A stretch of DNA of 59,558 nucleotides from Clostridia bacterium. GTDB lineage: Bacteria > Bacillota > Clostridia > Oscillospirales > Acutalibacteraceae. Positions within the stretch are counted from its first letter, which is position 1; the number at the start of each line of letters is the position of its first letter. The stretch spans positions 1-59,558 of the forward strand of contig JAFNVC010000013.1 of NCBI GenBank assembly GCA_017379935.1. The letters are read 5' to 3'. A model generated the notes under the pieces. The model was not told the origin of the DNA. It saw only the letters and a list, made by a program, of their open reading frames with translations, and made no database searches. Below are positions 1 to 59,558 of the stretch, one piece after another. The position numbers and the translations under genes are program-made.

Positions 1-1
1 C

Positions 2-106
2 CAAACCACATTCATTCTACTTGGAGGATTAATTCTTTGCAACTACTTCGGCGGCTTTGAGCTCGCCGTTTTTGGCTTTGCTGAAGCCTTTTTCTTCCCC
101 CGGTAG
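2..106 (+). CDS. possible 3' end of a small hydrophobic protein (partial)
   Basis: An open frame enters from the left edge and ends at TAG 104-106. The visible 34 residues are rich in Phe, Gly and Leu (for example FGGFELAVFGFAEAFFFPR). I do not recognise the family. The stop codon lies inside a strong GC-rich hairpin (97-115), and the sequence resembles the short repetitive elements seen elsewhere in this window, so it may be repeat DNA rather than a gene. There is no start in the window. Confidence 0.2.
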   Translation, partial: QTTFILLGGLILCNYFGGFELAVFGFAEAFFFPR

Positions 107-115
107 AACCGGGGG
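97..115 (+). terminator. Rho-independent terminator-like hairpin
   Basis: Perfect 8-bp stem (CCCCCGGT / ACCGGGGG) with a 3-base loop, followed by TTTATTT. It would end transcription entering from the left. Confidence 0.5.
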
Positions 116-143
116 TTTATTTCCACCCCTAAAGGGACCAAGC

Positions 144-180
144 AAAAATCGACTTACTTTTTACCGTAAGTCGATTTTTT
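144..180. terminator. bidirectional terminator downstream of metA
   Basis: Inverted repeat with A-run on one side and T-run on the other (stem AAAAATCGACTTAC with its complement, loop about 8). It lies 31 bases beyond the metA stop, so it most likely terminates the leftward metY-metA transcript. Confidence 0.7.
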
Positions 181-210
181 ATTTTTTGTTCTTCGCTCCG
201 CAGGAAGGTC

Positions 211-1128
211 TTATTGAATTTCCTCAATATCATACGGAGTTGTCTGATATACAAAATAGTTCAGCCAGTTTGAGAAAAGAAGATTTGCATGTGCACGCCA
301 CGTTGCGAGCGGAGTTTTCGTCGGGTCGTCATCCGGGAAATAGTTCTTCGGAATCTGAATATCAAGACCCTTTTCACAGTCACGGAAATATTCGTCGCGA
401 AGCGTAGTTGCATCGTATTCCGAATGTCCCGTTACAAAAATCTGCTTACCGTTGTTTGTCGAAACCGCATAAACTCCCGTTTCGTCAGACGATGCAAGAA
501 TTTTAAGCTCCCCGACCGCTTCAACATCCTCGCGCTTTACGCTCGTGTAACGCGACTGCGGCACCATAAAGATATCGTCAAAGCCCCTGAAAAGAATAGA
601 ATGCTTATAATCGACCGTATGGGGATATACACCCGAGATTTTCTTATCAAGTCGGTACTTGTCGATACCGAAATGATAGTAAAGTCCCGCCTGAGCACCC
701 CAGCAGATATGGAAGGTGCTTGTTACGTGCTTCTTGCTCCACTCCATAATCTCGCAAAGCTCATCCCAGTACTCGACCTCTTCGAACGGCATAAGCTCAA
801 CGGGTGCACCCGTGATAATCATACCGTCATATTTCTTATGCTTGATTTCATCAAAGGTCTTGTAAAACGTGAGAAGATGCTCGGCTGATGTATGCTTCGA
901 CTTATGCGAGCTTGTGTGAATCAGCTCAAGCTCCACCTGCAACGGTGAGTTACCGAGCAGACGTGCGAACTGTGTTTCGGTTTCAATTTTTTTCGGCATA
1001 AGATTCAGAAGAAGAATCTTAAGCGGTCTTATATCCTGCGTAATGGCGCGTGTTTCCGTCATAACGAAGATGTTCTCCTCGTTGAGCACCTTTACGGCAG
1101 GCAATTCGTTAGGAATTTTAATAGGCAT
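211..1128 (-). CDS. metA: homoserine O-acetyltransferase (MetA family)
   Basis: This enzyme activates homoserine by O-acylation, the first committed step of methionine synthesis, in the cytoplasm. The 305-residue protein is full length for the family. It has the nucleophile Cys142 in ICWGAQAG, and His235 and Glu237 in GHSEYD, which match the MetA catalytic triad numbering. Residue 111 is Glu (APVELMPF). In characterised MetA proteins Glu111 goes with acetyl-CoA use and Gly111 with succinyl-CoA use, so I call it an acetyltransferase; that is inference from one residue. It lies 12 bases downstream of metY, an O-acetylhomoserine sulfhydrylase-type gene, which fits. It probably shares the metY promoter and T-box leader. 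Confidence 0.93.
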
Positions 1129-1140
1129 TTAAATCAACTC

Positions 1141-2430
1141 TTAATCTTCAACTTTTGCTAATGCCTGTGCGATATCCTCGATGAGGTCGTCGGCATTTTC
1201 AAGTCCGCAGGAGAAGCGGACAAGGTTTGCAGGTACACCTGCAGCTGCAAGCTCCTCGTCGTTCATCTGACGGTGAGTTGCGCTTGCCGGATGCAGACAG
1301 CAGGTTCTTGCATCGGCAACGTGTGTTTCGATTGCGGCAATTTTAAGGTTTTTCATAAAGGTTTCTGCAGCCTTTCTTCCGCCCTTGAGACCGAAGCTTA
1401 CAACACCGCAGGAGCCGTTGGGAAGATACTTCTGCGCAAGTGAATAGCACTTATCTCCCTCAAGAGACGGATATGTTACCCAATCAACCTTATCGTTACC
1501 CTGAAGGAACTTTGCAACTGCGAGACCGTTCTCACAGTGTCTTGCGATTCTGACGTGAAGGCTCTCAAGGCCGAGGTTAAGAAGGAATGCATTCTGCGGA
1601 GACTGGATTGAGCCGAAGTCACGCATAAGCTGTGCTGTTGCCTTAGTGATGAATGCGCCCTCCTTGCCGAACTTCTCGGCATAAGTGATGCCGTGGTAGC
1701 TGTCATCGGGAGTGCAGAGACCGGGGAATTTATCAGCGTGCGCCATCCAGTCAAAGTTGCCTGAATCAACGATACAGCCGCCGACACCTGCGCCGTGACC
1801 GTCCATATACTTTGTTGTTGAATGAGTTACGATATCTGCGCCCCACTCGAACGGACGGCAGTTTACGGGTGTTGCAAAGGTGTTATCGATAACAAGAGGT
1901 ACGCCGTGAGCGTGTGCAGCCTTTGCAAAACGCTCGATATCAAGCACGTTGAGTGCAGGGTTTGCGATAGTCTCGCCGAAAACAGCCTTTGTGTTCGGAC
2001 GGAATGCTGCTTCAAGCTCTTCGTCGGAGCAGTCGGGCTCAACGAAGGTAAACTCGATACCCATTCTCTTCATCGTAACTGCGAAGAGGTTGTATGTTCC
2101 GCCGTAGATAGTGGAGGAAGAAACAACGTGATCACCGCAGGATGCGAGATTGAATATTGAATAGAAGGATGCTGCCTGACCTGAGGATGTCAGCATAGCC
2201 GCTGTACCGCCCTCAAGCTCACAGATTTTTGCCGCAACATAATCGTTGGTCGGATTCTGAAGTCTTGTATAGAAATATCCCGAAGCTTCAAGGTCAAAAA
2301 GCTTGCCCATATCTTCGCTTGTTGCATATTTAAAGGTTGTGCTCTGAATAATAGGAATCTGACGGGGCTCACCGTTGCCGGGTGTATAGCCGCCCTGAAC
2401 ACATTTGGTCTCGATTCTTAAATCGCTCAT
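1141..2430 (-). CDS. metY: O-acetylhomoserine sulfhydrylase (PLP-dependent)
   Basis: Cytoplasmic PLP enzyme of the Cys/Met metabolism family that makes homocysteine from O-acetylhomoserine and sulfide. At 429 residues it has the usual MetY length, longer than MetB/MetC. The PLP-binding lysine is Lys207 in HSTTKYMDGHG, preceded by the cofactor aspartate region VIDNTFATP. The start ATG follows GAGGTAATATT on the minus strand. It is first in a two-gene operon with metA, so the pathway here is direct sulfhydrylation via acetylhomoserine. A T-box leader lies immediately upstream. Confidence 0.93.
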   Translation of the reverse strand: MSDLRIETKCVQGGYTPGNGEPRQIPIIQSTTFKYATSEDMGKLFDLEASGYFYTRLQNPTNDYVAAKICELEGGTAAMLTSSGQAASFYSIFNLASCGDHVVSSSTIYGGTYNLFAVTMKRMGIEFTFVEPDCSDEELEAAFRPNTKAVFGETIANPALNVLDIERFAKAAHAHGVPLVIDNTFATPVNCRPFEWGADIVTHSTTKYMDGHGAGVGGCIVDSGNFDWMAHADKFPGLCTPDDSYHGITYAEKFGKEGAFITKATAQLMRDFGSIQSPQNAFLLNLGLESLHVRIARHCENGLAVAKFLQGNDKVDWVTYPSLEGDKCYSLAQKYLPNGSCGVVSFGLKGGRKAAETFMKNLKIAAIETHVADARTCCLHPASATHRQMNDEELAAAGVPANLVRFSCGLENADDLIEDIAQALAKVED

Positions 2431-2449
2431 AATATTACCTCATTTCTAA

Positions 2450-2698
2450 AAATAAAACCGTCCCAAAGCAAGAACTTTGAGACGGGAAATATACCCGCGG
2501 TACCACTCAAATTGCAGTAGATACTGCCACCTTTAGACTCTGACAAGTCCTATACCCTAACGCGGTAAAACGGAAAACCCTACTGTTATTTCAGATTTTC
2601 AGCTCAGAAGCCATAGGCGATTAAAACATCGTTATCAGCTCGCACCGACCGCTGACTCTCTTAAAATTCCGTTTTATGCCCTCTTCGTCACAGCTATT
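2450..2698 (-). promoter_or_regulatory. T-box leader (probably methionine-specific)
   Basis: Between the promoter and metY the minus strand holds an approximately 250-base leader. It has an AGAGAG element, a GGTGCGAGC-type apical loop, and the T-box sequence GAGTGGTACCGCGGG (2508-2494), which pairs with the NCCA end of an uncharged tRNA. A terminator hairpin at 2485-2458 (11-bp stem with one mismatch) is followed by TTTTATTTTT. The T-box overlaps the competing antiterminator. ATG at 2614-2612, followed by G, is a candidate specifier codon. I could not fold the specifier loop confidently, so Met specificity rests mainly on the downstream genes. Confidence 0.88.
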
Positions 2699-2704
2699 AA
2701 ATGA

Positions 2705-2733
2705 ATGATATCACTTTACTTTTGAATTGTCAA
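2705..2733 (-). promoter_or_regulatory. sigma-A promoter of metY-metA
   Basis: On the minus strand a perfect -35 TTGACA (2733-2728) and -10 TATCAT (2710-2705) are separated by 17 bases. The expected transcript starts near 2698, just ahead of the T-box leader. The -35 box sits at the upstream gene boundary. Confidence 0.8.
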
Positions 2734-2736
2734 TAA

Positions 2737-4143
2737 TTATTTGTTTTTAACGAGGACTACTGCCTGCTTTCCGAGAAGCTCCCATCGGTCCTCAAATTTA
2801 CTTTTATCAAAGGTAAGCACGCCGTTATCGTACGGGTCAACAGTTGTAACGGTTGTTGAAGAATAGCCCGACAGAATCATAACGTGAGTACCTCTCGGAT
2901 ATTCAAAATACTTGCCCGTGCTCTCAATATACCACGCGTTGACCTTAGTCGGATTCTGCATTTTATACGTTGCCCAGACGATTGCTGGTGAGCCGTCGCT
3001 GATGTAGCCGAGCAATTCATCAAAGGAGCAGCCGCTGATTCTGACCGCCGTATAACCGCCGCCGCGCTCGTCAATAGCCTTCTGCAAGGCCTTAGTTACA
3101 GCGGGTGAAAATACACCGTAGCCGGGGGTTGAGCTTGTATACGTATATCTCGGGTCACCGACGAACATTTCGTTGATATCGGGGCCGTAGGTCTTGCCGT
3201 TTTTCTTATAAAGATTCTTGCGCGGGATGATATTGACCATCTGGTCGATGTTAATCGAATAGCCGTAATACTTAAGAAGCATACAGCAGGACGCCGCCTC
3301 ACAGCCCGTAGGATATTTCGGAAGCTGGCTGACATAGGGAATATTCATCGCCGTTACGGTAACCTTACAGGTGACCGACTTCTTCGTGCCGTCAGTTGTC
3401 GTACCCGTTATTGTTGCCGTACCGATTTTTCTTCCCTGAATAACGCCGTCGGCATCAACCGTTGCGACGCTCTTGTCGGACGTTGTCCACGACATAGTCT
3501 TATTTATAACATCAGCAGGAGCAAAGGTCACCTTCTGTGCATATTTCGCGCCCTGTGTCAGAGTAATTGCTGTCTTATCCACCTTAACGGCGGTGATAAG
3601 CGGTGCGACGGTAAGATGGATTGATTTTTCAAGATTTGTGCCGTCCGTTGTTTTCGCCGTAAGCGTTACCTTACCCGCTTTTACAGCCGTCACAGTGCCG
3701 TTTTTATCAATATCCGCAATACTTTTATCGGATGAAATCCACTCGATTTCGGTATTATCCGCGATTCTCGGGTTAAATTCAACCGCTTCAAGAGTCAGCT
3801 TGCCGCCGACGGTAACAGCCGTATCGCCCGAATTAAGAGAAAAATCCTTAACCTTAATCTCAAGTCCGACGGATTTTTGCAGAATAAGAAGTGCATCTAC
3901 CGAATTGACGCTTCCGCTCATATCAAGATCGGCGCAGTATACGTTTTCCTCAGTTTTTTCAATAAGACCGACCGACATCTGCAGCATATAAAGCGCATCC
4001 AGCGAGTTGAGCTTTCCGCTGCCGTCAACATCACCGAAGAACGGCGCCGCCGAGGTAAAAATCACACTTCCCGAAAGAACCGAGAACACAGTGATGACCG
4101 ATAAAATAATACATAAGAATTTTTGGGAGATCTGCTTTTTCAT
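2737..4143 (-). CDS. secreted dockerin / Ig-like / C39-type cysteine peptidase
   Basis: Exported protein of 468 residues. A signal peptide covers about residues 1-32. Residues 36-97 form a type I dockerin with two calcium-loop repeats (DVDGSGKLNSLDAL and DLDMSGSVNSVDAL). Two bacterial Ig-like (BIG2) domains follow at about 100-180 and 183-264. A C-terminal C39-like papain-fold peptidase domain spans about 267-468. Its likely catalytic residues are visible: Gln273, Cys281 in TGCEAAS, His420 in GTHVMIL and Asp436 in DPYDNG. The dockerin implies attachment to a cohesin on a scaffold or the cell surface, and cohesin-like proteins occur elsewhere in this window. Substrate is unknown: it could cleave leader peptides, host proteins or cell-wall peptides. 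Confidence 0.85.
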   Translation of the reverse strand: MKKQISQKFLCIILSVITVFSVLSGSVIFTSAAPFFGDVDGSGKLNSLDALYMLQMSVGLIEKTEENVYCADLDMSGSVNSVDALLILQKSVGLEIKVKDFSLNSGDTAVTVGGKLTLEAVEFNPRIADNTEIEWISSDKSIADIDKNGTVTAVKAGKVTLTAKTTDGTNLEKSIHLTVAPLITAVKVDKTAITLTQGAKYAQKVTFAPADVINKTMSWTTSDKSVATVDADGVIQGRKIGTATITGTTTDGTKKSVTCKVTVTAMNIPYVSQLPKYPTGCEAASCCMLLKYYGYSINIDQMVNIIPRKNLYKKNGKTYGPDINEMFVGDPRYTYTSSTPGYGVFSPAVTKALQKAIDERGGGYTAVRISGCSFDELLGYISDGSPAIVWATYKMQNPTKVNAWYIESTGKYFEYPRGTHVMILSGYSSTTVTTVDPYDNGVLTFDKSKFEDRWELLGKQAVVLVKNK

Positions 4144-4177
4144 TTATAATCTCTTTTCCGCATTTAGTTTTCTAAAA

Positions 4178-4206
4178 AGTATATACCTATATATTGTGGC
4201 TGTCAA
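4178..4206 (-). promoter_or_regulatory. promoter of the dockerin peptidase gene
   Basis: Minus strand -35 TTGACA (4206-4201), 17-base spacer, -10 TATACT (4183-4178), about 35 bases upstream of the start codon. Confidence 0.75.
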
Positions 4207-4315
4207 CCGAATTGTAAAAAATCGACACAAAACAATAAAAAGTAACGGTATAAGTGCTTCGCGCATACAATACCATTGAGGCTTTATGTCTCAAAAATCA
4301 AAAAGGAGGAAGAAT

Positions 4316-5170
4316 ATGGCTACCTTTTTCAACCAGGCAACACTCAGCTATAACGGAAACTCCGTCAATTCTAATATTGTAACAGGTGAGCTTGTGGAGG
4401 TTATAACTGCAACCAAAACCGCACTCACGGACGATTATACAACGGGTGACATCGTAAGCTACGCCGTAAGCATTATAAATTCGGGTACAACCGATTTCCG
4501 CGGTCTTGAAATCACAGACAACCTCGGTGCTTACACCTTCAACGAAACCACCCTCGTTCCCCTCACCTATGTTGACGGCTCCGTCAGATATTTTATAAAC
4601 GGCGACCTCACCGCCGCTCCGACAGTTACTGCAGGTCCTCCGCTGACAATCAGCGGTATCACGGTTCCTGCAGGCGGAAATGCAATAATCATTTATTCCG
4701 CAAGAGTGAACAGCTTTGCACCGCTCGGTGAAGGTGCGGCTATCACGAACACCGTAACGGTTACGGGCGGAGGCTTGAGCTCGGATATCACAGCCGAGGC
4801 AACCATTCCCGCTGTTACCGAAGCAAGCCTGACAATCACCAAAACACTCAATCCGACAACTGTCACGGATAACGGTGAGCTGACCTATACCTTTATTATA
4901 CAGAACACAGGAGCTCAGGCCGTAACAGCTACAGACGACGCAAGCATCACAGATACCTTCGACCCGATTATTGACATTACCGATGTAACCTTCGACGGTG
5001 CATTATGGACAGAGGGTACAAACTACACCTATGATGAAACAACGGGTCTTTTCACAACAGTACCCGGTCAGATTACGGTTCCTGCCGCAACCTATACTCA
5101 GGACCCGGCAACAGGCGCTTATATCATCAATCCCGGCACAGTAACGCTTACTGTAACAGGAACAGTATAA
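4316..5170 (+). CDS. DUF11 (Ig-like repeat) protein without signal peptide
   Basis: Start chosen at ATG 4316 because AGGAGGA (4304-4310) lies 5 bases upstream; the longer frame from 4286 lacks such a site. The 284-residue product starts MATFFNQATLSYNG and contains two DUF11-type beta-sandwich repeats, each opening with a T-K-T-L/A motif (ATKTALTDDYTTGD near residue 30 and ITKTLNPTTVTDNG near 175). It is rich in Thr, Val and Asn and poor in Cys. DUF11 domains are usually found in large surface proteins, but I see no signal peptide, transmembrane segment or sortase motif. How it leaves the cell, if it does, is unclear. It ends at a convergent terminator shared with carB. Confidence 0.75.
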   Translation: MATFFNQATLSYNGNSVNSNIVTGELVEVITATKTALTDDYTTGDIVSYAVSIINSGTTDFRGLEITDNLGAYTFNETTLVPLTYVDGSVRYFINGDLTAAPTVTAGPPLTISGITVPAGGNAIIIYSARVNSFAPLGEGAAITNTVTVTGGGLSSDITAEATIPAVTEASLTITKTLNPTTVTDNGELTYTFIIQNTGAQAVTATDDASITDTFDPIIDITDVTFDGALWTEGTNYTYDETTGLFTTVPGQITVPAATYTQDPATGAYIINPGTVTLTVTGTV

Positions 5171-5200
5171 AAAATTAAGCTCGCTTCGCAAGATAAGCTG

Positions 5201-5234
5201 AAGCACCCTGAGAAGAATTCTTCTCAGGGTGCTT
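5201..5234. terminator. bidirectional terminator, perfect 34-bp palindrome
   Basis: Arms of 17 bases (AAGCACCCTGAGAAGAA and its exact complement) with no unpaired loop in the duplex. It separates the convergent DUF11 gene and carB and has A/T-rich flanks on both sides. Confidence 0.85.
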
Positions 5235-5249
5235 ATTTAAATCAGTAAA

Positions 5250-8200
5250 TTAATACTCTACAACGCCTTCGTAAACCTTGTATGTATCACCGTTGACGAG
5301 GATTGTTTCGTCTGTGTAAGTGATTACGAGGTCGCCGCCCGGCATCTTGACCGTGATGTCCTCGCCCTTCTTGCACATTCCGAGCTCTGTTGCAACAACA
5401 ACAGTTGCCGCTGCTGATGCGCCGCAGCTGAGGCTTTCGCCGTTGACCGCACGCTCATAGCATCTGAGCTTGATTGTGTTCTTATCAATAAGACGTGCAA
5501 CGCCTGTATTGATATATTCGGGAAGGATATCGGAGTTACGGATCATATCACCGAACTCATTGATATTCATCGAATCGATATCATCTCTGAATACGATACA
5601 ATGCGGGTTACCGACAGAAACACAGTTGAGAGTCATCTTCTCGCCTGCAATCTCTGCTTCATAGCCGATTGCATTTTCAGCATCAATGCTCATCGGGATG
5701 CTTGCGGGGTTGAAGTCGGGCTTGCCGATATCAACAGTTGCGGAACGGATCTCGCCGTTGAAGGTGTAAAGCTTAACCTTCATAACACCGCAGGGTGTCT
5801 CGATTGTCATATTCTTCTTCGGCACGATACCGTTATCGTAAAGATACTTTGCAGCGCAACGGATGCTGTTAGCAGCCATACGTGTCTGTGTTCCGTCGTT
5901 GTTGTAAACAACCATCTTTGCATCCGCAATCTCGGATCCTTCAAGAAGAACTACTCCGTCAGCACCGATACCGAAGTGACGGTCTGTGAAGTTTACTGTA
6001 AGTGACTCGGGAGACGGGATAACCTTACAGAAATTGTTGAAGTAGATGTCGTCGTTACCTGTTGCCTGCATCTTTGTAAACTTAAGCTGCATCTTCTCCT
6101 CGCGGAGGTTGTTGATATCAACAAGCTCTGTATTACGCTGTGTGAAGCGGCTTGCGAGAATATCGCAGAGTGCGTTTGCAGTATCGAGTGATGTAAGAGT
6201 ACAGATTGAAAGCTGAACAGCACGGCGGTGAATCTTGATAAAGTTCTGGATTGTTGACTGCTTTGTTGAGCCTGTATAAACGATGTAGTCAATCTTGCCT
6301 GTTTCAAGAACGTCAAGAATTGCGCTGCAATCGTTGAAGTCACCGATTGTCTCAACCTCGATGCCTGCCGCACGGAGGCCGACACCTGTCTTTGCTGTTG
6401 AGTAAATCTTAAGGCCGAGGTCAGCAAACTTTCTTGCGATGCCTACGATTTCGGGCTTGTCCTTATCGTGAACGCTGATGAGAACACCTGCATTGTATTT
6501 CTTATCGTGGTATGTGCTTTCAAGACCAACCTTGAAGCCTGCAGACACAAGACCCTTGAAGAGTGCCTCGTTAAGAGTTCTGCCGATACCGAGAACCTCA
6601 CCCGTTGACTTCATCTCAGGACCAAGCTCTGAGTTGATGTCGCTGAGCTTTTCAAATGAGAATACGGGAACCTTGATTGCGAAATACGGCGGAATCTTAT
6701 AAAGACCTACACCGTAGCCGAGCTCCTTGAGCGGAGTACCAACCATAACCTTTGTTGCAAGCTCAACCATCGGAACACCCGTAACCTTACTGATATAAGG
6801 AATTGTACGGGAAGCACGCGGATTAACCTCGATAACGTGAAGCTCATTCTGATAAATGAGGTACTGGATATTAACAAGACCCTTTGTGCCGAGTGCAAGA
6901 GCAAGATTCGTTGAGCATTCAACGATTCTGTCAAGCATCTTATCGGGGATATTGAACGGCGGATAAACTGCGATTGAGTCACCTGAGTGAACACCTGCAC
7001 GCTCGATATGCTCCATAACACCGGGGATAAGAACATCCTTACCGTCGGAGATAACGTCAACCTCAAGCTCTGTACCCATCATATACTTATCAACAAGCAC
7101 GGGGTTTTCAATCTTCTGAGCGAGGATGATATCCATATAGATACGGACATCTGTCTCGTTATATGCGATTGTCATATTCTGACCGCCGATAACGTATGAC
7201 GGACGGAGAAGAACGGGATATTCAAGCTCTTCAGCAGCCTTGAGAGCCTCGTCAACATTCATAACAGTCTGACCCTTGGGTCTTCTGATATTGAAGGACT
7301 CAAGAAGTGCATCGAAGCGCTCTCTGTCCTCTGCGATGTCGATACCCTCTGCTGATGTACCGAGAATCTTAATTCCGCTTTCATCAAGGAACTTTGTGAG
7401 CTTGATAGCTGTCTGACCGCCGAATGCAACAACGACGCCAACGGGATTTTCAACCTTGATGACGTTCATAACGTCCTCGTCGTTGAGAGGCTCGAAGTAA
7501 AGTCTGTCAGCAGTATCGAAGTCTGTTGAAACAGTTTCGGGGTTGTTGTTGATGATAACAACCTCGTAGCCGAGCTGCTTAAGAGTCCATACGCAGTGAA
7601 CTGATGAGTAGTCGAACTCGATACCCTGTCCGATACGGATGGGACCTGAGCCGAGAACGATGATAGTCTCCTTATCGCCGCGCTTGATTTCTCTTGATTC
7701 GCATTCTGTGTCATAGGTTGAGTAGAAATACGGGGTTTCAGCCTTGAACTCTGCACCGCAGGTGTCAACCATCTTGTATACTGCATCAAGTGTCTTTTCG
7801 GGAAGCTTGCCTGCATACTTGAGGATAGTTGCATCCTTGTAGCCGTATTTCTTACCCTTGATGTAGTAATCCTCATCGAGGTTACCGCTTTCAAGCATTT
7901 TTTCGTAATCTGCAAGGTTCTTGAGCTTTGCAAGGAACCACTCGTCAATCATTGTGATTTCGTGGATTTTCTCGATGCTTACGCCCTCTTTAAGAGCCTT
8001 GAAAACTGTGAAGAGTCTGATGTCGTCCTGATCGTGGAGCTTTTCGACAACATCCATATTCTCGGGGAATTTATTGTAATTGAGAGTGTCAAGACCGATT
8101 TCTGCACCGCGGACAGCCTTCATAATAGCCATCTCGAAGGACGGTGCGATAGCCATAACCTCACCCGTAGCCTTCATCTGAGTGCCAAGCTTACGGCTGG

Positions 8201-9302
8201 TTGAAACAAACTTGTCAAACGGCCACTTCGGGAACTTGACAACACAGTAGTCAACCGTCGGCTCGAAGCAGGCGCAGGTCTTGCCTGTGATATCGTTTCT
8301 GATTTCGTCAAGCGTATAGCCGAGAGCAATCTTTGAAGTAACCTTTGCAATCGGGAAGCCTGTTGCCTTTGAAGCGAGAGCGGATGAACGTGAAACTCGG
8401 GGATTAACCTCGATAACTGCATATTCAAAGCTTTCGGGGTCAAGCGCGAACTGACAGTTACAGCCGCCCTCGATACCAAGCTCTGTGATAATATCAAGAG
8501 ATGCTGAACGGAGCATCTGATATTCCTTGTCTGAAAGTGTCATTGCAGGAGCAACAACGATACTGTCACCCGTATGAACACCTACGGGGTCGATGTTTTC
8601 CATTGAACAGATTGCGATTGCATTACCTGCGCTGTCACGCATTACCTCGAACTCAATTTCCTTCCAGCCTGCGATGTACTTTTCAACAAGCACCTGAGTG
8701 ATGGGAGAAAGCATAAGTCCGTTATAAGTAATAACGCGGAGCTCTTTTTCGTTATAAGCAACACCGCCGCCTGCACCGCCGAGTGTGAATGCGGGACGGA
8801 GAATTACGGGATAGCCGATCTCCTCTGCAATCTCTGCAGCACGGTCAACTGTTGTTGCGATATCTGACGGGATACAGGGCTGACCGATCTTAAGCATCGT
8901 GTCGCGGAACATCTGTCTGTCCTCAGCCTTGTCGATAGCCTCAGCATTTGTACCGAGGAGCTTAACGCCCATCTTATCAAGATAGCCGTCCTTTGCAAGC
9001 TGCATAGCGATTGTAAGACCTGTCTGACCGCCGAGACCTGCAAGAATTGAGTCGGGACGCTCTTTTTCAATAATTCTCTTTACAGTTTCAACTGTGAGAG
9101 GCTCGAGGTAAATTTCGTTTGCAAGTGCGCTGTCGGTCATAATTGTTGCGGGGTTTGAGTTTACAAGAACAACGTCAAGACCTGCATCCTTAAGAACGCG
9201 GCAAGCCTGTGCGCCTGCGTAGTCAAACTCAGCAGCCTGACCGATAACGATAGGGCCGGAGCCGATTACAAGTACTTTTTTGATATCTTTATTAAGCGGC
9301 AT
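5250..9302 (-). CDS. carB: carbamoyl phosphate synthetase large subunit fused to a DapF-like domain
   Basis: Residues 1-1070 are a complete CarB. They hold the N-terminal carboxyphosphate ATP-grasp half (VIGSGPIVIGQAAEFD, IEVNPRVSRSSAL), the oligomerisation region, the carbamate-kinase ATP-grasp half (IEVNPRASRTIPY) and the MGS-like allosteric domain (about 930-1065). The enzyme makes carbamoyl phosphate from bicarbonate, ATP and ammonia. From Met1071 to the end (1350) the reading frame continues without interruption into a full-length diaminopimelate epimerase fold, described separately. Normal CarB proteins end near residue 1060-1080. The start overlaps the carA stop as ATGA. As the last gene of an argG-argH-argF-carA-carB operon, the CPS most likely serves arginine synthesis. 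The ATP-grasp halves look intact. Confidence 0.93.
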   Translation of the reverse strand: MPLNKDIKKVLVIGSGPIVIGQAAEFDYAGAQACRVLKDAGLDVVLVNSNPATIMTDSALANEIYLEPLTVETVKRIIEKERPDSILAGLGGQTGLTIAMQLAKDGYLDKMGVKLLGTNAEAIDKAEDRQMFRDTMLKIGQPCIPSDIATTVDRAAEIAEEIGYPVILRPAFTLGGAGGGVAYNEKELRVITYNGLMLSPITQVLVEKYIAGWKEIEFEVMRDSAGNAIAICSMENIDPVGVHTGDSIVVAPAMTLSDKEYQMLRSASLDIITELGIEGGCNCQFALDPESFEYAVIEVNPRVSRSSALASKATGFPIAKVTSKIALGYTLDEIRNDITGKTCACFEPTVDYCVVKFPKWPFDKFVSTSRKLGTQMKATGEVMAIAPSFEMAIMKAVRGAEIGLDTLNYNKFPENMDVVEKLHDQDDIRLFTVFKALKEGVSIEKIHEITMIDEWFLAKLKNLADYEKMLESGNLDEDYYIKGKKYGYKDATILKYAGKLPEKTLDAVYKMVDTCGAEFKAETPYFYSTYDTECESREIKRGDKETIIVLGSGPIRIGQGIEFDYSSVHCVWTLKQLGYEVVIINNNPETVSTDFDTADRLYFEPLNDEDVMNVIKVENPVGVVVAFGGQTAIKLTKFLDESGIKILGTSAEGIDIAEDRERFDALLESFNIRRPKGQTVMNVDEALKAAEELEYPVLLRPSYVIGGQNMTIAYNETDVRIYMDIILAQKIENPVLVDKYMMGTELEVDVISDGKDVLIPGVMEHIERAGVHSGDSIAVYPPFNIPDKMLDRIVECSTNLALALGTKGLVNIQYLIYQNELHVIEVNPRASRTIPYISKVTGVPMVELATKVMVGTPLKELGYGVGLYKIPPYFAIKVPVFSFEKLSDINSELGPEMKSTGEVLGIGRTLNEALFKGLVSAGFKVGLESTYHDKKYNAGVLISVHDKDKPEIVGIARKFADLGLKIYSTAKTGVGLRAAGIEVETIGDFNDCSAILDVLETGKIDYIVYTGSTKQSTIQNFIKIHRRAVQLSICTLTSLDTANALCDILASRFTQRNTELVDINNLREEKMQLKFTKMQATGNDDIYFNNFCKVIPSPESLTVNFTDRHFGIGADGVVLLEGSEIADAKMVVYNNDGTQTRMAANSIRCAAKYLYDNGIVPKKNMTIETPCGVMKVKLYTFNGEIRSATVDIGKPDFNPASIPMSIDAENAIGYEAEIAGEKMTLNCVSVGNPHCIVFRDDIDSMNINEFGDMIRNSDILPEYINTGVARLIDKNTIKLRCYERAVNGESLSCGASAAATVVVATELGMCKKGEDITVKMPGGDLVITYTDETILVNGDTYKVYEGVVEY
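5253..6092 (-). other. DapF-like domain within carB (residues 1071-1350), one catalytic Cys missing
   Basis: The segment aligns by eye with whole DapF: KMQATGNDD (substrate Asn), RHFGIGADGVVLLE, YNNDGTQ, GNPHCIVF, the ligand pair Glu1283-Arg1284 in CYERAV, and SCGASAAA. DapF uses two cysteines as acid/base. The second is present (Cys1293), but the first, expected in MCGNxxRC, is Ala1143 in MAANSIRC. The usual ERGxGET...CGTGA stretch carries a one-residue insertion and reads CGASA. Ligand contacts seem largely kept, so binding without epimerisation is plausible (inference). A GAGGAG sequence (6101-6096) lies 3 bases before the Met1071 codon, perhaps a relic of a separate gene or an internal translation start. 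Confidence 0.85.
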
Positions 9303-10366
9303 CAGTCATTACCTCCCATCATTGTGATAAAGTCGTCATAAACATAGTGTGTATTCAAGGGGCTGATACAAGCCTCGGGCTGGAACTGAGTTGTGATAAT
9401 CTTCTTATCCTCATAGCTCATACCCTCGCATGTACCGTCATTAGCATTGACGAAGCTCTGCTTTCCGCACGGTACGCTGTCAGCCTTGACCTCGTAGCCG
9501 TGGTTCTGGCTTGTGATATATGTTTTGCCGTTATCAAGGCTCTTAACCGGCTGGTTTGCACCGCGGTGACCGTACTGAAGCTTTACAGTCTCGCCGCCCA
9601 TTGCAAGTGCAACAAGCTGATGACCGAGGCAGATACCGAGCATCGAAGCCTTGCCGATAAGCTTTTTGATTTCTTCAACAGCCGCCATATTCTCCTTCGG
9701 GTCAGCAGGACCGTTGGAAAGAACAATGCCGTCTGCACCGAGTGCGAGGATATCCTCAGCAGATGTGTCTGCCGGAACAACAGTTACATCACAGCCGCGC
9801 TTGGTAAGCTCTGCGATAATGCTCTTTGTCTTACCGAAGTCAACGAGAGCAACACTCTTCTTTGCGTTTTCAGCCTTGACGGTGTAAGCCTCCTTTGTGC
9901 TTACAGCCTCGACTGCACCTGTGATTTTATATGCCTTGATTTCGTCAAAATCAACGTTTGACGGATCATCTGTAATTTTTGCATTCATAACACCGTTATC
10001 GCGGATAACTCTTGTGATTTCACGGGTATCAACACCGCATACACCGACGATACCCTGCTTTTTGAGGAACTCGTCGAGGTTGTACTGGCAACGGAAGTTT
10101 GAGGGAGCGTCGCACCACTCGCGGACAACGTAAGCCTTGAGATGTGACTTATCGCACTCGAAGTCCTCCTCCATAATGCCGTAGTTACCGATAAGCGGGA
10201 AGGTGTGCATTACAATCTGACCGTAATAAGTCGGGTCTGTGAGAGTTTCAACATAAGCGCCCATACCTGTTGTGAATACGAACTCGCCGATTACCTCACC
10301 CTCTGCGCCGAATCTTTCACCCTCGAAAACGTGACCGTCCTCGAGAACAATGTAAACTTTCTTCAT
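9302..10366 (-). CDS. carA: carbamoyl phosphate synthetase small (glutaminase) subunit with His-to-Gln change
   Basis: The 354-residue CarA has the N-terminal small-subunit domain (about 1-140) and a class I glutamine amidotransferase domain (about 170-350). It should hydrolyse glutamine and pass ammonia to CarB. The nucleophile is present (Cys246 in GICLGHQ), as are GHRGANQPVK and SQNHG. However, the catalytic dyad motif, normally HPEAxPGP, reads FQPEACISP: Gln329 replaces the histidine while Glu331 remains. In E. coli CarA, changing this histidine abolishes glutamine-dependent synthesis but leaves the ammonia-dependent reaction. The complex may therefore depend on free ammonia. The start follows an AGGGAGGT-like site, and the stop overlaps carB by ATGA. 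Confidence 0.93.
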   Translation of the reverse strand: MKKVYIVLEDGHVFEGERFGAEGEVIGEFVFTTGMGAYVETLTDPTYYGQIVMHTFPLIGNYGIMEEDFECDKSHLKAYVVREWCDAPSNFRCQYNLDEFLKKQGIVGVCGVDTREITRVIRDNGVMNAKITDDPSNVDFDEIKAYKITGAVEAVSTKEAYTVKAENAKKSVALVDFGKTKSIIAELTKRGCDVTVVPADTSAEDILALGADGIVLSNGPADPKENMAAVEEIKKLIGKASMLGICLGHQLVALAMGGETVKLQYGHRGANQPVKSLDNGKTYITSQNHGYEVKADSVPCGKQSFVNANDGTCEGMSYEDKKIITTQFQPEACISPLNTHYVYDDFITMMGGND

Positions 10367-10379
10367 CCGTAGACCTCCC

Positions 10380-11363
10380 TTAAAGTGTTGCTGCCATAAC
10401 GGCCTTTATTGTGTGCATCCTGTTTTCTGCTTCTTCGAAAACGATGGATTTTTCACTTTCAAATACTTCGTCGGTTACTTCCATTGCTTCTCTGCCGAAC
10501 TTCTCGCCCATTTCCTTACCGACAGCCGTTTTGTGGTCGTGGTAAGCAGGTAAGCAGTGCATAAAGACAACATTTTCAGCTGCTGCATCCATAAGAGCCT
10601 TATTGACCTGATACGGTGCAAGATCGTCGATTCTCTCCTGCCATACCTCAATCGGCTCACCCATAGAAACCCAGACGTCCGTGTAGATGACGTTCGCGTC
10701 CTTTACAGCCTCGAACGGATCCTCGCAGAAGCGGATAACCGAGCCTGTTTGACTTGCAATCTCGAGACATTCGTCAACGAGTGCCTGATCGGGGAAATAC
10801 TTTTTCGGTGCGGCAGCGGTGAAGTTGAGTCCCATCTTCGCACAGCCGACCATAAGTGAATTACCCATATTGTAGCGGGCATCGCCCATATAAACAAAAT
10901 TTATACCCTTAAGGTAACCGAAATGCTCCTTGATTGTAAGGAAATCGGCTAAAATCTGAGTCGGGTGGAATTCGTTGGTAAGTCCGTTCCACACGGGAAC
11001 CTTTGAATACTTTGCGAGCTCCTCAACAACAGCCTGTCCGAAGCCTCTGTATTCAATACCGTCGTACATTCCTGCAAGAACTCTTGCCGTATCGGCGATG
11101 CTTTCCTTCTTGCCGATCTGTGAGCCCTCGGCAAGGTACGTTGAGCCCATTCCGAGGTCACTTGCAGCTACTTCAAAGCTGCAGCGTGTTCTTGTGCTTG
11201 TCTTTTCAAAGATGAGGGCGATATTCTTGCCCTCGTGGATTCTGTGAGGGATGCCTGCCTTTTTCTTTGCCTTGAGATCGGCGGCAAGATCAATGAGATA
11301 TCCGATTTCTTCGCTTGTAAAATCAAGCAATTTAAGGAAATCTCTGCCCTTTAAGTCTGCCAT
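10380..11363 (-). CDS. argF: ornithine carbamoyltransferase
   Basis: Condenses carbamoyl phosphate with ornithine to give citrulline. The start is placed at ATG 11363, preceded by AGGAGGAC, which gives 327 residues beginning [15 protein letters not shown]; a longer frame to 11405 has no family homology. Carbamoyl-phosphate binding motif STRTR and the C-terminal MHCLPAYHD ornithine-side motif are both present. It lies 13 bases upstream of carA in the arginine operon, so its substrate would be supplied by the adjacent CPS. It could be called argF or arcB by sequence alone; the operon context argues for the anabolic role. Confidence 0.93.
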
Positions 11364-11418
11364 AAAAGTCCTCCTATATTCCAAAAAACAGGGCGGATAA
11401 AACAATCCGCCCCTTATA

Positions 11419-12792
11419 TCAGTCGATAAAAGTGCTTACATATTCAATCTGCTTCTCAACAGAGTCAATACCTGTACCACCTGCAGAAATTCTTTTAGCA
11501 ACGCAGGTTTCAAGAGATATTTCCTTGTAGAGGTCTTCGCAGAAAAGGTCACTGTATTTATTATAATCCTCAAGTGACATAGTTTCAAGCACTAAATTGT
11601 TATTTATACAAAATGCGACAATCTGACCAACGATTTTGTATGCGCTTCTGAAGGGCATACCCTTCTTTGTGAGATAGTCAGCAAGGTCAGTTGCGTTGAT
11701 GAAGCCCTTCTGTGCCGCTGAATACATATTATCCGTAAGCACTGTCATAGTTTCAATCATCGGTGCAAACACACGAAGACACTGCTTCAATGTGTCAATG
11801 CTGTCAAAGATGCATTCCTTATCTTCCTGCATATCCTTGTTGTATGCAAGAGGAATACCCTTGAGCACAGTCAGCATTGTGAAAAGATTGCCGTAAACGC
11901 GTCCCGTCTTACCGCGGACAAGCTCTGCCATATCGGGATTCTTCTTCTGCGGCATAATGCTTGAACCTGTCGTATAGCTGTCGCTGAGCTCAACAAACTT
12001 GAACTCCCAGCTTGACCAGAGGATGATCTCCTCCGAGAAACGGGAAAGGTGCATCATAATCGTTGAATAAGCGCTCATAAGCTCAACGCAGAAGTCACGG
12101 TCGGAAACGCCGTCGATGCTGTTGAGAGTAATGCCGTCAAAGCCGAGCTCCCTTGCAACGAATTCACGGTCTGTATTATATGTCGTGCCCGAAAGCGCGC
12201 ACGAGCCGAGCGGAGAATAGTTCATTCTCTTAAGAGCATCCTCAAGTCTGCCGATATCACGAGTGAACATCATCGCATAAGCTAAAAGATGATGAGCAAA
12301 GGTTATCGGCTGTGCTCTCTGAAGATGAGTGTAGCCCGGTAAAATGGAGGTCTTGTGGGCCTTTGCCTGCACGAGGATAGCTGCAAGGAGCTGTCTGATA
12401 AGAGCGATGATTTCGTTTGTTTCGTCACGAAGGAAAAGACGGATATCAACAGCAACCTGATCGTTACGGCTTCTTGCTGTATGAAGTCTCTTGCCGACGT
12501 CGCCGATACGCTTTGTAAGCTCGGACTCGACGAACATATGAATATCCTCTGCATCCATATCAAAAGCAAGGTTACCGCTGTTAAGGTCATCAAGAATAGA
12601 CTGAAGACCTGCGGTTATCTTATCACAGTCATCATCGCTGATAATGCCCTGCAAAGCAAGCATTGCCGCGTGCTTCATTGAGCCTGTGATATCCTGCTTA
12701 TACATTTTGCAGTCAAAATGAATGGAAGAGTTAAAGTCATCGGCAATTTTATCAAGCGCCTGTTCAAATCTTCCTGCCCACATTTTTTCCAT
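11419..12792 (-). CDS. argH: argininosuccinate lyase
   Basis: Last step of arginine synthesis: cleaves argininosuccinate into arginine and fumarate. The 457-residue protein is a fumarase/aspartase superfamily member with the signature [11 protein letters not shown], the N-terminal MWAGRFEQ motif and the [10 protein letters not shown] motif. It acts as a cytoplasmic homotetramer in the family. It lies 20 bases after argG and about 55 bases before argF in one leftward operon. No unusual residues seen. Confidence 0.95.
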
Positions 12793-12812
12793 AGTTAATT
12801 ACTCCGAATTGA

Positions 12813-14042
12813 TTATTTGAGATTGTTCTTAGCCTTCATCTTAGCGTAAACCTTGATGGGAAGACCGTAGAGGTTGATGAATCCTGCTGAGTCAGCCTGA
12901 TTATAAACGTTGTCCTCATCGAATGTTGCGATCTCGGGATCGTAGAGTGAGAACGGTGATGTAACGCCAGCGTTGATCATATTACCCTTGTAGAGCTTGA
13001 GCTTAACGTCACCTGTAACAGTCTTCTGTGTCTCCTTAACGAAAGCAAGGATAGCATCTGTAAGCGGTGTGTACCACTGTGCGTTATATGTAAGCTCAGC
13101 AAGCTTCTGAGCAACGAGTGTCTTGTAGTGTGCTGTTTCCTTATCGAGAGTGATTGACTCGAGAACCTCGTGAGCCTTGTAGAGGATTGCACCGCCCGGA
13201 GTCTCATAAACGCCGCGGCATTTCATACCGACGAGTCTGTTCTCAACGATATCAAGAAGACCGATACCGTTTGCACCGCCGAGCTCATTGAGCTTTTCTA
13301 CAAGTGCAACAGCGTCCATCTCTGTGCCGTCGATAGCTGCGGGAACGCCCTTCTCGAAGTGGATTGTAACATAAGTCGGAACGTCGGGAGCCATTTCGGG
13401 AGAAACGCCCATCTCAAGGAAGCCTTCCTTGTTGTAGAGCGGCTCGTTTGCAGGATCCTCAAGATCAAGACCCTCGTGTGAAAGGTGCCAGATGTTCTTA
13501 TCCTTTGAGTAGTTTGTCTCACGGTTAATCTTAAGAGGAACGTTATGAGCCTCAGCGTATTCGATTTCTTCCTCACGTGACTTGATGTCCCACTCTCTCC
13601 ACGGAGCGATGATGGGCATATCGGGTGCGAAAGCCTTGATAGCAAGCTCGAATCTTACCTGGTCATTACCCTTACCTGTGCAGCCGTGGCAGATAGCGTC
13701 TGCGCCCTCTGCGATAGCGATTTCAGCAATTCTCTTTGCAATCGGAGGACGGGCATAAGCTGTACCGAGGAGATAGTCCTCATACTTTGCGCCTGCCTGG
13801 ATGCCGGGGAAAACGTAATCCTCAAGGAATTCCTTTGTAAGGTCTTCGATGTAAATCTTAGAAGCGCCTGTCTTGATAGCCTTCTCCTCAAGGCCCTCAA
13901 GCTCGCTTGCCTGACCGACGTTACCTGAAACTGCGATAACCTCACAGTTGTTGTAGTTCTCCTTAAGCCAGGGGATGATGATTGATGTGTCAAGACCGCC
14001 CGAGTAAGCGAGAACAACCTTCTTTATGTTTTCTTTATTCAT
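12813..14042 (-). CDS. argG: argininosuccinate synthase
   Basis: Joins citrulline and aspartate using ATP. The N-terminal PP-loop AYSGGLDTS and the substrate-region motif [13 protein letters not shown] are present. The start is placed at ATG 14042, preceded by GGAGG, giving 409 residues; the frame's earlier ATG at 14063 has no family sequence. It is the first gene of the arginine operon, directly downstream of a promoter overlapped by a candidate ArgR operator. Confidence 0.95.
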
Positions 14043-14077
14043 AATAAAACCTCCAATATGCATTTCTGCTTCACTTT

Positions 14078-14114
14078 ATGCACATATATTAGCACAATGT
14101 GCATAAATATGCAA
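14078..14114 (-). promoter_or_regulatory. arginine operon promoter overlapped by ARG-box-like operator
   Basis: Minus strand -35 TTGCAT (14114-14109), 17-base spacer, -10 TAATAT (14091-14086). The palindrome TGCATAAATATGCA occupies 14100-14113, covering the -35 region. A second, weaker half-palindrome (TATGCACATATA, 14078-14089) covers the -10. This is the size and symmetry expected of ArgR operators, and occupancy would block RNA polymerase when arginine is plentiful. The ArgR assignment is inference. Confidence 0.7.
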
Positions 14115-14686
14115 CAGAAAAATTGCAATATTTCACTTTTTGTAAACCTGCACAACGCACCGTTAAAAGATGAAAATAATCTATGCAAAATTACAAGTTC
14201 ATATAAATATAACACTTTTTTCGACCGATTTCAACACTTTCGTGCAAATTTAATGTAATTATTTTTGATATGTTTTCCGGGCTAAACAGCATAATGAATA
14301 ATATTCATAAATAATGAATAAAATCTGATTTTTTGAATATTTTTGCAAAAAATAAATTCAGCTGTAGCATAAATTTTAATTTGTCGGGGTGTCTTAAATG
14401 ACGTACAAACCCAGCCTCCCTTGCCTAAAGGGAGGGGGACCACGAAGTGGTGGAGGGATAGTTTGAGACACGAAAAAAGATATAGCAGTAAAGAAACTTT
14501 GTTAATATATCCCTCCGTCTTTTGCTACGCAAAATCCACCTCCCTTTAGGCAAGGGAGGCTTTGCACGCATTTAATTTCATCAAAACCAAACATCCCTAC
14601 AAACTCCAATTTATCGGGATCTTTGCAGAACTAATAAATATATTTCCTATGATAATATTAAACGTCTGTATATCATAAGAATTTTG
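14115..14686. other. gene-free interval (572 bases) with an AT-rich stretch and a palindromic repeat
   Basis: No credible coding frame. It holds an AT-rich stretch (14115-14400), the repeat element 14413-14561 and a second AT-rich stretch leading to the promoter of the next gene. Confidence 0.6.
14413..14561. repeat. MITE-like palindromic element with 23-bp perfect terminal inverted repeats
   Basis: Left arm 14413-14435 (AGCCTCCCTTGCCTAAAG...) and right arm 14539-14561 are exact complements. Inner sequences also mirror each other (GGTGGAGGGATA on the left, TATCCCTCC on the right). Related fragments occur at 20832-20873 and at the right edge of the window. There is no coding capacity. Confidence 0.75.
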
Positions 14687-14715
14687 TTGACAAGAATATA
14701 TAGCACTTTTATAAT
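14687..14715 (+). promoter_or_regulatory. consensus sigma-A promoter
   Basis: TTGACA (14687-14692), 17-base spacer, TATAAT (14710-14715). Both hexamers are perfect. It lies 24 bases upstream of the orphan membrane protein gene. Confidence 0.85.
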
Positions 14716-14739
14716 TAAAGCATCAGGGAGGGAGAGTTT

Positions 14740-15309
14740 ATGAATCAGGTTATACAAATGCTATTGGTACAAATAGCACTCATAATACTATCAGTAATCT
14801 TGGCTTTAACTACACGATTTTCAAAAATCAAGGGCTGTTCTGATATTGTAAAAGAAAAGAAGATAAAAAACAAAAGAACCGAAGCTTTGATTTATACTAT
14901 AATTGCTGTTCTCGCCATCATCTGGACAAGCTATTGTTCGCTGGATGTGATAAAGCAGGATTATATTGTTGAAGATCTTCAGCTTGTCAGTTATGGCAAA
15001 AGTCAGGTTTTTTCAGGAATAAAAGAATTTAATTTTGATGTAGGAAAGCTGTATTCTTTCTCCGAAGACGGACTAAACTATAACCTGGAAAAAGAAACAA
15101 CATATAAAGTCACCTACGCACGCAGAACCTCTGTAATAATCAGTATCGAAGGAGAAACTAAATCCGTCGGTCTTAAAACAATATTTAAATACGGAAGCAT
15201 CGGAGATATTTTATTTCTCTTGCTGTTACTCGCAATTTATCTTGTTGGAAAATATATGATTTATCATCTTCGTTATTCCAAGCCAAAAACAAAATGGAAA
15301 AAACGATAA
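14740..15309 (+). CDS. hypothetical membrane protein, three transmembrane segments
   Basis: Unrecognised 189-residue protein. Hydrophobic helices are at about 5-25, 48-67 and 153-173, and the C-terminus is strongly basic (KPKTKWKKR). The region between helices 2 and 3 (about 70-150) is predicted by eye to be a small beta-rich domain ending in VIISIEGETKSV. A GGGAGGG ribosome site precedes the ATG. The gene is noticeably more AT-rich than its neighbours, stands alone behind a perfect promoter, and follows a repeat element, which are mild signs of acquisition. Confidence 0.75.
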   Translation: MNQVIQMLLVQIALIILSVILALTTRFSKIKGCSDIVKEKKIKNKRTEALIYTIIAVLAIIWTSYCSLDVIKQDYIVEDLQLVSYGKSQVFSGIKEFNFDVGKLYSFSEDGLNYNLEKETTYKVTYARRTSVIISIEGETKSVGLKTIFKYGSIGDILFLLLLLAIYLVGKYMIYHLRYSKPKTKWKKR

Positions 15310-15329
15310 TTTAATATTATATAAAAACT

Positions 15330-15353
15330 GAAGCCGCGGAAAACCGCGGCTTC
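15330..15353. terminator. hairpin terminator between convergent genes
   Basis: Perfect 10-bp stem (GAAGCCGCGG) with an AAAA loop, lying between the membrane protein gene and the leftward beta-helix gene. Confidence 0.7.
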
Positions 15354-15363
15354 GTTCGTTGAT

Positions 15364-17505
15364 TTAATTAAATTTTGTCAGCGTGCCCGCATTATAGCTG
15401 AAGGGCTTGAAGCCGATTTCAAGTGCGGGGCTGTTTTCAGCAAGTGTGAAATCGCGGTTTGCGGGATCCTTGAAGAGAGGATCCATAAACACAGCGTTGT
15501 TGTAATAGCCTCTCGACTTTACAATCACGAGCGAGTCTCTGTCGAAAAGCTTTGTTGTATGACCCGAAAGAACCTTTCCGCCGCGGTCATAATCCCAATA
15601 GAGATTGCTGTCGTCAACAAACCAATCGCTTTTTGTATCAAAGGCATACATTGTTGCATTGTCGGTGACAAAGATGTTGTTTGTAGCTGTGAGTGAGTTA
15701 TGCTCCTCGTTCTTTGTGATGATGAATGCGCCCTCACCGCCGAAGGCAAAGATGTTGTTGCGGATAATGTTATCTCTGCCGTAATGCTGATGGAAGGTTT
15801 CGGATGAGCAGTCATAAACGAGGTTATTTTCAACAAGCATTTCACTTGAGCCCTCGTCGAGGTAAATTCCCCAACCGCCGTAGCCGTAAGCACCCTCGTC
15901 ACAGCCGACGTTATAAATCTCGTTACCTGAAAGCACCGTTTCGGGCTGAACGCCGAGCGTATAGATACCGCCCATATCGGAAAGCCAGCCGTTGCCGATG
16001 TTGTAAATAAGGTTGTTGCTGATTGTGATTTTATTTGTCGGATGCTCAGCGTAGCCCCAGTTCCAGCCGACCGAAACGCCCGTATACCAGCCGTCGTGGA
16101 TTTCGTTATTCACGAGGTCGCAATCGTAAGCATTAGTGAGAAGAATACCGATAGCGTTGCTGAAAATTCTGCCGTAATAGCCGATATGGCAATCTCCTAC
16201 GTTGATGTTTTTTGTTGTTGCGGGAACAACGAATTCGCCGTGGATGAAGATTGCATTTGCGCCGATTTCATTGAACATACAGCTTGTGATATCGCAATCC
16301 TGTGCACCCTTATCAAACTTAACTGCGGTATAGGAAATGTTTTCAAAACGGCAGTCTGTAAAATCAATACCCTTTGATGCAATAATATTGATTGCGGCGG
16401 GAATCTCGTATGCGGCCTGCGGATGGTCAGCGCCGTATTTAATGTTTTTATACAACGGATGCGATGACGGGAAGGGGTTGCCCGTATGCGTACCGTTAAC
16501 AAATTCCCAATCTGTATTTACGAAGTCGATACCCTGAAAAGAAATATTTTCTGCGCCGTTGAAATCAATAAGCTTATCGTTGACACCTGCGTTAAGGACG
16601 GTATTTTCAACCGTGTCGCCCTCCTCGGGGATGTAGTAAAGCTTATCCTCCGTGCGGTCAAGATACCATTCGCCGGGAAGTGAAAGAGCTTCCTTAACAT
16701 TATGATAAACAAAGTTATCGTCAACTCTTACGCGCATCGCTGTGGGCTTTGTTGTTTCAATTCTGCCTGTTGAAGCATCAACCGAATGGACGGGAAGATG
16801 CTCGTCGCACCAGAAATGCATAATCTGAACCTCAACATCCTGAGCATTTGCGAAGTCAAGGAGCTGATCCTTATGAGCATAAAAAGCAACGGAATGAGTA
16901 AAGAAATCAGGTGCATGCGAGCCTGCAACAGCTTCGCTTGCGCTCGGATCTGCTATTTTGAAGGTGCCCTCTTTAGGATAGCTTGAAAGCGAAAGGCGCT
17001 TGTCACCCTTGAAGAGTGAGCGGAAATAATCCTCGTCGGAGTTGACCTCAACATCAGTTACAAATGCATTGACTCCGTTGATAGTAGTCTCGCTCCAGCC
17101 CGTGATTAATTTTGAGCCCGAGAAGGAAACCTTCTCGTCGGGATAGGAGCGGTAAAGCACGTTGCTTCTGTCTTCAGAGGTAAATTCAACTGTTTCGCTG
17201 ATGGTGTATGTACCCTCTCTGAACCAGACGGTAACAGCATCGTCAGAAGAGCTGTTTTTAAGAAGCTCCTTTGCTCCTTCAAGAGTTTTCAGCGGAGCAT
17301 CAACCGTACCCGCATTGCTGTCATCACCATCGGGTGCAACAACAAGGTCGTTTTCGCCCATAACGAATTCGCCCTCGTCAAATTCAACCTGTACCTTAGG
17401 TGCTTCAGGCTCGCCGAAGGTACCCTCACCTGTCAGCTTACCGGGGAAAAGAGCAATATTCAGCCATGTAAATATCGCCATAAAGAATGCAATTACTTTG
17501 GTCAT
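15364..17505 (-). CDS. secreted right-handed parallel beta-helix protein, glycoside hydrolase-like
   Basis: A 713-residue protein with an N-terminal hydrophobic signal or anchor (about 1-20). The domain plan is DLVVAPDGDDSNAGTVDAP (the usual opening of secreted beta-helix proteins), an N-terminal beta-rich region, the motif PGEWYLDRTEDKLYYIP (about 280-296), then many beta-helix coils (about 310-670) with Asn ladders. The GEWYLDR motif is shared by beta-helix glycosidases such as GH141-type proteins; I cannot fix the family. Likely role: cutting plant or host polysaccharide outside the cell. It is a single-gene unit with its own promoter. Confidence 0.8.
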   Translation of the reverse strand: MTKVIAFFMAIFTWLNIALFPGKLTGEGTFGEPEAPKVQVEFDEGEFVMGENDLVVAPDGDDSNAGTVDAPLKTLEGAKELLKNSSSDDAVTVWFREGTYTISETVEFTSEDRSNVLYRSYPDEKVSFSGSKLITGWSETTINGVNAFVTDVEVNSDEDYFRSLFKGDKRLSLSSYPKEGTFKIADPSASEAVAGSHAPDFFTHSVAFYAHKDQLLDFANAQDVEVQIMHFWCDEHLPVHSVDASTGRIETTKPTAMRVRVDDNFVYHNVKEALSLPGEWYLDRTEDKLYYIPEEGDTVENTVLNAGVNDKLIDFNGAENISFQGIDFVNTDWEFVNGTHTGNPFPSSHPLYKNIKYGADHPQAAYEIPAAINIIASKGIDFTDCRFENISYTAVKFDKGAQDCDITSCMFNEIGANAIFIHGEFVVPATTKNINVGDCHIGYYGRIFSNAIGILLTNAYDCDLVNNEIHDGWYTGVSVGWNWGYAEHPTNKITISNNLIYNIGNGWLSDMGGIYTLGVQPETVLSGNEIYNVGCDEGAYGYGGWGIYLDEGSSEMLVENNLVYDCSSETFHQHYGRDNIIRNNIFAFGGEGAFIITKNEEHNSLTATNNIFVTDNATMYAFDTKSDWFVDDSNLYWDYDRGGKVLSGHTTKLFDRDSLVIVKSRGYYNNAVFMDPLFKDPANRDFTLAENSPALEIGFKPFSYNAGTLTKFN

Positions 17506-17538
17506 AAAGCTACCTCGATTCTTTTGTTTTACAGACTG

Positions 17539-17567
17539 ATTATATTACAAAGATAATCTTTTGGCAA
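17539..17567 (-). promoter_or_regulatory. promoter of the beta-helix gene
   Basis: Minus strand -35 TTGCCA (17567-17562), 17-base spacer, -10 TATAAT (17544-17539). Confidence 0.75.
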
Positions 17568-17574
17568 GCAAAAA

Positions 17575-17600
17575 TTAAAGCCGCGAAAAAGCGGCTTTAA
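17575..17600 (-). terminator. terminator of the two-component operon
   Basis: Perfect 10-bp stem (TTAAAGCCGC / GCGGCTTTAA) with a 6-base loop. On the minus strand it is followed by TTTTTGC. It lies just after the histidine kinase stop. Confidence 0.7.
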
Positions 17601-17605
17601 GTATT

Positions 17606-19990
17606 TTATTTCGGCAATTTCACGGTTGCCTTGAAGAGGTCGCCGTCGATTGAAATTATCAGCTCACCGTCATTGAGGGCGCACAAATCCTTTGCGATTG
17701 AAAGTCCGAGTCCGTTGCCGTCGCGGTTTCGGGATGCATCTCCCCTTACAAATCTCTCGGTCAGCTCCTCTGCGCTGATGTTAAGCGGCTCACTTGAAAT
17801 ATTCTTAATTTCAAAATATCCGTAGCCGCCCTGCGAGTAAACGCTCGCGTAAACTCTTGAATGAGGTGCGGAATACTTACAGACGTTTGACAGAAGATTT
17901 TCAATAACCCTGTAAATTTTCGTTCCGTCTGCGGTGACGATAACCTTCTGCTCGGGCTCGTTGAAGATAAGAGACAGTCCGTGCTTTTCGAGCTCCGAAT
18001 TCTCTTCAACTATCGCCTGAGTTGCAAGCTCGTTTAAGTTGAGCTTCGTCTTGTTTATCGCAACATTTCCGCTCGAAACCTTTGAAGCCTCGATGAGGTC
18101 CTCAATGAGACGCTTGAGCTTACTTGACTTTTCGTCGATAACACTCATATATCCGAGTGCCTTTTCGTCACTTATGTCGCATTGCTTTAAAAGATCAATA
18201 TAACTGATAACAGACGTGAGCGGAGTTTTGAGGTCGTGCGAAACGTTCGTGATAAGCTCGGTTTTTGTGCGCTCATCCCTGACCGCCTTTATGACAGCCT
18301 TCTGCAGCTCGCTGTTCGTTTCGTCAAAGGCTCTGACGAGTGGCATAAGACTTTCGGGAATTTCGTTCGGGTTCATATCAAACGGCTCGTGCTTATCCGC
18401 CTTGTCAACAATCGTATCAAGTGAACGCATATATTTAAACAGGCGGTAAAGCACATAGGCATCAAAAATAAGAACCATTAAAAACGCGATGAACGCTACC
18501 ACGCTCCACGCCTCGTCATTGTACCAGCCGCCCATAAAGGCACACCAGCAGCAGAATGCCAGACCGACTATATTCGCCGCCGTGCATCCCGTGACGAGGA
18601 GTGCAACGCCCCTATTAAGCTTCTGCGGCTTGAAGATGATTGTTTTGAACCATTTCTTTACAGCTTTGTTTACCTTACTGCAGAAGCCGACGGTTCCCCT
18701 GCAGACGAGCTTAAGCAGCTTAAAAGCTGCAGCTATGATGAAAAAAATCAGCGTATATCTGAAAATCGGGCTTTTCGTTTTAATTCGTCTTGCAAAGGAT
18801 GTCAGAAGCTCCGAAAGAATAAGCACGAACACAGCAACCACCGTTGACAGAACAATCATAAACAGCTCGGGATGCGCGACGATTTCTTCGACGAAGAAGT
18901 CCGCCTCGTAATCCCATAAAATCTGCTCGTGTCTTAAATAAGCAAGACCGACCGCGGCAGCCCCGACCCAGAAATCCGCAAAGACGGAAAGCGCGAGATG
19001 CAGGTCGCACGGGATTTTATCGACAAGCGCGAGCTTTAATTCTCCGTCCTTATGCCCTGCAAGGCTGACGAAAAAGCAGAGGAATAATATCACACCGATA
19101 AAGGATAAAATAAATTTCATAATCAGCGCCGTGTAGTTAAGACTGTTGGTCTCGCTGATCATATTGTTAACGGTCAAAAATTTATCGTTACCCGTAAAGC
19201 TCGGATTGATTGAATAGTAAACGCTCGTCGTTGTTGAAAAATAGTATGACGGCATAACCTTCGGAATTTCCGATTTTGCTATGCTTTCGCTGTATGTCAT
19301 ATTGCCGTTTTCAAGGAAAACATACTCGCTGAAAACCTCGTTGACAACACTAGCCTTACTGTCCACGTTAGAGATTACCGTGCCGTCCGATGCTATCGCA
19401 TAATAGCGGACGTTGCGAAGCTCCTTGAGCGACTGCTCGTTAACGTGACCGACGAAGCTGCTGTAATAATCCGCGGTGAAGGTTCCCTCCACCTGCGTGG
19501 CAACCCACTTTTCATCACGAGAAAAGTCGAGCCAGAGGGACATATCAACATAATCACTTATATAAGAAAAGTCCTTGCCGGTATAATCCGTAACCTGAGT
19601 GTAGCCCCCGTTTTCAGCCCACTCGTCCTCATAATAATGCTCGATTTTACCGCCGTTAGCCTTCCAGATTTCCTTTTCTTTTCTGAATTGCTCTGTGATG
19701 CTGTCAACGCACTTTTTCTTTTCCGCCTCAAAGCGCGCTATGTTCTGATTTCTCATCGACAGCTCAATGATACTGCTGATATCCTGACGGACATAATTGA
19801 CGAATGCCGTTGTATCGTAAACAGAAACGCTTTCGTCTATTCTGAGATTACCGTCACTTATGATAAAGCGGTAGAACAAAGGTATGAAGCTCAGCACACA
19901 CGACACCGCGCAGACGCACGCGAGCACGATGCACATCAGCTTCGAAAACCAGCTGTACTTAAAATTTTTCAACCTTGTATCCAAGACCAT
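17606..19990 (-). CDS. membrane sensor histidine kinase
   Basis: A 794-residue kinase. The first transmembrane helix is at about 18-40 and an extracellular sensor region at about 42-285. Further transmembrane helices are at about 287-311, 333-352, 376-398, 410-428, 463-485 and 496-518. A linker then leads to the HisKA domain, with phosphoacceptor His585 in NVSHDLKTPLTS, and a HATPase domain with N-box IENLLSNVCKYS and G-box GNGLGLSIAK. The many internal helices after the sensor domain are more than the usual two. The start ATG overlaps the response-regulator gene by 32 bases and lacks a clear ribosome site, so a slightly later start (TTG near 19972) is possible. The signal is unknown. Confidence 0.88.
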   Translation of the reverse strand: MVLDTRLKNFKYSWFSKLMCIVLACVCAVSCVLSFIPLFYRFIISDGNLRIDESVSVYDTTAFVNYVRQDISSIIELSMRNQNIARFEAEKKKCVDSITEQFRKEKEIWKANGGKIEHYYEDEWAENGGYTQVTDYTGKDFSYISDYVDMSLWLDFSRDEKWVATQVEGTFTADYYSSFVGHVNEQSLKELRNVRYYAIASDGTVISNVDSKASVVNEVFSEYVFLENGNMTYSESIAKSEIPKVMPSYYFSTTTSVYYSINPSFTGNDKFLTVNNMISETNSLNYTALIMKFILSFIGVILFLCFFVSLAGHKDGELKLALVDKIPCDLHLALSVFADFWVGAAAVGLAYLRHEQILWDYEADFFVEEIVAHPELFMIVLSTVVAVFVLILSELLTSFARRIKTKSPIFRYTLIFFIIAAAFKLLKLVCRGTVGFCSKVNKAVKKWFKTIIFKPQKLNRGVALLVTGCTAANIVGLAFCCWCAFMGGWYNDEAWSVVAFIAFLMVLIFDAYVLYRLFKYMRSLDTIVDKADKHEPFDMNPNEIPESLMPLVRAFDETNSELQKAVIKAVRDERTKTELITNVSHDLKTPLTSVISYIDLLKQCDISDEKALGYMSVIDEKSSKLKRLIEDLIEASKVSSGNVAINKTKLNLNELATQAIVEENSELEKHGLSLIFNEPEQKVIVTADGTKIYRVIENLLSNVCKYSAPHSRVYASVYSQGGYGYFEIKNISSEPLNISAEELTERFVRGDASRNRDGNGLGLSIAKDLCALNDGELIISIDGDLFKATVKLPK

Positions 19991-20648
19991 ACACCACCTT
20001 AATATATTTCGGGTCCTTGGGATTTATTTCAATCTTTTCTCTTATGTTTTTGATGTGTACGGTTACTGTTTTTTCCGTTCCGAAGGAGGGCTCGTTCCAT
20101 ACAGCCTCGTAAATCTGCGATGAAGAAAGCACCTTACCCATATTCTTGCAAAGGTATTCGAGAATGAGGTATTCCCTCGCGGTCAGCTTTACCTCCTGTC
20201 CGTCAACGCTGACGGATTTTGCATCCGTATCGACTACGAGACCTCCGCAGACGAGCTGTGAGCTTTTTCTTTCAAATGACGAAAACGTGACATATCGCCT
20301 TATCTGTGATTTCACCCTTGCAACAAGCTCGAGCGGATTGAACGGCTTTGTAACGTAGTCGTCCGCGCCGAAGCCGAGACCTGCGATTTTATCCGTATCC
20401 TCACTCTTAGCCGAAAGCATTATGACGGGGAAATCAAAGCTTTTCCTTATCCTTAAAATCGTCTGTAAGCCGTTGAGCCTCGGCATCATAATGTCGAGCA
20501 CCATACAGTGAATTTCGTTTTTCATAACGAGGTCGATTGCCTCCTCACCGTCGTGTGCCTTGATAACGTTAAAGCCCTCTTGCTTAAGATATATTTCAAT
20601 CGAATTGACAATAGCCTCATCGTCATCACAAACTAAAACTGTTTTCAC
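19959..20648 (-). CDS. OmpR/PhoB-family response regulator
   Basis: Receiver domain (acidic pocket CDDDEA near the N-terminus, phosphoacceptor Asp in CMVLDIMMP) followed by a winged-helix DNA-binding domain (LTAREYLILEYLCKN, TVTVHIKNIREKI, YIKVVYGLGYK). I place the start at GTG 20648, because GGAGGT lies 7 bases upstream and the family begins with KTVLVCDDD; an ATG at 20672 in the same frame precedes that ribosome site. It gives 229 residues. It is co-transcribed with, and overlaps, the histidine kinase. Confidence 0.9.
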   Translation of the reverse strand: MKTVLVCDDDEAIVNSIEIYLKQEGFNVIKAHDGEEAIDLVMKNEIHCMVLDIMMPRLNGLQTILRIRKSFDFPVIMLSAKSEDTDKIAGLGFGADDYVTKPFNPLELVARVKSQIRRYVTFSSFERKSSQLVCGGLVVDTDAKSVSVDGQEVKLTAREYLILEYLCKNMGKVLSSSQIYEAVWNEPSFGTEKTVTVHIKNIREKIEINPKDPKYIKVVYGLGYKVEKF

Positions 20649-20816
20649 ATCTGCCACCTCCGCAAATAACAAAAGTATTATAACACATCATAACGAATAA
20701 GAGAAGATTTTTAATCCCGATCCGTTGACTAAATTTAACCAGATCAAAGTAAAAGCGAAGTAACAAAAAAGTAAAGAAAAAGTAAAAAAGAATAAGTGGA
20801 AAAACTTTGTTTTCTG

Positions 20817-20825
20817 TGGTATAAT
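20817..20825 (+). promoter_or_regulatory. extended -10 promoter for the phosphatase-RimI/tsaD operon
   Basis: TGGTATAAT, matching TGnTATAAT. The -35 region (TGGAAA at 20797-20802) is poor, as is common with extended -10 promoters. Confidence 0.6.
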
Positions 20826-20831
20826 CAAGAT

Positions 20832-20873
20832 ATATCCCTCCACCGCTTACGCGGTCCCCCTCCCTTTAGGGAC
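20832..20873. repeat. partial copy of the dispersed palindromic repeat
   Basis: Contains TATCCCTCCACCGC and GCGGTCCCCCTCCCTTTAGG, the same blocks as the element at 14413-14561. It lies between the promoter and the start of the next gene, so it would be in the 5' leader of that mRNA and could form a hairpin. Confidence 0.6.
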
Positions 20874-20898
20874 AGATTTTAAAGCAAGAGGTAAGGCT

Positions 20899-21771
20899 AT
20901 GCAAAACATAACTTTCGTCTGCACGGGCAACACCTGCCGCAGTGCAATGGCTGAAGGACTTTTCAGAAAAATACTTAAAGAACGGGGCATCACGGACATC
21001 ACATGCCGAAGCTGCGGTCTTGCCGCTTACACGGGTGACGAGGCTTCACCGCAGGCGGTCGAGGTCTGCCGTGAGCGCGGAGTTGATCTTTCAACCCACC
21101 GCGCGACCGTTTTCAATCAATATATTTTTGACGAAACCGACATTATGGTATGTATGACCGAGAGTCACAAGAGCGCGGTTATGCGCCTTAACCCGACGTT
21201 CAGAGTTCTTGTGCCCGACGGCGGTATCCCCGACCCTTACGGCGGTACGGTTGAAATCTACCGCGAATGTGCGGACAGCCTTGAGGCATTTCTCAATAAA
21301 TTCCTCGACAGCATCACGATGAACATTGAGCCTATGAGTGAAGCACACATCGCACAGATTGCAGAGCTTGAAAAGGTGTCGTTCTCCGTTCCCTGGAGTG
21401 AGGACGGGCTTCGCAGTGAGCTTACGAACGAGACGGCACATTTTCTCGTTGCAACGGCAGAAAACAAGGTGCTCGGCTATATCGGCGTTCACGAAATCTG
21501 CGGTGAAGCATACATCACGAACGTTGCGGTTTTTCCTGAATACCGCAGGCTCGGCATAGGCGAAACGCTGATTGATGCCGCAACAAGCGGTGCAGAAACG
21601 CGGAATTGTGATTTTATTTCCCTCGAAGTGAGAATAAGCAACGTTCCCGCTATTGAACTTTATAAAAAAGAGGGGTATAATATCGTCGGTCAGCGCAAGA
21701 ATTTTTATTCAAACCCGACCGAGGACGCTTACATAATGACAAAGTATTTAAAGGACTGTGAAGCTCAATGA
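20899..21771 (+). CDS. fusion: YwlE-type protein-arginine phosphatase + RimI N-acetyltransferase
   Basis: Residues 1-140 are a low-molecular-weight phosphatase: P-loop CTGNTCRS (Cys8, Arg14) and general-acid Asp112 in PDPYGG. Thr12 within the P-loop matches the threonine that makes B. subtilis YwlE specific for phosphoarginine, so arginine phosphatase activity is likelier than tyrosine (inference). Residues 141-290 are a GNAT acetyltransferase of the RimI type (MNIEPMSEAHIAQI start, VAVFPEYRRLGIGETLI acetyl-CoA site, LYKKEGYNIVGQRKNFY), which acetylates the N-terminal alanine of ribosomal protein S18 in E. coli. The junction is seamless, and I see no ribosome site before Met141. It overlaps tsaD by ATGA; RimI is commonly encoded near TsaD. 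Confidence 0.88.
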   Translation: MQNITFVCTGNTCRSAMAEGLFRKILKERGITDITCRSCGLAAYTGDEASPQAVEVCRERGVDLSTHRATVFNQYIFDETDIMVCMTESHKSAVMRLNPTFRVLVPDGGIPDPYGGTVEIYRECADSLEAFLNKFLDSITMNIEPMSEAHIAQIAELEKVSFSVPWSEDGLRSELTNETAHFLVATAENKVLGYIGVHEICGEAYITNVAVFPEYRRLGIGETLIDAATSGAETRNCDFISLEVRISNVPAIELYKKEGYNIVGQRKNFYSNPTEDAYIMTKYLKDCEAQ

Positions 21772-22781
21772 AAATATTATCAATAGAATCCTCCTGTGAC
21801 GAGACCGCGGCAGCCGTTGTTGAGGACGGCAGAAAAGTGCTTTCGAGCATCGTCGCATCTCAGGTCGAGGAGCATAAAATCTACGGCGGTGTTGTTCCCG
21901 AAATCGCATCGCGCAGACACGTTGAAGCAATATCGGGCGTTGTAAAAAACGCTCTTAATGAAGCTGGCTGTACGCTAGAAGACATTGAAGCAATCGCCGT
22001 AACCCACGCACCTGGTCTTATCGGCGCACTGCTCGTGGGTGTCAACTACGCAAAGGGACTCACGATGGCATCGGGGCTTCCGCTCGTGCCCGTGCATCAT
22101 CTGCGCTCGCACATCGCGGCAAACTACATCACTAATCCCGAATTAAAGCCGCCGTTTCTCTGTCTTGTTGTTTCGGGCGGTCACAGTCACCTTGTTGAGG
22201 TAAAGAGCTACACCGAATTCAAGGTTATCGGCTACACGCACGACGATGCGGCAGGCGAAGCGATGGATAAGGCGGCACGCGCAATGGGACTTCCCTACCC
22301 CGGCGGACTCAACCTTGACCGCGTTGCGAAGGACGGAAACGACAAGGCATACAAGATGCCGCACCCGAGAGTTGACGGCGCACCGTATGATTTCAGCTTT
22401 TCGGGACTTAAAACCGCGGCACTCAATACAATAAACATTGCAAAGCAGAAGGGCGAGGAAATCAGCGTTCCCGACCTCGGTGCTTCTTACATCAAGGCGG
22501 TTGTTGATTGCCTTACCGAGAACACGGAAAAGGCGGCAATCGACCTCGGATATGATAAAATCGTGCTTGCGGGCGGTGTTTCGGCAAACTCTGTTCTGAG
22601 AAAAGAAATGACCGCGCTTTGTCAAAAGCACGGTTGGGAATTATACGCACCCGAATTAAAATATTGCGGAGACAATGCCGCAATGGTCGGCGCACAGGGA
22701 TATTACGAATATCTTAACAATAATATCGCAGACCTCTCACTCAACGCTTGCGCGAGCTTGAGTATCGAAGAAACCAGATAA
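21768..22781 (+). CDS. tsaD: tRNA threonylcarbamoyladenosine transferase subunit
   Basis: Kae1/Qri7/TsaD family of 337 residues, in the ASKHA fold, starting KILSIESSCDETAAAVV. The metal-binding histidines are in VHHLRSHIAAN, and VSGGHSHLVE and GEAMDKAARAMGLPYPGG are typical. With TsaB and TsaE it transfers the threonylcarbamoyl group to A37 of tRNAs reading ANN codons. TsaB and TsaE are not in this window. It overlaps the phosphatase-RimI gene by four bases, implying translational coupling. Confidence 0.95.
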   Translation: MKILSIESSCDETAAAVVEDGRKVLSSIVASQVEEHKIYGGVVPEIASRRHVEAISGVVKNALNEAGCTLEDIEAIAVTHAPGLIGALLVGVNYAKGLTMASGLPLVPVHHLRSHIAANYITNPELKPPFLCLVVSGGHSHLVEVKSYTEFKVIGYTHDDAAGEAMDKAARAMGLPYPGGLNLDRVAKDGNDKAYKMPHPRVDGAPYDFSFSGLKTAALNTINIAKQKGEEISVPDLGASYIKAVVDCLTENTEKAAIDLGYDKIVLAGGVSANSVLRKEMTALCQKHGWELYAPELKYCGDNAAMVGAQGYYEYLNNNIADLSLNACASLSIEETR

Positions 22782-22794
22782 ATAATAATAAATC

Positions 22795-22824
22795 AAGGAC
22801 ACAACGGATTTCCGCTGTGTCCTT
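22795..22824. terminator. terminator between convergent tsaD and MFS genes
   Basis: Inverted repeat AAGGACACA / TGTGTCCTT around a 12-base centre, followed on the plus strand by TTTTCGTTTTG. Confidence 0.65.
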
Positions 22825-22836
22825 TTCGTTTTGCAC

Positions 22837-24228
22837 TTATTTAATTTCATCAAGATTTACGCCCTTGGTCTCCTTGACCTGAGTTGCGAACATAACTGCG
22901 GCAACGCTGACCGCAACAACGGAGATTGCAAGGCATACCCACCAGATCGGGAACTTAAGCATTCCGAGTACAGCCGCGCCGTAGCCGACCACAAGACCGA
23001 TAATAACAAGCAGTCCCTCCGCACCGACAACCGATGCGCGGATATCTGTCGGGACCTTTTCGGTCATCATAACGTTCATATAGTCTCTGCCGATCCAGTA
23101 TGAGCCCTGATAAAGTCCTGCAAATGCGCCGATGAGGTACGGATTCCAGCCGAGGAGAATACCTGCAACGAAGAGAACGTAGCCGATAACGCAGGCAACC
23201 GAAAATCCCGTAACGGTGAACTTTCTGCCGAGCTTATCCGCGATGAAGCCCGAAAGGAAGGTTATCGTCGCATAAACGACGGGCACCATAAACAGAGCCT
23301 TCGTGATATCCGCCGTGCTCATTCCGACGCCGTGCATTGAGGATTCAAAATAAAGCGCGATTGCAGGCATTGCGGAATCGAAAATAATATGCGAAATGAT
23401 AAGGCTTTTCGTGTCCTTGTTCGAGAAGATGTACTTAACACCGTTGAATACGCCCGACTGATTGCGCTGAGCCTCCTTCTGCTTTTTGCGAAGCTCCTTT
23501 TCAGCCTGTCTCTCCTCATACGGGCGGGAAAGATACGCCGTTCTTTCGTTGATAAACACCTTCGTATCCTTAGCAAGCAGAATAACGAGGAGCACGGCAA
23601 CGAAGCCGAGCAACGCAGGAACGAGGAAAATATCGCGCCATTTCGTCGCATCGTCGCCCATAAGAATATCGCGCAGGGTCGGAATAAGAATAACGCCTAA
23701 AATTCCGAACGCCTTGAGAAAGCTGTAAATCTTTGCGCGGTGCTTTTCGGGCGCTTCCTCGAGGATGTAGATAATCTGGATATCGTGTCCCATAAAGAAG
23801 CTGATAACCGCAAAGCCGACGAGGAACATTATGTAGCTCGTTGAAAAATAAATAATCGCAAGTCCCGTCGCCATACCGAGGGTTGAAAGCGCAAAGAGCG
23901 GCTTACGTCCCCATTTGTCGGCAAGCGCCTTATAGAACGGGGTGATGATGCCGAAAACATAGGTAACGATACCGACTGTCGAATGAAGCGCGAGTCCCTC
24001 CTGGAAGGTGTAGTATTTGCCGAGGAACGGATTGTTGACAAAAAATTCCGTAACAAACGACGACTGCACCGTAACGGTGAGATTGCTCGTGACCTCGTCG
24101 AGGATATTGACGATTGCGATAAGGCAGACAAGCACGAGGAAATATCCGCCGTATGTGCCCTTCGCGCGTGTCTTTGAAAGACGGGAAAGCTGTTTTTCTT
24201 CCCTTTGCTTTGTTTTTTCGGTTTTCAT
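22837..24228 (-). CDS. MFS transporter
   Basis: A 463-residue major facilitator with about 12 membrane helices. The start is placed at ATG 24228, preceded by GAGGTG; an upstream ATG in frame adds 11 unrelated residues. The cytoplasmic loop motifs ADKWGRKPLF (between helices 2 and 3) and ADKLGRKFTV (second half) are clear. A long charged N-terminus (KTEKTKQREEKQLSRLSKTRAKG) and a charged central loop are present. The substrate cannot be told; sugar or organic-acid transport is possible. It stands alone, convergent with tsaD and divergent from the SpoIVFA-like gene. Confidence 0.82.
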   Translation of the reverse strand: MKTEKTKQREEKQLSRLSKTRAKGTYGGYFLVLVCLIAIVNILDEVTSNLTVTVQSSFVTEFFVNNPFLGKYYTFQEGLALHSTVGIVTYVFGIITPFYKALADKWGRKPLFALSTLGMATGLAIIYFSTSYIMFLVGFAVISFFMGHDIQIIYILEEAPEKHRAKIYSFLKAFGILGVILIPTLRDILMGDDATKWRDIFLVPALLGFVAVLLVILLAKDTKVFINERTAYLSRPYEERQAEKELRKKQKEAQRNQSGVFNGVKYIFSNKDTKSLIISHIIFDSAMPAIALYFESSMHGVGMSTADITKALFMVPVVYATITFLSGFIADKLGRKFTVTGFSVACVIGYVLFVAGILLGWNPYLIGAFAGLYQGSYWIGRDYMNVMMTEKVPTDIRASVVGAEGLLVIIGLVVGYGAAVLGMLKFPIWWVCLAISVVAVSVAAVMFATQVKETKGVNLDEIK

Positions 24229-24340
24229 ATTATGCACCTCTTTTGATTGATTATATATCAAAGGGTGAGGTTTGACAATAAGTATTTAGATAAATTGGAG
24301 TTTGCAAATTCTGTTTTCGTTCTAATCCTTATTGCTTTTT

Positions 24341-24348
24341 CATACACT
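24341..24348 (+). promoter_or_regulatory. possible sigma-E -10 element (CATACACT)
   Basis: Matches the sporulation sigma-E -10 consensus CATACAnT. Only 17 bases separate it from the start codon, with GAGGTG between. The -35 region is weak. A similarly placed CATACAAT precedes yabP. Confidence 0.4.
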
Positions 24349-24365
24349 TTCCTTGAGGTGATATA

Positions 24366-25157
24366 ATGGAAAAAGATGTCAATGACCTTAAGAATACCCA
24401 AAAACAGGAAACCGTAAAGCCCCGAATCAGGACGGAATTCAACAGCGTTGTTTTTGTTCAGGCGGCTGTCTGCGCCTTTTTCATATTGCTCGTTTTTCTT
24501 GCGTGGAAGTTAAGTCCCTCAACGTTTCAATTCATCAAGGATGAATTCGGGCGGATAATGTCGATTGATATGAGTGCAGACGAGCTTGCGGAGTCCGCAA
24601 GGGATGCGGCGCAAGATGTTATGAACGCTTTACCTTCGGAAGAGGTAACGACCGCCGAGGCTACGGGTGAGGAAGAGGAAATCCCCGAAGGTACGGGTGG
24701 CGAGGATAAGGAAAGCGCCGCCGTTGCGGTTGTGGCAACACTCGGCAAAAATGACAAAATCACCGTTCCGCTTCACGGCAGGATAACTTCGCGCTACGGC
24801 TACCGCACAAATCCGATTTCGGGCAAATACGGCCTGCATACGGGGCTTGATATTGCCGCCGCTGAGGGTACGGGCATCGTTGCGGCATACAACGGTGTTA
24901 TCAAGGACACGGGCTACGGAACAAAAAAGGGCAAATATGTTCTTATGGAGCACTCGGACGGCACGAAAACACTTTATTGCCATTGCTCGGAAATACTTGT
25001 TGATGAGGGTACGGTCATCCGCGCAGGTGAAGTCATCGCACTTGTCGGCAGCACGGGATGGAGCACAGGACCGCACCTGCATTTTGAGATACAGAACAAA
25101 AACGGCTGGTCCACCGACCCGCTCGATGTGCTGACAGAAACTGACGGCAGAGTATGA
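24366..25157 (+). CDS. SpoIVFA-like membrane-anchored M23 (LytM) peptidase-domain protein
   Basis: 263 residues: a cytoplasmic N-terminus, one transmembrane helix (about 29-48), an acidic linker (about 70-120) and a C-terminal LytM/M23 domain (about 130-255). The zinc and catalytic residues are all present: His158 and Asp162 (HTGLD), His206 (YCHCS), His237 and His239 (HLHFE). It overlaps by ATGA a small site-2-protease gene, the arrangement of spoIVFA-spoIVFB in Bacillus. There SpoIVFA holds SpoIVFB inactive in the forespore outer membrane until pro-sigma-K cleavage. An alternative is a SpoIIQ-like or cell-wall endopeptidase. The gene name is withheld because identity rests on the neighbour. 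Confidence 0.78.
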   Translation: MEKDVNDLKNTQKQETVKPRIRTEFNSVVFVQAAVCAFFILLVFLAWKLSPSTFQFIKDEFGRIMSIDMSADELAESARDAAQDVMNALPSEEVTTAEATGEEEEIPEGTGGEDKESAAVAVVATLGKNDKITVPLHGRITSRYGYRTNPISGKYGLHTGLDIAAAEGTGIVAAYNGVIKDTGYGTKKGKYVLMEHSDGTKTLYCHCSEILVDEGTVIRAGEVIALVGSTGWSTGPHLHFEIQNKNGWSTDPLDVLTETDGRV

Positions 25158-25708
25158 TTTTCCGCATTTTAAAAACATCCGTCAGAATTGATTTCTGGTT
25201 CATCGCGGTCATCACGCTGATGCTCGTTCTCTTCCCGGAAAGTCTGGCAGCAGAATGCTTTCTGATGTGTATACTGCACGAATGCGGACATCTGACGGCG
25301 ATGCTCGTCTGCGGCAAAAAAGCCGAAAAAATCGACCTCGGTTATTTCGGAATGAGGATTGTTACAAGCAAGCGTTTTCTCTCCCCTTCAAAGGAGGCGG
25401 CAATTGCTTTTTCGGGACCCTTCGTCAATCTTGTGATAAGCCTTATATTTTTTCTGACCGGCAGAACAGATATCGCAACGGTAAGCCTCGCGCTTGCTCT
25501 CTTCAATCTTCTGCCCGTTACGATGCTCGACGGCGGACACATAATCTCTGCGTTCCTCCCCGACAGCAGGCTTCACAAGGCATTAAGTCTCGCCTGTGCA
25601 GTAGTTTTGCTCGGTGTCGGAATTTTCGTTGCCTTGTATACAAAAGAAAATTTCACAATAGTGATAGCTTCGCTGTACCTTCTCGTAGGTGTACTGAGCG
25701 AAAAATAA
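25154..25708 (+). CDS. SpoIVFB-like site-2 (M50) metalloprotease
   Basis: 184 residues, mostly membrane helices. The zinc motif HECGH is at residues 42-46 and the second metal motif lies in FNLLPVTMLDGG (Asn118, Asp126). It is shorter than Bacillus SpoIVFB because it lacks the C-terminal CBS domain. Site-2 proteases cut membrane-associated substrates; in spore formers this one releases mature sigma-K. Coupling to the SpoIVFA-like gene by a four-base overlap supports that role. The substrate remains inferred. Confidence 0.82.
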   Translation: MIFRILKTSVRIDFWFIAVITLMLVLFPESLAAECFLMCILHECGHLTAMLVCGKKAEKIDLGYFGMRIVTSKRFLSPSKEAAIAFSGPFVNLVISLIFFLTGRTDIATVSLALALFNLLPVTMLDGGHIISAFLPDSRLHKALSLACAVVLLGVGIFVALYTKENFTIVIASLYLLVGVLSEK

Positions 25709-25732
25709 GCGGAAGGAGCTGTCCTTCCGCTT
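25707..25732. terminator. bidirectional terminator
   Basis: 11-bp perfect stem (AAGCGGAAGGA / TCCTTCCGCTT) with a GCTG loop. It overlaps the last bases of both convergent genes. Confidence 0.75.
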
Positions 25733-26486
25733 AAACTATTTTATAGATAACAAGTAAAACTGCATAAATTATCGGCTGATGTGCCATATATATTTCGAGC
25801 GAATGTCTGCCGATAAATTCGAGCGGCCTGCAGGAAAATGATGACAGATACCGCAATAGATTTTTCCTTTTCAACAGCTGACAGATAAAATATCCGCACC
25901 AGAACAAAAACAGCCACGGTAACAGCGGGAAGTAATCCGACGAGCGAAAGCCGCCGTGCGGAAAGCCGAAAAACGCCGTCACTACGTTGGCATAAAGAAA
26001 ATCCGTCAAGCGCACCGACATATCCCCGACACCGAGCACGCCATCACTGACATTATAGGTCAGCGCGAAAAGCACCGCATTGATTATAATTCCGACAAGC
26101 GGCGGGATCTTTTTAAAAATTTTCTCCGACGGTATCGTCACGAGCATTGCAGTACCGAGCAGGCTGAGCACTCCGTGAAGGATAATATTTTCAGGCATAG
26201 CGATTGCCGTAACGGCGGTTATGACAGCCGCGCAGACAAGCACCGTCACCGAGCGGCAGAGCTTGCGCTTACCAAAGGAGAAGCAGAAGCCCGAAAGAAG
26301 GATGAATGACCAGCAGATGCTCTGCTGAAAAATAAAGCCTGCCTCCGTTTTATACCACGGTATGTCCGCGCCGAACATATAGACCATATCCCACAGCGTA
26401 TGGTAAACAACCATCGCGATTACGGCAACGGCGCGCAGAATATCAGGCACGGTGTACCGCGCTTTTTTATCAGTCCTTTGCATCAT
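25731..26486 (-). CDS. DUF1624 / heparan-alpha-glucosaminide N-acetyltransferase-like membrane protein
   Basis: About 251 residues with roughly seven membrane helices. The opening RYTVPDILRAVAVIAMVVYH and the closing FIGRHSLEIYMAHQPIIY are typical of the acyltransferase-like DUF1624 family. The start at ATG 26486 (tandem ATGs) is chosen by the family N-terminus; it overlaps the polA end by 17 bases and has only a weak ribosome site, so coupling to polA translation is likely. The function is unknown; families of this fold move acyl groups across or at the membrane. Confidence 0.75.
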   Translation of the reverse strand: MMQRTDKKARYTVPDILRAVAVIAMVVYHTLWDMVYMFGADIPWYKTEAGFIFQQSICWSFILLSGFCFSFGKRKLCRSVTVLVCAAVITAVTAIAMPENIILHGVLSLLGTAMLVTIPSEKIFKKIPPLVGIIINAVLFALTYNVSDGVLGVGDMSVRLTDFLYANVVTAFFGFPHGGFRSSDYFPLLPWLFLFWCGYFICQLLKRKNLLRYLSSFSCRPLEFIGRHSLEIYMAHQPIIYAVLLVIYKIV

Positions 26487-29043
26487 ACCAGCTCTTGCCC
26501 GAATGAACGTCAGCGGTAAGCTTAACATTCATTTTTGTTGCATTTTCCATTTCTTCTCTTACTATTCTGCAGACCTCTTCGGCTTCGGTTTCGGGTGCTT
26601 CGACAATCAATTCGTCGTGCACCTGCATAATAAGCTGTGCCTTGAGATTTTCCTTCTTCATACGCTCATAGACCTTAATCATCGCGATTTTGATGATATC
26701 GGCAGCTGTTCCCTGAATGGGCATATTTCTTGCCACACGCTCGCCGAAATTACGAAGCATCGCATTTGATGCGGTAAGCTCGGGAAGATAACGTCTTCTG
26801 CCGAACAGAGTGCTGACGTAGCCGTCCCGCTTTGCATCGGCGATAACCTTCTGCATATAGCTGTCAACGCCCGAGAATTTATGAAGATAGCCCTTGATGT
26901 ATCTGTCTGCCTCGGCACGCGTAACGCCGATATCCTTCGCGAGTGAAAAAGCACCGATACCGTAAACAATACCGAAGTTGACCGCCTTTGCACGTGTACG
27001 CATAAGCGGTGTCACTGCCTCGATAGGCATATTGAAAACCTGCGAGGCGGTAATAGTATGGATGTCATCGCCCTCGTTGAAGGCGGAAAGCATACGCTCA
27101 TCGTCCGCAATATGTGCAAGCACGCGAAGCTCAATCTGTGAATAGTCGGCATCGACAAGCACACATCCGTCCTTTGCCACAAAGAACTTGCGAAGCTCTC
27201 TGCCGACCTCACTTCGGACGGGAATATTCTGAAGATTCGGCTCAGTTGACGAAATTCTGCCTGTTCTCGTTTCAGTCTGATTGAGGGTTGAGTGAATTCT
27301 GCCGTCGGGAGCAACGCACTTTTTGAGTCCGTCGCAGTAGGTTGATTTAAGCTTTGCAAGCGTTCTGTATTCAAGCACGAGTGCAACAATCGGATAATCT
27401 GCCGCAAGCTCCTCAAGCACATCAGCATTAGTCGAATAACCCGATTTTGTCTTTTTCTTTGCCGGAAGTCCCAGCTTTTCAAAAAGCATCGTGCCGAGCT
27501 GCTTCGGAGAATTGATATTGAACTCCTCGCCCGCAAGGTCATATATTTTTTCTACAAGTGAGTTAATCTGAGTTTCGAGCACCGCGCCGTATTCCTCGAT
27601 GCTCTCAGAGTCAACCTCAAAGCCCGTAACCTCCATTGATGAAAGTACCTTTGCAAGAGGCATCTCTATATCGTACATAAGTCCGAGCTGATTATTTTTT
27701 TCAAGCTCCGCCAGTGCCTTTTCCCATGCGCCCGAAAGTGATGCACATTCAAGTGCCGCCGCATCGTCCGCATCCGTTTCAGGCAAGGCTCCGCCGTATT
27801 CCTGCACCATTCTAGACGGGTGGTAATCACTCGCCGAGGGATTGAGGATGTAACCGGCAATCATAACGTCGCTTACCTTACCGTTGATCTGCGTTCCGCG
27901 AGCAAAAGCCCACGAATAAAGCGGCTTGACGTCATAGGTGATTTTCTCCGTCTTTTCATCGGAGAGAATATCCGCAAGCTGTGACGCGAAAATAAAGTTG
28001 TTATTCTCCGCAGCGAAAACTCCGTCATCCGTACAGAAATAAATTTTCACAACCTCGCCGTCATCATAGACGGGAATAAAATAAAGCTTTTCACCGAGCT
28101 TGATTTCCGAGAGCTCATCGACCGTCGTGACATTTATTTTGACTATTTCTTCTTCATCATCCGTTACCGTCGGAGCTGAACCGAGATTGAAGGTTTCAAT
28201 CATCTTGAACATTTCAAGGGATGCGAGAAGTCTTGTTGCCGCACCTGCATCGCCCGCGGTCGGCGCATAAGCATCCATATCCGTATCAATCGGAGCATCG
28301 AGTGCGATTGTGCCGAGCTTATGGCTCAGGAAGGCATTGTCCTTATCTGCTTCAAGCTTTTCGCGGAGCTTCGGCTTGATATCAAGCGTATCGAGATTTT
28401 CGTAAATATATTCAAGACTGCCGTATTTCTGAATCAGCTCGCCCGCTGTCTTCGGGCCGACACCCGTAACACCGGGGATATTATCCGAGCTGTCACCCTG
28501 CAGAGCCTTGATTTCGATCATCTGCTTCGGGCTTACGCCGTATTCTTCCTTGATTTTCGCAATATCGTAGGCAACGGTCTGAGTTCTGCCCATCTTGGTA
28601 GAAGCAAGCAGAACGGTTGTATTTTCACTGACAAGCTGAAGGCTGTCGCGGTCACCCGTTGCGATAAAGCACTTGTCCCCTTCGCCCATCTGCACGCTGA
28701 GAGTGCCAAGGATATCATCAGCCTCCCAGCCCTCTTTTTCAACAATTTTATAGCCCATAAGAGTCAGCAGATCCTTGAGCACGGGCATCTGCTCGCGAAG
28801 CTCGTCAGGCATACCCTTTCTGCCTGCCTTATAAGCCTCATACATCTTATGGCGGAAGGTCGGCGCCTTAAGGTCAAATGCAACCGCTACTCTGTCGGGT
28901 GTGCATTCCTCAAGCAGGCGGTGGAAAATATTCATAAAGCCGTATATACCGTTTGTGAATCTGCCATCCTTCGTTGTGAGGAGCTTGATTCCGTAAAAAG
29001 CACGGTTAAGTATACTGTTGCCGTCAATAACAAGAAGTCTCAT
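26470..29043 (-). CDS. polA: DNA polymerase I
   Basis: 857 residues. The 5' nuclease domain covers about 1-290 (VIDGNSILNRAFYG, VTGVGPKTA), a 3'-5' exonuclease-like domain about 300-470, and the polymerase domain about 480-857. The latter shows motif A DADYSQIELRVLAH, the O-helix region RAKAVNFGIVYG and motif C MQVHDELIVEAP. The acidic exonuclease residues (DxE in motif I) are not visible, so proofreading is probably lost, as in many Firmicutes. It works in repair and Okazaki fragment processing. The start is at the ATG preceded by GGAGG. Confidence 0.95.
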   Translation of the reverse strand: MRLLVIDGNSILNRAFYGIKLLTTKDGRFTNGIYGFMNIFHRLLEECTPDRVAVAFDLKAPTFRHKMYEAYKAGRKGMPDELREQMPVLKDLLTLMGYKIVEKEGWEADDILGTLSVQMGEGDKCFIATGDRDSLQLVSENTTVLLASTKMGRTQTVAYDIAKIKEEYGVSPKQMIEIKALQGDSSDNIPGVTGVGPKTAGELIQKYGSLEYIYENLDTLDIKPKLREKLEADKDNAFLSHKLGTIALDAPIDTDMDAYAPTAGDAGAATRLLASLEMFKMIETFNLGSAPTVTDDEEEIVKINVTTVDELSEIKLGEKLYFIPVYDDGEVVKIYFCTDDGVFAAENNNFIFASQLADILSDEKTEKITYDVKPLYSWAFARGTQINGKVSDVMIAGYILNPSASDYHPSRMVQEYGGALPETDADDAAALECASLSGAWEKALAELEKNNQLGLMYDIEMPLAKVLSSMEVTGFEVDSESIEEYGAVLETQINSLVEKIYDLAGEEFNINSPKQLGTMLFEKLGLPAKKKTKSGYSTNADVLEELAADYPIVALVLEYRTLAKLKSTYCDGLKKCVAPDGRIHSTLNQTETRTGRISSTEPNLQNIPVRSEVGRELRKFFVAKDGCVLVDADYSQIELRVLAHIADDERMLSAFNEGDDIHTITASQVFNMPIEAVTPLMRTRAKAVNFGIVYGIGAFSLAKDIGVTRAEADRYIKGYLHKFSGVDSYMQKVIADAKRDGYVSTLFGRRRYLPELTASNAMLRNFGERVARNMPIQGTAADIIKIAMIKVYERMKKENLKAQLIMQVHDELIVEAPETEAEEVCRIVREEMENATKMNVKLTADVHSGKSWYDAKD

Positions 29044-29072
29044 ATAAAAGCCTCCAAATAAAACTACATCTG

Positions 29073-29116
29073 ATTATAACATACTTTTGACAATTATGGT
29101 AGATTCGTGGTAAAAT
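29073..29116. promoter_or_regulatory. divergent promoters for polA (-) and dusB (+)
   Basis: Rightward: TTGACA (29087-29092), 18-base spacer, TAAAAT (29111-29116) with TGG immediately before it (extended -10). Leftward: TGTTATAAT, an extended -10 with TATAAT at 29078-29073. The two promoters overlap, so they may compete. Confidence 0.65.
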
Positions 29117-29132
29117 ATTTTCAGGTGATTTT

Positions 29133-30104
29133 GTGAAGATTGGAAATTTAGAAATTAAAGGTCACGCCGCTCTTGCCCCTATGGCAGGCGTTGCGGACAG
29201 AGCATTCCGTGAGCTGTGCACATCCTACGGTGCGGCTTACGTCATAAGCGAAATGGTCAGCTCAAAGGGACTGACGATGCAGGATAAAAAATCAAAGGAG
29301 CTGCTTTTCCTCTCGGAGAAGGAGCGTCCCGCCGGCGCGCAGATTTTCGGCGACAATCCCGCGATTATGGCTGAAGCGGCAATAAAGACGATGGACTTTA
29401 ATCCCGAATTTATCGACATCAATATGGGGTGTCCCGCACCGAAAATCGCAGGCAACGGCGGAGGCTCGGCTCTGCTAAAAAACCCGCCGCTTATCAGCGA
29501 AATAGTCGGAAGCGTTGTCAAGGCATCTCCCGTGCCCGTAACGGTCAAAATCCGCATCGGCTGGGATCTTGATACCGTCAATGCGGTTGAGGTAGCAAAG
29601 CGCATCGAGGCGGCAGGCGCAGACGCAATTACCGTTCACGGCAGAACAAGAACACAGATGTACGCACCGCCCGTCTACCTTGACGAAATCGCTAAGGTTA
29701 AGAAGGCTGTGAGCATACCCGTAATCGGTAACGGTGACATCGTTGACGGCGTGAGCGCGAAAAAAATGCTCGACGAAACGGGAGTTGACTTTCTGATGAT
29801 AGGCAGAGGCGCTCTCGGCAGACCGTGGATATTTGAAAGCGTCAACACATATCTTGAAAAAGGAGAAATCCTGCCCGAGCCTCCGATCGAGGAGCGTATG
29901 CGCGTTATGGAGGAGCATATAAAGCTCATCTGCGAATATAAGGGTGAGCGCGTAGGAATGCGAGAGGCAAGAAAGCACGCGGCATGGTACATCAAGGGCA
30001 TCCGCGGTGCGGCAGCATTCCGTCAGGAGGTCGGTACACTTTCGACCGTCGGGGAGCTTCACACGCTCGCGCAAAAAATTATCGATTGCTCAAAAAGTGA
30101 ATAA
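29133..30104 (+). CDS. dusB: tRNA-dihydrouridine synthase
   Basis: FMN-dependent Dus family TIM barrel of 323 residues. It reduces uridines in the tRNA D-loop. APMAGVADRAFR at the N-terminus, the catalytic cysteine in NMGCPAPK, and the FMN-binding VIGNGDI and MIGRGALGRPW motifs are clear. The start is GTG 29133 (product KIGNLEIKGHAA), preceded by AGGTGA. In many bacteria dusB precedes fis or other small genes; here a 373-base regulatory-looking gap and acpP follow. Confidence 0.92.
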   Translation: MKIGNLEIKGHAALAPMAGVADRAFRELCTSYGAAYVISEMVSSKGLTMQDKKSKELLFLSEKERPAGAQIFGDNPAIMAEAAIKTMDFNPEFIDINMGCPAPKIAGNGGGSALLKNPPLISEIVGSVVKASPVPVTVKIRIGWDLDTVNAVEVAKRIEAAGADAITVHGRTRTQMYAPPVYLDEIAKVKKAVSIPVIGNGDIVDGVSAKKMLDETGVDFLMIGRGALGRPWIFESVNTYLEKGEILPEPPIEERMRVMEEHIKLICEYKGERVGMREARKHAAWYIKGIRGAAAFRQEVGTLSTVGELHTLAQKIIDCSKSE

Positions 30105-30395
30105 AATATACACAAATTGCGGAATAATACCGCCGTGAAACATTGGTGAAAAATGGTTGAAAACTCGGTGTAAAGTTATTTACTTTACAAAATTTGCACT
30201 TTTTTTGACGAAAAAGCACGAAAACGCGTTAAGTTTTCCACATTTTCCACCGAGTTTTCCACATTGTCAAGTGTGAAACCTTTACGTAAAGCAAAAATAC
30301 TTTACAAGCTGTCTTTATTCATCAAACGACTGCATATATGCAATTTGTTAAAATATTGAACAGCGCTTATAAATAAAGATTATTCCCAAAAACTA
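30105..30395. other. gene-free region rich in direct and inverted short repeats upstream of acpP
   Basis: No coding frame. Three tandem 9-mers TTTTCCACA, TTTTCCACC and TTTTCCACA occur at 30234, 30243 and 30255; the first and last match the loose DnaA-box form TTWTNCACA. A 12-bp inverted repeat pairs 30159-30170 (GAAAACTCGGTG) with 30248-30259. Palindromes GTAAAGTTATTTACTTTAC (30170-30188) and CTTTACGTAAAG (30280-30291) and a further ACTTTAC near 30310 form a second repeat family. Confidence 0.65.
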
Positions 30396-30424
30396 TTGAC
30401 AAAAGCGCTTTTTCTTACTAATAT
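30396..30424 (+). promoter_or_regulatory. acpP promoter
   Basis: TTGACA (30396-30401), 17-base spacer, TAATAT (30419-30424). About 54 bases upstream of the acpP start, which has AAGGAGAT as ribosome site. Confidence 0.8.
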
Positions 30425-30477
30425 TTTGTATTGAATAGGATATTGTATTTATAAATATATATAAAGGAGATAAGACT

Positions 30478-30708
30478 ATGGAAATTTTCGAAAAATTGCA
30501 GGCAATTATCGCTGACCAGCTTGAGCTTGATGCTCAGACAATCACCTACGACAGCCACATTCTTGATGATCTCGGCGCAGACAGCCTTGACGTTGTCGAC
30601 CTTATTATGAGCGTTGAGGACGAATTCGGAGTTGAAGTACCCGATGAGGCACTTGAAAACATCCGTACAGTTGAGGATATGGTTAAATATATCGAAGACA
30701 ATATGTAA
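30478..30708 (+). CDS. acpP: acyl carrier protein
   Basis: 76 acidic residues, the standard ACP length. The phosphopantetheine attachment site is Ser36 in DDLGADSLDVVDL. It carries growing fatty acyl chains as thioesters in the cytoplasm. The gene stands apart from any fab cluster, between dusB and proS, and has its own strong promoter. Confidence 0.96.
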   Translation: MEIFEKLQAIIADQLELDAQTITYDSHILDDLGADSLDVVDLIMSVEDEFGVEVPDEALENIRTVEDMVKYIEDNM

Positions 30709-30730
30709 TTTCGAAAGGATATTTTAAGTA

Positions 30731-32167
30731 ATGGCACAGCAGAAAAAAATGGTTGAAGAAATCACTTCTATGGAAGAGGATTTCGCAAAATGGTATACAG
30801 ACGTTGTTAAGAAAGCGGAGCTTATCGAATACACGAGCGTAAAGGGCTGTATGGTTATCAGACCCTACGGCTACGCTATCTGGGAAAACATCCAGCACAC
30901 TCTCGATACAATGTTCAAAAAGACAGGACACGAGAACGTATGCATGCCGATGTTCATCCCCGAGAGCCTTCTTAACAAGGAAAAGGACCACGTTGAGGGC
31001 TTTGCACCCGAGGTTGCTTGGGTTACTCACGGAGGTAACGAAAAGCTCGAGGAGCGTCTTTGCGTAAGACCTACGTCAGAGACTCTTTTCTGCGAGCACT
31101 ACGCTAACATCATCCATTCCTACCGCGACCTTCCCAAGCTTTACAATCAGTGGGTAAGCGTTGTACGTTGGGAAAAGACTACCCGCCCCTTCCTTCGTTC
31201 AAGAGAGTTCCTCTGGCAGGAGGGTCATACAATCCACGCTACAAGCGAGGAGGCACAGGAAGAGACCATCCGTATGCTCAACGTTTACGCTGAGTTCTGC
31301 GAGAAGTATCTTGCTATGCCCGTAGTCAAGGGCGTAAAGACAGAGAAGGAGCGTTTCGCAGGCGCTGAGGATACATACACAATCGAGGCACTTATGCACG
31401 ACGGTAAGGCACTCCAGAGTGCTACATCCCACTTCTTCGGCGACGGCTTTGCAAAGGCATTCAACATTCTTTACAGCGGTAAGGACAACAAGCAGCATCA
31501 TCCGTTCCAGACATCATGGGGCTGCACAACACGTCTCATCGGTGCAATCATTATGACTCACGGTGACGATAACGGCCTCGTTCTTCCCCCGCACGTTGCT
31601 CCCGTGCAGATGGTTATCATTCCCATCGCGGCACATAAGGAGGGCGTTCTTGACAAGGCTAACGAGCTTTACAGCAAGCTTTCTGAGGTTTGCCGTGTTA
31701 AGCTGGACGACAGCGACAACAGCCCCGGCTGGAAGTTTGCTGAATATGAGATGAAGGGTGTTCCCCTCCGTCTTGAAATCGGTCCGAAGGATATTGAGAA
31801 CAACCAGTGCGTTATCGTAAGACGTGACAGCGGCGAGAAGATTTTCGTTTCTCTCGACGAGCTTGAGGCTAAGATCCCCGAGCTTCTTCAGTCTGTTCAC
31901 GACGGTCTTTATCAGAAGGCTTATGACCGCCGTGCAAGCATGACCTTTACTGCAAAGGATTTTGCAGAGCTTAAGGATATCGCAGACAACAAGCCCGGCT
32001 TCATCAAGGCTATGTGGTGCGGTGACCGCGCTTGTGAGGACAGACTCAAGGAGGAGGCAGGCGTTACATCACGCTGTATCCCCTTCGAGCAGGAGACACT
32101 CTCCGACACCTGCGTTTGCTGCGGCAAGCCTGCAACAAAGATGCTCTACTGGGGCAAGGCATATTAA
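30731..32167 (+). CDS. proS: prolyl-tRNA synthetase, short archaeal/eukaryotic-type
   Basis: 478 residues: class II catalytic core (motif 2 around [21 protein letters not shown], motif 3 around [17 protein letters not shown]), an anticodon-binding domain (about 285-390) and a C-terminal zinc-binding-like domain ([16 protein letters not shown]) ending in a conserved Tyr (YWGKAY). It lacks the roughly 180-residue editing insertion of the bacterial long form, so this is the type 3 enzyme also found in several Firmicutes. It lies 22 bases after acpP and may share its promoter. Confidence 0.95.
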
Positions 32168-32175
32168 GATAATTT

Positions 32176-32207
32176 TAAAAGCTGTATCAGCACCGATACA
32201 GCTTTTT
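32176..32207 (+). terminator. proS terminator
   Basis: 12-bp perfect stem (AAAAGCTGTATC / GATACAGCTTTT) with a 6-base loop, running into a T-tract. Only about 17 bases separate it from the next start codon, which is in the same direction. Confidence 0.85.
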
Positions 32208-32224
32208 TCTTTAAGGTGACAGTT

Positions 32225-34459
32225 ATGAAACATAATTTCAAGGGTATATGGATCGGCGCGGATATGACCGTTGAGGACAGATTTGCACCAATATTCAAAA
32301 AGGATTTCCCTCTTAATAAAAAGATAAAGGATGCTAAAATTTACATCAGCGGTCTCGGGCTTTTCGAGCTTAAAATCAACAGCAGACTGCCCGATGACAC
32401 CGTGCTCAATCCCCCGCATTCACAGTATACACAGACTGTTTTTTACAGAGTCTTTGATATAACCGATTTGCTCGCGGACGGCGAAAACAGCATCACCGTC
32501 GAGGTCGGTCACAGCTTCTATAACGAGACAACACACGTCTGGAAATGGGAGAAGGCTGTATGGCGCGATATCCCGAAAATGCTCGCGGATATCGAAATCA
32601 CATACGCTGACGGTACAAGTGAGCTTATCACAACAGGTACGGATTGGCTCGTAACCAAGGACGGCACTACAACAGCAAACAGCATCTATTACGGCGAAAC
32701 GTTCGATGCGCGCAACAAGGATTATAAATGGATCAATGCGGTTGCCGTCAATGCACCTGCAGGAGAGCTTAAAGAGCATAACGAGCCCTTCATCCGCCGT
32801 ATCGATGAATTCAAGCCGAGAAGCATCACGAGGCTTGATAACGGCAGCATTCTTATCGAAGCTCCCGAAATGCTTACAGGCTGGGCAAAAATCCGCATAA
32901 ATGCGCCGAAGGACGAGGCGGTTACAATCACATACGGTGAAAGACTGACTGAGGACGGACACCTTCTGAGAGTCGGCGGAAATCAGGGACGCGACGGTGA
33001 TTGGTGGCCGCTCGACTTTATCCAGAAGGATACATACGTCTCTGACGGCACTCCTGCCGTTTTTGAGCCGAAATTCAGCTACAAGGGCTTCCTTTATATC
33101 GAAATTGAAAACCACGCAGAAGACCTCACAGAGGACGATATCACACTTTACAGGCTCGCAAATGACGTTGATATAGTCGGCAGCTTCGAGTGCTCGGACG
33201 AGCTTATCAATCAGCTTCACGCGCTTATGCGCCGAACGCTTCTCAACAATTTCCAATGGAAGCCGACCGACACTCCCGTTTTCGAAAAGAACGGCTGGCT
33301 CGGCGATGCAAACTGCGCTCTTGAGACGATGATGTATAACTTTGATATGAGCTCGTATATGAAGCAGTTCGTTGAGCTTATGGACGATTGCTTCAAGGAT
33401 TACGGTACGGTTCCCATCATCGTGCCGACCTCGGAATGGGGTGTCGAGAATTCCCCCGTATGGAACACAATTTTCGTTTTCGCAACGAAGGCACTTATTG
33501 ATTTCTGCAATGATAAAGGTTTAGCAGAAAAGCTCTACCCTCACCTTCGTCAGTATGCACTCGACGGAATCAGGGACATTAACTCCTTCGGCGATACGTG
33601 GAGAGTACGCGAGCTTTCCGACTGGGTTGCGCCGTCTTGCGACGAATTCAGCGAGATGATCTGCGACCCGTCAGAGGGTGCTGAAATCTGCTGTACGGCT
33701 TACATTTACGCGATGCTTAAGTGTATGGCGGAGCTTTCCGTAATTCTCGGCAAGGGTGACGAGAATGAATACAACGCCGAGGCGGAGAAAATCCGCAAGG
33801 CATTCAACGAAAAATTCTATAATGCCGAAAAGCAGATTTATGAAACCACCCACTGGGATCAGAAGGGCAACCGCAGGCAGTACAGACAGACCTCAAACCT
33901 CCTCCCCCTCTCCTTCGGAATGGTTGACGAGGCAAACAAGGCGGCGGTTATCAATAACCTTGTTGATGATATTGTCAGCCACGGCTATCACCTCGACACG
34001 GGCTGTACGGGCACAAAGCATCTTCTTCCCGTGCTGTTCAGAGAGGGCTATGCCGACGTTGCTTACAAGCTGCTGACTCAGACAACATACCCAAGCTGGG
34101 GATATTGGATAGAGAATGGCTCGACAAGCGCGTGGGAGTGCTGGGAGCCGTCAACACGCTCGTTCGACCACTATTTCCTCGGCACGTTTGACGAGAGCCT
34201 TTACACACACATAGCAGGTATCCGTGACGTCAAAAACGGCTACGAAAGCTTTACCGTAGCACCCGAAACAGATTGCGGAATGAAGTGGGCCAAGACCTCG
34301 GTAAAATCCCCGAAGGGCATCATCCGTTGTGAATGGAAGAAAACCGACGGCAATACCGAAATTGAAATCGAAATCCCCGACGGCGCAACAGCTGAAATTA
34401 AGCTTAAAAACGGTGTCGCGGAAATAAAAACAAAGGGTATTTATAGATATAGCTTTTAA
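32225..34459 (+). CDS. alpha-L-rhamnosidase-like enzyme (GH78)
   Basis: About 744 residues without a signal peptide, so it probably acts inside the cell on imported oligosaccharides. N-terminal beta-sandwich domains (about 1-310; GLFELKINS and FYRVFDITDLL are typical) precede an (alpha/alpha)6 barrel (about 320-660) and a C-terminal beta domain (CEWKKTDGNTEIEIEIPDGA). The motif TPVFEKNGWLGDA holds the likely general-acid glutamate, and STSAWECWEP holds a conserved active-site strand. The start is placed at ATG 32225 with AAGGTG upstream; a GTG at 32216 is inside that ribosome site. It follows a terminator, so it may rely on read-through or an unseen promoter. Confidence 0.85.
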   Translation: MKHNFKGIWIGADMTVEDRFAPIFKKDFPLNKKIKDAKIYISGLGLFELKINSRLPDDTVLNPPHSQYTQTVFYRVFDITDLLADGENSITVEVGHSFYNETTHVWKWEKAVWRDIPKMLADIEITYADGTSELITTGTDWLVTKDGTTTANSIYYGETFDARNKDYKWINAVAVNAPAGELKEHNEPFIRRIDEFKPRSITRLDNGSILIEAPEMLTGWAKIRINAPKDEAVTITYGERLTEDGHLLRVGGNQGRDGDWWPLDFIQKDTYVSDGTPAVFEPKFSYKGFLYIEIENHAEDLTEDDITLYRLANDVDIVGSFECSDELINQLHALMRRTLLNNFQWKPTDTPVFEKNGWLGDANCALETMMYNFDMSSYMKQFVELMDDCFKDYGTVPIIVPTSEWGVENSPVWNTIFVFATKALIDFCNDKGLAEKLYPHLRQYALDGIRDINSFGDTWRVRELSDWVAPSCDEFSEMICDPSEGAEICCTAYIYAMLKCMAELSVILGKGDENEYNAEAEKIRKAFNEKFYNAEKQIYETTHWDQKGNRRQYRQTSNLLPLSFGMVDEANKAAVINNLVDDIVSHGYHLDTGCTGTKHLLPVLFREGYADVAYKLLTQTTYPSWGYWIENGSTSAWECWEPSTRSFDHYFLGTFDESLYTHIAGIRDVKNGYESFTVAPETDCGMKWAKTSVKSPKGIIRCEWKKTDGNTEIEIEIPDGATAEIKLKNGVAEIKTKGIYRYSF

Positions 34460-34520
34460 AACTCCAAAACATATTTACCTTTTGTCTTTATGAAAAAATA
34501 TAGAAAACCGTAGATATGTG

Positions 34521-34529
34521 TGATATAAT
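34521..34529 (+). promoter_or_regulatory. extended -10 promoter
   Basis: TGATATAAT, fitting TGnTATAAT, 56 bases before the zinc-ribbon gene. Confidence 0.5.
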
Positions 34530-34585
34530 ACTATCGTGATTGTATCAAATCACCTATTAATAAATTACAAAAAGAGGTCTTGCAT

Positions 34586-35215
34586 ATGAAATGTCCCAAT
34601 TGCGGTGCAGAAGCAATAGGTAAATTTTGCGAATTTTGCGGAAGTGAAATGCCGCAAGAAAAAGCTACCGTAAACATCACAAACAACTATTACGGTGATA
34701 CTACAATGCATGAGCATACCGAAAACAATAACGTCGGCAAATGTCCTAAGTGCGGAAATTCAAAAATATCCTTTAAAAGAGAAAGAATAGGTACTACCAC
34801 CCAATCTCATTCTCGCAAAAATTATATAGGTACCGCTAAGCAAGGTCAAACTGTAAGTCAATCTGAATACAGAACCGTTGGTGTTTGTCAAAACTGCGGA
34901 TATACATGGAATCCAAACACTGCAAGCACTACAAATACCGGTTCAAAGAAAAAAACTTGGTTATGGGTTCTCGGATGGATTTTTATGTTTCCGATTCCGC
35001 TTACTATACTGCTGTTAAAGCAAAAGGATATGAAACCTGCAATCAAATATGGAATTATTGCAATCGCTTGGATTTTATTCTTTTTGATTGGCATATTCGG
35101 TGGTAATAGCGAAACTGATGTTCCACAAAACAACACAACAACAGACATCTCTTTTTCTAAATATAGTAGCTATGCAACAGAAAATCAAGGGGCAGTTCTC
35201 ATTAACCATATTTGA
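34586..35215 (+). CDS. zinc-ribbon membrane protein of unknown function
   Basis: About 209 residues. The N-terminal zinc ribbon has CPNC and CEFC pairs (about 1-22), and a second has CPKC (about 53) and CQNC (about 105). Two hydrophobic helices (about 128-144 and 153-171) follow, then a polar C-terminal tail. The start at ATG 34586 is preceded by AGAGGT. Zinc-ribbon plus membrane helices is a common layout for uncharacterised Firmicutes proteins. It is AT-rich relative to neighbours and stands alone. No function is assigned. Confidence 0.75.
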   Translation: MKCPNCGAEAIGKFCEFCGSEMPQEKATVNITNNYYGDTTMHEHTENNNVGKCPKCGNSKISFKRERIGTTTQSHSRKNYIGTAKQGQTVSQSEYRTVGVCQNCGYTWNPNTASTTNTGSKKKTWLWVLGWIFMFPIPLTILLLKQKDMKPAIKYGIIAIAWILFFLIGIFGGNSETDVPQNNTTTDISFSKYSSYATENQGAVLINHI

Positions 35216-35291
35216 CGATATCATACCGCAACAAAACTATATTTGTTATTTTAATACGCAGTAGTTATTGTGCGCCAATTACATTAAGAAC

Positions 35292-35335
35292 AAAAAACAC
35301 ATCGGAGCCTCAAATGAAACTCCGATGTGTTTTTT
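35292..35335. terminator. bidirectional terminator
   Basis: 16-bp perfect stem (AAAAAACACATCGGAG and complement) with a 12-base loop, flanked by A and T runs. It overlaps the last bases of the DUF1667 gene. Confidence 0.8.
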
Positions 35336-35678
35336 ATTTTCTATTCTGTGTTGCTACGATGTTACTGCCGAAAACATCCTCGACGATAACATCACCGATT
35401 GAAACGGGAAGTGTTGCAACCGCTTTATTGATTACTGCCATACATTCTGTCATTTTATCCTTCGGGATAGGCTTGTCTGTTTTAACTGCAACAAGTCCGC
35501 CGTCGTTACATCTGACAGTTGACGTAATTGTTCTCTGCGGATTTATACACTCACTCTCGGCATAAACCTTACCTCTCGGGCAGGTGTTACCCTTGATATC
35601 AAGTACCTTTTTATCCTCCACCTGAACTGTGAGCTCACAGCCGAGCGGACATATAATACAAGTAAGCTTTCTTTCCAT
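35334..35678 (-). CDS. DUF1667 cysteine-motif protein
   Basis: 114 residues from ATG 35678 (AGGAAAAG upstream). The N-terminus has CIICPLGCELTV, with another Cys in GNTCPRG, a pattern that suggests an iron-sulfur cluster or metal. DUF1667 genes regularly follow two flavoprotein genes in Firmicutes, in operons linked to anaerobic glycerol-3-phosphate oxidation. It starts one base after the upstream gene's stop, so it is probably a small subunit of that complex (inference). Confidence 0.85.
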   Translation of the reverse strand: MERKLTCIICPLGCELTVQVEDKKVLDIKGNTCPRGKVYAESECINPQRTITSTVRCNDGGLVAVKTDKPIPKDKMTECMAVINKAVATLPVSIGDVIVEDVFGSNIVATQNRK

Positions 35679-35679
35679 A

Positions 35680-36915
35680 TTACTTTTCCTCCAGGGAGAA
35701 ATACAGTTCCTTTGCATTTTCCAGCATTTCTTTTTTGAGTGTCACGGATTCCATTTCGCCCGGTGCAACCTTTACTCTCTTCTTTGAAAGAAGAACGTTC
35801 TCACCGTCGGTAACCTTGACCGTTACATTCTTGTATATGTTAGAAACTCGGAAATAAACTGATACATCCTTTTTCTTTGTGATGATCTGCGGAACCGTAT
35901 AGCGGATTTTACCGTCCGTTTTAACGGGGATTGAAACCGATTCATCCTTATTGCCGTTGATATATTCAACCGCCGCCTTACCTGCGATTTCTGCTTCCTC
36001 GGAAACATAGTCAACAAGGTCGTGAACGTGAAGAACATTACCGCAGGAGAAGATACCCTCAACAGATGTCTGTCTGTCCTGGTCAACAACGGCACCGCTT
36101 GTGATGCCTGAAAGCTCAACGTTAGCGGACTTTGACAGCTCGTTTTCGGGAATAAGACCGACGGAGAAAAGAATAGTATCGCAGGCGATGTATTCCTCTG
36201 TTTCCTTGATAGGTCTTCTGTTCTCGTCAACCTTGGCGATTGTGACGCCCTCAACCCTCTGCTTACCGTGAATCTTCACGATAGTGTGGCTGAGCTTGAG
36301 CGGAATGTTGAAATCGTTAAGACACTGCTCGATATTTCTTGCAAGACCGCCTGAATACGGCATAAGCTCGCATACTGCGTGAACCTTTGCGCCCTCGAGA
36401 GTCATTCGTCTTGCCATAATAAGTCCGATGTCACCGCTGCCGAGAATAACAACGTTTTTGCCGGGAAGATAGCCCTTCATATTAACGAACTTCTGTGCTG
36501 TACCTGCGCTGTAGATACCTGCAGGACGGCTGCCCGCGATATTGAGAGCGCCCTTTGATCTTTCGCGGCATCCCATTGCAAGGATGACGGCCTTCGCCTG
36601 AATCTGGAAAATACCGTCCTCGGAATTGGTTGCGGTTACAACCTTATCCTCGGAAACGTCAAGAACCATTGTATTGAGCTTGCACTCGATACCGAGCTCT
36701 CTTACCTTCGCTTCATATTTCCAGGCATACTCGGGGCCCGTAAGCTCTTCGCCGAACTTATGAAGACCGAAGCCGTTGTGGATACACTGCTGTAGGATAC
36801 CGCCGAGACTTTCGTCACGCTCAAGGATGAGGATATCCTTAACGCCGTTTTCGTATGCCGCAATCGCAGCACTCATACCTGCAGGACCGCCGCCGATGAT
36901 TACTAAATCTCTCAT
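35680..36915 (-). CDS. NAD(P)/FAD-dependent oxidoreductase (second subunit of a G3P dehydrogenase-like complex)
   Basis: 411 residues with an N-terminal FAD-binding motif (IIGGGPAGMSAAIAAYE), a central NAD(P)-binding motif (VVILGSGDIGLIMARR) and a second FAD contact (GIFSCGNVLHVHDLVD). The C-terminal about 80 residues are beta-rich (KKKDVSVYFRVSNIYKNV). It overlaps the upstream dehydrogenase by ATGA and is followed by DUF1667. The likely role is to pass electrons from the dehydrogenase subunit to an acceptor. The substrate is inferred only from operon type. Confidence 0.85.
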   Translation of the reverse strand: MRDLVIIGGGPAGMSAAIAAYENGVKDILILERDESLGGILQQCIHNGFGLHKFGEELTGPEYAWKYEAKVRELGIECKLNTMVLDVSEDKVVTATNSEDGIFQIQAKAVILAMGCRERSKGALNIAGSRPAGIYSAGTAQKFVNMKGYLPGKNVVILGSGDIGLIMARRMTLEGAKVHAVCELMPYSGGLARNIEQCLNDFNIPLKLSHTIVKIHGKQRVEGVTIAKVDENRRPIKETEEYIACDTILFSVGLIPENELSKSANVELSGITSGAVVDQDRQTSVEGIFSCGNVLHVHDLVDYVSEEAEIAGKAAVEYINGNKDESVSIPVKTDGKIRYTVPQIITKKKDVSVYFRVSNIYKNVTVKVTDGENVLLSKKRVKVAPGEMESVTLKKEMLENAKELYFSLEEK

Positions 36916-38351
36916 TGTGCCTGTCCTCCTTTTGTGAGCTCTACGTTAACTAACGAGTCTCCGCCGAATTTTGTTACGCCCTCGTACGGGATTCCGAGCT
37001 CCTTTGAAAGAAGCTCTGTTATATAAGGTCCGCAGAAGCCGCCCTGACAGCGACCCATCTGCGCACGCGTTCTGCGCTTCACGCCGTCAAGGTCATGCGG
37101 CTGAGGATTACGTCGGATTGCATCAACAATCTCACCCTCAGTAATACCCTCGCAACGGCAGACGATTTTACCGTATGCGGGATTTGCCTTGATCATTTCG
37201 TTCTGCTCCTCCATAGAAGCATCGCCGAATGCGTGATAAGATTTTCTTGTCGGATTGAACTCGGGATTTGCCTCAAGCTCAAAGCCCTCATCCTTAAGCA
37301 TATCTGCGATATACTCTGCGATAGCGGGTGCTGACGTAAGTCCGGGAGATTCGATGCCCGCCGCATTGATAAAGCCCTTTTCGGGACTGTTGATAATGAA
37401 ATCACCCGTGCTGCCTACGGAACGCAGACCGCAGAAGGATGTGATTGTTTTGTTAAGCTGAACACCGCTGACAGTTTCGTGAGTATTGCCGAGAATTTTT
37501 GCAAATCCCTCCGCAGTAGTATCCTTGTCCTCCTTATCCTCGATATCAAATGATGTCGGGCCAAGAAGAAGGTTGCCGTGAACGGTAGGTGTTACGAGAA
37601 TACCCTTACCCATCTTTGAGGGTGTTCGGAAAATTGTGCAGGCAACAGTGTCACCGCATTCCTTATCAAGAAGAATGTATTCGCCTCTTCTCGGATGTAC
37701 GTCGAAGGAATTGTCACCGATCATACCTGCAATTTTATCGGAATAGAGACCTGCACAGTTGATGACGATACGGGTATCGACAGACTCGTTATCCGAAGAA
37801 ATTCTGTATCCGTTTTCTGTTTTTTCTATACAGCTGACCTCAAAGTTACACTTAAGCTCAGCACCGTTATCCATAGCGTTACCGATAGCCTGAATCGCAA
37901 GTGTGTAGGGGCAGACGATACCTGCCGTCGGCGCATACAATGCACAGATTACGTTATCGGAAAGATTGGGCTCTAATTTCTTAAGCTCTTCCTTTTCAAG
38001 AAGCTGTAAATCCTCAACGCCGTTTGTAATACCTCTTGCAAGAAGCTCGTTGAGTGTTGCTCTGTCATTATCGTCAAAGCCGACAACAAGAGAGCCGTTC
38101 TTTTTATAGCTGACGCCGAGCTCACTGCAGACAGACTCCATCATCTTACAGCCGCGGACATTAAGAAGAGCCTTGAGGCTGCCTTCCTTCGCGTCAAAGC
38201 CCGCGTGGACGATTGCAGAATTTGCCTTAGTTGCACCCATAGCAACGTCATTCTGACCTTCAAGAATACAAATCTTCAATTTGTACTTTGACAGAGTGCG
38301 GGCGACCATACCGCCAACAACACCTGCACCAATTATGGTGATGTCATACAT
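36912..38351 (-). CDS. FAD-dependent dehydrogenase, GlpA-like, with BFD-type [2Fe-2S] domain
   Basis: Start at ATG 38351, 8 bases after GGGAG; the ATG at 38360 overlaps that site. The 479-residue product has the FAD motif IIGAGVVGGMVARTL (residues 5-20), a DAO-type substrate domain, and a C-terminal BFD-like cluster domain with cysteines in CRCEGIT and MGRCQGGFCGP. This is the architecture of anaerobic glycerol-3-phosphate dehydrogenase subunit A and of some hydroxyacid or amino-acid dehydrogenases. It leads a three-gene operon with the flavoprotein and DUF1667. No glpK or glpF is in the window. Confidence 0.85.
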   Translation of the reverse strand: MYDITIIGAGVVGGMVARTLSKYKLKICILEGQNDVAMGATKANSAIVHAGFDAKEGSLKALLNVRGCKMMESVCSELGVSYKKNGSLVVGFDDNDRATLNELLARGITNGVEDLQLLEKEELKKLEPNLSDNVICALYAPTAGIVCPYTLAIQAIGNAMDNGAELKCNFEVSCIEKTENGYRISSDNESVDTRIVINCAGLYSDKIAGMIGDNSFDVHPRRGEYILLDKECGDTVACTIFRTPSKMGKGILVTPTVHGNLLLGPTSFDIEDKEDKDTTAEGFAKILGNTHETVSGVQLNKTITSFCGLRSVGSTGDFIINSPEKGFINAAGIESPGLTSAPAIAEYIADMLKDEGFELEANPEFNPTRKSYHAFGDASMEEQNEMIKANPAYGKIVCRCEGITEGEIVDAIRRNPQPHDLDGVKRRTRAQMGRCQGGFCGPYITELLSKELGIPYEGVTKFGGDSLVNVELTKGGQAQ

Positions 38352-38432
38352 AAGTTTCATCTCCCAAAACTAATTAAATATGATTGTTTATTATATCACA
38401 ATCCATACAAAATGTAAATATTATATATATAA

Positions 38433-38468
38433 AAATCCGTTGCTGTACGCTCGTACAACAACGGATTT
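38433..38468. terminator. terminator of the MBL/cohesin/kinase operon
   Basis: Long hairpin: AAATCCGTTG and complement, then TGTACG / CGTACA, with a two-base tip. It lies immediately downstream of the MBL gene. Confidence 0.7.
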
Positions 38469-38471
38469 ATT

Positions 38472-39794
38472 TTACATTTCAAATTTACTGTCAGCCTCAG
38501 CGGGAAGGTTTGCCGAATTCAGGTCTCCTCCCCTGTCGGTGAACATCTGATAAAGCTCCGCCTTACGCTCGTCGGTGTAGGAATAACCCCAGAGACGGTT
38601 GATTTTGCCGAAGTCCTCAAAGGTTTCGTCGGGAAGAACCTCGATTTTTTCAAAATCGTACGGAAGCGGAATTTTAACCGTGCCGTCGGACGTGATATAA
38701 TGCGCTCTTGCAAGCTCAATCGCACGGCGGTTTGCCTCGATGCGCGGATATTCCTCGTCAAACTTGATGCGCGTTATCGGGAAAACCGCAACCTCGGCAT
38801 TAAGGTACTCATAAGCCTTCACGGAAAGTCCCGTATGACCGTGGTGGGCAATCTGGACAACATCGCACTTAAGAGCTTCGCCAAAGCGTTTTTCAAGCTC
38901 GACGGATGCAAGACGGCTCGCATCGCCGGGGATAAACACCCTTGAATTTTCCGCATTGAGCATCACCATACAAGACGAATCGTTGTAATCCGTGATAAGC
39001 TGCGGGTAGATATCCTCGTGAGTGCCGAGAACATCGAACGCGAGATTTCTTATGTAAAAGCGCTGACCTGTATGGATTTTGTAGGTCGGGATTTTCGTTT
39101 CCTTAAGCATTCTGAAGAGCTTACGGGAAAGCAGAACCTCTTCGCGCGTCCAATTCCTCCATCCGATATAATCGTCGGGAATGAGATTTGAATAGATACC
39201 CTCGATAACAACGTCGTGACAGTTGTAGCGAAGAAAATCCATAAACTTGCAGATATGGTCGGAGTGCGCGTGAGTAAGAAGCCAGCCGTTGACAACAACC
39301 TTCTGTCCCTCAGGCGTGCGCTCGCGCATAAAATTGTAGATTCTGTCGTTATCGTTGAACTGCATATAGTGACCGCTGTCGACAACAAAGAAGCTGTAGT
39401 CGGGACACTGAACCATAAGACACATACCGCAGTCGATAAGTGCCTGATCGCTCTCAAAGCCGTAGAACGCAGTTTCACCATCTCCCTCGCAGGAGGTCGG
39501 AACGAAATTCGGCGCAAGGTTCACTTCACTCGCCGCAACGCGGAGAATACCGTCGCACGGGGTAAGCAGAGCATTCACAAGCACCTCACCCTTGAGGCAG
39601 GTGTAGAGATTGCCGTTGATTTCATTCTTCTGTAAAACAGACATTCCGTCCTTTTCAAGAGCGCAAATCCATTCGGTATATTCAGCCTCGGTTACATTTC
39701 TGTAAAGGAGCATATAGCAATTCTCGCGGCAATCGTATACAGGCTCATCAGCAGCAGGACGGAACTGTAAAAATTTTTCAAAAAGCTTTTCCAT
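38472..39794 (-). CDS. ComEC-like metallo-beta-lactamase-fold protein
   Basis: 440 residues. The MBL-fold zinc motif THAHSDH lies at about residue 175, with later ligands in FIPGDA and IAHHGH. The N-terminal about 110 residues are not recognised. No signal peptide or membrane helix is seen, so it should be cytoplasmic. ComEC-type soluble MBL proteins are hydrolases of unknown substrate (nucleotide or phosphodiester is common). It starts two bases after the membrane-anchored cohesin-like gene. Confidence 0.78.
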   Translation of the reverse strand: MEKLFEKFLQFRPAADEPVYDCRENCYMLLYRNVTEAEYTEWICALEKDGMSVLQKNEINGNLYTCLKGEVLVNALLTPCDGILRVAASEVNLAPNFVPTSCEGDGETAFYGFESDQALIDCGMCLMVQCPDYSFFVVDSGHYMQFNDNDRIYNFMRERTPEGQKVVVNGWLLTHAHSDHICKFMDFLRYNCHDVVIEGIYSNLIPDDYIGWRNWTREEVLLSRKLFRMLKETKIPTYKIHTGQRFYIRNLAFDVLGTHEDIYPQLITDYNDSSCMVMLNAENSRVFIPGDASRLASVELEKRFGEALKCDVVQIAHHGHTGLSVKAYEYLNAEVAVFPITRIKFDEEYPRIEANRRAIELARAHYITSDGTVKIPLPYDFEKIEVLPDETFEDFGKINRLWGYSYTDERKAELYQMFTDRGGDLNSANLPAEADSKFEM

Positions 39795-39796
39795 AA

Positions 39797-40597
39797 TTAT
39801 TCTCCGATGTCAGACTTTTTCTTCTTGATCACAATCACAGCAACCACAGCCGCACCGACAAGCACAACCGCAACAACCGCGATAATAATCGGCAGATTAT
39901 TCTTGCCGTTATTCTCTTGCTGTGTCTGTGTGCCGACCTCTTCGGTAGCAGCCTCTGTATCCGAGGGGTCCTCCGCATCGATCAGCTCACCGCTTGTACC
40001 ATCGATCGAGTTTGTTAACACCTGCTCGGTCGCATCCGTCGGGTCCGTAACAGACACAACGGTTTTGTCGGTCGGTGCAACAGCAGATGATGCTGACGTC
40101 GGTGCTTCAGTCTTATCGCCCTGAAGATCGGTTGTCAGTGACACCTTGATAGGCTGCTGTGCCGCATCGACACAGTTTGTTATATCAATAACAAGGTCAT
40201 CAGAATCAAGCTTATCCTTGGTCAGCTTTTTGAGCGTAATCTTGAAAAGCTCCTTGCCGTCAACGATTCTGAAAGCATTGAGAGTAAGTACGGTAGCCTT
40301 TATAGGGTCAGCGTTGATATTGATAAGTGCAAAAGCCGTACCTGCCTGCTTTTCGAAATTAGCAAAGCCTGCACCCTTTTCGGCACCCGTAACCTTGACC
40401 CTTTTGCTGTCAACCGTCATATCAAAATCAAGACCCGAAAAGCCGGTGCCGCCGTTGAAATCAAGTGTAACAACAGCCTCACTGTCCGTTTCGGAAACGA
40501 GTGTGATATTAAAATTTGCTACGCTCTCTGCCGAAGCAGTAACGCAGGTCATAATCACGAGAACAACGCTTACGATAAGCGCAAAAAACTTTTTCAT
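39797..40597 (-). CDS. membrane-anchored cohesin-like surface protein
   Basis: 266 residues: signal peptide (about 1-23), a cohesin-like beta-sandwich (about 26-155; opening VANFNITLVSETDSEAVVTL, with GFSGLDFDMTVDS as the typical second strand region), a Thr/Asp/Glu-rich linker (about 160-232) and a C-terminal transmembrane helix (about 235-256) followed by KKKK. This is what one would expect for a receptor that holds dockerin-bearing proteins at the cell surface. Two dockerin proteins are encoded in this same window. Cohesin assignment is by fold-like pattern, not by a clear signature. Confidence 0.72.
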   Translation of the reverse strand: MKKFFALIVSVVLVIMTCVTASAESVANFNITLVSETDSEAVVTLDFNGGTGFSGLDFDMTVDSKRVKVTGAEKGAGFANFEKQAGTAFALININADPIKATVLTLNAFRIVDGKELFKITLKKLTKDKLDSDDLVIDITNCVDAAQQPIKVSLTTDLQGDKTEAPTSASSAVAPTDKTVVSVTDPTDATEQVLTNSIDGTSGELIDAEDPSDTEAATEEVGTQTQQENNGKNNLPIIIAVVAVVLVGAAVVAVIVIKKKKSDIGE

Positions 40598-40610
40598 ATT
40601 AAAGCCTCCG

Positions 40611-41564
40611 TCAGATTTTCAATCCGATTTCATTAGTAATATATCCGTTTGCTCTGTCTGAAACATAATCCGATGTCTCGGGCACAATAAAAGTGAACGC
40701 TTCAGGAATAATCTCAAAGGTGATATCCGTCACTGTATCAACCTCGCCGTCGATGTTGAGTGCGGCAGGCTCCTCGCTGTGGATAGTCATTTTCTTGTCG
40801 CGGACATAGAGCGTCTGCTTCCAGTAATAATGCTTGCCCTTCTTGTAGCCGCCGACCTTCGTGAGCATTTCGGGAAGACTGAGCGTATCAATGATACTGA
40901 AATCAAGAAGTCCGTCATCGGGAAGCGCATAGGGCGTTGCCTGATAGCCGCCTCCGTAATAACGGCTGTTACCGCAGACGGTAAAGAGAAACTCGCCCGA
41001 AATCGGTCTGTTGTCGTCAATCGTAATTGTAAATTTATTCTCACGCTTAACCATTGCACAGTAAGCAAGCGCCGCAGTATAGGCTCTGTCACCGCGCAGA
41101 AGCGGCAACTTTTTGAAATCCGACTGCTTGGCGCAGATTTCGGCATCCATACCCATTGAGCACTGATTGACGGCGATTCTGTCACCGCATCGGATAGCAT
41201 CAATTTTTATCGGCGTACCGCGGTACTGTGCATCGAGGTTAAGAAAATCCTCTCTCGTGCCGAAAATACGGATAAAATCATTGCCCGAGCCAAGCGGTAC
41301 AACCGCAAACTCGACGTTATCATATCCGTAAATTGCATTTGCTACATCATAAACCGTGCCGTCGCCGCCACAGGCATAGATTCGGATTTTTTCGCCTGTC
41401 TGCGCCCACTTGATACAGTATTCCTTCATATCCTCGATAGATTTGCAGATATAAACCTCGTAGTCAATGTCAAGATTTTCAAAGCTTTCTTTAATGAGGG
41501 GGCGCAGAATATCGTATGCTCTGCCCTTGCCGGCCTTCGGATTAACAACAAACAGATGTTTCAT
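40611..41564 (-). CDS. diacylglycerol kinase-family lipid kinase
   Basis: 317 residues from ATG 41564 (GAGGTG upstream). It opens with KHLFVVNPKAGKGRA and has the nucleotide-binding ACGGDGTVYDVANAI and the PLGSGNDF motif of the DgkB/YegS family. It would phosphorylate a lipid such as diacylglycerol at the membrane face, recycling it for phospholipid synthesis; sphingoid or other lipids are possible substrates. It lies between an RNA methyltransferase and the cohesin-like gene. Confidence 0.88.
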   Translation of the reverse strand: MKHLFVVNPKAGKGRAYDILRPLIKESFENLDIDYEVYICKSIEDMKEYCIKWAQTGEKIRIYACGGDGTVYDVANAIYGYDNVEFAVVPLGSGNDFIRIFGTREDFLNLDAQYRGTPIKIDAIRCGDRIAVNQCSMGMDAEICAKQSDFKKLPLLRGDRAYTAALAYCAMVKRENKFTITIDDNRPISGEFLFTVCGNSRYYGGGYQATPYALPDDGLLDFSIIDTLSLPEMLTKVGGYKKGKHYYWKQTLYVRDKKMTIHSEEPAALNIDGEVDTVTDITFEIIPEAFTFIVPETSDYVSDRANGYITNEIGLKI

Positions 41565-41574
41565 TTTATGCACC

Positions 41575-42690
41575 TCACTTAAAATACATAAACAACTGAC
41601 ATTTAATCATTCCGTTATAAAGCTTACGGCGTTTGTCTGCCTTTCTTCCGAATTCCTTTTCGAACTCCTCGGACGGGCTTATGATGTAGTATGCCCAGCC
41701 GCGCTTCTGTTCGAATTTATCACCCATAATTTTATAAAGCTTCTGCGCCTCGCCGATATCGAGAAGTCTCTCGCCGTAGGGCGGATTGCAGATAAGTGTA
41801 CCCTTTTCGCTCTGCGGCTTAAAATCGCGCAGATCGCATTTTTCAAATTTGATCTTTCTTTCAACGCCTGCACGCTTTGCATTGACACGCGCAATCTCGA
41901 GTGCAGACTCGTCGATATCCGAGCCGTAGGCGATGAAATCCGTATCGTAATTCACAAGGTCTCTTGCGCGCGCACGCTCCTCAGCCCAGACATATTCGGG
42001 AATAACGTCCCAGCGCTCGGCGGAGAAATTACGGTTGACGCCCGGTGCGATGTTATGAACCATCATTGCGCCCTCGATAAGAATCGTACCGCTTCCGCAC
42101 ATCGGATCATAAAGAGTATGATACGGGCGGAGTCTTGCAAGATTACAGAGAGATGCCGCAAGGGTTTCCTTAAGCGGTGCGGCATTTGCCTCAAGACGGT
42201 AGCCGCGCTTATGAAGTCCCGCACCCGAGGTATCAAGCAGAAGGCTCACCTTATCCTTCATAATGGAGAACTGGATCTGATGCACGGGGCCCGTCTCATC
42301 AAACCAGCTGATTTTGTATTTTGATTTAAGTCGTTCAACGACAGCCTTTTTGATAATCGACTGACAGTCGCTGACGCTGAAAAGTGTTGAATTGATTGAA
42401 TAGCCCTTGACGGGGAAGGCATCCTCCGCACCTATCCAATCCTCCCAGGGAAGCGCCTTCGTCCCCTGAAAAAGCTCTTCAAAGCTTCTGGCGTAAAAAT
42501 CACCGACAAGAATCTGTATTCTTTCCGAATAGCGTGAGCAGATATTCGCACGGGCAAGGAGATTTTCGTCACCCGAGAAAAGAACTCTGCCATTTTCTGC
42601 AATAACATCCCCTGCACCGAGATCCTTCATCTCATTTGCGATAAGCGATTCAAGACCGAGGAGACAGGGAATAACAAAATTTATCTTCAT
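41575..42690 (-). CDS. THUMP-domain RNA methyltransferase (RlmL/YpsC type)
   Basis: 371 residues. The N-terminal THUMP RNA-binding region (about 40-155) is followed by a class I SAM methyltransferase domain. Motif I is around DPMCGSGTILIEGA and the catalytic motif IV is NPPYGERL, diagnostic for guanine-N2 methylation of RNA. The likely substrate is 23S rRNA (G2445-like position), as for the N-terminal half of E. coli RlmL. Leads a leftward unit with the lipid kinase. Confidence 0.88.
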   Translation of the reverse strand: MKINFVIPCLLGLESLIANEMKDLGAGDVIAENGRVLFSGDENLLARANICSRYSERIQILVGDFYARSFEELFQGTKALPWEDWIGAEDAFPVKGYSINSTLFSVSDCQSIIKKAVVERLKSKYKISWFDETGPVHQIQFSIMKDKVSLLLDTSGAGLHKRGYRLEANAAPLKETLAASLCNLARLRPYHTLYDPMCGSGTILIEGAMMVHNIAPGVNRNFSAERWDVIPEYVWAEERARARDLVNYDTDFIAYGSDIDESALEIARVNAKRAGVERKIKFEKCDLRDFKPQSEKGTLICNPPYGERLLDIGEAQKLYKIMGDKFEQKRGWAYYIISPSEEFEKEFGRKADKRRKLYNGMIKCQLFMYFK

Positions 42691-42750
42691 AAAAAACCTC
42701 TGTTTTCTTTTTTCTAGATTATACTGCCGTTTGAATTTATTTTCAAGTGC

Positions 42751-43593
42751 TTATAAGGTCAGCGATGCGTGTCGGGTAACATGGCAGCCGAAATTAACCG
42801 CAACGGGCAGACCTGCGATATGAGTCGGAGCCGCTTCAATCGCAACGGAAAGCGCAGTTGTATCACCGCCGAAGCCCTGCGGTCCGATATCAAGAGAATT
42901 GACTCTTTCGAGGATTTCAGCCTCCATTTCAGCGTAGAAGCTGTCATCATTCTTAACGCTTACGCTTCTGCAAAGAGCCTTTTTCGCAAGATATGCACAC
43001 TGCTCGAAATCACCGCCGATACCAATACCGAGTACAATCGGCGGGCAGGGATTTCCGCCTGCTGTCCTGACGCTTTCAAGAACAAAGCTGATAATCTCCT
43101 CTCTTCCGCTGGCGGGCGTGAGCATCTTCAGCACACTCATATTCTCACTGCCGAAGCCCTTGGGTGCAACTGTGATTTTAACCTTATCGCCATCAACAAT
43201 GCTCGTATGAATAACAGCAGGAGTATTATCCTTCGTATTCACTCGTCTGAGCGGGTCACCGACCACAGAGCATCGGAGAAGTCCGTTCACATAGCCGTTA
43301 TGCACGCCCTCATTGACCGCATCGTACAGACTGCCGCCCGTAAGGTGGACATCCTGACCGATTTCAAGAAAGACAACCGCCATTCCCGTATCCTGACAGA
43401 TAGGGATATCAAGCTCCTTTGCCGCCTCAAGATTTTCCTCAAGGTCAGAAAGTATGCCCCTTGCAAGCGCATTTTTTTCACATCCCTTGCAGGAGGATAT
43501 AATATCCGTCAGATCATCGGGCAGAAGCTTGTTTGCCTTTATACAAAGCTTTTCCACAGCTTCGGTAATTAACTTTACGCTTAACTCTCTCAT
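42751..43593 (-). CDS. fumarate hydratase class I, alpha subunit
   Basis: 280 residues equal to the N-terminal half of class I [4Fe-4S] fumarase (FumA/TtdA). Likely cluster cysteines are in PICQDTGM, GNPCPPIV and FGCHVTRH. The partner beta subunit normally follows directly, but here the next gene is an RNA methyltransferase. The enzyme would need a beta subunit encoded elsewhere. Tartrate dehydratase alpha is an alternative. The product fumarate also arises from argH. Confidence 0.88.
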   Translation of the reverse strand: MRELSVKLITEAVEKLCIKANKLLPDDLTDIISSCKGCEKNALARGILSDLEENLEAAKELDIPICQDTGMAVVFLEIGQDVHLTGGSLYDAVNEGVHNGYVNGLLRCSVVGDPLRRVNTKDNTPAVIHTSIVDGDKVKITVAPKGFGSENMSVLKMLTPASGREEIISFVLESVRTAGGNPCPPIVLGIGIGGDFEQCAYLAKKALCRSVSVKNDDSFYAEMEAEILERVNSLDIGPQGFGGDTTALSVAIEAAPTHIAGLPVAVNFGCHVTRHASLTL

Positions 43594-43610
43594 AATATCA
43601 CCCTAAAAAA

Positions 43611-43637
43611 TGGGAGCAGTAATATAAACTGCTCCCA
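43611..43637 (-). terminator. terminator downstream of the S1-domain gene
   Basis: 10-bp perfect stem TGGGAGCAGT / ACTGCTCCCA, 7-base loop. On the minus strand it is followed by TTTTTTA. Confidence 0.75.
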
Positions 43638-43648
43638 TAATAAACAAA

Positions 43649-44101
43649 TTAAAGCTTGTTGGTGCCGCGTCTGTTATATCCGCCGCCGTGCTTGGAATCG
43701 CGCTTAAGATCAGACATCTTTTCGTCGCTTTCCTGCTTGAACTTAGCCATCATACTTTCAAAGGACTGCGGCTGATTGTCAGCAGACTTTGATGTACCCT
43801 GCCATACATTAGCGTTGCTGCGCTTCGGAGCATTGTTATTCTTCGGCTTGAACGCAGGCTTCGGCTGTTCCATCGCTTTTTTGATAGAAAGGCTGATCTT
43901 ACCGTCATCTGCAACGGAGATAACCTTAACCTTGACAGCTTGTCCTACCGTGAGGTGATCCTTGATATCCTTAACGAATTCAAGTGCTACCTCTGAAATA
44001 TGTACCATACCTTTTTTGCCGCCTTCAAGGTCAACAAAGGCACCGAATGCCGTAAAACCTGTAACCTTGCCCTCAACAATTGCGCCGACTTCTAACTGCA
44101 T
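43649..44101 (-). CDS. S1 RNA-binding domain protein (YabR-like)
   Basis: 150 residues. One S1 domain is at residues 1-75 (VGAIVEGKVTGFTAFGAFVDL, KGMVHISEVA). A disordered basic tail (about 80-150) carries Asn, Gln, Lys and Arg. The position right after divIC matches Bacillus yabR. The role is probably ribosome- or mRNA-linked; function in detail is unknown. Confidence 0.87.
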   Translation of the reverse strand: MQLEVGAIVEGKVTGFTAFGAFVDLEGGKKGMVHISEVALEFVKDIKDHLTVGQAVKVKVISVADDGKISLSIKKAMEQPKPAFKPKNNNAPKRSNANVWQGTSKSADNQPQSFESMMAKFKQESDEKMSDLKRDSKHGGGYNRRGTNKL

Positions 44102-44125
44102 ACTAATGCGTACCCTCCAAGAATT

Positions 44126-44419
44126 TTAGTCGTTAACGGAAACGTCGTAATAAACGCGCTCACCGGGCTTGACAAAGCCCAGCTGATCTCTTGCAATTTC
44201 CTCAACGTACTCGTCTTTATTATCGCTGTTAAGCTTTTCGCGGATGCTGTCGTTTTCACGATTGACCTGAGCGAGTTCAGTCTCAACTGCGTTAATTTCT
44301 TTTTCAATAGAATTCTTCTCTTTTATAACAGTAAACAAAGAAATGGCAAAGCTTGCACACAAAAGAACCGCAACAAGAACAACGATAAAGCTTCTTCTAT
44401 TCTTTCTTACTCTTGCCAT
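44126..44419 (-). CDS. divIC: septum formation initiator DivIC/FtsB family
   Basis: About 97 residues from ATG 44419 (GAGGTG 8 bases upstream; a GTG at 44428 lies in that site). A basic cytoplasmic start (MARVRKNRR), one transmembrane helix (about 10-32) and a coiled coil (about 35-70) are followed by EIARDQLGFVKPGE, the family signature. It works with FtsL and DivIB in the divisome. It overlaps the yabQ end by about 23 bases. Confidence 0.9.
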   Translation of the reverse strand: MARVRKNRRSFIVVLVAVLLCASFAISLFTVIKEKNSIEKEINAVETELAQVNRENDSIREKLNSDNKDEYVEEIARDQLGFVKPGERVYYDVSVND

Positions 44420-44933
44420 CCTCGTCACCTCGTTTCTTGAGAATTAGACCATCAAAGATAGTCCTACGCAAAAAATTATACACTATATTACGTCGAATAT
44501 GCAAGTGTTTTTTACAAATTTTTCTGATTCGGCACATCTTTTTACTTGTTTTTTTGTACAATGCCGTTTTTATACTGAGAATTTTGCCGTATACAGCCGC
44601 AACGTGTCCTCTTAAATGAATAATCGCCGCCCTCGCGGCAGGAAATATGCACGGGCTGACCGAATAAAAATAAACCGCAAGACCTATAAACTGACCGATG
44701 AAAATATATAAAAGAAACTGACCGTCAGACATTACAAGAACAAAAATAAAATCCGCCAGCAGACAGAAGAGCAGATAAATTATATCGCGTAGCACCTGAT
44801 GCTTTTTATCGTTTCCTGTAAGAATAAAAAATAACATTCTGCTCAAATCATAGACTATTCCGAGAGAGAAGCCGAGGCCTGCCGAATATGCAAAACAGAC
44901 AAGCTGAAAAATAAGCGTCGGCATATAGCTCAT
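44397..44933 (-). CDS. yabQ: spore cortex biosynthesis protein YabQ
   Basis: 178 residues with four or so membrane helices near the N-terminus (FQLVCFAYSAGLGFSLGIVYDL is interrupted by family motifs such as YDLSRMLF) and a long basic C-terminal tail. In Bacillus YabQ is needed for the cortex layer of the spore. Its start overlaps the yabP stop by one base (TGATG). The order yabP-yabQ-divIC is the Bacillus order. Confidence 0.88.
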   Translation of the reverse strand: MSYMPTLIFQLVCFAYSAGLGFSLGIVYDLSRMLFFILTGNDKKHQVLRDIIYLLFCLLADFIFVLVMSDGQFLLYIFIGQFIGLAVYFYSVSPCIFPAARAAIIHLRGHVAAVYGKILSIKTALYKKTSKKMCRIRKICKKHLHIRRNIVYNFLRRTIFDGLILKKRGDEDGKSKKE

Positions 44934-45196
44934 CAGCGGAACACCCTTGACAAAAAGCTGCCCGTCGCCTTCGCTTCCGAATAGATTACAGCATCAATCT
45001 GTCCCTCGACAATCATATCCCCCGTCTCTACCGAGAGAGAGCTTATCCGAAGTGCACTGCCGCGTATCGAAATTTCGCCGCAGTTACCCGTCGCGGTTAT
45101 CGTTTCATCATCGAAGCTCTCAACATCGTTTATTCCCGTCAAAGTAATCTTTCTGCGGCTTTCGATAATCAGGTCGTGCATTGCATTTTCCGACAT
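44933..45196 (-). CDS. yabP: sporulation protein YabP
   Basis: 87-residue YabP/YqfC-family protein: HDLIIESRRKITLTGINDVESF at the start is the family pattern, followed by the small beta-rich core. In Bacillus it is made in the mother cell under sigma-E. A CATACAAT box upstream here fits that control. Ribosome site GAGGTGA is 7 bases before the ATG. Confidence 0.9.
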   Translation of the reverse strand: MSENAMHDLIIESRRKITLTGINDVESFDDETITATGNCGEISIRGSALRISSLSVETGDMIVEGQIDAVIYSEAKATGSFLSRVFR

Positions 45197-45215
45197 AAAA
45201 AAATCACCTCATAAC

Positions 45216-45241
45216 ATTGTATGAAGTGAAAAATCTATTAT
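45216..45241 (-). promoter_or_regulatory. candidate sigma-E promoter of yabP-yabQ
   Basis: Minus strand -10 CATACAAT (45223-45216) exactly matches CATACAnT. ATA (45241-45239) lies 15 bases upstream in the -35 position, within the known -35 core. Confidence 0.5.
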
Positions 45242-45480
45242 TACAGAACTTTATACATAAGTCCGGCGTCGTCCTTGGTTGCATGCTCAACGACCTTCGT
45301 GACTTCGATTTTTGTTGTATTGGCGCCCATCTGGATTTCAACGATATCGCCGACCTTTACGTCATAGGATGCGCGGGCAATCTTGCCGTTGACCGTAACG
45401 TGCTTGGCATCGCAAACCTCATTGGCAACGGTGCGTCTTTTGATAACTCGTGAAACCTTGAGGTATTTATCAAGTCTCAT
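45241..45480 (-). CDS. rqcP: S4-domain RNA-binding protein RqcP (YabO)
   Basis: 79 residues, a single S4 domain starting MRLDKYLKVSRVIKRRTVANE. It matches YabO of Bacillus, now called RqcP, which helps RqcH add alanine tails to stalled nascent chains on large ribosomal subunits. It lies between hup and yabP as in Bacillus gene order. Confidence 0.9.
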   Translation of the reverse strand: MRLDKYLKVSRVIKRRTVANEVCDAKHVTVNGKIARASYDVKVGDIVEIQMGANTTKIEVTKVVEHATKDDAGLMYKVL

Positions 45481-45501
45481 AGCCTTTCCTCCCGAGAAAA
45501 C

Positions 45502-45526
45502 TGACGGCAGGGCGTAAACCCTGCCG
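45502..45526 (-). terminator. hairpin between hup and rqcP
   Basis: Stem ACGGCAGGG / CCCTGCCGT with a 6-base loop. On the minus strand it leads into CAGTTTTC, a modest T-run, so it may be an attenuating terminator behind the highly expressed hup gene. Confidence 0.55.
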
Positions 45527-45546
45527 TATAGAACTTAGTTTAAGAC

Positions 45547-45819
45547 TTATTTAACAGCGTCCTTGAGTGCCTTACCAGCCTTGAATGCGGGAACCTTAGA
45601 AGCGGGAACTGTCATTGTCTCGCCTGTCTTCGGGTTACGGCCCTGCTTCTCAGCGCGCTCTCTGATTTCGAATGTACCGAAGCCTACGAGCTGGATCTTG
45701 TCGCCTGCCTTGAGAGCATCTGTAACTGCACCGAATACAGCGTTAACTGCCTTCTCAGCAGCCTTCTTGTCGATTTCGCCCTTTGCTGCAACTGCGTTGA
45801 TAAATTCTGTCTTATTCAT
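45547..45819 (-). CDS. hup: HU-family DNA-binding protein
   Basis: 90 residues from ATG 45819, preceded by GGAGGA. It has the DNA-binding beta-arm GFGTFEIRERAEKQGRNPKTG and the end KVPAFKAGKALKDAV. A dimeric nucleoid protein that bends DNA. The longer frame to 45834 is not used. Confidence 0.96.
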   Translation of the reverse strand: MNKTEFINAVAAKGEIDKKAAEKAVNAVFGAVTDALKAGDKIQLVGFGTFEIRERAEKQGRNPKTGETMTVPASKVPAFKAGKALKDAVK

Positions 45820-45862
45820 TGAAAATTCCTCCAAATTTTATATTATGAAATACTGTGCGTAT

Positions 45863-46663
45863 TCATATACCTTTTTTAGCCTCGTCCCAGAGGGAATCGA
45901 GAGTTTCGAGCGATGCGGCCGTCATATCGATACCGCGCTCCTTTGCCTTAGCCTCAACCTTTTTGAATCTGCCGACGAATTTGTCCGTTGATTTTGTAAG
46001 AGCCTCTTCGGGGTCAACCTTGACAAAGCGTGAGACGTTGACCGCAGAGAAAAGCACGTCGCCGAGCTCATCGCTGATTTCATCGGCATTACCATTGCTG
46101 ATTGCCTCTTTAAGCTCCTCAATCTCCTCAGAAAGCCTGTCGAGCGCTCCGCCGACCTGAGTCCAGTCGAAGCCTGCCTTAGCCGCCTTAGACTGAATTT
46201 TGTTCGCACGCATAAGCGCGGGCAATTCGCGGGGAACGGAATCGATAGCCTCTGATGTTGATTTCTGACCCTTTGTTCTGCGCTTGATTGCATCCCAGTT
46301 TGTCAGAACATCCTCAACACCGTCAACGCTGACTTCACCGAAAACGTGGGGATGGCGTTCAATCATCTTCTTACAGATTTCGTCCGTAACATCGTCGAAA
46401 TTAAAAACGCCCTTTTCCGTCTCGATCTGAGCGTGGAAGACAACCTGCATAAGAACATCGCCCAGCTCCTCACGGAGCATATCAGGATCAGCCTTATTGA
46501 TAGCCTCGATAGTCTCGTAGGTTTCTTCGATAAGATCCTTGCGGATTGACTCGTGCGTCTGAACCATATCCCAGGGACAGCCGCCCTCGGAACGGAGATC
46601 CTTTATAATTTCGATCAAATCGTGAATATCGTATTTTTCTTTAAAAACAAAATTCTCAATCAT
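45863..46663 (-). CDS. mazG: nucleoside triphosphate pyrophosphohydrolase MazG
   Basis: 266 residues with two MazG repeats. The first has LRSEGGCPWDMVQTHESI and EELGDVLMQVVFH; the second has KAGFDWTQ and EISDELGDVLFSAVN (metal-binding EExxE/ExxD). It hydrolyses NTPs or dNTPs to monophosphate and pyrophosphate, removing abnormal nucleotides. In Bacillus YabN a tetrapyrrole methylase domain precedes MazG; here that domain is absent. Confidence 0.93.
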   Translation of the reverse strand: MIENFVFKEKYDIHDLIEIIKDLRSEGGCPWDMVQTHESIRKDLIEETYETIEAINKADPDMLREELGDVLMQVVFHAQIETEKGVFNFDDVTDEICKKMIERHPHVFGEVSVDGVEDVLTNWDAIKRRTKGQKSTSEAIDSVPRELPALMRANKIQSKAAKAGFDWTQVGGALDRLSEEIEELKEAISNGNADEISDELGDVLFSAVNVSRFVKVDPEEALTKSTDKFVGRFKKVEAKAKERGIDMTAASLETLDSLWDEAKKGI

Positions 46664-46676
46664 AACAATAACTATT

Positions 46677-48455
46677 TTAACCTAAAAATCCATATTTTTC
46701 AAGCCTTTTCGCAATTTTTTCTCCTTTAGGAATCATTTCAAGATCATCCCTTGAAATAGCCTTGAGGAAAAGAAGCGAAATAACATAAGCAAGCACCGCA
46801 GAGACAACTGCAATCATAAGTGCGATTGTGCTTCCGTTGAGCATACTGTCAGCATCGCCGAAGCTGCCGAGGATATTCGAAAAGACCTTAACCGTTGCCA
46901 GAGCTGCAAGCGAGCTTATCGCAGAGCATACAAACGGCTTGATGAAAACGGAAGCAAAGTTAATCCTGACACCCGTGATTCTGATGATGCTGATAAGATT
47001 GATCGCAACAACAATAACGTAGCAGGCAATCGAGCCTATCGGTGCGCCGTTGATGTTAATCTGCGGATTACCGATGAGTAAATAGTTGAGAATAACCTTG
47101 ACAATCGCTCCGACGCAAAGAGACTTGAGCGGAATATCCGTTCTGCCGAGAGCCTGAAGCATATTTGTTATCGGAGATGATACAGCGAAAAGGAATACGG
47201 ATGCACCGTAAACCGCAAGTATCGGTGAGCCGATTGTCGCCGAAGCCTCGGGATAGAACATATTGAGAAGGTTATATGAAACCGCCGCAAGACCGAAGCC
47301 GACGGGAAGAGAGATAAGCATTGTAACGCGGATAACGGATTCTACCGTCGTTTTGATGGTCTTGTTATCACGCTGTGCCCACGCCGCGGAGATAATCGGA
47401 ATCGCACTGATGCCGAGTGTCATTGTAATTGTAGGAACGAGATTCTTGAAATCAAGAGTTTCACCGTAAACACCGTAAAGGTATTTGACAATCTGCGAAT
47501 CGGCAATACCCTCTGCAAGAAGCTGATTTGAATAAATGCCCTTGATAACCTCGGGCGCGATTTCGACCGCATGAGCAAGTCTGTTCTGAATCGTCGCAGA
47601 GTCGATAAGGTTGGTCACGTTGAGAATAAGTGAGCCGACCGCCATCGGGAGAGCTGTTGTAATAAGAAGCTTTGCAACAACCTTGCTGTCCTCAGGCTTC
47701 TGCGAGGAAGCGAGCATATCCTTCGTGATGCCGTCGCCGCGCATACGGTGTCTTATCATAAGGAAGATAAAGCCGAGCACAGTGCCGATAGTAACGCCGA
47801 GCACCGCCGTTGCCGCAGCATACGGATAAAGAGCGGCAAGTGCATCCGCCTCTTCGGTATAAACCGTACCCATAACAGGCTTGCCTGCTGCAAAATTGCC
47901 GAGCTGAATTTTAAGGAAAACATAGGTTATTCCGAGACCGAGGAAGAGCTTGCTGAGAGCCTCAATAACCTGCGAAATCGCAGTAGGAAGCATATTCTGT
48001 AAGCCCTCGTAGTAGCCGCGGTAGGTTGACATACAGCAGCAGAAGAAGATAGACGGAGCAATAGCGAGCACGCAGTAGATATTTTCCGTATAACCGACAA
48101 CATATTTCGTGTAAGGATACGCGATGATAAACATCAGCACCGTACCAACAGCACCCGTCATAAGGAAAAGCCGTGTCGCAACGCGTCGGATCATTCTGAC
48201 ATCCCGGAAATTGCCGAGCGAGCGTTCCTTTGCAACCATACGCGAGACTGCAATCGGAAGGCCTGCCATTGATATCGCATAAAGCGGCGTATAAATTTCG
48301 TAAGCGGTATTGAAATAGCCTCTGCCGACCTCGCCGATGAGCATTGACAAAGGAATTTTAAACAATGCACCAATCACCTTGACCAGCACCGTTGCAACAA
48401 CAAGAACAAAGGCACCGTTGAGCAACGACTGTGATCTGTTTTTCTTTTCGGACAT
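46677..48455 (-). CDS. SpoVB/MurJ-type lipid flippase (MOP superfamily)
   Basis: 592 residues with about 14 membrane helices. The N-terminal region LVKVIGALFKIPLSMLIGEVG and TPLYAISMAGLPIAVSRMVA is typical of the SpoVB branch. It would flip a lipid-linked wall or cortex precursor. Lies 13 bases upstream of mazG, as in the spoVT-yabM-yabN region of Bacillus. Confidence 0.88.
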   Translation of the reverse strand: MSEKKNRSQSLLNGAFVLVVATVLVKVIGALFKIPLSMLIGEVGRGYFNTAYEIYTPLYAISMAGLPIAVSRMVAKERSLGNFRDVRMIRRVATRLFLMTGAVGTVLMFIIAYPYTKYVVGYTENIYCVLAIAPSIFFCCCMSTYRGYYEGLQNMLPTAISQVIEALSKLFLGLGITYVFLKIQLGNFAAGKPVMGTVYTEEADALAALYPYAAATAVLGVTIGTVLGFIFLMIRHRMRGDGITKDMLASSQKPEDSKVVAKLLITTALPMAVGSLILNVTNLIDSATIQNRLAHAVEIAPEVIKGIYSNQLLAEGIADSQIVKYLYGVYGETLDFKNLVPTITMTLGISAIPIISAAWAQRDNKTIKTTVESVIRVTMLISLPVGFGLAAVSYNLLNMFYPEASATIGSPILAVYGASVFLFAVSSPITNMLQALGRTDIPLKSLCVGAIVKVILNYLLIGNPQININGAPIGSIACYVIVVAINLISIIRITGVRINFASVFIKPFVCSAISSLAALATVKVFSNILGSFGDADSMLNGSTIALMIAVVSAVLAYVISLLFLKAISRDDLEMIPKGEKIAKRLEKYGFLG

Positions 48456-48498
48456 CGATGCACCTCCTAAGATTTCATAAAATTTATTTTAACACATA

Positions 48499-49953
48499 TC
48501 AGTGCTTTTCGCAATTGATTTTATTGTAAAAATCGGTAATCTGAGCTTTTCTTTCAAGTATTGTATCGAATCGCGATATGTATTCATACGGATACTTGTA
48601 GTTGAAAACTCTTTCGATGTTTCTGCCGAACGGCTCCTTGAGCTTAATTACCGCGCCCGCACCTACACCTAAAATGGTGTGGCACTCCTCCATCATAAAG
48701 ATGTTGTAAAGACACTCGAAGCCCTCCTTGCACCAGCCGACATTTTCAAGATTGCCGAGCGAGCGCGACTGTCTGTACATATAATACGGGACATAGCCTG
48801 CACCGTAGAATTTCTCCGAGGCATATTCCAGCATACGGTTCGCAATCTCACCGCTCTCTACGTCAATTCCGCCCGTTACGATAGCGGATGAGCGCTTGAG
48901 TGCGAGTGTGTGCAGGGTAATGTTTTCGGGTGACAGCTCAACAGCCTTATCTACCGAACGGCAGAAGCTCTCGTAGCTGTCATCGGTAAGACCTGCAATG
49001 AGGTCCATATTGATATTATCAAAGCCCTTGCCGCGTGCTGTTGAATAAACATCAAGCACATCCGCAACAGTATGCCTTCTGCCGATTGAAAGAAGAACAT
49101 CATCGTTGAAGGTCTGCGGGTTGACGCTGATTCTCGTAACCGCGTGCTTTCTTATGACATCGAGCTTTTCAGGCGTAACCGTATCCGCTCTGCCGGCCTC
49201 GATTGTATACTCCCTGCAGCGGGAAAGGTCAAAATTGTTTTCGATTTCGCAGCAGATTTCTTCGAGCTGCTCTGCCGAAAGCGTTGTCGGAGTGCCGCCG
49301 CCCCAATAAACGGATTCAAGGCGCAGGCCGAGTGATTTTGCGATTTCTGCCGTAACACGGATTTCCTCACAAAGCTTTTTGACGTATTCGGGAAGAAGCT
49401 TCTTTGCCTGTGCTATTGAATGAGACACAAAGGAGCAGTAATTGCATCGGGTAGGACAGAACGGAATTGAAATATAGAGACTGAAGGATTTTTCGTCCGA
49501 AAGGCTCATTATCCTTTCCTCTGCCTTCGCTACGCTTAATGCGAGTGCAGTTTTCTGCGGTGAAACGAGTAACTTTTCGTTGAAATAGCTAACCGCATTT
49601 TCTTCCCCCATCTGTGAAATAAGGGTATTCATCAGCTTTGACGGACGTACTCCCGTGAGAATACCCCACTGAGGCACATAGCCAGTTGCATCACAGAGTA
49701 AATCAAAAAGAAGCACCGCCATTTCACGCTCGCAGTCGGTAAAATCCGTTTCTTCACAGCTTTTGCCTTCACCGTTGAAGGTGACGCTGATATGATAGCC
49801 CGAATCCGTCTCCCCAAGCAAGGTAACCACCGTAAGAGGGTCCTCACCCTCCTCGTCGCCCTGAAGGACGCGGATGCTCTCGTACGGATAAAAGACTCTG
49901 CAAAGGTTTTCCATTTCATAATGAAATTTGTGGTCAATAACCCGTAAAATCAT
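48499..49953 (-). CDS. hemZ: radical SAM coproporphyrinogen dehydrogenase HemZ-like
   Basis: 484 residues. The radical SAM cluster motif is in SIPFCPTRCNYCSF (CxxxCxxC), followed by YWGGGTPTTLS. The N-terminal about 160 residues are the HemZ-specific extension. It may oxidise coproporphyrinogen or act in anaerobic haem use; some HemW-like relatives have other roles. It overlaps the MBL hydrolase gene by ATGA. Confidence 0.88.
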   Translation of the reverse strand: MILRVIDHKFHYEMENLCRVFYPYESIRVLQGDEEGEDPLTVVTLLGETDSGYHISVTFNGEGKSCEETDFTDCEREMAVLLFDLLCDATGYVPQWGILTGVRPSKLMNTLISQMGEENAVSYFNEKLLVSPQKTALALSVAKAEERIMSLSDEKSFSLYISIPFCPTRCNYCSFVSHSIAQAKKLLPEYVKKLCEEIRVTAEIAKSLGLRLESVYWGGGTPTTLSAEQLEEICCEIENNFDLSRCREYTIEAGRADTVTPEKLDVIRKHAVTRISVNPQTFNDDVLLSIGRRHTVADVLDVYSTARGKGFDNINMDLIAGLTDDSYESFCRSVDKAVELSPENITLHTLALKRSSAIVTGGIDVESGEIANRMLEYASEKFYGAGYVPYYMYRQSRSLGNLENVGWCKEGFECLYNIFMMEECHTILGVGAGAVIKLKEPFGRNIERVFNYKYPYEYISRFDTILERKAQITDFYNKINCEKH

Positions 49954-50582
49954 CTGAATCTCCTCATATATCTGTTTCTGCGCTTTTCATACTCCATTGT
50001 TGTTGCGCGGTTGTGACCGGGATAAATATCAAAGTCGCCCTCCATTTTGTAAAGGCGTGTGATTGAATCCTCCATATCACACTCGTCACTGTCGAAGAAA
50101 TCCGTTCTGCCGACAGTAAGGCAGAAAAGAGTGTCTCCCGTAAAGATAGTTCTTTCGTCCTCGACAAAATAGCATACACCGCCCTTTGAGTGACCGGGAG
50201 TGTGCATAACAGTAAAGGTAATATCACCGACCGAAAGCTTATCGCCCTCATCGATAATAACGTCAGCCTCGACATACTTCTGAACACCGGGCATCATTTC
50301 GTGAGCGAAGCTCGGAAGCTCATCTACAAGCTTGTAAGCCTCGTCCTTGTGAATTGCAATCTGAGCCTCGGGGTGCGCCTTTTTAAGGTCGTACACTCCG
50401 AGGATATGGTCGTAATGACCGTGAGTCAGCATAATATATTTAAGCCTTTTACCCTCAAGCTTTTCTTCAAGCTCTTTTGTATATTCACCGCAGTCAATAA
50501 TTGCGGTCTCGTTGGTTTTTTCGTCGGTCACGATGTAGCAGTTAGCGCATACAGGACCGAGCACAAGTGTTTCAATCTGCAT
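49950..50582 (-). CDS. MBL-fold hydrolase, glyoxalase II-like
   Basis: 210 residues. Zinc ligands are in LTHGHYDHI, the single His in HTPGHSKGG, FTGDTLF and YPGHN. This is the common small glyoxalase-II-like form; the true substrate is unknown. It sits between dtd and hemZ in the relA operon. Confidence 0.9.
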   Translation of the reverse strand: MQIETLVLGPVCANCYIVTDEKTNETAIIDCGEYTKELEEKLEGKRLKYIMLTHGHYDHILGVYDLKKAHPEAQIAIHKDEAYKLVDELPSFAHEMMPGVQKYVEADVIIDEGDKLSVGDITFTVMHTPGHSKGGVCYFVEDERTIFTGDTLFCLTVGRTDFFDSDECDMEDSITRLYKMEGDFDIYPGHNRATTMEYEKRRNRYMRRFR

Positions 50583-50588
50583 ATTTTA

Positions 50589-51047
50589 TTATCCTTTTAC
50601 CCAAATATCTGTATCCATCAGAATAGTTACGGGACCGTCATTCTGAATATCAACCTTCATATCCGCACCGAAGGAGCCGTGCTCAACCTTTTTGATTCCG
50701 TTAAGCTTTAACTGCTCAATAAAATATTCGTAAAGCTCATTAGCCATATCGGGCGGTGCGGCAGTAGTGAAGGACGGGCGGTTACCCTTCTTTATATCCG
50801 CGCAGAGAGTGAACTGCGAAATGACAAGCACCTCGCCGTAGATATCAAGCACGGACCTGTTCATTTTACCGTCCTCATCCTCAAACACGCGCAGCTTCGC
50901 GATCTTCGCGGCAAGGACATCAGCGTGCTGTCTTGTATCCTCGGGACCTACACCGAGAAGAACATTGTAGCCTTTGCCGATTTTTCCTATAAGCTCCCCG
51001 TCAACCGTTACCGACGACGAGGACACACGCTGTACAACAGCCTTCAT
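50589..51047 (-). CDS. dtd: D-aminoacyl-tRNA deacylase
   Basis: 152 residues, starting MKAVVQRVSSSSVTVDG. It contains the conserved SQFTL motif and the near C-terminal GPVTILMDT (Gly-cisPro equivalent). It removes D-amino acids mischarged onto tRNA. It follows relA by four bases, the usual Firmicutes pairing. Confidence 0.95.
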   Translation of the reverse strand: MKAVVQRVSSSSVTVDGELIGKIGKGYNVLLGVGPEDTRQHADVLAAKIAKLRVFEDEDGKMNRSVLDIYGEVLVISQFTLCADIKKGNRPSFTTAAPPDMANELYEYFIEQLKLNGIKKVEHGSFGADMKVDIQNDGPVTILMDTDIWVKG

Positions 51048-51051
51048 TCAA

Positions 51052-53334
51052 TCACGCTCTTTCAACATCAAGTATTCCGTTGATTTTGTTAATCTTTGAC
51101 ATCACACTCTGCAGATGCTCTATACCGTTGACGGCAATCGTAAGCTCAATCGATGCTCTGCCGTCCTTTTTACTCTTGGTATTGATGCCGTAAATCATAA
51201 CGCGCATATCGGCAATAACCTTCGAAACATCAGCCATAAGACCGACACGGTCGAGACAGGTTATGCTGAGAGTTGCCGTGAATTCTTCCTTGACATCGGC
51301 ATCCCAGCTTGCACTTATCCAGCGCTCAGGCTCAGTGGCAAGCTCAATGACCTTCGGCACATTCGTACAGTCGCGCTTATGGATAGATACGCCGTGTCCT
51401 CTGGTAATGAAGCCGATAATCTGGTCGCCCGGAAGCGGACTGCAGCACTTTGAGAATTTGATAAGGCAGTTTTCAATACCCTCAATCACAACGCCGTCCT
51501 TGCTCTTGGAGCGCTTTGCGGCAGGCTTTGTTACCTTGATAACATCCTCCTGCTCCTCAGGCTGCTTGAACATCTTGACATATTCGTCCTTGATGTGCGG
51601 CATCATCTTGTTGATGGAAACACCGCCGTAGCCGATTGCGGCAAAGAAATCCTCCGCATCGGAGAAGCGCTGACGCTGTGCAATTATTGTTATAAATTTT
51701 TCAAAATCGTCATCATTAAGACGGATAAAGTTACGTCTGAATTCACGCTCGACCTCAAGCTTACCCTCAAGGATATTTTCATCACGGCGCTCCTTCTTGA
51801 ACCACGAGCGGATTTTGTTCCTTGCTCCGCTGGTCTTGACAAACTTAAGCCAGTCACGGCTCGGGCCCTTACCCTGCTGTGACGAGGTTATGATTTCTAC
51901 AATTTCGCCCGTCTTGACAACATAGTCAATCGGTACGATTCTTCCGTCCACCTTTGCACCGACCATACGGTTACCAACGGCAGAGTGGATTGCATAAGCA
52001 AAGTCAATAACGGTTGCGCCTGCAGGCAGGCTGATAACCGAGCCCTTCGGAGTAAAAACAAAAACCTCCTCCTGAACCAGGTCAGTTTTAATGGTATTGA
52101 CGATATCCTCGGGATTTTCGGAAACATTCTGCGATTCAAGAAGCTGTCTTATCCAAGAGAACTTCTCCTCAAACTTCTGCTTGCCGTTTATTCCGAGCTT
52201 GTATTTCCAATGCGCCGCAACACCGTATTCAGCCGTCTGGTGCATTTCCCACGTTCTGATCTGAACCTCAAACGGAATGCCGCCCTCGCCGATAACGGTT
52301 GTGTGAAGCGACTGATACATATTCGCCTTCGGCGTCGAGATATAATCCTTGAAGCGTCCGGGAATAGATTTGAACATATCGTGGATGATTCCGAGACAGT
52401 TGTAGCAATCAATAACATCATCAACGATGATTCTTACGGCATAAATGTCATAAATCTCGTCAAAATCCTTGCCCTGCATATACATCTTACGGTAAATTCC
52501 GTGAACGGATTTGACTCGTCCTGTAATGTTGCAGTTAGGTATAACCTGACGCACACGGTCGCATATTTTTTTCTGAATATTATCAAGATACTCCTTACGC
52601 TTGGACTGCTGCTGCTCAAGCAGATCCTGAATTTCCTTATAAGCAACGGGATCAAGATAGCTGATTGCAAGATCTTCAAGCTCCTCCTTGACGCCTCGGA
52701 TACCGAGACGGTGTGCAATCGGAGCGTAAATTTCAAGAGTTTCCTGTGCTTTTTCACGTCTTTTATGAGGCTTCATAAAAGCAAGTGTTCTCATATTATG
52801 GATGCGGTCGGCAAGCTTGATGATTATGACACGGATATCCTGCGACATCGCCATAAGCATCTTACGAACATTCTCCGCCTGCTGCTCCTCCTTCGTAAAA
52901 AGCGGTACCTTGCCGAGCTTTGTAACGCCCTCGACAAGATTTGCAACATCCTCGCCGAATTCCTTTTTAACATCATCCTCGGTAAGCTCGGTGTCCTCAA
53001 CAACATCGTGAAGAAGAGCCGCAATCATAGATTCGCCGTCCATACCCAGCTTATAGAGTATGAGTGCAACCTGCACGGGGTGAATAATATAAGGCTCACC
53101 CGAGCGGCGGAACTGTCCCTCGTGCGCTTCAGACGCAATCTCATAAGCGCGCCTGATATATCCGATCTCCTCTGCATCCATCGTTTCCGACACAGAAGCA
53201 ATCAGATCCTCAAAAAGACCGTTCGCAGACTTTTTACTTTTCTGGGCTTCAAGCATACTCTCGTCCACATAGTCCTCGGTATGCACGACCTCATCGAGAA
53301 TATCCTTTAATCTCTTCTCTTTTTCTTCAGACAT
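51052..53334 (-). CDS. relA: bifunctional (p)ppGpp synthetase/hydrolase
   Basis: 760 residues. The HD hydrolase domain (about 50-200) has AALLHDVVEDTE; the synthetase domain (about 240-370) has DIYAVRIIVDD and HTTVIGEGGIPFEVQIRT. TGS (about 395-455, EVFVFTPKGSVISLP) is followed by a zinc-finger-like region (CCSPLPGD) and a C-terminal ACT domain (about 685-760). It controls the stringent response on the ribosome. Both halves look intact. A long open frame on the opposite strand (51985-53310) is a shadow. Confidence 0.95.
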   Translation of the reverse strand: MSEEKEKRLKDILDEVVHTEDYVDESMLEAQKSKKSANGLFEDLIASVSETMDAEEIGYIRRAYEIASEAHEGQFRRSGEPYIIHPVQVALILYKLGMDGESMIAALLHDVVEDTELTEDDVKKEFGEDVANLVEGVTKLGKVPLFTKEEQQAENVRKMLMAMSQDIRVIIIKLADRIHNMRTLAFMKPHKRREKAQETLEIYAPIAHRLGIRGVKEELEDLAISYLDPVAYKEIQDLLEQQQSKRKEYLDNIQKKICDRVRQVIPNCNITGRVKSVHGIYRKMYMQGKDFDEIYDIYAVRIIVDDVIDCYNCLGIIHDMFKSIPGRFKDYISTPKANMYQSLHTTVIGEGGIPFEVQIRTWEMHQTAEYGVAAHWKYKLGINGKQKFEEKFSWIRQLLESQNVSENPEDIVNTIKTDLVQEEVFVFTPKGSVISLPAGATVIDFAYAIHSAVGNRMVGAKVDGRIVPIDYVVKTGEIVEIITSSQQGKGPSRDWLKFVKTSGARNKIRSWFKKERRDENILEGKLEVEREFRRNFIRLNDDDFEKFITIIAQRQRFSDAEDFFAAIGYGGVSINKMMPHIKDEYVKMFKQPEEQEDVIKVTKPAAKRSKSKDGVVIEGIENCLIKFSKCCSPLPGDQIIGFITRGHGVSIHKRDCTNVPKVIELATEPERWISASWDADVKEEFTATLSITCLDRVGLMADVSKVIADMRVMIYGINTKSKKDGRASIELTIAVNGIEHLQSVMSKINKINGILDVERA

Positions 53335-53346
53335 CTTTCGTACCCA

Positions 53347-55374
53347 TCACCCCACGAAGCCCCGTATTTTTCTCAGAACGGGTGCATCGTCAAGGTTTAC
53401 CTTAATATTTTCGTTCGGCAGGCTGAGATTGCCTTCCTCGTCATAGACAAGCGTTCCCAGCTCAACAAGAGCTTCAACGGCAACACAGACCCTTGTATAA
53501 TCTGCCGCAGAGAGGTTGAGCCGCTTGCAGAGAATCTCGTTATCATATCTCCATTTTCCGTTACCGCGGATGAATTTATACACTCTTGCAATAAAATCGC
53601 GGTTAGGAAGCGCATTCATATAATCACCCGTAACGCCGTGCATCAGATTATTAAAGCTCCTGATGCCCGCGAACAGCACATCCTCATCCATATCGTGAAG
53701 CTTGATATTTTTGACAATAATGCTCAGCCGTACCTGTCCGAGATACTCGTTACTGTCAAAGGTTGCCGCAACATCCACCATATCACCGACATTATACGGA
53801 AATTCAAGCTGTGTCATTCTGAACAGAACGGCGCTCAGGGAAGCGTCTCCCCTGCTGAGCGTCAGTCGGAGATGTTTACCTGCTCCGATTGCGGTTATTT
53901 CCGTAATAGTCATATTGTAAAGACCGAAAACGGGCTGCGGATTGCCTGCTCCGAAGGGCTCGAGAATTTCGATAACATCGAGCAGCTCAATATTTACAAA
54001 TGACGGGTTGATTTTGAAATCAATACTCTGCACGGGGTCGGGGATTTCTGTCTTATCCGCATAAGCGTTGATTGCTTCGCGGAAGTCATCAATCTTATCC
54101 GTCGGGAGTCCGAGTCCCGCCGCGAGAGTGTGTCCGCCATAATGGTCAAGCACATCGGCACATGCACAAAGTGCATCATAAAGGCTGAAGCCGTCAATGC
54201 TTCTGCCCGAGCCCTTCGCCGTGCCGTCGTTTGAGGTAATTACCACGGTCGGCTTGCCGTATTTTTCGACAAGACGCGAGGCAACGATACCGATAACACC
54301 GTCGTGCCAGCCCTCACCGCTGACAACAAGCACGCGGTCATATTTCCACGAGGGGTTTTCATCAATAATGCTGACTGCCTGCGAGAGAATTTCCTGCTCG
54401 GTCTGCTGTCGCAGCGCATTATCATCGTTAATTTCTGCCGCTAACGCAGCCGCTTCCTCGTAATCCTCACTCAGAAGAAGCTTTATTGCTCTGTCAGCAG
54501 AGCCTATTCTGCCCGCAGCATTGATGCGCGGTGAAATTCCGAAGGCAACCGTGCCTGATTTTATAGCCTTGCCGTCAAGCCCCGCAACCTCGATAAGAGC
54601 CTGCAAACCGACGCGGTCAGAATCGTTTATCAGTCTTGCACCGCGGCGTACAATGCTTCGGTTTTCGCCGTGAAGAGGCATAACGTCGGCAATTGTTCCG
54701 ATAGCCGCAAGATCGAGAAAGCTGTCCGTGATTTCGTTTTCGCCGCCCTCAAGCGCACATATCAATTTATATGCAACACCAACGCCTGCGTAGTCCTTGA
54801 ACGGTAAAATACAATCGTTTCTGTGCGGGTCAACAACCGCAACCGCATCGGGAAGAGTCTCCGACGGGAGATGGTGGTCCGTAACAACAAGATCCATTTC
54901 GAGCTGACGGATGTACTCTGCCTCATCAATCGCGCTGATTCCGTTATCAACGGTGATGATGAGCTTTGCGCCCATACGGCTGATGTTATCAATCGCATTG
55001 TAGCTGAGTCCGTAGCCCTCCGTATGTCTGTTCGGCACACAGTAGACAACATCGGCACCCTGCATTTCAAGGTAGGAATACAGCAGTGCGGTTGAGGTTA
55101 CTCCGTCCGCATCATAGTCGCCGTAAACTGCAATTCTTTCAAAATTATCAAGAGCGGTTTTTATTCTTTTGACCGCCTTATACATATCGGGGAAATCGAA
55201 CGGGTCAACAGGTGCATCCTCGGTAAAGCCGAAAAAGTCGCGCGCACCGTCAACACTGTTCACACCCCTCGCCGAAGCGAGTAAAGCGGCATAGGGGCTG
55301 ACGTTAAGCTCTTCGGCAATCATCGTTGCCGCTTCTTTATCAAAATTTTTGACTATCCACTTTTTTCTGCTCAT
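53347..55374 (-). CDS. recJ: single-stranded-DNA exonuclease RecJ
   Basis: 675 residues. DHH motifs: AVYGDYDADGVTST (I), TVDNGIS (II), VTDHHLP (III). The DHHA1 domain carries GGHTLAAGLG. The C-terminal oligonucleotide-binding domain (about 440-570) is followed by a less conserved tail. It degrades single-stranded DNA 5' to 3' in repair. It lies 12 bases upstream of relA, the order seen in Firmicutes. Confidence 0.93.
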   Translation of the reverse strand: MSRKKWIVKNFDKEAATMIAEELNVSPYAALLASARGVNSVDGARDFFGFTEDAPVDPFDFPDMYKAVKRIKTALDNFERIAVYGDYDADGVTSTALLYSYLEMQGADVVYCVPNRHTEGYGLSYNAIDNISRMGAKLIITVDNGISAIDEAEYIRQLEMDLVVTDHHLPSETLPDAVAVVDPHRNDCILPFKDYAGVGVAYKLICALEGGENEITDSFLDLAAIGTIADVMPLHGENRSIVRRGARLINDSDRVGLQALIEVAGLDGKAIKSGTVAFGISPRINAAGRIGSADRAIKLLLSEDYEEAAALAAEINDDNALRQQTEQEILSQAVSIIDENPSWKYDRVLVVSGEGWHDGVIGIVASRLVEKYGKPTVVITSNDGTAKGSGRSIDGFSLYDALCACADVLDHYGGHTLAAGLGLPTDKIDDFREAINAYADKTEIPDPVQSIDFKINPSFVNIELLDVIEILEPFGAGNPQPVFGLYNMTITEITAIGAGKHLRLTLSRGDASLSAVLFRMTQLEFPYNVGDMVDVAATFDSNEYLGQVRLSIIVKNIKLHDMDEDVLFAGIRSFNNLMHGVTGDYMNALPNRDFIARVYKFIRGNGKWRYDNEILCKRLNLSAADYTRVCVAVEALVELGTLVYDEEGNLSLPNENIKVNLDDAPVLRKIRGFVG

Positions 55375-55405
55375 TATGCCGCTCCTTTCGTAAGATTAAG
55401 TTTAA

Positions 55406-56818
55406 TTATTCAGCGTCAGAATGCATTCTGCTCACTTCTTCAAGCACCTTCTGCTTGAATTCGCCGTGGATCTTATATTTCTTCGAGAAAATAACAAGTG
55501 AAACAAGCATCATCACGGGTGGAACGATAAACATCATCGCAGAAATCGCACCCTTTGCCGATTCCGTTACAATTGCGGTATCAGCATTCTGACCGCTGAA
55601 ATCGTAGCTTGTAAGTCCGAAGCTTGCGTACATAATAATACTCTGGATTGTGTAAGCCATTTTCTGAAGGAAGCCCTTCATCGAGAAGGTCAGACTCTGA
55701 TTACGCTTGCCGAGCTTATACTCGCCGTAGTCAACACAGTCCGCAAGCATAACCGTCTGGTTAACGAACATGCTTGCCGTGCCGAGCGAGGTCACGATGT
55801 AGCAAAGACCGAGTGCAACAACATTGCCGCCGAAGCCGTATCCGATGACCGCCATACCGATGTAGCCCGTTGCCGCCATAAGAAGCGAAAGCTTATAGAT
55901 TGAGCGGTTGTTCATAAACTTTGAACAGATAGGCACAACAAGAATACCGAGCACCGAGCCGACAGTACCCATAAGGTTGAAGGTTGACTGCTTTGCAAGT
56001 CCGCCGCCGACCTCTTCGAAATAGAATGCGCTGATACCCGAGGTCATATAGAAGCCTGCATTAGAAATCATTGCAAAAAGCATAAATACGAGAAGCTGGT
56101 CATTCTTTCTTATAACGGTAAGTGCATTTTTAAAGGAGAACTTCTCGTCACTTTTAATTACATTGCGCTCTTTAGTAACGCTGACGCAAATTAACGCGAA
56201 AACAACAAGAAGAACCGCCGCAAGAACTGACCATCTGCCGAAGCCGTCCTTGAGTACGTTCTGCGGAAGCTTATCAAGGTCATCCTTCGCTGCACCTGCA
56301 AGAAGCGGAATCATAATCGGAGTGAGAATTGAAATAATACCCTGACCGAGTCCCGAAAAGGCACGGGCGATAGTTGAGATAAGATTTCTGTCCTTTTCGC
56401 CGCTTGCCATTGACGGAATCATTGACCAGTAAGGAATGTCCGCAAGAGTGTTTGTCATACCCCAGAGAACATAGAACACAGCAACATATATCATCATCGC
56501 AACTGAGCCGGTCTGAATGCCCGGGTTATTGAAAAGAAGACACAGAACCACCGCATTGAGAAGCGCACCGCGGAGAATCCACGGGCGGTATTTACCCATT
56601 TTGCTGTTGCAACGGTCAACAATTGAGCCCATCATCGGGTCGTTGATACCGTCCCAGAGCCTTGCGAGCGGAGTAATGATAAGAAGGAACCACGGACTGA
56701 TGCCAAGCACCTTTGCAAGATAAATTGAAAGATAGGAATAAAACATACCGTAGCTCAGATCAAGTCCTACCGCACCGACACCGTAGCCGACGCCTTCTTT
56801 AAATAATTTCCTGTTCAT
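55406..56818 (-). CDS. GPH-family (glycoside-pentoside-hexuronide) sugar:cation symporter
   Basis: 470 residues with about 12 membrane helices. The family signature RLWDGINDPMMGSIVD is present, and NRSIYKL and ADCVDYGEYKLGKRN are typical of the second half. It would import a glycoside or uronide with Na+ or H+. The window also encodes a cytoplasmic rhamnosidase and beta-helix protein, but no nearby regulator. TGTTATAAT upstream on the minus strand is a likely extended -10. Confidence 0.88.
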   Translation of the reverse strand: MNRKLFKEGVGYGVGAVGLDLSYGMFYSYLSIYLAKVLGISPWFLLIITPLARLWDGINDPMMGSIVDRCNSKMGKYRPWILRGALLNAVVLCLLFNNPGIQTGSVAMMIYVAVFYVLWGMTNTLADIPYWSMIPSMASGEKDRNLISTIARAFSGLGQGIISILTPIMIPLLAGAAKDDLDKLPQNVLKDGFGRWSVLAAVLLVVFALICVSVTKERNVIKSDEKFSFKNALTVIRKNDQLLVFMLFAMISNAGFYMTSGISAFYFEEVGGGLAKQSTFNLMGTVGSVLGILVVPICSKFMNNRSIYKLSLLMAATGYIGMAVIGYGFGGNVVALGLCYIVTSLGTASMFVNQTVMLADCVDYGEYKLGKRNQSLTFSMKGFLQKMAYTIQSIIMYASFGLTSYDFSGQNADTAIVTESAKGAISAMMFIVPPVMMLVSLVIFSKKYKIHGEFKQKVLEEVSRMHSDAE

Positions 56819-56892
56819 TTCTTATTCAACTTCTTTCAATAGTATACTAATGTACATTATAACACAACTTTCATTGCAGTACAATAGAAAAA

Positions 56893-56917
56893 GGCACTCT
56901 GAAGCGCTCAGAGTGCC
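56893..56917. terminator. terminator behind the cohesin-LRR-dockerin gene
   Basis: 10-bp perfect stem GGCACTCTGA / TCAGAGTGCC, 5-base loop, A-run and T-run flanks. Confidence 0.75.
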
Positions 56918-56931
56918 AATATTTTTTAGAA

Positions 56932-58707
56932 TTACAGAACGATATATCCTACTGAAATGTTGAGAACAATAAGTGCATCGATGGAATTTATCTTTCCGTC
57001 ACCGTTTGCGTCCGCATTGTACAGTCCTTCGGGAGAAATATAAATTTCTGTGCCGACAGCGTACTGCAGAATTGCAAGCGCATCAATTGAGTTGACTTTC
57101 GAGTCAATTATAACGTCTGGATAAACCTTATCGGCAACTGTGTCCTTCTCGTAAACATCACCGCAGACCGAGCATACCTTATGCTTGAGGCCTGTTTTGT
57201 TATATGCAGGCCGAACGTCGTAAATCCATTCGCCCGAGGGGTGATCGAGAGCAGGATTTCTCTGTTCAAAGGTATAACCGCAGTCCGTACAGCGGCAACG
57301 GATGATACCCTCCTGAGAGCAGGTTGCCTTCTGAATAACTGCTTTTCTGAGGTTTGTGTGAGCACAGTGAATTTCAAACTCCGCAGTATAGCCCTCACCG
57401 TATGCCCCGATACCGGGAACATAAAGCTTAACCTTGCCGGGCTGAACATTGTTCACAATGATAACCTCATAATCCGTACCCGCAACAACAGTCTCACCGT
57501 TATCAAGTGTGATTTCAACAGCCGGCTCAATCGGAGCGCCCGTGTAATCATACTTTGCTTCTATACCCTTGATTGTGCCGAGTGTGATATCTTCAATAAG
57601 CGTGATTTTTGATTTCGTATATGTTTCTTCGATAAGCCCGGGGAGGTATGTATTGCCTTCTACCGTAAAAAACTCAATACCGGTTGCGGCACATTTGCTG
57701 AAGGCACCCTCGCCGACGGTTGTATTCTTTGAGATTTTGACCTCTGAAAGAGAAATACAGTTAAGGAAAGCGTTGTCGCCGACAGTCTTTACCGTAAAGG
57801 GAATTTCAACACTCTTAAGTGAATAGCAGGATGCAAAGAGATTCTCTGCAATTGCTTCAAGACCGTAGGACAAGCGCACGCTCTCAAGAGCGGTACACAG
57901 TGCAAATGCATTAGCGCCGACAGCTGTTACCGTATCCGGCATAACGAGAGCCTTGAGATTGACACAGCTCTGGAAAGCGTTCTCACCGATTGTCTCAAGA
58001 TGCTCTGAAAGAACAACGCTTGTAAGCTCACCATGGTTACGGAAAACACCGTCTGCAATTGCAACAACGGGAAGATTATTATACTCTGACGGAATAACAA
58101 GCTCCTCAACCGTTGCGCACTGGTAAGCCTTGATTATATAGCCTGTCTCATCATCATTAAGCTCAAAAACAAAGTCGTTGATTGTCTCTCTGATGATTTC
58201 AACTGATGCATCCTGAGCAACAACCTCGGAGGTAATATCAACATAACCCGAGTTTGCAGCGTCGGTAATATCAAGGTCAAGCAGAGTCGGGCCGTTCTTT
58301 GCCGTCTTTCTTACATTGAAGGTAACAACAGCGAAAACGCCGCGGAAAACATAGTTATTGCTGCCCGCGAGGCTCCACGATATAACACCTGCCTGCTCAC
58401 TGAATTCGGAATAAACCTTACCGTTGAGCTGAGCATCAAGTGCGCTCTTGAGACCTGCGCCCTTTTCAAAGCTGACGAGCTCAAGCACGGTCGGATCATA
58501 TCTGAGCTTGATATCCATTGCCGCAGCATCCTCGAAAGTAGAGGGGAAATAAATCGTTGCAACAAAGCTTTCACCCTGAATACAGCTTGTGCTGTCAACA
58601 GAAACAGCCATATCTGCACTCGCTGCATAAGGTGCAGTCATCAGCATTCCGAGAACAAGGATAGCTGAAAGCATCATTGAAAGAATACGCTTAAGGGATT
58701 TTTTCAT
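56932..58707 (-). CDS. secreted cohesin-like / leucine-rich repeat / dockerin protein
   Basis: 591 residues. In order: signal peptide (about 1-31), cohesin-like domain (about 33-172; GESFVATIYFP, AMDIKLRYDPTVLELVS), BspA-type LRR_5 repeats (about 195-345), an Ig-like module (DYTGAPIEPAVEITLDNG, about 375-435), a Cys/His module (two CxxC-like pairs, about 440-525) and a C-terminal dockerin (about 530-591; DSKVNSIDALAIL, DANGDGKINSIDALIVL). Bearing both a cohesin-like and a dockerin module, it could act as an adaptor between a carrier and a dockerin partner. LRR_5 repeats bind proteins or host surfaces. The first dockerin loop is degenerate. Confidence 0.82.
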   Translation of the reverse strand: MKKSLKRILSMMLSAILVLGMLMTAPYAASADMAVSVDSTSCIQGESFVATIYFPSTFEDAAAMDIKLRYDPTVLELVSFEKGAGLKSALDAQLNGKVYSEFSEQAGVISWSLAGSNNYVFRGVFAVVTFNVRKTAKNGPTLLDLDITDAANSGYVDITSEVVAQDASVEIIRETINDFVFELNDDETGYIIKAYQCATVEELVIPSEYNNLPVVAIADGVFRNHGELTSVVLSEHLETIGENAFQSCVNLKALVMPDTVTAVGANAFALCTALESVRLSYGLEAIAENLFASCYSLKSVEIPFTVKTVGDNAFLNCISLSEVKISKNTTVGEGAFSKCAATGIEFFTVEGNTYLPGLIEETYTKSKITLIEDITLGTIKGIEAKYDYTGAPIEPAVEITLDNGETVVAGTDYEVIIVNNVQPGKVKLYVPGIGAYGEGYTAEFEIHCAHTNLRKAVIQKATCSQEGIIRCRCTDCGYTFEQRNPALDHPSGEWIYDVRPAYNKTGLKHKVCSVCGDVYEKDTVADKVYPDVIIDSKVNSIDALAILQYAVGTEIYISPEGLYNADANGDGKINSIDALIVLNISVGYIVL

Positions 58708-58751
58708 TTTTCCATCACCTTTCTGAAAAAGTATTCACCTATACAAAATAT

Positions 58752-58780
58752 ATTCTATAACATTTAAAAAGAAATGTCAA
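58752..58780 (-). promoter_or_regulatory. promoter of the cohesin-LRR-dockerin gene
   Basis: Minus strand -35 TTGACA (58780-58775), 17-base spacer, -10 TAGAAT (58757-58752). Confidence 0.75.
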
Positions 58781-59172
58781 ATATGTATTTATACCAAGCC
58801 GATTATAGTCACAGCTACGATAAGTAACATGATTTGAAACCAATTTAAAACAGCCTGTCGGACTGCCGGTTTATTAATAAAATTTTGCCGCTTGATAAAT
58901 TCATCGAATCAACCTTCAGTAACTGCCAGGCACGATGAGATAAATTATTTTGAGAAATTGAGGCTTGCAGAGTTGTGTTTATATGCACGTCCCGAAAATC
59001 AACAGATACGGCGGCAGCAAACCACCGCCCTACCGTGTTGATTGTAATTTTTTGTCATTCTGAGGCTTTGCCGAAGAAGCTTTATTGCTGTTATTTAAGA
59101 TTCTTCACTTCGTTCAGAATGACAATACGGGACGCGCCAAATTAAAATTTATAAACTTTATTGTTCCGACTA
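58781..59172. other. gene-free interval
   Basis: About 390 bases with no credible coding frame. It holds the inverted repeat 59052-59125 and otherwise unremarkable sequence before the tRNA promoter. Confidence 0.6.
59052..59125. repeat. short inverted-repeat element (REP/MITE-like)
   Basis: TTGTCATTCTGA (59052-59063) and its exact complement (59114-59125), with imperfect pairing continuing inwards (GCCGAAGAAG against CTTCACTTCG). It is of a type widespread between clostridial genes. Confidence 0.65.
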
Positions 59173-59201
59173 TTGCCGAGCAGATGTTTTTATGATATAC
59201 T
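59173..59201 (+). promoter_or_regulatory. tRNA promoter
   Basis: TTGCCG (59173-59178), 17-base spacer, TATACT (59196-59201), 12 bases before the tRNA. Confidence 0.7.
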
Positions 59202-59213
59202 GAATAAGCAAAT

Positions 59214-59290
59214 CCGTCCGTAGCATAGCTGGATAATGCAGCAGATTCCGATTCTGAAGACCGGGGGTTCGAATCCCTTCGGGCGGGCCA
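59214..59290 (+). tRNA. tRNA-Arg (anticodon CCG)
   Basis: 77 bases with encoded CCA. The acceptor stem CCGTCCG pairs with CGGGCGG (one G-U). The D-stem is GCAT/ATGC. The anticodon loop TTCCGAT gives anticodon CCG for CGG codons. The T-stem GGGGG/CCCTT has two G-U pairs around TTCGAAT. The outermost anticodon-stem pair looks like a G-A mismatch. Confidence 0.9.
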
Positions 59291-59327
59291 AAAATCGACG
59301 AATTTCGACAGAAGTTCGTCGATTTTT
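59291..59327 (+). terminator. tRNA-Arg terminator
   Basis: AAAATCGACGAA and its complement with a 12-base loop, ending in a T-run immediately after the tRNA. Confidence 0.75.
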
Positions 59328-59505
59328 ACTTATTACTTCTTCACTATTCACTCTTCACTAATCTTCAGGTCGATTTTTGGCGAAGTAATAGGTAATAAGG
59401 AATAGTGAATAAGTTAGGGTGGGACACCCGCACCCGATTGTAAATTTAGATTATATGTGACATAATCAGTTTTACAAATTTTAATTTGTCGGGATAACGG
59501 TTGCG
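59328..59505. other. gene-free interval with imperfect inverted repeats
   Basis: Sequences CTTATTACTTCTTCACTATT and its approximate complement (GAAGTAATAGGTAATAAGG, GAATAGTGAATAAG) flank a central copy of TCGATTTTT. No gene is seen. Confidence 0.4.
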
Positions 59506-59558
59506 TTGCAACCTACACCTCACCACCGCCTACGGCGGAGCCTCCCCTCAAGGGGAAG
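59506..59558. repeat. dispersed palindromic repeat, cut by the window edge
   Basis: CACCACCGCC, GGCGGAGCC and CTCCCCTCAAGGGGAAG resemble the blocks of the 14413-14561 element. Confidence 0.45.

Follow-up and report, generated by a model that had tools for sequence, protein, structure and literature searches.

A carB::dapF fusion gene in an arginine operon of a Clostridia bacterium, in which an epimerase-like domain has Ala in place of its first catalytic cysteine

The DNA analysed, a 59,558-nucleotide stretch referred to here as the window, includes on its minus strand a row of genes with the structure argG-argH-argF-carA-carB::dapF. The features of this region are the following.

5250..9302, minus strand: carB::dapF fusion gene, 1350 amino acids (ORF and profile matches)
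6147..9302, minus strand: CarB part, residues 1-1052 (NCBIfam NF003671, 1438 bits)
6192..6452, minus strand: MGS-like allosteric domain of CarB, residues 951-1037 (Pfam PF02142)
6084..6146, minus strand: junction, residues 1053-1073, which runs into NNLREEKMQLKF (from the sequence)
5259..6083, minus strand: DapF-like domain, residues 1074-1348 (TIGR00652, 217.5 bits, cut-off 114.65)
5874..5876, minus strand: codon of Ala1143, at the position of the first catalytic Cys (Cys73 in H. influenzae numbering, Cys83 in C. glutamicum numbering; alignment)
5424..5426, minus strand: codon of Cys1293, the second catalytic Cys, which is retained (alignment)
9302..10366, minus strand: carA (NF009475, 437 bits), its final base being also the first base of carB
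10380..11405, minus strand: argF, ornithine carbamoyltransferase (TIGR00658, 418 bits), a TTG-started frame with an ATG 14 codons in
11419..12792, minus strand: argH, argininosuccinate lyase (TIGR00838, 635 bits)
12813..14063, minus strand: argG, argininosuccinate synthase (NF001770, 573 bits)

The fusion ORF starts with ATG, has no internal stops and, as the first-pass annotation had claimed, holds a whole CarB and a whole DapF fold in a single frame, with Pfam giving the same assignment of the two parts as NCBIfam. The CarB architecture is complete (two-half synthetase, oligomerisation and MGS domains; Pfam D1, D2, D3 and MGS), and the protein shares with the large subunits of glutamine-type carbamoyl phosphate synthetases (CPS) the full length of profile TIGR01369 (residues 4-1047, 1403 bits, cut-off 1027). 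It differs from them in an extra C-terminal domain of 280 residues and in the absence of the T-S-x-K-G-R-type motif from its MGS domain, as determined by motif comparison. A Met at the junction may be the former start of DapF. In the product of the adjacent carA, the FHPEA motif, which we take to place the catalytic His of the glutaminase, reads FQPEA, so that of the catalytic pair only the Cys is present. Both residues are essential in E. coli (PMC6245113).

The DapF-like domain shares with the proteins of TIGR00652 the whole fold, the second catalytic Cys and most of the residues that contact diaminopimelate (DAP). N11, N64, N75, N157, N190, E208 and R209 are all present, as are the GND, YNNDG, GNPH and ER motifs listed in the first-pass annotation, and the CGTGA loop reads CGASA. 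The differences, besides the CarB in front, are the replacement of the first catalytic Cys by Ala1143 within the sequence MAANSIRC, so that only one of the two catalytic cysteines remains, and Ala at the positions of Gly74 and Thr219. Mutation of the C. glutamicum residues that correspond to the pocket, which contact D,L-DAP, nearly abolishes activity, and the same is reported for T223A, at the site matching T219 (PMC5296763, available text); the correspondence between the two sets of positions is a mapping made in this analysis.

The genome of the window is a fragmented assembly, 84.8% complete, a circumstance that could favor an artefactual joining of carB and dapF. This possibility is virtually nil, and we consider it refuted by the presence of the same junction in relatives and in named records, among them Oscillibacter ruminantium GH1, which has the Ala form, and Ruminococcus sp. 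FC2018, which has the Cys form. Among the matches listed, the fusion is present in at least 99 of the order's 245 genomes, which also disposes of the idea that it is a one-off of this genus. Within the genus the DapF domain is found in frame behind CarB in 14 of 18 genomes; none of these 14 fusions has the stop codon at the junction that would have pointed to a sequence error, two (G161 and G154) being partial frames at contig edges and another (G158) having its CarB frame broken upstream. The first-Cys motif is MAxNSIRC in 12 of the 14, with Cys in G063 and Gly in G165. Separate, adjacent carB and dapF genes in G155 and G156 constitute a second, different locus, and both genomes also have the fusion. 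CarB proteins longer than 1300 amino acids with the first Cys replaced, for which a search had been proposed, occur in many genera. The first-pass annotation knew of no CarB-DapF fusion, and a search of the open-licence literature likewise found no description of one; the available part of PMC2705460, on oomycete domain fusions, mentions fusion, CPS and diaminopimelate in connection with other fusions.

The fusions are of two types, Cys73-bearing and Cys73-less, and that of the window belongs to the latter. The two types share domain order and junction. Cys73-bearing fusions have both cysteines and are probably working bifunctional enzymes that retain epimerisation; they appear to be the parent form of the window's protein, as judged from the trees. 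The genes nearby differ: argF is found at 30 of 52 Cys73-less loci vs none of 28 Cys73-bearing loci, whereas dapL is found at 1 of 52 vs 15 of 28. Cys73-bearing loci also include pyrG (14 of 28) and genes for glutamine synthetase, glutamate synthase or an ANTAR protein (18 of 28). These counts are lower bounds, obtained by simple ORF calling at two sets of 40 loci. The first comprises G165 and, of the 47 fusions in the window's family, 39; the remainder are the window itself, whose operon was already established, and seven loci on short or truncated contigs. The second set was taken by rank from the 94 listed matches outside that family, with frames of unusual length mostly passed over. Of the Cys73-bearing copies, 37 of 40 have the T-S-x-K-G-R-type motif in the MGS domain, compared with only 11 of 74 readable Cys73-less copies. 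The existence of Cys73-bearing fusions and the location of the Cys73-less type mainly by arginine genes are invisible from the window alone.

In a tree that excluded fragment L106, 29 of 34 Cys73-less rows formed one clade (support 100/99) spanning 16 genera by group codes, and in a wider quick tree 39 of 52 rows fell in one clade (support 98). Cys73 was apparently lost several times: the careful tree requires at least four changes, compared with only one on the starred branches of the quick, wider tree. When independent pairs were used to ask whether loss of Cys73 goes with argF or dapL context, only one (starred) pair was usable, and the associations with operon and gene content rest largely on one clade.

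Conservation of the domain was assessed in 75 Cys73-less copies less than 90% identical to each other, 49 of them found by means of two peptide patterns and 26 by HMM. Most DAP-contact residues are kept at 97-100% (N64 in 74, N75 in 75, N157 in 73, N190 in 75, E208 in 74 and R209 in 74 copies). H159 is kept in 75 and Cys217 in 72, and N11 is Asp in 20. Because the patterns include N64 and N157, the pattern-found set leans towards pocket conservation; the values for the 26 HMM-found copies alone are N64 25, N75 26, N157 24, N190 26, E208 25 and R209 25. Cys73 is replaced by Ala in 54 copies, Gly in 16, Ser in 3, Tyr in 1 and Phe in 1, and Ala, Gly and Ser, being small, are predicted to leave the pocket open. 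Retention of the pocket with loss of the catalytic residue across the clade is what a sensor domain would show. The difference in conservation between the pocket columns (mean 0.957) and the remaining invariant columns (mean 0.915) is not significant (p 0.12), so that a constraint on the fold or dimer could explain part of it. In the window's clade, dN/dS over 15 pairs was 0.026-0.061 for the DapF domain and 0.017-0.039 for CarB, with the DapF value the higher of the two in most pairs. Retained contact residues, low dN/dS and the small residue (Ala, Gly or Ser) at position 73 in 73 of 75 copies all speak against the Cys73-less domain being neutral debris.

A second, intact dapF, the search for which had also been suggested, is absent from the window's incomplete assembly, in which dapB and ddh were found. 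The ddh product makes meso-DAP without an epimerase. A match to Ddh or to a separate DapF is present in 65 of 68 genomes with Cys73-less fusions vs 17 of 31 with Cys73-bearing ones (Fisher 2.5e-6). This tally omits weak Ddh-like matches of 46-53 bits in fusion genomes G032, G044, G053 and G095, and includes a Ddh fragment at a contig edge (G138) and a standalone DapF with one in-frame TAG (G688); with these three choices reversed the numbers are 63 of 68 vs 18 of 31 (Fisher 9.5e-5). In the set from other families, standalone DapFs were tallied as matches whatever their cysteines. Genomes G047, G154 and G634 have neither a Ddh nor another DapF match.

We infer that epimerase activity has been lost in the Cys73-less domain. 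Residual DAP epimerisation by the domain, either weak or through a second base that has been rebuilt, is very improbable: it could account for the meso-DAP of G047, which is 99% complete and has dapB, but nearly all Cys73-less genomes have a match to another source, and E. coli DapF with both cysteines changed to Ala, admittedly a double mutant, is inactive as an epimerase (available text of PMC4227774). Transitional decay, in which a former epimerase is being lost and is kept only through its translation behind CarB, seems quite improbable. It is real in G133, which has lost the pocket, and perhaps in G034, which is frameshifted and whose other dapF is also broken, so that sequencing errors are possible. 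The window's clade is itself more altered than most, with Ala at both G74 and T219 and DapF scores of 222 bits for the window and 209-226 for its Cys73-less genus kin except G165, the other intact fusions listed scoring 246-308 except G133 (225). The low dN/dS of this clade (0.03-0.06) disfavors simple decay there, and, by group code, 12 families (the window's and 11 others) have Cys73-less copies with the pocket retained.

An enzyme with one cysteine is a doubtful alternative. Cys217 alone would take the alpha-proton and the domain would carry out another reaction, e.g. an elimination, on an amino acid that resembles DAP or belongs to the arginine pathway. Trans-3-hydroxyproline dehydratases, which have the same fold as DapF, work with one Cys, and single-Cys DapF mutants are able to eliminate HF from fluoro-DAP; the frequency of Cys217 and the pocket's retained Glu, Arg and Asn would fit such an activity. 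However, Cys217 is also missing in L139, L155, G133 and G688, no gene identified next to the Cys73-less fusions implies a need for this kind of reaction, and the change of Cys to Ala removes one of two acid-base groups and adds none. It is unlikely that the fold is there only to dimerise the CPS complex or keep it stable, the ligand being irrelevant. Active DapF is a dimer (PMC4227774, available text) and the non-pocket invariant columns are kept almost equally well, but a scaffold does not need N64, N157, N190, E208 and R209 at 97-100%, and CarB without the domain is present in the same genus and family.

The best-supported reading is the sensor interpretation of the first-pass annotation, which is partly supported: the epimerase domain may have become a ligand-binding regulatory domain of the CPS of the arginine operon, most likely sensing DAP, a proposal to which we give about an even chance (roughly 0.5). 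Two of the checks suggested in that annotation, the search for long CarB proteins with the replaced Cys and the search for another dapF, gave results in its favor. The domain would descend from an active epimerase in a bifunctional CarB-DapF protein, as trees and operons suggest; in the branch with arginine genes, Ala or Gly would have replaced its first catalytic Cys, with most genomes of the branch, by gene content, presumably obtaining meso-DAP from Ddh or a separate DapF, and the ligand pocket has been retained under purifying selection. The domain could then still bind DAP or a close diamino-dicarboxylate, and binding would close its two lobes, as in active DapF; this movement, directly behind the allosteric domain of CarB, may alter CPS activity and so balance carbamoyl phosphate for arginine against the supply of DAP and lysine. 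The arginine and DAP/lysine routes both use aspartate. Closure of the DapF lobes upon ligand binding has been described (available parts of PMC5296763 and PMC12039745). Against a pure sensor, Cys217 is retained in 72 of the 75 copies, although a sensor does not need it, and the ligand could be an amino acid of the arginine pathway rather than DAP. A fuller version, in which a bifunctional CarB-DapF of a nitrogen/DAP cluster was recruited to the arginine operon and shed both its epimerase Cys and the motif of its allosteric domain to become a CPS controlled by DAP, is possible, though we lean against it; the lost MGS motif may belong to a nucleotide site.

Two known systems resemble the proposed role. 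E. coli DapF carrying both C73A and C217A retains the ability to bind and stimulate RppH, indicating that a catalytically dead DapF fold can regulate another enzyme by contact; there DapF is a separate protein acting on an RNA enzyme, and DAP dependence is not among the results reported in the available part of PMC4227774. In human CPS1 an amino-acid-type ligand, N-acetylglutamate, controls a CPS at its C-terminal end, where the last residues matter; that ligand is bound by the L4 domain of the CPS itself, with no DapF domain (PMC4655335, available text).

If the sensor interpretation is true, the fusion would directly couple, at the molecular level, the supply of arginine and pyrimidines to that of cell wall and lysine in a widespread group of gut and rumen bacteria, a system open to in vitro work through the Oscillibacter and Ruminococcus records. 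It would also provide a natural series from enzyme to sensor, with an active fusion, repeated apparent loss of Cys73, and one branch that spread with a changed operon.

The gene under study is read as a single frame in the window:

5250-9302, minus strand: carB::dapF fusion frame, 1350 codons

Profile matches cover a complete carbamoyl-phosphate synthase (CPS) large subunit and, behind it, a DapF fold that is likewise complete; the junction is short, with NTELVDINNLREEK directly joined to MQLKFTKM, whose Met may be the former DapF start. Using H. influenzae DapF residue numbers, with positions in the fusion domain that we take from motif placement, residue 73 (the first catalytic cysteine of DapF) is Ala and residue 217 (the second) is Cys. 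Residues N11, N64, N75, N157, H159, N190, E208 and R209 are all present, and the G74 and T219 positions, the latter belonging to the DAP-contact set, are both Ala. The gene lies in the row argG-argH-argF-carA-carB::dapF. Elsewhere in the window, the protein encoded at 2737-4143 (minus strand), its translation judged by eye, begins like a dockerin, continues with Ig-like repeats and ends in a region resembling a C39 peptidase; it had no NCBIfam match at E 1e-10.

A profile search combined with frame lengths identified the fusion in 14 of the 18 genus genomes and in 47 of the 150 in the family sample, the latter a count that omits G034 (frameshifted) and G113 (contig edge). Among the matches listed for the order it occurs in at least 99 of 245 genomes, plus two cut by contig edges, and spans 20 families as given by group codes. 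Of the best 80 named loci 76 are fused; Cys73 is absent in 54 of these and Cys217 is kept in 74. Among the named organisms, Oscillibacter valericigenes An860 and O. ruminantium GH1 have the Ala form and Ruminococcus sp. FC2018 has the Cys form; record titles mostly give Oscillospiraceae, Ruminococcaceae or unplaced Clostridia, and a few give other groups. Genomes G155 and G156 (loci L032, L033 and L115; same genus) carry a standalone dapF about 50 bases after an unfused carB, in a different frame, and the fused gene elsewhere. Of the 17 solved sequences hit by the DapF-domain profile, one is an O-ureido-serine racemase and the others are DapF entries. No description of a CarB-DapF fusion was found in titles or abstract openings of the open-licence papers that literature searches listed.

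Two types are seen among the 59 fused domains taken from the family and the genus: 24 have Cys73 and 35 lack it, residue 73 in the latter being Ala in 27, Gly in 6, and Ser and Tyr in one each. Cys217 is kept in 58 of the 59, and both cysteines are present in all 30 standalone DapFs read. In a careful tree a single clade (100/99) takes in 29 of 34 Cys73-less rows, and the Cys73-less group requires five changes, four of them forced by starred branches. A wider quick tree, which adds 40 loci of other families, has a 39-row Cys73-less clade (98) and seven changes of Cys73 state, only one of which is forced by starred branches. The natural reading is that several lineages lost Cys73 and that one of them spread widely. 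Both catalytic cysteines are absent from L139 (Ser73/Ala217), L155 (Ala73/Ser217) and the G688 copy (L276; Gly73/Ser217).

The two types differ in their surroundings, as seen in a context set of 80 loci. Near the 28 Cys73-bearing fusions we found dapL at 15, pyrG at 14, a glutamine synthetase, glutamate synthase or ANTAR gene at 18, any arg gene at 2, and argF at none. The corresponding counts for the 52 Cys73-less fusions are 1 (dapL), 1 (pyrG), 6 (nitrogen genes), 34 (any arg gene) and 30 (argF), the clearest layout being rows such as argC-argJ-argB-argD-argF-carA-carB::dapF. The Cys73-bearing loci read as a nitrogen-assimilation and DAP cluster, where an active DapF would receive the LL-DAP that DapL makes. 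At loci L198-L237, glutamate synthase, glutamine synthetase, an ANTAR-domain gene, carA, carB::dapF, pyrG and dapL lie on both sides of Cys73-bearing fusions, with completeness varying between loci; this is apparently a cluster under nitrogen control, of which DAP synthesis forms a part. A T-S-x-K-G-R-type motif in the CarB allosteric domain, which going by E. coli CPS work may be part of the nucleotide site, occurs in 37 of 40 Cys73-bearing copies and in 11 of 74 readable Cys73-less copies.

Other routes to meso-DAP may back up epimerisation. Of the 18 genus genomes, 17 have the epimerase-independent enzyme Ddh, among them the source genome, where it adjoins dapB. Within family and genus, Ddh or a separate DapF match was present in 33/35 Cys73-less and 12/24 Cys73-bearing genomes, and in other families in 32/33 and 5/7, respectively. 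The pooled counts, not independent because the genomes are related, are 65/68 versus 17/31 (Fisher 2.5e-6), or 63/68 versus 18/31 (Fisher 9.5e-5) with borderline matches scored the opposite way. The exceptions are three Cys73-less genomes with neither match, G047, G154 and G634; in G047, at 99% completeness, dapB is present but neither Ddh nor a Cys73-bearing DapF match was found.

The pocket of the Cys73-less domain is well retained. In 75 such domains less than 90% identical, N64, N75, N157, H159, N190, E208 and R209 are retained at 97-100%, C217 and G74 each in 72, T219 in 68 (6 Ser, 1 Ala) and N11 in 54 (Asp in 20). Retention is alike in the 26 HMM-found copies among them, and loose patterns recovered the pocket motifs in 32-33 of 33 other-family copies; the pocket was read in 12 families, that of the source genome and 11 others. 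Pocket columns were not significantly better conserved than other invariant columns (p 0.12). The dN/dS of the DapF part is low in the clade of the source genome and mostly above the CarB value. Residue 73 in the 75 domains is Ala in 54, Gly in 16 and Ser in 3. A Cys codon cannot become Ala by a single-base change, and since Ala is nevertheless commonest, a small residue seems favoured among these related rows.

The source assembly has one full CarB, the fusion. Fused CarB was likewise the only match (E 1e-100 or better) in 12 Cys73-less genomes of 95-99% completeness (G003, G008, G040, G043, G044, G047, G081, G095, G132, G133, G138 and G145), so that there it probably supplies pyrimidines too; therefore we do not call the fusion arginine-specific. 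Other Cys73-less genomes, e.g. G001, G021, G071 and G080, have a second, unfused CarB. In the CarA encoded at 9302-10366 (minus strand) the glutaminase His is replaced by Gln, as it is in L101 and L105. Among the 75 context loci with a CarA match, 56 keep both glutaminase Cys and His; in 13 both are gone, Gly mostly standing in for the Cys. Cys alone is missing from 3 loci and His alone from 2, and 1 is unreadable. Judged from these residues, ammonia-dependent CPS probably evolved repeatedly in gut bacteria.

The Cys73-less domain could be an enzyme working with one cysteine, for which the retention of Cys217 is the strongest point. Published accounts describe the two DapF lobes closing round the ligand upon DAP binding (PMC5296763; PMC12039745), allosteric ligands of E. 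coli CPS binding the C-terminal domain (PMC6245113), a human CPS1 switch that requires the C-terminal tail (PMC4655335), and a DapF without its cysteines still able to regulate a partner (PMC4227774). On these grounds we favour a ligand-sensing regulatory domain, with DAP as the most likely ligand, and give this reading a probability of about one half. The source genus is further altered, with G74A, T219A and a DapF score below the 246-308 range of the other intact fusions listed (G133, at 225, apart), so the ligand sensed there may differ from that of the wider clade.
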